From an uncultured Paracoccaceae bacterium (GTDB lineage: Bacteria; Pseudomonadota; Alphaproteobacteria; Rhodobacterales; Rhodobacteraceae), in NCBI GenBank assembly GCA_913054485.1, contig CAJXHQ010000002.1, positions 1 to 25,237 on the forward strand: a stretch of DNA of 25,237 nt, given 5' to 3'. Below are positions 1 to 25,237 of this stretch, piece after piece. Both the position numbers and the translations under genes were made by a program. Each line of letters starts with the position of its first letter. Positions within the stretch are counted from its first letter, which is position 1. The notes below the pieces were generated by a model. That model made no database searches, had not been told where the DNA came from, and worked only from the letters and a program-made list of their open reading frames with translations.

Positions 1-461
1 CGGGTGAAGTTGAAATAGGGTGCTTGCAGCGTCAGTGTGGATTTTTCGTAATAGCGCACCCGCCCTTCCGGCCAGAGCACCGCCAGCGCCTGATGCTCCC
101 ACTTGCGGTTCTGCTGGTTGGCAATGTCAAACGCGGGCACCAGCGCACCCTTGCTGCGCACGTGACGGGCGAATTGAACAGGCGGCATGATCCGCGGGTC
201 GCCGCCGGTTTCTTCCGGCGGGAAGGCCAGCAGCGGGTCCTGCCATTCCAACCGTATGGTGGCGACAGCGCCGTAGTTTTCCGACTTCTGGTCGACAAAG
301 GTGATCTGGTCGATCTGGATGCCGACCGTCACCTGCAGGGGGGCGGCAAAGCGCAAGGCCCGCGGGGTGCCGCCCGGCAAGTCCAGCGCAGCGGCAGCGA
401 TGCCCCACAGGGCGGCGGTCAGGAAAACAAGGAACCGGAAAACGTGCATTACCATCAACAT
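1..461 (-). CDS. Prokaryotic pentameric ligand-gated ion channel (Cys-loop family), partial: signal peptide and N-terminal half of ligand-binding domain
   Basis: The open frame runs off the left edge, so only about 153 N-terminal residues are visible. Start candidates are ATG codons at 461, 455 and 449 (first residues MLMVMHVFRFLVF); no strong ribosome site decides between them. Residues 1-26 form a signal peptide ending near AAAALDLP. The mature part has the hallmark beta strands of the family: TVGIQIDQITFVDQKSENY, then a strand ending in LEWQDPLLAF, then a WPEGRVRYYEKS strand. This order matches my memory of the Gloeobacter channel GLIC (GIYLIECYSLDDKAETF, LSLSWKDRRLAF, GTVQYLER). The FPFD loop and the four pore helices would lie beyond the edge. 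Family members are homopentameric cation or anion channels in the inner membrane with a periplasmic ligand domain. The gene lies 77 bp downstream of a lone binding-protein gene on the same strand. The family call is good; ligand and ion selectivity are unknown. Confidence 0.78.
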   Translation of the reverse strand, partial: MLMVMHVFRFLVFLTAALWGIAAAALDLPGGTPRALRFAAPLQVTVGIQIDQITFVDQKSENYGAVATIRLEWQDPLLAFPPEETGGDPRIMPPVQFARHVRSKGALVPAFDIANQQNRKWEHQALAVLWPEGRVRYYEKSTLTLQAPYFNFT

Positions 462-503
462 AGCACTCAACGTTATCCGGCAAACCTTGAAGAATCGGAA
501 GCG

Positions 504-530
504 CGGGCCGCCGCGCGCGGAAGCGGCCCG
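504..530 (-). other. Inverted repeat between the binding-protein gene and the channel gene
   Basis: A perfect 8-bp inverted repeat (CGGGCCGC at 504-511, GCGGCCCG at 523-530) with an 11-nt loop lies 8 bp beyond the stop codon of the substrate-binding protein gene. On the minus strand no T-tract follows the stem, so it is a poor intrinsic terminator. It may stabilise the mRNA end or attenuate readthrough into the channel gene. Confidence 0.4.
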
Positions 531-538
531 TAAAAACG

Positions 539-2017
539 TCAGTCAACCCATGAGATAGCCCCCAGGTCGATGGCGGCTGTCGGGGCGTTTTCCCAGAGCC
601 CCTGCACGCCCGCCTTGGCGACGCTCAGCTTGGCGAGCTGGAACAGGTAACCGTTCACATAGTCTCCCGCGATCATCTTCTGCGCGTCCTGCATCAGCGC
701 GGTGCGCTGACCGGTATCTGTGGTGGCGTTCAGCGTCCCCATCAGTTCCTGGAAGGCCGGGTTGTCATACTGGAAGTAATATTCCGGGCGGGCATAGATG
801 CCGATGTCCATCGGTTCGGTATGGCTGACGATGGTGAGGCCATAGTTCTTGCCCTTGAACACGGTTTCCAGCCACTGCGCCCATTCCACATTGGTGATCT
901 CGGCTTTGATGCCGACCTCGGCCAGCTGGGCGGCGATGATCTCGCCTCCACGGCGCGCATATGACGGCGGCGGCAGGTGCAGGGTGGTTTCAAACCCCTC
1001 CGGGAAACCGGCCTCGGCTAGCAGCGCGCGGGCTTGCTCCGGATCGTAAGCCGAGCTGCCGGTCAGATCCACATAGGCCGGGTTGTGCGGCGCAAAATGC
1101 GTGCCGATCGGGGTGCCGTAGCCGAACATGGCGCCGTCGATGATTGCTTGCCGGTCGATGGCATGGGCCAGCGCCTGGCGCACCTTCACATTGTCAAACG
1201 GCGGCTGCTTGTTGTTGGTCGACAGAATGGTTTCACCTTCGGTCGATCCCACCAGCACCTGGAACCGGGGATCGGCCTCAAATTGCACAAGGTTCTCCGG
1301 AGCCGGGAAAATGTCGAAGGCATCCACGTCCTCGGCCATCATCGCCGCGAAAGCCGCGGTGGGGTCCGAAATGAACTTGAAAGTAGCCGAGGCCAGCGCC
1401 GGGGCATCACCCCAGTAGTCCGCATTGCGCGCCACCTCGATGCGGTCGCCCTGCACCCAGCCTGTCAGCGTATAGGCCCCGGTGCCGACAGGGGCGGTTT
1501 TGATGGTTTCAATGCTCTCGGGCGCGACGATGACCGCATCGCCCCAGGCCAGATTGAACAGGAAGTTGCCATTGGGTTCGGCCAGTGTCACCTGCACGGT
1601 CAGCGGGTCGATCACATCGACACTGCTGATCCCGGCAAAAAGCGCCTTCTGCGCATTGGTGCTGTCTTCGGCCCGCGCCCGGTCGAGGCTGAATTTCACG
1701 TCTTCGGCATCCATCGCGCTGCCGTCGTGAAAGGTGACGCCCTCCTGCAGGGCGAAGGTATAGACAGTGCCATCTTCCGAGATTTCCCAGCTTTTCGCCA
1801 GCAAGGGCACGATCGAGCCGTCGCCTTCAAACCGGGTCAGCCCTTCGAAGATATTCACATAAACCACCGAGTCGATGGCCTGGGCTGCGGCGCTGGTCGG
1901 GTCCAGGTGCGGCGGCTCCAGCTGCATGGCGATGGTGATGCTGTCCTTGGCGGCCCCGGCCCCCGCAGTCAGCGCCAATGCCGAGGAGGCGGCAACAATA
2001 ACAGACTTCAATGACAT
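539..2017 (-). CDS. ABC transporter substrate-binding protein, family 5 (oligopeptide/dipeptide type)
   Basis: The 492-residue protein begins with a Sec signal peptide ([23 protein letters not shown]) and continues with the family 5 extracellular solute-binding fold: LEPPHLDP near the N-terminus, then the family signature [16 protein letters not shown] followed by GVTFHDG and DVKFSLDRA. Length is normal for DppA/OppA-like proteins (about 500). The ATG at 2017 is preceded by AAGGGGAG at good spacing. The protein would bind a peptide or similar solute in the periplasm for an ABC importer, but no permease or ATPase gene is adjacent: upstream is the divergent panB, and the next gene on this strand is a ligand-gated channel. 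It may serve a transporter encoded elsewhere, or have a sensing role; the latter is only inference. The substrate cannot be read from the sequence. Confidence 0.9.
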
Positions 2018-2137
2018 CGGTAAAATCTCCCCTTGGGTTGAAAGCGCCGCCTTTGGGCCACGGCTTTTGGGCGAGTGTTCCCCTATTGCGTTGCGTAATC
2101 AAGGCCGGCGGGGACATTTCGCGCACTGGAAGCGTGC

Positions 2138-2153
2138 TAATATTATTGATAAT
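2138..2153. promoter_or_regulatory. AT-rich island with small inverted repeat in the panB/binding-protein divergent region
   Basis: TAATATTATTGATAAT is a sharp AT-rich patch in GC-rich surroundings, about 35 bp before the panB start. It contains the inverted repeat ATTAT-TG-ATAAT (2142-2153), and TAATAT at 2138-2143 could be a -10 element for panB. No convincing -35 is seen at 17 bp, so this is a tentative promoter or operator site. Confidence 0.3.
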
Positions 2154-2186
2154 CCGCCTTCACCACTCGCAGCGAACAGGACCACC

Positions 2187-3023
2187 ATGAGCGCCACAGC
2201 CCGCAAGAAAGCCCCGAACGCCGAGGATATCCGCGCCCGAAAGGGCGGCGAACCGCTTGTTTCACTCACCGCTTACACCACGCCGATGGCGCAGGTGATG
2301 GACGCCCATTGCGATTTTGTGCTGGTCGGCGACAGCGTCGGCATGGTGCTGCATGGCATGGCCTCGACGCTGGAGGTGACGATGGAGATGATGATCCTGC
2401 ACGGCCGTGCCGTCGCCCGCGGGCTTGAGGCCGCGATGATGGTGGTCGACATGCCCTTCGGCAGCTACGAGGAAGGGCCGCAGCAGGCCTTCCGCAACGC
2501 CGCCCGGCTGATGGCCGAAACCGGCGCAGGCGCGGTGAAGCTGGAAGGCGGCGTCGAGATGGCTGAAACCATCCGCTTCCTGGTCAAGCGCGGCATTCAC
2601 GTGATGGCCCATATCGGCCTCACGCCGCAGTCGATCAACACTTTGGGCGGTTACAAGGTGCAGGGCCGCGATGCCCAGGCTGAGGCGGTGATTGCCGATG
2701 CGCAGGCGGTGGCGGATGCCGGGGCCTTCTCGGTCGTGCTGGAAAAGGTGCCGCAGGTTCTGGCCGACCAGATCACGTCTGAGGTGGCCATCCCCACCAT
2801 CGGCATCGGGGCTTCCGCTGGTTGCGACGGGCAGATCCTGGTGGTCGATGACATGTTGGGCTTCTTCACCGCCTTCAAACCGAAGTTCGTGAAACGCTAC
2901 GCCGATCTTGGCCCCGCTGCTGAAGCAGCCATCGCGGACTACGCCGCCGAGGTACGTGCCCGGAGTTTTCCGGCCGCGGAACATGTCTTTGCCGATCAGG
3001 CTCCGGCGCAGGGAAAGAAATAA
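2187..3023 (+). CDS. panB: 3-methyl-2-oxobutanoate hydroxymethyltransferase (ketopantoate hydroxymethyltransferase)
   Basis: PanB transfers a one-carbon unit from 5,10-methylenetetrahydrofolate to 2-oxoisovalerate, giving ketopantoate, the first committed step of pantothenate and coenzyme A synthesis in the cytoplasm. The 278-residue length is typical. Visible family motifs in order are [14 protein letters not shown], the metal-binding [30 protein letters not shown], the active-site region [10 protein letters not shown], and IPTIGIGAS with CDGQILV. The start is ATG at 2187, preceded by AGGA five bases upstream; the open frame extends further upstream but that part is antisense to the binding-protein gene. 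The stop codon overlaps the panC start by one base (TAATG), so the two genes are translationally coupled. The gene appears intact. Confidence 0.97.
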
Positions 3024-3880
3024 TGACGGCTCCGATTATCCGCCGCCTCGCGGACCTGCGCGCGCTGCACAACACTTGGGTGCGGGCGGGCGAACGTGTC
3101 GGCGTGGTGCCCACCATGGGCGCGCTGCACGCAGGCCACCTGTCGCTGGTAGAGGCCGCTAAAACCAATACCGACCGCGTGATCGTCACCATCTTCGTGA
3201 ACCCGCGCCAGTTCAACAACCCGGAGGACCTGGCGTAATACCCGCGCACCGAGCTGGAGGACGCCGAAAAGATGGCCCCTTACGGCGTGGATGCAATCTA
3301 TGTGCCGGACCCGGACCAGATCTACCCCGCGGGCTATGCCACCAATGTGTCGGTTGCGGGGATGACCGATGTGATGGAGGGTGAATTCCGCCCCGGCCAT
3401 TTCGACGGCGTGGCAACGGTTGTGGCCAAGCTGTTTCTGCAGACCGGCGCGCATCAGGCGTTTTTCGGCCAGAAAGACTACCAGCAGCTGATGGTTGTGC
3501 GCCGCATGGCCCGCGACCTGGACATCAACATCGAAGTTACCGGCTGCCCCACGGTGCGCGAACCTTCCGGCCTCGCCATGTCGTCGCGCAACCTGCGGCT
3601 CAGCGCGGAAGGGCTGGAGCGCGCTTCGCGGCTCTACCCGGTGATGCAGCAGATCGCTGCGCGGCTGGCCGGCGGCGAGGTTTTCAGCGCCCTGATCGGC
3701 TCTGCGCATGAGGACCTGCAGGCGGCCGGGTTCGGCGACATTGAATATCTTGACCTGCGCTGTGAGGACCGGCTGGAGCAGCTCGACCGCCCAACCCGCC
3801 CGGCCCGCCTGTTTGCCGCCGCCTGGATGGATGGCATCCGCCTGATCGACAATATCGAGATCCCTGCGCTCACCTCCTGA
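3023..3880 (+). pseudogene. panC: Pantothenate synthetase with an in-frame premature stop codon
   Basis: PanC joins pantoate and beta-alanine using ATP. Read through, the frame encodes a normal-length 285-residue protein with the nucleotide-binding [12 protein letters not shown] (H36, H39), FVNPRQFN, and in the second half GQKDYQQL and the KMSKS-like MSSRN. However codon 72 (3236-3238) is TAA, in the stretch EDLA-stop-YPRTE, where homologues have a sense codon (as I recall, Lys or Arg before YPRT). One A-to-T change from AAA would create it. The frame on both sides is the same, with no indel. The result is a 71-residue N-terminal fragment carrying HAGH and a possible 202-residue C-terminal fragment starting at ATG 3272, which has GGAGG at 3256-3260, 11 bases upstream. 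It is a pseudogene, a split gene or a sequence error; the clean conservation after the stop favours a recent change or an error. Confidence 0.9.
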
Positions 3881-3927
3881 AGCCTGGCCCGCAGCGCAGC
3901 TGCTGGCGCGCGCCCTCCCGCCTGCAC

Positions 3928-3944
3928 AGGCCCCTGCGGGGCCT
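3928..3944. terminator. Hairpin after panC, first of two
   Basis: AGGCCCC (3928-3934) and GGGGCCT (3938-3944) form a perfect 7-bp stem with a TGC loop between the convergent ends of panC and the minus-strand hydratase-like gene. No T-tract follows on either strand, so termination activity is inferred only from position. Confidence 0.4.
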
Positions 3945-3958
3945 TCACAGTTGGGCCG

Positions 3959-3983
3959 CGCGCCTTGCCTGTGGCAAGGCGCG
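3959..3983. terminator. Strong hairpin between convergent genes, second of two
   Basis: CGCGCCTTGCC (3959-3969) and GGCAAGGCGCG (3973-3983) form a perfect 11-bp GC-rich stem with a TGT loop. It lies between convergent genes and could act in both directions, as a terminator without a T-tract or as an mRNA end stabiliser. No other feature explains it. Confidence 0.5.
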
Positions 3984-4026
3984 GTTCCGCCAGCCATCGA
4001 GCTTCAGAATTTGCCTTAGGGAATGA

Positions 4027-4878
4027 TCAGGACGATGGCAGGAAGGACACGGAGATAACCGGATCTCCCGGAAGCCCCTCGTAGCTGACCGACACGCCGC
4101 CGCCGGTTTCCTGCGGCGGGACCAGCGGCCCGAAAGAGCCCACCGATACCAGGTCGCCCGGCTGCAGCCCCACACCTTTGGACATCAGCCATAGCACCGG
4201 GTTGGCGGGGTTGCCCATGACCGCCTTGCCCGGCACCGAGACCAGAACCTTGCCCCCGGCGTCTCTCAGGGTGACGGTCATGGCTGCCAGGGCGTCTGCC
4301 ATGGTCACCGGATTCTCTACTGCAATGGCCGCCCCCAGGACGCCCAGTTTCGGGCCAACCCCCATGGCCGTCAGCGTGACGCCGGTGATCGGCTGTCCCC
4401 CGGCCAGCGTCAGGTCGGGCAACTCAATGAACGGGCGGATGGCGGCAATATGCTCAAGAACCCCGGCGGGCGTTTGAGCTGCATTGATCGCCGCATCCCC
4501 TACAACCAGCACCAGGTCCGCTTCCACCATCGGCACCGCACCCCAGGGCAATGGCACTGCAGCGCCATCCTCCAGCATCATATCCCGGTAGAGAACACCC
4601 TGGACCGGTTCCTTCATCCCGAAGCGCTCCTGCGCGGGTCTGGCCGTAAGGCCCGCCTTGTAGCCGATAACCGGCCCCATATGCGGCTCCAGCGCGGCCG
4701 CGAGTTTCTTTTGTGTGCAGAGTGCATCTGTCATGCTGCCCTCCGCCCCCAGTGCCTGGGCTGGGGTATTCGCGGTATAGGCGGCGACAAAGGCTGCGAT
4801 CTCTTCATCGCTGGCGCATCCCGCCCAGGCGGAGGCAGCGCTCAGCGCTGCAAAAGCCGTGCCCAAGACCCATTTCAT
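4027..4878 (-). CDS. Exported fumarylacetoacetase-fold protein, 2-keto-4-pentenoate hydratase-like
   Basis: The protein has 283 residues. Residues 1-19 (MKWVLGTAFAALSAASAWA) are a clear signal peptide, which is unusual because hydratases and decarboxylases of this fold (MhpD type) act in the cytoplasm. The body carries the family pattern: VIGYKAGLT, then GVLYRDMMLEDGA, a metal-binding region MVEADLVLVV in which the usual E-x-E reads E-x-D, then RPFIELPD for the next acidic ligand, and TGVTLTAMGV. The ATG at 4878 has AAGGGA eight bases upstream. The gene follows pbpC after 26 bp on the same strand, so it is probably the third gene of the alpha-2-macroglobulin/pbpC operon and may act in the periplasm. 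The fold call is firm; the reaction and substrate are unknown. Confidence 0.8.
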   Translation of the reverse strand: MKWVLGTAFAALSAASAWAGCASDEEIAAFVAAYTANTPAQALGAEGSMTDALCTQKKLAAALEPHMGPVIGYKAGLTARPAQERFGMKEPVQGVLYRDMMLEDGAAVPLPWGAVPMVEADLVLVVGDAAINAAQTPAGVLEHIAAIRPFIELPDLTLAGGQPITGVTLTAMGVGPKLGVLGAAIAVENPVTMADALAAMTVTLRDAGGKVLVSVPGKAVMGNPANPVLWLMSKGVGLQPGDLVSVGSFGPLVPPQETGGGVSVSYEGLPGDPVISVSFLPSS

Positions 4879-4904
4879 CGCTTATTCCCTTCTCAAACGC
4901 GGTT

Positions 4905-6968
4905 TTAATCAATCTGCACGGAGGCCCGGTCCGACCGGCCCGCGCTGTCGACCACCACCAGGGCAGAGAAACCCTGCCCCGGGTTGGCGACTTCAAATTC
5001 CCTGCGGTGCACCCCCGAGGCGACGGGCCTGCCGTCAGCAAGGACCAGGAAAGGCGGCTGGCCGCCGCGCAGTTTCACCGCCAGCGGCGCCTCCCCGGCC
5101 AGAAGCCGTGCACCATCCGGCGGGAACAGGAGCTGCGGCGCCTCTGCATCCTCAGCAAAGGCGGTGCCGCGCGGGCGGAAACGCTGGAGCGGCTGCGGCA
5201 GGGCCGCGGAGCTGGCTATCAGGGTCTCAGGCGGCGGTGGCGGCAACGGGTCGAACTCCGGTTTCAACAGCCCGAAGGCCTCGAACAGCACCGGGGCCGC
5301 CAGCGCACCGCCGTAAGCCCCCGGAACCGGCGTGCCGTCGGCGCGGCCTAGCCAGATGCCGATCACATGCCGCCCGTCCCAGCCCAGCGCCCAGGCATCG
5401 CGGTGCCCGTAGGACGTGCCGGTCTTATAAGCCAGCACCTTGGCGCGGGCACCGGGCGGCGGCGCCAGGCCGCGAAGAATGTCCATCACCTGCCATGCGG
5501 CCCTCTCCGTCATCACGCGGGCCAGAGCCTTTGGCGCTGCATCCTTCACCATCCGCAATGCCTTGCTTTGCCCGCCACCCGCTAGGGCGGCATAAAGCTG
5601 CACCAGCCCTTCCAGGCTGACCCCGGCGCCGCCCAGCGAAACCGCCAATCCCGGTGCACCGCCGGGCAGCTGCACTTCCGTGCCGGCACGGCGCAGTGCG
5701 GCCATCAGCCGGGCCGGGCCGATCTCCTGCGTGAGCATCACCACGGGGATGTTCAGCGAGAGCTGCAGCGCCTCGCGCACGCGCAGGTCACCGCGGAACT
5801 GACCATCGAAGTTTCGCGGCGCGTAACCGCCGAAATCCATCGGCCCGTCGTGGATCAGCGTCTCCGGGTGAACCAGCCCCTGATCAAAGGCCAGCCCGTA
5901 GACCAGCGGTTTCAGCGCCGAACCAGGTGAGCGTTGTGCCCGGGTCATATCCACAAACCCCTGCCGGGCGGCCTCGGCCAGTCCGGGTGAGCCGACCGAG
6001 GCGAGGATCTCCCCGCTCTGGTAGTCCGCTGCCAGGATGGCCGCCGAAAGCTGCGCGCCGCCTGCGCCCGCAGCTGTGGCAGCGAGCGCTTCCAGCCGGG
6101 ACTGCACCCCTGCGTCTATGGTCAGTGTGATACGCTGCGCCTCTGGCTGGGCCGCGCGCATTCGCGCCGCGGCGTGCGGAGCCCGCTGCGGAAACGGCCG
6201 CATTCTGCCCGGCAGGGGCGCCGCGCTGGCCATTTCCAGTACAGGGGCGCCGATGACGCCCTGCCCTGCCATCCGCTGCAGAACCCGGTTGCGGGCGGCC
6301 TGTGCCACGACCGGCGCGCGGTCCGGGCGGCGGGCAGCGGGGGACTGCGGCAGCGCCACCAGCAAGGCGGCCTCGGAAGGGGTCAGCCTGCGCGGCTCCT
6401 TGCCGAACCAGGCCAGCGTGGCGGCCCGGATGCCTTCGAGGTTGCCGCCATAGGGCGCATGGGTCAGGTAGAGCGTCAGGATCTCTTCCTTGGAGAGGTT
6501 CCGTTCCAGCGCCAGCGCCAGCCGGATCTGGCGCAGCTTGCCCGCCCAGCGCCCGGTCGGCCCGTCCTCCAGCAACCTTGCCACCTGCATGGTCAGGGTC
6601 GATCCGCCGGAGACCACGCCGCCGTTCCAGACCGCCTGCCCGGCAGCGCGCAGCATGGCGCGCAGATCAACACCCCGGTGGCTGTAAAACCGCTTGTCCT
6701 CGTAGCGCAGCAGCATGGCAAGGTAGCCCGGGTCGACCTGCTCCGGCCGGACCGCAAAGCGCCAGAGGCCGTCTTCCACCGGAAAAGCGCGCAGCAGGTC
6801 GCCGTTACGGTCCCGGACCTCGACAGAGGTTTCGGCGAGGGTTTCAGGCAGTCGAGTCGCGTCAACCCAATCATCAATGCGATGCCATCCAAACCAGGCC
6901 GCCAGCGCTGCGGCAAGCACCAGGCCGGGTGCAAAGCGCCGTGCGCTGCCCTCAGCGTTTTGTGGCAT
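4905..6968 (-). CDS. pbpC: Penicillin-binding protein 1C (bifunctional peptidoglycan glycosyltransferase/transpeptidase)
   Basis: The 687-residue protein has a short cytoplasmic N-terminus and one membrane anchor (about residues 13-27). The glycosyltransferase 51 domain follows, with catalytic Glu90 in YEDKRFYSHRGVD and the STLTMQ and LTLYLTHAPYGGN motifs. The transpeptidase domain has Ser350 and Lys353 (SALK), SLN in LQLSLNIPV, and KTGTSYG from Lys515. The last 90 or so residues (LLFPPDGARL onward) match the C-terminal domain specific to PBP1C. All catalytic residues are present. It starts three bases after the stop of the alpha-2-macroglobulin gene. PBP1C and this alpha-2-macroglobulin form a known conserved gene pair, proposed to act together in envelope defence and repair. 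The upstream partner is broken here, so the pbpC mRNA may suffer polar effects. Confidence 0.95.
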   Translation of the reverse strand: MPQNAEGSARRFAPGLVLAAALAAWFGWHRIDDWVDATRLPETLAETSVEVRDRNGDLLRAFPVEDGLWRFAVRPEQVDPGYLAMLLRYEDKRFYSHRGVDLRAMLRAAGQAVWNGGVVSGGSTLTMQVARLLEDGPTGRWAGKLRQIRLALALERNLSKEEILTLYLTHAPYGGNLEGIRAATLAWFGKEPRRLTPSEAALLVALPQSPAARRPDRAPVVAQAARNRVLQRMAGQGVIGAPVLEMASAAPLPGRMRPFPQRAPHAAARMRAAQPEAQRITLTIDAGVQSRLEALAATAAGAGGAQLSAAILAADYQSGEILASVGSPGLAEAARQGFVDMTRAQRSPGSALKPLVYGLAFDQGLVHPETLIHDGPMDFGGYAPRNFDGQFRGDLRVREALQLSLNIPVVMLTQEIGPARLMAALRRAGTEVQLPGGAPGLAVSLGGAGVSLEGLVQLYAALAGGGQSKALRMVKDAAPKALARVMTERAAWQVMDILRGLAPPPGARAKVLAYKTGTSYGHRDAWALGWDGRHVIGIWLGRADGTPVPGAYGGALAAPVLFEAFGLLKPEFDPLPPPPPETLIASSAALPQPLQRFRPRGTAFAEDAEAPQLLFPPDGARLLAGEAPLAVKLRGGQPPFLVLADGRPVASGVHRREFEVANPGQGFSALVVVDSAGRSDRASVQID

Positions 6969-6971
6969 CTC

Positions 6972-9900
6972 TTACTCCACTGTCACCCTGCCGGTGGCCG
7001 TGCGCGCCCGGTAGGCCGGCCGGTACATGTCCTCGACCGAGGCCGCCGGCGCATGAAAGTCGCCCGGCGTCACTGCGCGGGCGATATAGGCCAGCCGGAT
7101 GGTGCTGCGCCCGTCCGCATCCACCGCGGCCAGGAAACGGTCGGCGCGGAACTCGGCGTGCTCTGCCTCGTCCAGATCAAGCCAGCTGAGCGCGCTGAGG
7201 TCGCCCGAACGCAGGAGGTTCGGATTGTCGATTTCCACCCCCGCAGGCAGCGGGTCATTGAACATCAGCCGCGCGCCCAGGCGTTCTTCGGGGGTCAGTT
7301 CCAGCACCGTCACGAAGCGGTCACCCTGAGTGAAGGCACGGCTGGTGATCTCCTCTCCGCCCAATGTGTAGTGATGGCGCCGCAGCGTGAAGCCGGTGCC
7401 ACCCGCCGGCGGGGCAACCTCGGGCACGCCGAGGGTGGTCAGCGTGATGTCCGTGCTGCGGCCCGTGGCAGCCGAGATCTCCAGCGCCTTGCCTGCGGCC
7501 CTGCCTTCCAGCACCTGCACGAAAGGCCCGGAAACCGGCGTGCCATCCACCAGCAGGCCGGAGGATTCGGGGCTTTCGACCAGCGCATGGGCGGCCAAGA
7601 GGGACCACGTGGCCTCCTGTGTGGACATCGGGCGGGTCAGGCGGGCAATGCGCGAGGCGATGCCGTCACGATCCACCGCATCGCTGCCCGATGCGGCGGC
7701 CAGCGCCAGCACCCCGGCTGCATCGCGGAAGCGGGTGCCGTAGTCCACCCGCCAAACCGAGGCTTCAGCGGTGCGGCGGCCCAGTTTGGCTGCGGCGCGG
7801 GCAAACATCGCATCGGCCCGCCGCTGATCACCGTAAGAGGCCAGCGCCGCACCCAGCTGGGCGGCAGCCAGCGGAGTGGAGAAAGCATCGCCCTTCACAT
7901 CCGCATAGTAGCGCAGATCCCCCATCGCTGCGGCACCTTCCCGCGCCAGCACCATCAGCGCATAGGCAAGCTCCTGCCCGCCTTCGTCGAAGTCAGAAGC
8001 ATAGTTTACCCGGTTGCGCAGGTTGTCCATTGCCTGGGCAAAGGCCTGCTCGGGGACGTGGTAGCCCTGCGCCCGCGCCCGGCTGAGAAAGTCCGACGCA
8101 TAGGCATCAAGCCAGAAATCACCGCTTTCTGCGCGCCAGAGGCCAAAGGCCCCGTTCGGCGCCTGCCGCGTCAGCACTTTGCGGATCGCAGCCTCCACCC
8201 GCGCCTGCACGGCGGGGCCTTCACCCAGGCCCGCAGCCTCGGCCACCGAGGAAAGATACAGCAATGGCAGCGCCTTGGATGTGACCTGTTCGGTGCAGCC
8301 ATAGGGGTACTGGTCCAAAACCGACAAGAGCCCCGGCACATCGAACCTGGCAATCGGACCGGCAGACAGCACCGCACGGGCAGAGCCGCGGCGCAGGCCG
8401 GTGAACACATCCTCGTTGAAACGGAAACTGTCACCCGCCGCCAGCGCAAAGCGCCGGGTCTGCGCCACCACCGGATCATTGGCGCGCACCGGCAGGCGCA
8501 GGGTCTGCAGCAGCTCCTGCCCGTCCGGGGTGGTCAGCACCAGTTCAACCTCCGGATCGCCAATGGCATGGGCCGTCACCGGCAGGTCCAGCACCGCCTT
8601 GCCCTGTTCGGCCAGCCTGACCGAAGCAGGCAGCACGCCAAGCTCCAGCCCGGCGCCTTTCACGCGGGCGGCCAGCGCCATGTCCCCGGCGGGACCGTCA
8701 GCATGCACAATGTTCAGCATTATGCGGCTTCGGTCGCCCGGGGCCAGGAACCGCGGCAGCGAGGCCGTCACCACCACCGGATCGCGCACGATCATATCTG
8801 CCTCGGCCTGCCCCACCGCACGGGGCGACCAGGCCACGGCCATCAGCCGCACGGTGCCATTGAAGGGCGGCAGGGCCACCGGAAAGGCGGCCTCGCCATT
8901 TTCGTCGACCCGTAGGGGACCGGAAAACACCGACATCAGATCTTGGGTCGGCGGCGGCGACTGCATCCGCATTCCGCCATCCGCATCCCCGCCGGACCGC
9001 ACAAGGCCCAGCGCGCCGGACTGCCCGTCGATCAGCCGCCCGTAAAGATCGCGCAGCTCCATGCCCAGCCGGCGCTGGCCGAAGTAATGCGCGCTGGGGT
9101 CGGGGCTTTGGAAGCCGGTCAGATTGAGAATGCCGAGATCCACCGCCGCAACGGTCAGCCAGACCTCATCGCCGGGCGCGGCCCCCTCGACAGAGACCTT
9201 GGCGGTCTCCACGCCGCGCGGACGGGCCACTTCAGGAACCTTGATGGCTACTTCAAGCTGCTGGCCGGGTTGGGTGACGGCGGCATGGGCAAGCCCAAGG
9301 GCCCGGGCCGGAACACGGTCTGCAGCCTCCGCGGGCGGGCGGATCACCATCGCCGTTACATAAGCGCCGCTGCCCCAGTCTTCCGTCACCTCCAGCGGGA
9401 TCAGGTTTTCGCCCGCAGTGACTTCCACCGCTTTGCGTTCGATCAACTGATTGGACACCACCGAGATCAGCGCGGTTCCTAAGCTGCGAGGTATCACCGG
9501 GCTGGTAGTTTTCTGCGTCCAGAGACAGCTCCAGCCGGTTGGGGGTAGCAGCACTGTCGGCGGGCGCGTACCAGCCGGCATAGAAATCCACCGCGGCCTC
9601 GGCACGTTCGCCGTCAAGGCGTTCGACGACGAGCTCGTAGCGGCCCCATTCCACGGGATTTGCGATCTGAACCGGCGTGCCGTCAAATGCGGTCTCACCG
9701 GTGGCCACACGCCGGCGGCGCGTGATCGGCTCCCAGTTCCAGTTGCCCCATTGCTGATACCACTGGTAGCGCGTCTCGACCCGGTTGAGGGTCCAGCGGA
9801 GCTGCATCGGCTGCACTTCAAGCATCGGCGACAGGCCAATCACCTCAAACGCCGCTTCGGTGCCCTCTGCGGCCACATCCTCGAACAGGGGCTTGATGCC

Positions 9901-12375
9901 GATCACCGGGGTTTCTGGCTGAACCGGCACAGTCAGACGGCGTTCTACCGGGCGGGCAGAGCCATCAGCGAGGCGGGTAATTACGGTTGCCTCCATCGGT
10001 TTGCCGGTTGCAGCGCCTGTTGGGATTTCGATGGCCAGTTCAGCAAACCCGTCCGCGTCTGTTTCCGGCCCGCCGAAATAACTGGTCTGGGTGCTGCTGC
10101 GGCTGTCGTAGCGGCCGAAGCGGTAACCGGGCCAGCCCGCAACCGTCTCCGCCGCACGCAGGCGCACGTCGCCGTCGATGCTGAGGCCGGCACCCGGCGC
10201 ACCGAACAGGTAACGCGCATGAACCGTTAGCGGCGGCACAGCGCCGGGGCGGATCGCGGCGGCGGGCAGGTCTTGCGTGAAATCAATCCGTTCGGGCAGG
10301 AAATCCTCCACCAGGATCTGGCGGGAGGCCAGCGCCGGGGCTTCCGGGTCGCTCTTGATCTCCAGCCGCCAGGTGCCGCGCGGGGCGGATGTGCCCACCG
10401 GCAATGCGAAGACATGGCCGCCCATCTGACCGCCACCGGAGACGAGGCGGCTGTATTCCACCCCGTCGGGACGCGACAGGATGGCGATCAGCGGCAGGCC
10501 TTCGATGGCCTGCGCCTTACCGTCACGCGCCAGTGCGGTCACGTTGATCATCTCTCCCGCGCGGTAGGCGCCGCGGTCTGTCGCAAGGAAGACGTCCACC
10601 GGGCCGGGTGCCGGGCGCCCCTGGACACCCCGGTCAGAGAGGTCAAAGGCCGCGTCTGTCAGCGACAGGAAGCTCAGATCCGCCTCGCCCTGGCGGGCCA
10701 GCAGCAGCGCCGGGGCAGAACCGCCGGTGCCGCGGATCAGGCCGGGCTCGAACCGCGCATAGCCGGTGGCATCGCTGGCAACACGCGCCAGCACCGCATT
10801 GGCGCGGGAGATCAGGGTCAGTTCCACGCCCTCCTTGGGGGCCGCATCGGTCAGCCCCTGCACCTGCACATGCAGCCCGTCCGCGCCGCGCATGGTGCTG
10901 AGGCCCAGATCGGAGAGCACGAACCACTGCGTGGCACCGGGATTATCATAAGGATCGGCACCGGGAATCCTGGCGCTGAGCGCGTAGATGCCAGCGGGCT
11001 GGTCTGCCAGCGCCTGATCCAGCGGCAGGCGGGTGGTCATGTCGCGGTTGAGATCGCTTTGCACCTCTGCTGTGCCGGTCCAGACATCTTCGGCCATAGC
11101 ATCGGCGAAATATTCCTCCTGCCACTGGCTGAGCGGGCGGGCGAACATGTCCTCCTGCATGCTGCGCAGCAGGTTGCGGTCGCTGACCCGGCGCAGGGTC
11201 AGCTGCACTTCGCTCAGGTTCACCGTCTCCACCGGCAGCGCTGCCAGGTCCGAGCGCGGCAAAACGTAAGCGCGGCCCGGGAAGCGCACGGCGGGCGACC
11301 GGTCGCGCACATAGTGGCTGAGTTCGATATCCCGGTAGAGCGCCTCGCCGCTTTCCGCAGGCAGTCCGCGGCGCAGGGTCAGACTGTATCGGGTGCCGTG
11401 CTCCAGCCCGCCAATGCAGAGCTGCCGCCCCTCTGCTTCAACTGCCAGGCGGTTATCCGGCAGTTTCACATAGTCGCTGTATTCCACCCCGCTGCGGGCA
11501 AGACCCTCGGAAAATTCGACACAGATGCGCGGCGCGGTGCTGTCGCTTTCCACTGTGCTGTCCGCAATACGGAAGCCGTATTTGCCGATCGCGTCATCCA
11601 GCATCTGCGCCACATCGCGGCGCGGCTGGGTGTCTTCGGCCAGACGCAGCACCGGCAGCATGTCCCGCCCCCGGCCAAGCACTTCCAGCGCCTCGGCCAT
11701 CAGTGTCAGCGCATTGACTTGCATGCCCGCAGCGTCGCCGCGCAGATAAGAGTTGATCGCAGCCGCATAAGCCCGCTGACGGGTGCTCTGTTTGCTGTCC
11801 ATCCGCAGCAGGTAGGCTGCATAATCTGCCCAAAGATCCGCGGCATCGCTGACAGCCACGGCCTCGCCCATCCAGCGCACGGCGGGCCCCATTTCACCGG
11901 TCGCAGCACGGTGCCGGGCGGTTTCGATCAGCCGGCCGGTCTCCGCCCCGGCCGGCGGAAACCGCAACCCGATGTCACGGGCCTGCCTATGGGCACTGCT
12001 CAGGTCTGCATCCGGCAGGAATGCCAACCCCGGGCTGCGCGCGGCCGCATTGAGCCGAATCGCATCCGAAACGTCTGACTTGAATGCGGAAAATGCGCCC
12101 TCGTAAGGGGATCTCTCCCCGATTGCGCTCTTGGGGAAGCAGGCGTTCGACCGGGTATTAAAGGTGAATCCGGCGCAATTTTCACGATTAGCGCAAATCC
12201 GGGCGCAGGTTTCGAGATTCGTATCAAATACCGCTTCCAAATCGGACCCGAAAAAGTCTGTATCCGGAACCGCAACGAAGCGGAATGCCGGTGTGGCCTC
12301 CTGTGCCCGGGCGGCCTCAAACGGCATTAACACAATGAATACAATAGTGAAAAACGAAAGAACGCGCGCCAGCAT
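6972..12375 (-). pseudogene. yfhM: Alpha-2-macroglobulin family protein with PAN domain, broken by a frameshift
   Basis: Two open frames together make one bacterial alpha-2-macroglobulin of about 1,800 residues. The first, from ATG 12375 (GGAGG five bases upstream), has a signal peptide (LARVLSFFTIVFIVLMPFEAARA), a PAN/apple domain with paired cysteines (ETCARICANRENCAGF) and the N-terminal macroglobulin domains. It is in good frame to LELSLDAENYQPGDT near 9490. From there the homologous reading continues one base over as PRSLGTALISVVSNQLIERKAV, through the thioester motif GCTEQ (C-T-E-Q at 8297-8286) to the stop at 6972. Unshifted, the first frame runs through about 75 nonsense residues and stops at 9253. 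The net change is +1 or a 3n+2 deletion. The direct junction of GDT to PRS suggests lost codons rather than one inserted base. The intact protein would trap proteases covalently in the periplasm; the truncated form lacks the thioester. Confidence 0.9.
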
Positions 12376-12408
12376 AACACCCTCCAATATCTGTCGACAG
12401 GCTGGCAC

Positions 12409-12444
12409 GGGCTTAACGCCATAGCAAGGACTGTGGGCTTAACG
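12409..12444. repeat. 10-bp direct repeat in the divergent intergenic region
   Basis: GGGCTTAACG occurs at 12409-12418 and again at 12435-12444, start to start 26 bp. It lies between the divergent alpha-2-macroglobulin and histidine kinase genes. The repeat may be a tandem regulator binding site; no known factor is assigned. Confidence 0.45.
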
Positions 12445-12529
12445 AGGACCTTAAGTGCATTTTTACGCTGTGCGTTGATGTTGAGATTTCAGGAGCCCAT
12501 TTGGGGGCGTGGTCCGGAGTATTACTGGC

Positions 12530-14914
12530 ATGAGCCTTGCCAACAAACTTGCAGAAGAAAGGCGTGCGCGCCTGGCTGCAGAACGTCTGTTGGAATTGAA
12601 ACAGGCAGAGCTTTCGGCGGCAAACCGGAAGCTGGGCCGCCACGCGCTCGCCCTGACCAAGCAGATTGGCGAAACCCAGGCCGAAGTGGCCAACGTCCGG
12701 GATGAAAACGAGAAGGTGAAATCCGACCTTTCCGTTGCTCATGAAAAGGTTGAAGTCGCCGAGCGCCGCCTGTGGCATTCGATCCAGACGATTCAGGACG
12801 GCTTTGCCTTTTTCGACGCCGGCAGCAAGCTGATCGGCGCAAATACCGCCTACCTGGCGATGTTCGACGACATCGAAGAGATGGAGCCAGGCGACTCTTA
12901 CATGCGCATCCTGCAAGTGATGACTGATGAAGGATTGGTCAACACAGAAAAACTGACCCCGGGCGAGTGGCGCGAAATGATGACCGACCGCTGGCTCGCT
13001 CCATCCCCCGAGCCGGTGGTGATCCGCTTCTGGAACGACCAGTACATCAAGCTAGTCGACCAGCGCGGTCATGGCGGTGACGTGGTGAGTCTGGCGCTGA
13101 ACATCACCTCGACGGTCCAATACGAAGCAAAGCTGCGCAAGGCACGGGAACGCGCCGAAGCTGCAAACCGCGCCAAATCCGCTTTCCTGGCCAATATGTC
13201 CCACGAAATCCGCACCCCGATGAACGGGGTAGTGGGCATGGCCGAGCTGCTGAACGACACCTCGCTCAACGAAGAACAGCGGCTCTATGCCAACACCATC
13301 AAGAACTCCGGCGAAGCGCTGCTGGTGATCATCAATGACGTGCTCGACTATTCCAAGATCGAGGCTGACAAGCTGGTGCTGCACCCAGAACCTTTCGACC
13401 TGGAGCGCTGCGTCCACGAAGTGGTGATGCTCTTGCAGCCCTCGGCGCGCGACAAGGGGCTGACGATGCTGGTCGATTACGACCTTTTCCTGCCCACGAA
13501 GTTCACCGGCGACCCGGGCCGTATCCGCCAGGTTCTGACCAATCTGGCCGGCAACGCGGTGAAATTCACCAAGGAAGGCTATGTCGCGCTGCGCGTCACC
13601 GGGGTACCGGACCCGGATAGCGGAGAATGCGCCATTCATGTAGCCATCGAAGACTCAGGCATCGGCATTCCGGCCAACAAGATTGACCACATTTTCGGCG
13701 AGTTCAATCAGGTGGAAGATGAACGCAACCGCCAGTTCGAAGGTACCGGGCTGGGGCTGGCGATCTCGCAAAGCCTGGTCCAGCTTATGGGCGGCGACGT
13801 CTGGGTGGAAAGCGAAGAGGGCGTCGGCTCCTGTTTCGGCCTCCGTTTCGTGCTGCCGATGAGCGAGGGACAGCAGTCCAGCCAGCCGCCGCTGCCGTCC
13901 GCGCTGAAACATGTGATGATCGTCGACGACCTGGATGTGAACCGCGAAATCCTGCAAAAGCAAATGCAGCTGCTTGGCGTGAAAACCTCCGTTGCGGCCT
14001 CGGGTCAGGACGCGCTGAACCAAATGGACGGGACCATCGACCTGGTGATTACCGACCACATTATGCCCGACATGGACGGGCTGCAGCTGGCCGCGCAGAT
14101 GCGCAACGGCCGATGGGCAGATACGCCGGTGCTGCTGCTGACCTCCAACCCGTCGCATGTCGGTGAAACCGAAGGGCGCAAATTTGTGCAGAGCATTCTG
14201 CAAAAACCTGTCACACGGGAAGACCTGTTCAGCAGGCTCTCCGACATGGGAGCCTGTCTTCCCGACAGGACGCCACCCGCAGCGGAGGCAGAAACCACAG
14301 GCGGCGGTCTCTCCTTCCGGGCGCGTGCCCGCAGTCACGATGCGGCCCCCTCCGGCCGCGGCCTGCCGGCTTTGCCCGGTGCACCCCGTGAGCCCGGCCC
14401 GGAGCTGGCGGAATCCGAATGGGTCCCGGAATTTCCCGGCGAACCCGCCGAAGACGTCCCGGTAAGCTGCAGCGCCGCAGCAGCGGACACTGTCCAGCGC
14501 CGGATGCGGGTTCTGGCCGCAGAGGATAATAAGACCAACCAGCTTGTTTTCCGCAAGATGGTGAAGGACCTGGACCTGGACCTGCGCTTTGCCAATAACG
14601 GCGAGGAGGCCGTCGCGGCCTATCAGGACTTCGATCCGGATCTTATCTTCATGGACATCTCCATGCCGCAAATGGACGGCAAAGAAGCGACCCGCAATAT
14701 CCGAATGATCGAAGCCGGAACCGGCAGGCATGTGCAGATCGTCGCGCTGACCGCCCACGCGATGGACGGCGACAGTGACGGCATTCTGGCGGCCGGGCTG
14801 GACGATTACCTCACCAAACCCCTGCGCAAGGGGCTGATCCATGACCGGATCAGGACTCATCAGCCTCTGGACAGCCTGCCGCTGGTCAGCGAAGAGCTGG
14901 ATCAGGCCGGGTAA
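12530..14914 (+). CDS. Soluble hybrid histidine kinase with two receiver domains
   Basis: The 794-residue protein has no membrane segment or signal peptide. Residues 1-85 are a charged coiled coil ([20 protein letters not shown]). Residues 85-200 are a PAS-like domain ([21 protein letters not shown]). The dimerisation/phosphoacceptor domain has His225 in [12 protein letters not shown]. The ATPase domain shows N, G1 (EDSGIGIP), F and G2 (EGTGLGLAI) boxes. Receiver 1 (about 462-575) has the acidic pair in MIVDD, Asp509 in [11 protein letters not shown] and Lys in LQKPV. A Pro/Ala-rich linker follows, then receiver 2 (about 660-780) with AAEDN, Asp709 in [11 protein letters not shown] and LTKPL. 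Both receivers look functional, but no Hpt domain is present, so a separate phosphotransfer protein is likely. I prefer ATG 12530 (GGAG ten bases upstream); GTG 12509 in frame is the alternative. The signal is probably cytoplasmic and unknown. The gene is divergent from the alpha-2-macroglobulin operon, so a regulatory link is possible but unproven. Confidence 0.93.
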
Positions 14915-15654
14915 GGGCGCAGGAAGACTGGCTTGTCCGGCTCCGACATTTCCGGCTGGTATGCGTAGCCGCCGCTGTCGAAATCCTTCAGGCTTTCCGG
15001 ATCCGCCAGCCTGCGCTGAATGATGTAGCGTGCCATCGCGCCACGGGCGCGTTTGGCATAGAAGCTCACCACCTTGGGCGCGCCGCCCTTGTCTTCCATG
15101 AAGACAGGCGTGACCACTTTCAGCTTCAGCGCCTTGAGGTCAACCGCGCCAAAGTATTCCTGGCTGGCGCAGTTCACCAGCACCTCTGCGCCCAGCGCCG
15201 CCGCTTGCGCATTCAGCGCTTCGGAAATCTGGCTGCCCCAGTAGTCATAAAGATTTTTGCCGCGCGCCGTCTTCAGGCGGCTGCCCATCTCCAGCCGGTA
15301 GGCCTGCAGCACGCCGTAAAGGCCGGAGAGGATGCGCAGATGATCCTGCGCCCAGTCCAGTTCTTCGCCGTCCAAAGATCCTGCTTCCAGCCCCTGATAG
15401 GTGTCGCCCGCAAAGGCCAGCGCCGCCGGGCGGGTGACCTCGCCCGTGGGGTCGTCCTGGAAGTCGCGGAACCGGTCCTGGTTCAGCTTGGCGAGGTTAT
15501 CGCTGAGGTGCATCAGCTTCTTCAGCTCCTCCAGCGTCAGGCCGCGCGCGACGTCAGCAAGGCGGATCGCGTCGTCCTGAAACTCAGGATAGGTCACATC
15601 CGTGTCCCGCTCTGCCCAGTCCAACTTCTTGGCCGGAGAGATTGTCACCAGCAT
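14902..15654 (-). CDS. yaaA: Peroxide stress protein YaaA (DUF328 family)
   Basis: YaaA-type proteins lower free intracellular iron and limit hydroxyl-radical damage during hydrogen peroxide stress; they bind DNA and are cytoplasmic. The 250-residue length is typical. The N-terminal signature LVTISPAKKLDW, the central SGLYGVLQAYRLEMGSRL, the LYDYWG motif, VNCASQEYFGAVD, and the C-terminal VSFYAKRARGAMARYI are all present. ATG 15654 has AAGGGA about eight bases upstream. It follows recQ by 30 bp on the same strand, so the two are probably cotranscribed, a DNA-repair/oxidative-stress pairing. Its last 13 bases overlap tail to tail with the end of the histidine kinase gene, leaving no room for a terminator between them. 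Confidence 0.95.
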   Translation of the reverse strand: MLVTISPAKKLDWAERDTDVTYPEFQDDAIRLADVARGLTLEELKKLMHLSDNLAKLNQDRFRDFQDDPTGEVTRPAALAFAGDTYQGLEAGSLDGEELDWAQDHLRILSGLYGVLQAYRLEMGSRLKTARGKNLYDYWGSQISEALNAQAAALGAEVLVNCASQEYFGAVDLKALKLKVVTPVFMEDKGGAPKVVSFYAKRARGAMARYIIQRRLADPESLKDFDSGGYAYQPEMSEPDKPVFLRPYPA

Positions 15655-15684
15655 GGTCTTTTCCCTTCGAATTACTGTCCCGGA

Positions 15685-17736
15685 CTATTCTGCGCTGCGC
15701 AGAACAGCCAGAAAGGCCGCGCCGAAACGTTCGGCGTATTTTTCACCCAGAAGCCGGGTCATTCCGGCCTCGTCCTCTGCTTTCAGCTGGGCGGCCTTGG
15801 ACAAAAGGCTCGCTGAACAGCTGAGCGGCTTGCCGGTGCCGTCTTCCCCGTGCTTCAGCTCGGTCTGCACGCGCAGCAGCTCGTCGTAAACGTCCCCTGC
15901 CCCGCGGCTGGCCAGCTTGCGGCGCGCGGGATGCACCTCCTCGGTTGCCGCACCGGTAATCACCTCAAGGAAGGTGGCGCCGTAGCGTTCCAGCTTCTTG
16001 GCGCCTACGCCGCCGACCCGCGCCATATCGTCCAAGGAGGCCGGACGGCTCTCGGCCATCTCAATGAGGGTGCGGTCGGGGAAAATCACGTAAGCCGGCA
16101 CTTTCTGTGCCTCAGCCAGCGCGCGGCGCTTGGCTTTGAGCGCGGACAACAGCGGCGCGTCTTCCTCGTTTACCAGCATTTTCACCGCCGGTCGGCGGTC
16201 GGCCTTCTTGATGGTGTCCTTGCGCAGAGAAACCTGCTGTTCGCCCTTCAGCACCGGCTTGGCGGCCTCGGTAAAGCGCAGCGCACCGTGGCGTTCAGGA
16301 TCGGGGCGCAGCAGGTCATGACCCATCATCTGGCGGAACACCGCCTGCCATTCGCGCTTGCTGTATTCCTTGCCGCAGCCGAACACCGTCAGCTGGTCAT
16401 GGCGGCGGTCCCGCATGCGGTCGGTCTCGGTGCCGGTCAGAATGTCGATGAGGTGGCCCGAGCCGAACCATTCATCCGTGCGCAGCACCGCCGACAGCGC
16501 CTTGCGCACCGCTGTGGTGCCGTCGAACACATCCGCCGGCGTGTCGCAGAGATCGCAATTGCCGCAAGGCGCGGCCTCCTCGCCGAAATAGGCCAGCAGT
16601 TTCTGGCGGCGGCAGGCCAGCGCCTCGGCCAGGCCCAGAAGCGCGTTCAGCCGTGCATGGTCTGCCGCGCGGCGTTCCGGCGGGGCGAGGCCTTCGTCCA
16701 CCTGGGTGCGGCGCAGGCGGATATCATCCGGCCCGTAAAGGGTCAGGGTTTCGGCCGGTGCGCCATCACGGCCGGCGCGGCCGATTTCCTGATAATATGC
16801 CTCAATAGACTTCGGCAGATCGGCATGGGCCACCCAGCGGATGTCCGGCTTATCGATGCCCATGCCAAAGGCCACGGTGGCGACCACGATCAACCCGTCT
16901 TCACGCGCAAAGCGGGTCTCAACGATGCGCCGGTTCTCGGCCTCCATGCCGCCATGGTAAAAACAGGCAGAGTGGCCTTCGCGGCTGAGCGCATCGGCGA
17001 GCGCCTCGGTCTTGGCACGGGTGCCGCAGTAGACGATTCCGGATTGCCCTTTGCGGGCGGCGGCGAACTCCAGGATCTGGCGGCGCGGGCTGTCCTTGGC
17101 GGCAAAGGCGAGGTGGATGTTGGGCCGGTCAAAGCCGCGCAGGAAGGCGCGTGGGGCTTCTCCGTCGAACAGTTTTTGGACAATCTCGTCCTGGGTTTCC
17201 GCATCCGCCGTGGCGGTGAAGGCGGCCAAAGGCACGCCCAGGGCGCGGCGCAGCTCTCCGATGCGCAGATAATCGGGGCGAAAATCATGGCCCCACTGGC
17301 TGACGCAATGGGCTTCGTCCACCGCGATCAGACTGACCCCGATGCGGCGCAGCATCCCCATCGCGGCACCCGAAGCCAGCCGTTCCGGCGCCATATACAA
17401 CAGCTTCAGCTCGCCCGCCTCAATGGCCTCCCAGACAGCATCGGTTTCTTCCGGCGTATTGCCCGAGGTGAGCGCACCGGCGGTAACACCTGCTTCCTGC
17501 AGCGCGCGCACCTGGTCGCGCATCAGGGCGATGAGGGGAGAGATGACAACGGTGATCCCGTCGCGCAGCAGGGCTGGCAGCTGGAAGCACAGCGATTTGC
17601 CGCCGCCCGTGGGCATGATCGCCAGCACGTTTTCGCCTTCGGCCACGGCGGTGACGATCTCCTCCTGGCCGGGCCGGAAGGCATCAAAGCCGAATATGTC
17701 GCGCAGCAGAGGCGCGGCGCTGGCGGGGGCTGTCAT
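15685..17736 (-). CDS. recQ: ATP-dependent DNA helicase RecQ
   Basis: RecQ unwinds DNA 3' to 5' in recombination and stalled-fork repair. From ATG 17736 (MTAPASAAPLL) the protein has 683 residues. An in-frame start exists at 17808, but the extra 24 residues look non-coding. Domain order is the two RecA-like helicase lobes with Walker A MPTGGGKSLCF, the DEAH box and RecQ loop (DEAHCVSQWGHDFRPDY), and motif VI QEIGRAGRDG. Next come the zinc site with CRRQKLLAYF and CGNCDLC, the winged-helix RQC domain, and the HRDC domain (VPAYVIFPDRTLIEMA). A further C-terminal tail ends in the stop at 15685. All key residues are intact. It is followed by yaaA, and preceded by a GC-rich hairpin that separates it from yggT, so its promoter probably lies in 17737-17800. 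Confidence 0.95.
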   Translation of the reverse strand: MTAPASAAPLLRDIFGFDAFRPGQEEIVTAVAEGENVLAIMPTGGGKSLCFQLPALLRDGITVVISPLIALMRDQVRALQEAGVTAGALTSGNTPEETDAVWEAIEAGELKLLYMAPERLASGAAMGMLRRIGVSLIAVDEAHCVSQWGHDFRPDYLRIGELRRALGVPLAAFTATADAETQDEIVQKLFDGEAPRAFLRGFDRPNIHLAFAAKDSPRRQILEFAAARKGQSGIVYCGTRAKTEALADALSREGHSACFYHGGMEAENRRIVETRFAREDGLIVVATVAFGMGIDKPDIRWVAHADLPKSIEAYYQEIGRAGRDGAPAETLTLYGPDDIRLRRTQVDEGLAPPERRAADHARLNALLGLAEALACRRQKLLAYFGEEAAPCGNCDLCDTPADVFDGTTAVRKALSAVLRTDEWFGSGHLIDILTGTETDRMRDRRHDQLTVFGCGKEYSKREWQAVFRQMMGHDLLRPDPERHGALRFTEAAKPVLKGEQQVSLRKDTIKKADRRPAVKMLVNEEDAPLLSALKAKRRALAEAQKVPAYVIFPDRTLIEMAESRPASLDDMARVGGVGAKKLERYGATFLEVITGAATEEVHPARRKLASRGAGDVYDELLRVQTELKHGEDGTGKPLSCSASLLSKAAQLKAEDEAGMTRLLGEKYAERFGAAFLAVLRSAE

Positions 17737-17809
17737 GGGCGAAGTGGCCTGCTGTTTGTCGTGTGCTCGTTTGGGGCACAGACTCTCACATGCGGCAGGG
17801 CGCAGCAAG

Positions 17810-17830
17810 AGGGGCGCCCGCGGCGCCCCT
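17810..17830 (-). terminator. GC-rich hairpin between yggT and recQ
   Basis: AGGGGCGCC (17810-17818) and GGCGCCCCT (17822-17830) form a perfect 9-bp stem with a CGC loop, 26 bp after the yggT stop. On the minus strand the stem is preceded by a TTTTTA run and followed by CTTGCT, so the T-tract is poor. It is a likely terminator for yggT by position and stem strength. Confidence 0.55.
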
Positions 17831-17856
17831 TAAAAATAGTCCGCAGGCGGCCTGCC

Positions 17857-18144
17857 TCAGTAGAAGGCGGCGGCGTTGTTCACCAGAATGATCCGGATGG
17901 CATAGACTGCGATCAGCACCACCAGCAGTGCAAGTTCAATGCCTTGCATGTTCGGCATCATACGGCGGACCGGACCGTAGAGCGGCTCCAGCAGGCGATT
18001 CAACCCGTACCAGATCTGCGCCACCAGCTGCTGGCCGGTGTTCAGCACCTGGAAGTTGATCAGCCAGCTCATGATCACATGGGCAATGATGAAGAACCAG
18101 ACGATGTCCAGGATCAGCATCAGAATTTGGAACAGCGACTGCAT
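17857..18144 (-). CDS. yggT: YggT family integral membrane protein
   Basis: This is a 95-residue protein of the YggT family with two hydrophobic segments, LFQILMLILDIVWFFIIAHVI at residues 4-24 and the last 30 residues (LALLVVLIAVYAIRIILV). Between them is the family core SWLINFQVLNT with the LLEPLYGPVRRMMP signature, which gives a firm family match. The ATG at 18144 is chosen because AAGGGA lies seven to eight bases upstream; the longer frame from 18201 adds a non-hydrophobic unlikely start. Family members are linked by context to cell division, SepF-like proteins or osmotic stress, but the exact role is not settled. It stands alone here, divergent from the thioesterase gene. Confidence 0.9.
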   Translation of the reverse strand: MQSLFQILMLILDIVWFFIIAHVIMSWLINFQVLNTGQQLVAQIWYGLNRLLEPLYGPVRRMMPNMQGIELALLVVLIAVYAIRIILVNNAAAFY

Positions 18145-18278
18145 TTCTATTTCCCTTGTTGCAACAGGCATAGAGGTAAGCGCCACGGCACTATTCTGCA
18201 AGCCTTCCGCGAGGTTGCGGTTGACGGGGGGTGAACATTCGCCAACCTCTGCTGCGTTATTCAGGAGTTAGCGCGCCC

Positions 18279-18824
18279 ATGTACCCCCTTGCCCGTTTCA
18301 CCTCGGCCGTGATCAAGGCCCGCCGGATGCCGAAAATGGCGCTGACAGACACCCATGTCTCGCAGCACCGCTGCTGGCCCTGGGACATAGACGTCTGGAT
18401 GGAGCTGAACAACGGCCGCGCCATGACGCTCTATGATCTGGGCCGCACGATGATTTCGGAACGCACCGGGCTGACACCGGTGCTGTTTCAGCGCAAATGG
18501 GGGCTGGCGGTGGTCGGCTCCTCGGTGCGGTTCCGACGCCGCATCCGCACGTTCGAGCCCTTCGAGATGCGCAGCCGCGGCGTCACCTGGGACGACAAGT
18601 TCATCTATATGGAGCAGAGCATGTGGAACCGGAACGGCGACTGCGCCAGCCATGTGATGTTCCGTACCGCCGCGACAGACAAAAACGGCATCGTGCCGCC
18701 CGCAGAGGTCGTGAAAGCGCTTGGCGCAGATCCCACGCCGCCGCCAATGCCGGATTGGATGCAGGCCTGGTGCCGTGCGGATGCCACACGGCCCTGGCCG
18801 CCCATGCAGGATGGGGTTGAATAG
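18279..18824 (+). CDS. Acyl-CoA thioesterase-like protein of the hotdog fold (4HBT type)
   Basis: The 181-residue protein belongs to the group of thioesterase-like proteins with a hotdog domain. The conserved start of the fold reads RCWPWDIDVWMELNNGRAMTL, where D-x-x-x-x-x-N-N-G is the region that carries the catalytic acid in 4HBT enzymes, followed by YDLGRTMIS and SSVRFRRRIRTFEPFEM for the core helix and strands. The ATG at 18279 has AGGAG at 18263-18267, eleven bases upstream; a frame from GTG 18231 exists but lacks a ribosome site. Such proteins hydrolyse acyl-CoA or act in outer-membrane lipid handling; the substrate here is unknown. The next gene begins 55 bp later and has its own candidate operator. 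Confidence 0.82.
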   Translation: MYPLARFTSAVIKARRMPKMALTDTHVSQHRCWPWDIDVWMELNNGRAMTLYDLGRTMISERTGLTPVLFQRKWGLAVVGSSVRFRRRIRTFEPFEMRSRGVTWDDKFIYMEQSMWNRNGDCASHVMFRTAATDKNGIVPPAEVVKALGADPTPPPMPDWMQAWCRADATRPWPPMQDGVE

Positions 18825-18847
18825 ATATATCCTCTATGTCAGTTCCG

Positions 18848-18859
18848 AACTGTACAGTT
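18848..18859. promoter_or_regulatory. Perfect 12-bp palindrome, candidate operator upstream of the UMF1 transporter
   Basis: AACTGTACAGTT is a perfect palindrome, 20 bp before the transporter ATG, in an AT-richer spacer. A second GTAC lies eight bases later. The shape and position resemble operators of TetR-type repressors of transporter genes, but no regulator gene is adjacent, so this is inference. Confidence 0.4.
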
Positions 18860-18879
18860 TTGTACGCTTGGGGACAGAG

Positions 18880-20244
18880 ATGACGAAAATTTCCGCGCGC
18901 AAGCGCACCTGGGGCTGGCTGTTTTTTGACTGGGCCAGCCAGCCGTACCACACATTGCTGGTTACCTTTGTCTTCGGGCCGTTTTTTGCCGCCACCGCCG
19001 CAGAGTATTACCTTGGCCAGGGGCTTGAGAGCGAGACCGCCAAGGCCCAGGCGCAGAGTGTATGGTCGCTCTGCCTGACGCTCACCGGGCTGATCATCGG
19101 CTTCGGCGCGCCCATTTTTGGCGCGCTGGCGGATATCACGGGCCGCCGCATGCCCTGGGTGGCCGGGTTTTCGCTGATGTATTTCACCGGTGCCTTCTGC
19201 CTCTGGTTCATGGACCCTGCGGGCAGCAACATGTGGTGGATGCTGATCAGCTTCGGTTTCGGCTTCATCGGCGCGGAATATGCGCTGATTTTTGTCAACT
19301 CGCAGCTGCCATCGCTGGCCAACGGGGACAACGCCGGCAAGCTGTCAGGATCCGGTTTTGCATTTGGCTATCTCGGCGGGGTGATTTCGCTGTTCATCAT
19401 GCTTTTACTGTTTGTCGAACAGGCCAATGGCAAGACGCTGATTGGCCTTTCCCCGGCCTTCGGTCTGGACGCCGAAGCGCGCGAAGGCACGCGCTTCGTT
19501 GGCCCCTTCACCGCTGTCTGGTTTGCGGTCTTCATGGTGCCCTATTTCCTTTGGGTACGGGACGGTGAAGCGACGGGCACCAAGGGCAGCCTTGGTGCCG
19601 CACTGGCACTGGTCGTGCAGTCGGTCCGGAACCTGCGCCACCGGGGCAGCCTGGCGGCATATCTCGGCTCTTCCATGCTCTACCGGGACGCGCTGAACGG
19701 CCTTTATGCCTTTGGCGGCGTATATGCCGGGCTGGTGCTGGATTGGAGCATCACCTCAATCGGTATCTTCGGCATCATCGCGGCCATTTCCGCCTCTCTT
19801 TTCTCTTGGCTCGGCGGGCAGGCGGATGCACGGCTTGGCCCCAAACCGGTGATTATCGCCGCCATTCTGGTGCTGGCACTGGTCTGCCTGATCATCGTCA
19901 ACATGACACGTGAGACGCTGTTTGGCCTGCCACTGGCACCCGGATCAACCCTGCCGGACACCATCTTCTTCGGCTGCGGCGTGCTGATCGGCGGTTTTGG
20001 CGGAATTCTGCAGGCCGCCAGCCGCACGCTTATGGTCCGGCACACAGATCCGGAATTGGCAACCGAGAGCTTCGGGCTTTATGGGTTGAGCGGCCGTGCA
20101 ACAGCTTTCCTGGCTCCTGCGCTGATAGGGGTTGCCACAACTATCACCGGCAGCGCACGATTGGGCATCACACCGGTGATCGGTCTGTTTCTTCTCGGGC
20201 TGATCCTGCTCATTTGGGTCCGTGCCGAGGGAGATCAGGATTGA
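18880..20244 (+). CDS. UMF1/Atg22-like major facilitator transporter
   Basis: The 454-residue membrane protein has about twelve hydrophobic segments. It begins MTKISARKRTWGWLFFDWASQPYHTL, where FDWA(S/N)xPY(H/F) is the signature of the UMF1 (Atg22-like) branch of the major facilitator superfamily. The loop between helices 2 and 3, GAPIFGALADITGRRMPW, is the MFS motif A. Fungal Atg22 exports amino acids from the vacuole; bacterial substrates are not established. The ATG at 18880 is chosen because the FDWA signature follows directly; the frame further upstream overlaps the thioesterase gene and is not coding. The ribosome site is weak (GGGGACAGAG). The stop overlaps the TTG start of mepA, so the two are coupled. 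A 12-bp palindrome upstream may regulate it. Confidence 0.9.
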   Translation: MTKISARKRTWGWLFFDWASQPYHTLLVTFVFGPFFAATAAEYYLGQGLESETAKAQAQSVWSLCLTLTGLIIGFGAPIFGALADITGRRMPWVAGFSLMYFTGAFCLWFMDPAGSNMWWMLISFGFGFIGAEYALIFVNSQLPSLANGDNAGKLSGSGFAFGYLGGVISLFIMLLLFVEQANGKTLIGLSPAFGLDAEAREGTRFVGPFTAVWFAVFMVPYFLWVRDGEATGTKGSLGAALALVVQSVRNLRHRGSLAAYLGSSMLYRDALNGLYAFGGVYAGLVLDWSITSIGIFGIIAAISASLFSWLGGQADARLGPKPVIIAAILVLALVCLIIVNMTRETLFGLPLAPGSTLPDTIFFGCGVLIGGFGGILQAASRTLMVRHTDPELATESFGLYGLSGRATAFLAPALIGVATTITGSARLGITPVIGLFLLGLILLIWVRAEGDQD

Positions 20245-21110
20245 TACGGCTATTTGCAAGCCTGCTGACGATCATATCACTCAGTTTGCCTGCCGGGGCG
20301 GCCCCGGCGGCGAAACAGCTTTTCGGTGCTGAAAAACAAGGTTCGCGCCAGTCTCCTGCACCTTTTGGCTCCTACGCCAAGGGCTGCATGGCCGGCGCGG
20401 TGCAATTGCCCGAGACCGGACCCGCCTGGCAGGCGATGCGGCTGTCGCGCAACCGCAACTGGGGCCACCCGGAAACCATCAGCTATATCGAGAAACTCAG
20501 CGCATTTGCAGCCCGGCAGAAGGGTTGGGAGGGGCTGTACATCGGCGACATCAGCCAGCCGCGCGGCGGGCCGATGCTGTCGGGCCACCGCAGTCACCAG
20601 ATCGGGCTGGACATCGACATCTGGATGCTGCCGCCGGAGAGCCTCGCCCTCAGCCGCAAGGCGCGCGAGAATATCTCGTCGATCTCCATGCGCCGGGCCA
20701 ACGGCGCTTATGTGAACAGCCAGTGGAGCAAACAGCACCACGCCATCCTGCGTGCTGCCGCCAAGGACAAGCGGGTGGCGCGGATCTTTGTCTTTCCCGG
20801 CGCCAAGGTGCAGATGTGCAAGGTCGAAACAGGCAACCGCGCCTGGCTGCGCAAAATCCGCCCCTGGTGGGGGCACCATTACCATTTCCACGTGCGGCTG
20901 AAATGCCCGCGCGGCGCGCGCGGCTGCACCGACCAGGCCGCCCCGCCGCCCGGCGACGGCTGCGCTGATGCTGAACAATGGGTGCAGGACATTCTGAACC
21001 CGCCGCCGCCGAAACCGGTTGACCCCAACGCGCCGAAGCCTAAACCTCGGCGCGATTACACTCTGGCGGATTTGCCCAATCAATGCGTTTCGGTTCTGCA
21101 GTCAAACTGA
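20241..21110 (+). CDS. mepA: Penicillin-insensitive murein endopeptidase (LAS metallopeptidase)
   Basis: MepA cuts the D-Ala-meso-diaminopimelate cross-links of peptidoglycan in the periplasm. With the TTG start at 20241 the protein has 289 residues and a good signal peptide (LIRLFASLLTIISLSLPAGAAPA). The TTG overlaps the transporter stop (TTGA), and GGGAG lies seven bases upstream, which supports it. The zinc site has His119 and Asp126 in GHRSHQIGLDIDIWM, and the catalytic HxH is in WWGHHYHFHVRLKC. The paired cysteines of the family are visible (KGCMAG, QMCKVE, KCPRGARGC, DGCADAE). The C-terminus has a proline-rich stretch, NPPPPKPVDPNAPKPKPRR, after the catalytic domain. Its end overlaps the next gene by 28 bp. 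Confidence 0.94.
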   Translation: MIRLFASLLTIISLSLPAGAAPAAKQLFGAEKQGSRQSPAPFGSYAKGCMAGAVQLPETGPAWQAMRLSRNRNWGHPETISYIEKLSAFAARQKGWEGLYIGDISQPRGGPMLSGHRSHQIGLDIDIWMLPPESLALSRKARENISSISMRRANGAYVNSQWSKQHHAILRAAAKDKRVARIFVFPGAKVQMCKVETGNRAWLRKIRPWWGHHYHFHVRLKCPRGARGCTDQAAPPPGDGCADAEQWVQDILNPPPPKPVDPNAPKPKPRRDYTLADLPNQCVSVLQSN

Positions 21111-22018
21111 TTTTCACGGCCGCCGCAGGGCTGGCGCTGGCCGCAGGTGCTTTGGCTGCAAGCCGCCCGGCCGGAACCTCTGGCAATGCGGCATACCTCG
21201 GCTCCTTCACCTGGCGCAGCCCGCAGGGCTGGTTCGGCGGTTTCTCGGCCCTTGAGATTGCCAAAGACGGTCAAAGCATGATCGTGATCAGCGACCGCGC
21301 GACAATCGCGCTGGTGAGCCTGCAGCGCAACGAAGGGCGGATCACTGCCGCTGAAATCCTGGGCGCAAACGCGCTGCTTTCCTCCCGCGGCAAGCCTCTG
21401 AAGGGCTTCGCCGGCGACAGCGAGGGCATAGCCGTCACACCGGATGGCACCATCTGCATTTCTTATGAAGGCGTGCCCCGTGTGGCCTGCCACCAAACCG
21501 CCGGCAGCCGGGCCGCGGTGCTGCCGCGCCATGCCCCGTTCAAAGCCCTGCCCGGCAACAAGGCACTGGAGGCGCTGGCCATCGACAGCCGCGGGCATCT
21601 TTTCACCCTGCCCGAAGGAGCTGTCACGCCAGGCGGGGACATCCCGGTCTGGCGCTGGAACGGAACGGGCTGGAGCCACGTGTTTTCGCTGCCCCGGCGG
21701 GAAAACTTCAAACCGGTCAGCGCGGACTTTGGCCCGGACGGGCGGCTTTACGTTCTGGAGCGCGACTTCGGCATCCTCGGCTTCCGTTCACGCCTGCGCC
21801 GGTGGTCCGTCAGCGCCTCGGGTCTGAGCGGGGAAGAAACCCTGCTCAAGACGCCGATGGGCAGACATGACAACCTGGAAGGGCTGTCGGTCTGGCAGGA
21901 CAGCAGCGGCCTATTGCGGGCAACCATGGTGTCGGATGATAATTTCAATGGCTTTCAGCGCACCGAGCTGGTCGAATACGCCCTGCCTGACAGCATCGGA
22001 GGCACCGTCAGCCCGTGA
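21083..22018 (+). CDS. Exported esterase-like protein of the phytase family
   Basis: The 311-residue protein has a signal peptide (residues 1-25, MRFGSAVKLIFTAAAGLALA) and a beta-propeller-like body with repeated blades. Visible family motifs are GGFSALEIAKDGQSMIVISDR, GDSEGIAVTPDGTICISYEG, NKALEALAIDSRGHLFTLPEG, SADFGPDGRLYVLERDFG and NLEGLSVWQD, and they end in VSDDNFNGFQRTELVEY. This order fits the family annotated as esterase-like activity of phytase, which is found widely in the Rhodobacteraceae. Substrate and activity are not proven for this branch. ATG 21083 is inside the end of mepA (28-bp overlap), and there is no strong ribosome site, so translation is probably coupled to mepA. The 22019-22190 region after it holds no visible gene. 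Confidence 0.85.
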   Translation: MRFGSAVKLIFTAAAGLALAAGALAASRPAGTSGNAAYLGSFTWRSPQGWFGGFSALEIAKDGQSMIVISDRATIALVSLQRNEGRITAAEILGANALLSSRGKPLKGFAGDSEGIAVTPDGTICISYEGVPRVACHQTAGSRAAVLPRHAPFKALPGNKALEALAIDSRGHLFTLPEGAVTPGGDIPVWRWNGTGWSHVFSLPRRENFKPVSADFGPDGRLYVLERDFGILGFRSRLRRWSVSASGLSGEETLLKTPMGRHDNLEGLSVWQDSSGLLRATMVSDDNFNGFQRTELVEYALPDSIGGTVSP

Positions 22019-22176
22019 CCTGCTCAGCTGCAACCGGAGGCGTTCGGCCGGATGACACATGCGGCCATCGCCGCCCGGGACAGCCGTGTTTCGCGATTTA
22101 TTGAAACTCCTTCCTGCCCGGGCCTCCAGCCCGCAACTTGCATTACCGGCGCCGGGATTGTAAGCGGTCGCATCTT

Positions 22177-22223
22177 CCGCGCCCGGCGCGGACAAGTCGC
22201 CGCTACCTTGTCTAAAAAACGGA
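22177..22223 (+). promoter_or_regulatory. preQ1-I-type riboswitch controlling yhhQ, with an upstream hairpin
   Basis: Just before the yhhQ start lies GACAAG (22191-22196), a ten-base loop TCGCCGCTAC (22197-22206), and CTTGTC (22207-22212), a perfect 6-bp stem. It is followed by the A-rich TAAAAAA (22213-22219) and CGGA (22220-22223). The loop bases CCG (22200-22202) can pair with CGG (22220-22222), forming the H-type pseudoknot of the preQ1-I aptamer. The loop begins UCGC, as in my memory of the Thermoanaerobacter aptamer, and has the CUAC element. CGGA is also the ribosome site, six bases before the ATG, so ligand binding would hide it and block translation. An adjoining hairpin (CCGCGC/GCGCGG, 22177-22191) shares the first G of the aptamer stem and could compete with it. 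Confidence 0.75.
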
Positions 22224-22229
22224 TCTGAA

Positions 22230-22865
22230 ATGACACGTTCCTATCTCCCTGGCATTCTTGCCATGGCCGCCGTCGTTGTGGCCTCCAATATCCTGGTGCA
22301 ATTCCTGTTCGGCAACTGGCTGACCTGGGGTGCCTTCACCTATCCCATCGCTTTCCTGGTCACCGACGTGATGAACCGCGTCTACGGCGAGGCTGCCGCG
22401 CGCCGCGTGGTTCTGGCCGGCTTTGTGACCGGTGTTGCCTGCTCGCTGATCGGCACCCAGATCATGCTGCAGGGCGACGGCTACACCTACCCTGCCGTGA
22501 CCCTGCGCATCGCCATTGCCTCGGGCCTCGCCTTCCTGACCGCACAGCTGCTGGATGTCTCCATCTTCTCGGCTTTCCGCGACGGAAAATGGTGGCGCGC
22601 GCCGCTGGCCTCCACGCTTGCGGGCTCTGTGGTTGATACCACCCTGTTCTTCACCATTGCCTTCTCCGGCGCACTGACCTGGATCGAACCGGGCAATGAT
22701 GTGTCCTGGGCCGGTGACATGCTGCCGCTGCTGGGCGCGGGCCCCGTGGTGCCGCTCTGGGTGTCGCTGGGCTTTGCTGACTGGCTGGTGAAACTGTCGC
22801 TGGCCCTGCTGGCACTTGTGCCTTTCCGCATCATCGTGGGGAAATTGACAGCACAGCCCACATGA
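22230..22865 (+). CDS. yhhQ: Queuosine precursor transporter, VUT/YhhQ family
   Basis: YhhQ imports the queuosine precursors preQ0 and preQ1 for tRNA wobble modification. The 211-residue protein is very hydrophobic, with about six membrane segments, and carries the family pattern SNILVQFLFGNWLTWGAFTYPIAFLVTDVMNRVYGE (residues 19-54), with the TD and GE residues conserved in the family. The remaining motifs, QLLDVSIFSAFRDGKWWRAP and AGSVVDTTLFF, are also typical. The ATG at 22230 is preceded by CGGA at 22220-22223, which is part of the upstream preQ1-I-type riboswitch; a preQ1-sensing leader on a precursor transporter makes direct biological sense. The gene stands alone: the next feature is a separate small transcription unit. 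Confidence 0.93.
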   Translation: MTRSYLPGILAMAAVVVASNILVQFLFGNWLTWGAFTYPIAFLVTDVMNRVYGEAAARRVVLAGFVTGVACSLIGTQIMLQGDGYTYPAVTLRIAIASGLAFLTAQLLDVSIFSAFRDGKWWRAPLASTLAGSVVDTTLFFTIAFSGALTWIEPGNDVSWAGDMLPLLGAGPVVPLWVSLGFADWLVKLSLALLALVPFRIIVGKLTAQPT

Positions 22866-22872
22866 TTTTGTT

Positions 22873-22901
22873 TTGACATCTCCAAAATCTGTGGCACGCT
22901 T
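22873..22901 (+). promoter_or_regulatory. Candidate promoter of the small transcription unit upstream of arfB
   Basis: TTGACA (22873-22878) is a perfect -35 box just past the yhhQ stop. Seventeen bases later the sequence is ACGCTT (22896-22901), a weak match to a -10 element, as is common in this group. A start near 22908 would give a roughly 190-nt RNA ending at the terminator at 23098. Confidence 0.45.
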
Positions 22902-22936
22902 GGATCAGGCGTAACAACACGAAAGGAGGTGCTCTA

Positions 22937-23008
22937 GTGTCTATTGGGAACTTGGAGATCGCAGTTGGAACAGGTCGGATGAACAGTGTTGAGGCAGCCC
23001 TCAGTTAA
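22937..23008 (+). CDS. Micro-ORF of 23 codons with an ideal ribosome site
   Basis: A GTG start at 22937 lies seven bases after GGAGG (22925-22929), and the frame runs to TAA at 23006-23008. The peptide is MSIGNLEIAVGTG then RMNSVEAALS, with a mixed, slightly hydrophilic composition and no membrane or signal segment. The ribosome site is better than that of nearly every real gene in this window, which argues for translation. It may be a functional small protein or a leader peptide whose translation alters the RNA fold, since the ribosome site is complementary to the downstream GCACCTCC. I know no family for it. It is too short to judge by codon use, so coding is a tentative call. Confidence 0.45.
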   Translation: MSIGNLEIAVGTGRMNSVEAALS

Positions 23009-23057
23009 GTGAACCCCGATTTGGCGGCCGCCTAACCGGCGCACCTCCATACTCAAG

Positions 23058-23098
23058 ATGGGCTGTCCGTTACGCATTCGGACAGCCCATTTTCTTTT
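23058..23098 (+). terminator. Intrinsic terminator of the small transcription unit
   Basis: ATGGGCTGTCCG (23058-23069) and CGGACAGCCCAT (23079-23090) form a perfect 12-bp stem with a nine-base loop, and TTTCTTTT follows directly (23091-23098). This is a textbook rho-independent terminator on the plus strand and the strongest in the window. It separates the small transcript from arfB. Confidence 0.9.
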
Positions 23099-23169
23099 GG
23101 CGCACCGCCCGCGGGCCGCGCCAAGTTTCTTAAGTAAGAAAATTGCCAAGGATTTTGCAAAATCCTTGG
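23097..23169. repeat. Composite palindromic element of three consecutive inverted repeats
   Basis: Three inverted repeats sit side by side. TTGGCGC (23097-23103) pairs with GCGCCAA (23118-23124) around the inner palindrome GCCCGCGGGC (23107-23116). TTTCTTA-AG-TAAGAAA lies at 23126-23141. A perfect 24-bp palindrome lies at 23146-23169 (arms CCAAGGATTTTG and CAAAATCCTTGG). The last ends 15 bp before the arfB ATG. The pattern suggests a REP-like intergenic repeat of this lineage, or strong mRNA structure in the arfB leader. Copy number cannot be tested here. Confidence 0.6.
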
Positions 23170-23184
23170 TCCCGGAGACCTCAG

Positions 23185-23604
23185 ATGCTGCGCATCACAG
23201 ACACCGTTGTCCTTCAGGATTGGGAACTGACCGAACAATTCGTGCGGGCCACCGGCCCCGGCGGGCAGAATGTGAACAAGGTCTCCACCGCCGTTGAACT
23301 GCGCTTTGAGGCGGAACGTTCGCCTTCGCTGGAGGGTCCGGTCAAGACCCGGCTCAGGCGGCTGGCGGGTCGGCGCTGGACCAAAGAAGGCGCCATTGTG
23401 CTGTTCTGCGACGAGACCCGCAGCCAGCAGAGGAACCGCGATCTCGCCCGTGACCGGCTGGCCGAGATGATCCGCACAGCGCTGGTGAAACCCAAGCGCC
23501 GGATCAAGACCAAACCCACCCGTGGGTCCATCGAACGCCGAATCGCCGCCAAGAAACAGCGCGGCGACGTGAAAAACCTGCGCGGCAAAGTCAGCGACGA
23601 TTGA
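23185..23604 (+). CDS. arfB: Alternative ribosome-rescue factor / peptidyl-tRNA hydrolase ArfB (YaeJ)
   Basis: ArfB enters ribosomes stalled on mRNAs lacking a stop codon and hydrolyses the peptidyl-tRNA. The 139-residue protein has the catalytic GGQ at residues 26-28 (ATGPGGQNVNKVSTAVELRF), the globular RF-1-like domain, and a basic C-terminal tail (KPKRRIKTKPTRGSIERRIA, then KKQRGDVKNLRGKV). That tail is the ribosome-channel-binding part that distinguishes ArfB from release factors. The ATG at 23185 has GGAG eight to nine bases upstream; an in-frame ATG at 23143 lies before the 24-bp palindrome and has no ribosome site. It is alone on its transcription unit, behind the terminator at 23098. 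Confidence 0.95.
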   Translation: MLRITDTVVLQDWELTEQFVRATGPGGQNVNKVSTAVELRFEAERSPSLEGPVKTRLRRLAGRRWTKEGAIVLFCDETRSQQRNRDLARDRLAEMIRTALVKPKRRIKTKPTRGSIERRIAAKKQRGDVKNLRGKVSDD

Positions 23605-23661
23605 GCGATTGCACGCCCCGCGCGCGCTGCTAACCTGCCCGCATTGATTTGGGAGGGTTTT

Positions 23662-24408
23662 ATGAGACTGGACGGAAAAACCGCCATCGTCACCGGTGCA
23701 GCTTCGGGCTTCGGGGCCGGTATCGCGCGCAAGTTCATCGCCGAAGGTGCCCGTGTTATGATCGCCGACATCAATGCCGAGGCCGCGGCGGCCATGGCGG
23801 CGGAACTGGGCACTGCAGCCATCCCGCTAGCGGTGGACGTCGCCGATGAGGCTTCGGTCCAACTCATGGCTGAGACTGCATTGTCTGCTTTTGGCCATCT
23901 GGATATCCTGGTCAACAATGCGGGCGTCACCCATATGCCCACCCCGCTGGAAGAGGTGAGCGAGGAAGACTTCGACCGGGTTCTGGCCGTCAATGTGAAA
24001 TCCGTCTACCTGACCGCCCGTGCCTTGGTGCCGCATATGAAGGGCCGCGGCGCAGGGGCGATCCTGAATGTCGCCTCCACCGCCGGGGTGTCACCGCGCC
24101 CGAACCTCAACTGGTACAATGCCTCCAAGGGCTGGATGATCACCGCCACAAAAACCATGGCCGTGGAGCTTGCGCCGCATGGCGTGCGGGTCAATGCGAT
24201 CAACCCGGTGGCAGGCGAAACGCCGCTTCTGAAAAGCTTCATGGGCGAGGACACCCCGGAGGTGCGCGCCAAGTTCCTGTCGACCATCCCGATCGGCCGC
24301 TTCTCGACCCCGGAGGACATGGGCAACGCCGCCTGTTTCCTTTGCTCGGACGAGGCAGGCATGGTGACCGGCGTGGCCATGGAAGTGGACGGCGGGCGCT
24401 GCATATGA
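23662..24408 (+). CDS. Short-chain dehydrogenase/reductase, classical SDR family
   Basis: The 248-residue length and the motifs are those of a classical NAD(P)-dependent SDR. The cofactor loop TGAASGFGAGIA is near residue 11, followed by the NNAG motif (LVNNAGVTH). The catalytic triad is Ser139, Tyr152 and Lys156 (in NVASTAGV and NWYNASKG). ATG 23662 has GGGAGG five bases upstream, which is decisive over the frame from 23644. Similar proteins are annotated as 3-oxoacyl-ACP reductase-like or glucose/ribitol dehydrogenase-like; the substrate cannot be read. The stop overlaps the start of the cupin gene (ATGA), so the two are translated together and may act on the same compound. Confidence 0.93.
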   Translation: MRLDGKTAIVTGAASGFGAGIARKFIAEGARVMIADINAEAAAAMAAELGTAAIPLAVDVADEASVQLMAETALSAFGHLDILVNNAGVTHMPTPLEEVSEEDFDRVLAVNVKSVYLTARALVPHMKGRGAGAILNVASTAGVSPRPNLNWYNASKGWMITATKTMAVELAPHGVRVNAINPVAGETPLLKSFMGEDTPEVRAKFLSTIPIGRFSTPEDMGNAACFLCSDEAGMVTGVAMEVDGGRCI

Positions 24409-24758
24409 GCCGGGTGAACCTTGCGGAGAAACTGGCGCTGTTCTCCAGCCACTGGGATCCGCATGTCGTGGCGGGTTACAATGGCAATGACGTCATGGTC
24501 GTCAAATTCCAAGGCGCGTTCCCCTACCATGTGCACCCGGACACCGATGACTTCTTTCTGGTCCTTGCCGGAGAGATGGTCATGGATATTGAAGGCCAGC
24601 CGCCGCAGACCCTGCGCGCGGGCGAACTATATATCGTACCCAAGGGGGTCACCCACAGGCCGCGTGCAGAGGAAGAGTGCCACGTCCTCTTGATCGAGCC
24701 AAAGGGCGAACCCAACACCGGCGACCCGGAAACTGCGGCTCCGAAGCCGCATATCTGA
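24405..24758 (+). CDS. Small cupin-domain protein
   Basis: The 117-residue protein is a single small beta-barrel cupin. Metal-binding motif 1 is visible as YHVHPDTDDFFLVLAGEMVMDIEG, with the usual G(X)5HXH(X)3-4E(X)6G spacing shifted to HVHPDTDDF, in which the expected Glu is replaced by Asp. Motif 2 follows as AGELYIVPKGVTHRP, with a His near residue 83. The start ATG overlaps the SDR stop by four bases. It might isomerise or bind a sugar or keto acid, or be a mannose-6-phosphate isomerase-like cupin; the activity is unknown. Its link to the SDR is by operon structure only. Confidence 0.88.
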   Translation: MSRVNLAEKLALFSSHWDPHVVAGYNGNDVMVVKFQGAFPYHVHPDTDDFFLVLAGEMVMDIEGQPPQTLRAGELYIVPKGVTHRPRAEEECHVLLIEPKGEPNTGDPETAAPKPHI

Positions 24759-24785
24759 GGCGCGCACGAAAAGGGAGGCCTGCCT

Positions 24786-25016
24786 ATGACCCGCAAGACC
24801 ATCACCCTGTCACTGACCGAGGACGAGGCCCTTGTGCTGGCCGAAGCCGCTGCCAAGATAACCGCATCTGAACAGGCAGGCGAGCTGCTGGATCCGGCCG
24901 AGCTTCAGTGCCTTTTCACCTTGGAAACCGCGCTGGAACGCAACCTTCCGCCGGTGCTTGCCCAGCGTTATGAGGCGGACCTGAAAGCAGCCAAGAAACG
25001 CCTGCGCCATATGTAA
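24786..25016 (+). CDS. Small conserved-looking hypothetical protein
   Basis: This 76-residue protein, begun by ATG 24786 with GGGAGG eight bases upstream, is rich in Glu and Ala and looks helical, with a basic C-terminus (LKAAKKRLRHM). It has no signal peptide, membrane segment or Cys. The first half reads as a beta strand and helix (KTITLSLTEDEALVLAEAAAK). I do not recognise a family. It lies 27 bp after the cupin gene and 20 bp before the P1 peptidase gene on the same strand, so it is probably cotranscribed. The strong ribosome site supports coding. Confidence 0.7.
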   Translation: MTRKTITLSLTEDEALVLAEAAAKITASEQAGELLDPAELQCLFTLETALERNLPPVLAQRYEADLKAAKKRLRHM

Positions 25017-25036
25017 CCCCACAGGACCCGCAAGAC

Positions 25037-25237
25037 ATGACCCCAGGATCAAGAAACCTGATCACCGATATCGCCGGCTTGAAGGTCGGCAATGCCCAGG
25101 ACGCCACTTTGAAGTCTGGCACCACGGTGCTGACTGCAGACCAGCCTTTCACTGCCTCAGTACATGTCATGGGCGGCGCGCCCGGCACGCGTGAAACTGA
25201 TCTGTTGGCCGCAGACAGATCAGCCGGTGAGGTTGAT
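25037..25237 (+). CDS. P1 family peptidase (DmpA/S58-like), partial N-terminus
   Basis: ATG 25037 opens a frame that runs off the right edge; 67 residues are visible. The N-terminal signature NLITDIAGLKVGNAQDATL, then SGTTVLTAD, VMGGAPGTRETDLL, matches the P1 (S58) family of self-processing N-terminal nucleophile aminopeptidases and related proteins. The catalytic Ser at the self-cleavage site would lie beyond the edge. AGGA is about ten bases upstream. Family members release N-terminal D- or L-amino acids or hydrolyse amides; substrate unknown. It is closely spaced behind the small hypothetical gene. Confidence 0.85.
   Translation, partial: MTPGSRNLITDIAGLKVGNAQDATLKSGTTVLTADQPFTASVHVMGGAPGTRETDLLAADRSAGEVD

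Follow-up and report, generated by a model that had tools for sequence, protein, structure and literature searches.

A candidate ribosome-gated small RNA of Rhodobacterales, related to CC2171, with a short frame kept in length

Introduction

The DNA analysed here, a stretch of 25,237 nucleotides from an uncultured Paracoccaceae bacterium (hereafter, the window), carries a short segment between a gene for a Vut_1 transporter (PF02592; 22230-22865) and one for an RF-1-domain protein of the ArfB type (PF00472; 23185-23604). A sequence-only reading had judged this segment too ordered to be spacer and had suggested three things that it might be: a small-protein mRNA whose translation is gated by RNA structure, a leader regulating arfB, or a trans-acting sRNA. 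What, then, is encoded between these two genes? We addressed this question by comparing the locus with its relatives, by folding and by searches for known families.

Results

An ordered segment with the parts of a small RNA gene

Inspection of the sequence found every element that had been reported. Together with those added by the comparisons described below, they are as follows; the promoter is presumed and the transcript ends of the RNA gene are placed, both from sequence.

22873-22878, + strand: -35 box TTGACA, presumed promoter of the RNA
About 22896-22901, + strand: weak -10 region
22907-23098, + strand: RNA gene, match of covariance model R1 (121 bits; the window is one of its training sequences)
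22921-22936, + strand: extended Shine-Dalgarno (SD) sequence GAAAGGAGGTG (22921-22931), then CTCTA
22925-22932, + strand: 5' strand of helix P1 (GGAGGTGC)
22933-22956, + strand: hairpin P2 over the start codon, as in Rhodobacterales-type RNAs; weak in the window's own sequence
22937-23008, + strand: micro-ORF MSIGNLEIAVGTGRMNSVEAALS, GTG start, 23 codons and TAA (mostly 18 codons in relatives)
22964-22968, + strand: 5' strand of helix P3, GTTGG (pairing in the 60-sequence comparison)
22991-23002, + strand: small hairpin GAGGCAGCCCTC, starting at the stop codon in many relatives
23036-23040, + strand: 3' strand of helix P3, CCGGC (pairing in the 60-sequence comparison)
23041-23048, + strand: 3' strand of helix P1, the internal anti-SD GCACCTCC, which mimics the 3' end of 16S rRNA
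23055-23098, + strand: intrinsic terminator, made of a GC-rich hairpin (23055-23093) and a T-run ending at 23098

The two strands of P1 are exact complements separated by 108 nt, and folding alone places them in one helix. The predicted fold of the window locus has an energy of -70.7 kcal/mol (z -3.06), which was equalled by one of 200 shuffles; helices P2 and P3 are absent from this minimum-energy fold as drawn. Importantly, of 196 genomes searched in the order, 135 contain exact AAAGGAGGTGNTCNAGTGTC and none its reversed control. The view that the segment is too ordered for spacer was thus borne out, and a chance hairpin is ruled out by the conservation, by the pairing comparison, by the fold z-score and by the occlusion of the SD relative to shuffles. 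We regard conservation as the best evidence that the observation is not due to chance.

A sigma-70 scan of the window returned no promoter, the -10 region being weak. By eye, a TTGACA-like box and a TGTGgCA..CT block are seen upstream in many relatives and TATAxT-like boxes in other clades, so that promoter-like boxes precede the RNA in the types inspected. The terminator at 23055-23098 was not listed by a terminator scan, which allows loops of 3-8 nt; the predicted loop here is 9 nt. The same listing has a terminator-like site on the minus strand at a perfect 24-nt palindrome, CCAAGGATTTTGCAAAATCCTTGG, at 23146-23169, between the terminator and the likely arfB start; this palindrome could be an operator. 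Overall, 22907-23098 looks like a stand-alone small RNA gene.

A divergent relative of CC2171, widespread in Alphaproteobacteria

At Rfam gathering scores, no RNA was found in the window. By E-value, 22913-23089 matched RF01867 (CC2171, an sRNA of Caulobacter) with 29.5 bits (E 2e-4). Since the gathering cut-off is 75 bits, the window RNA is a divergent relative and not a member by Rfam's rule; the earlier reading, which had not recognised a named family in it, therefore needs correcting. Matches to RF01867 were present in 37 of 61 genomes searched, that of Caulobacter vibrioides included, and exceeded the cut-off in one. Both RNAs have a 5' element CGAAAGGAGGUG-UC-AGUGUCU followed by a short frame, a start region pairing with bases ahead of the terminator, an intrinsic terminator at the 3' end, a stand-alone gene, a similar size and mostly one match per genome. 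The RF01867 5' segment CGAAAGGAGGUGAUCCAGUGUCU is present in the window alignment with two substitutions (AUCC to CUCU). They differ in the closing helix, which lies on codons 3-5 in CC2171 (CATTGTC/GACAATG) and on the SD in the window (GGAGGTG/CACCTCC): the helix CAUUGUC/GACAAUG is not in the window, which has GGAGGUGC/GCACCUCC instead. The window's branch also has extra hairpins, P2 to P4. Such RNAs reportedly stem from a 2008 paper on Caulobacter sRNAs. The literature passages that mention the CC2171 RNA assign it no function, and a literature search for the element gave no paper among the matches listed.

Pattern scans, the RF01867 scan and model R1 all found the RNA conserved in related genomes, as the sequence-only reading had required. 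A scan of 385 genomes of the class, allowing one mismatch, found AAAGGAGGTGATCCADTG in 80 of them, at 81 places, none with a mismatch inside GGAGGTG; exact, it occurs in 40 of 398 genomes of the phylum, all 40 within the window's own class. Among the matches listed are Ruegeria, Roseobacter, Bosea, Bradyrhizobium, Methylobacterium, Ancylobacter, Brevundimonas, Azospirillum and Falsiroseomonas, genera that span several orders. R1 was built from 60 Rhodobacterales-type sequences, mostly 18-codon RNAs, and matched 103 of 120 family genomes with at least 47.8 bits, once each, a count to which the window and part of the 120 genomes contributed as training sequences. Two weaker matches also fall on the RNA: one of 38.9 bits (G945) proved, when its locus (L344) was read, to contain the core and a frame of 18 codons, and one of 34.3 bits (G009) coincides with an RF01867 match. 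At E 0.001, R1 had no match in 10 of the 120, and one of these 10 (G018) has an RF01867 match. Conversely, the RF01867 scan missed the RNA of a genome of the same genus (G001), which is present with the window's C-for-A change (see below). The one-mismatch, RF01867 and R1 scans are the freer tests; a looser pattern, AACANNNGAAAGGAGGTG with two mismatches, was uninformative, as it matched 149 of 149 genomes and its reversed control matched many too. We conclude that the RNA belongs to a family that is common among Alphaproteobacteria and, as far as found, known only as CC2171, and that it forms the Rhodobacterales branch of that family.

Among 118 named contigs with the core, four carry gammaproteobacterial labels (L141, L164, L173 and L190), so restriction to Alphaproteobacteria may not be strict; these may reflect transfer, misbinning or wider spread. 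TGSR.APFY is common to the frames of L141 (SAR92) and L173 (Cellvibrionales), and L164 and L190 resemble the alphaproteobacterial MSSE type. One genome (G048) has two RF01867 matches (L003 and L311) whose peptides differ.

A ribosome site complementary to the 16S tail

The family core AAAGGAGGTGATCC is complementary to the last 14 nt of 16S rRNA. In 41 genomes this 14-mer occurs at 25 places. Of the 24 that were inspected, 20 coincide with RF01867 matches, three are the last 14 bases of 16S genes read on the other strand (L318-L320) and one lies in another sequence (L317). The family form GAAAGGAGGTGATCCA likewise complements the 16S 3' tail. The C at 22932 of the window, where pairing with 16S would call for A, breaks the helix with the tail but matches the internal anti-SD; in a sub-clade recovered by R1, GGTGCC stands in place of GGTGATCC. 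Complementarity over the full 14 nt is therefore not essential. Among 302 sequences, the non-consensus letters at position 11 (G 35, C 5) and position 14 (T 11, A or G 3) mostly retain G-U pairing with 16S. These 302 remained of 316 loci once duplicates had been removed, along with loci in which no core, frame or terminator could be read. Many loci were fetched by patterns containing the SD core, and the scripts require AGGAGGTG and ATG, GTG or TTG, so the SD core, AGGAGGTG and the start are invariant in this set by construction; the same holds for the SD core and start of the 152 Rhodobacterales-type RNAs within it. A pattern for the 16S 3' end found none in the window's own genome (a draft, 75% complete), so that only relatives were used to check the complement.

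In the 152 Rhodobacterales-type RNAs the predicted duplex between tail and SD has a mean energy of -25.2 kcal/mol and opening the SD region costs 10.2; the corresponding values for the window are -18.3 and 10.3 kcal/mol. The comparisons thus show a near-invariant putative ribosome site that would pair with a free 16S 3' tail.

Pairing of the ribosome site in Rhodobacterales-type RNAs

The group of 152 Rhodobacterales-type RNAs was selected by peptide, requiring E at residue 7 or 8 and fewer than 24 aa; it is defined by sequence and is not a checked taxon. Consequently, codons 6-7 and the length limit are partly set by construction. For 60 of these sequences we propose a structure with P1 on the SD, P2 on the start codon, P3, a stop-codon hairpin and the terminator. 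In this alignment 92.5% of cells were paired, versus 87.9% with the 3' letters shuffled, and 21 pairs changed on both sides, versus 11.7 in shuffles. Sliding by one column cut the pairing to 53.5 and 54.9%. P2 was paired in 94.8% of cells, and all 12 counted pairs of the terminator changed on both sides in relatives.

P1 joins the SD to CACCTCC ahead of the terminator. All seven core pairs are possible in 138 of the 152 sequences, compared with 19% in shuffles. Variation in these pairs is confined to the 3' side and is mostly to G-U. Two-sided change is seen in the eighth pair (GC 13, AU 6, CG 2, GU 2, unpaired 37), where the window supplies one of the two CG cases. Covariation in this helix had been named as a check: the pairing is indeed kept, but the changes are mostly one-sided, which is weaker proof than two-sided change. 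The SD was predicted to be unpaired with a probability of 0.03, versus 0.36 when the region downstream of the start was shuffled (60 of the 152 RNAs, terminator left out). These results, together with the varying neighbours described below, support a structure-gated ribosome site in an independent unit, as far as folding models can tell. The comparison further shows a predicted long-range pairing of the start region with the segment ahead of the terminator; in the Rhodobacterales branch it would be the 16S-like CACCTCC of this segment that hides the SD.

A frame kept in length and hardly in peptide

The RF01867 scan supplied 28 same-family loci, a set chosen with no peptide condition and not including the window. 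In 26 of them the frame has 18 codons, and in the other two it has 31 and 26. An 18-codon frame is likewise present in 147 of the 152 Rhodobacterales-type RNAs, whose starts are GTG in 150 and ATG in 2. We also chose 24 loci hit by R1, the 12 best hits and 12 picked by hand among lower-scoring ones; 23 were read and 16 were new, and 13 of these 16 had exactly 18 codons, with peptides as unlike as MSRKVLEKCVGTAWEVRS, MSIGIQEQLVRITCEVRI and MSNWDLELEVRLTSGAKI. Across all 302 sequences the frame ranges from 12 to 59 codons, with 153 at 18, and it extends to 23 codons in the window and in G001. Since 18 codons recur while the peptides are very different, the length of the frame is kept and the peptide hardly.

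Could the peptide of 18-25 amino acids nevertheless be the product, with RNA structure merely tuning its synthesis? The stop codon is of three kinds at one place (TAG 70, TGA 56 and TAA 26 of 152), the start codon was mismatched at only one of the 81 places of the one-mismatch scan, and third bases vary with the amino acid kept at codon 2 (Ser in 143 of 147) and codon 11 (Gly in 137 of 147), all as a micro-protein gene would have it. However, diversity at codon positions 1, 2 and 3 was 0.305, 0.306 and 0.289 (147 ORFs), with no excess at the third position, several conserved codons fall within RNA helices, and peptides are unrelated between types as well as very different within the family at an equal 18 codons. 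A Pfam search with the 23-aa frame found no family. We therefore consider a micro-protein gene unlikely. The suggestion of a small-protein mRNA survives in part: the frame and its stop are kept, but there is little sign of selection on the amino acids. The alignments show, in any case, a putative short frame whose length and stop are conserved.

A second SD-like stretch, TTGGAGAGAGGTG, lies inside the frame of many Rhodobacterales-type relatives (columns 46-59 of alignment A1) and could pause ribosomes.

Other types of the family pair different segments

The MSHC type, named by its first residues, includes RNAs of Bosea, Methylobacterium, Brevundimonas and others. Here the codons CATTGTC pair with GACAATG ahead of the terminator (96.1% of cells versus 93.7% shuffled; 45 sequences). 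Early codons could form an unbroken run of six or more Watson-Crick pairs with the pre-terminator region in 45 of 58 MSHC RNAs and, with different sequences, in 28 of 73 other RNAs; swapped or shuffled controls gave 5-7%. Outside MSHC, the gain of the own over the shuffled start/pre-terminator helix is small, as in MSSE (-17.8 versus -16.3 kcal/mol), and is reversed in the Bradyrhizobium type (-13.7 versus -17.4 kcal/mol), for which this helix was rejected. In Bradyrhizobium-type RNAs the SD is hidden instead by a local hairpin with TCACCTC within the frame. The SD is more open than in shuffles in MSHC (0.38 versus 0.26; 58 RNAs) and in MSSE (0.39 versus 0.33), so SD occlusion is not the common mechanism of the family and a family-wide rule of a hidden SD was rejected; among the types compared, the hidden SD is limited to Rhodobacterales-type and Bradyrhizobium-type RNAs. 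We also counted the RNAs that have, downstream of the start, a stretch of at least 7 nt identical to the 16S end. They make up 73 of the 152 Rhodobacterales-type RNAs, all 19 of the Bradyrhizobium type, 15 of 58 MSHC, 6 of 25 MSSE, 2 of 3 of the Devosia type, 7 of 40 others and none of 5 long RNAs, counts that ignore kinship, versus 3-9% of shuffles overall (9% for Bradyrhizobium, 7% for MSHC).

Four loci (L066, L134, L162 and L174, three of them named Azospirillum) have a frame of 56-59 aa after an identical ribosome site. These frames resemble a signal peptide with a short tail; a Pfam search with the 57-aa Azospirillum relative (L162) found no family.

The differences between types bear on the proposal that the RNA acts in trans, its CACCTCC or GGAGG pairing with other mRNAs and its ORF being incidental or a second function. 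That the gene stands alone and that CC2171 is catalogued as an sRNA would fit such a role, and Caulobacter offers a parallel: the excerpts of PMC12559287 describe an anti-SD-type segment in the SisA-D sRNAs, four siblings thought to act in trans through a 10-mer, and mention no micro-ORF in them. Yet the pre-terminator strand differs in sequence between types, CACCTCC is paired in the model and not free, and the kept 18-codon frame would go unexplained. We rate action in trans as improbable, to much the same degree as a micro-protein gene. A ribosome decoy, in which an over-strong SD holds 30S subunits and so titrates initiation, seems less probable still: complementarity to the 16S tail and a duplex of about -25 kcal/mol suit it, but it would need neither the kept frame and stop nor a hidden SD in the Rhodobacterales types, and it would require very high RNA abundance.

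Neighbouring genes differ between families

The neighbours were examined in 52 same-family loci, which include the window and one genome twice, with flanks of about 1.5 kb and some shorter. An upstream Vut_1/YhhQ-type gene (PF02592) was present in 46 and a downstream ArfB-type gene (PF00472) in 40. Neither was found in the fetched flanks of eight loci of other families. Moreover, we picked 14 loci of other types by hand and took mechanical frames of at least 90 aa: in 11 of these loci the first such frame downstream lies on the opposite strand. Although the arfB start, if it is ATG 23185, lies about 90 nt past the terminator on the same strand, an arfB leader or transcription attenuator is highly improbable, since a conserved gene link is missing (arfB is absent from the fetched flank in 12 of the 52 same-family loci and in all eight others) and the consensus folds have no competing helix over the terminator; this earlier proposal was rejected on synteny. 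On the evidence of its changing surroundings, the RNA behaves as an independent gene.

Discussion

We propose, with a probability of roughly 0.5, that the locus encodes a stand-alone, structured, messenger-like small RNA gated by the ribosome, in which the 16S tail and an internal 16S mimic would compete for the SD. Free-tailed 30S subunits would displace the internal mimic and open P1. Such invasion is energetically allowed, since opening costs about 10 kcal/mol and the tail duplex is worth -25.2 kcal/mol (-18.3 in the window). A 30S subunit would then load on the RNA and translate its 18-23 codons; translation would keep the RNA open and free the strand before the terminator, and termination would reset it. 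The state of the RNA, through its stability or its pairing with other RNAs, might report the supply of initiation-competent 30S subunits or, alternatively, of 30S subunits whose tail is uncovered. The peptide would be a by-product.

In logic, the nearest analogue that has been worked out is rpsU of Bacteroidota. According to the excerpts of PMC9976891, the extended SD of rpsU in Flavobacterium and other Bacteroidota is read best by ribosomes lacking bS21. Like the RNA described here, rpsU is typically one gene per genome and has an exceptional SD that pairs extensively with the 16S tail. The threshold given there for SD-16S pairing (below -13 kcal/mol) is passed by the window (-18.3) and by the mean of the 152 RNAs, with energies computed here by ViennaRNA duplexfold, which is not the measure used in PMC9976891. 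The two differ in that the rpsU mRNA both encodes and regulates bS21, whereas the window RNA does not encode bS21; its 23-aa frame lacks a Pfam match and its SD is hidden. According to PMC13009471, the extended SD helix observed in S. aureus would be obstructed in E. coli by bS21, and PMC10582724 describes Era as binding the same 16S segment. These facts on rpsU, bS21 and Era make a sensor of ribosome state plausible. Pos19 of Rhodobacter sphaeroides, as presented in excerpts of PMC5036791, is likewise a small RNA, about 200 nt long, and carries a short frame that is translated; it differs in its 150-nt frame, in its RpoE promoter and in not being found outside R. sphaeroides.

For the CC2171 family as a whole we offer a new reading, drawn from alignments and folds: its core complements the 16S tail and its frame is kept for length and hardly for peptide, while the mechanism built on these features is a hypothesis. 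Going further, we suggest tentatively, and with more doubt than for the gated RNA itself, that this alphaproteobacterial RNA senses the ribosome: the SD would be the probe for a free 16S tail, clade-specific internal copies of 16S would compete with that tail, and a frame of fixed length and free sequence would be the switch.

With these results CC2171, until now a Caulobacter-type sRNA, becomes a gene that most of the sampled Rhodobacterales genomes and many other Alphaproteobacteria carry. If the sensing proposal is true, the RNA would be a riboswitch-like device with the 30S subunit as its ligand, and that ligand may be a particular state of the 30S, for example one without bS21 or one just released by Era. 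With this RNA, the idea that the state of the ribosome can be sensed by a bacterial RNA becomes directly testable.
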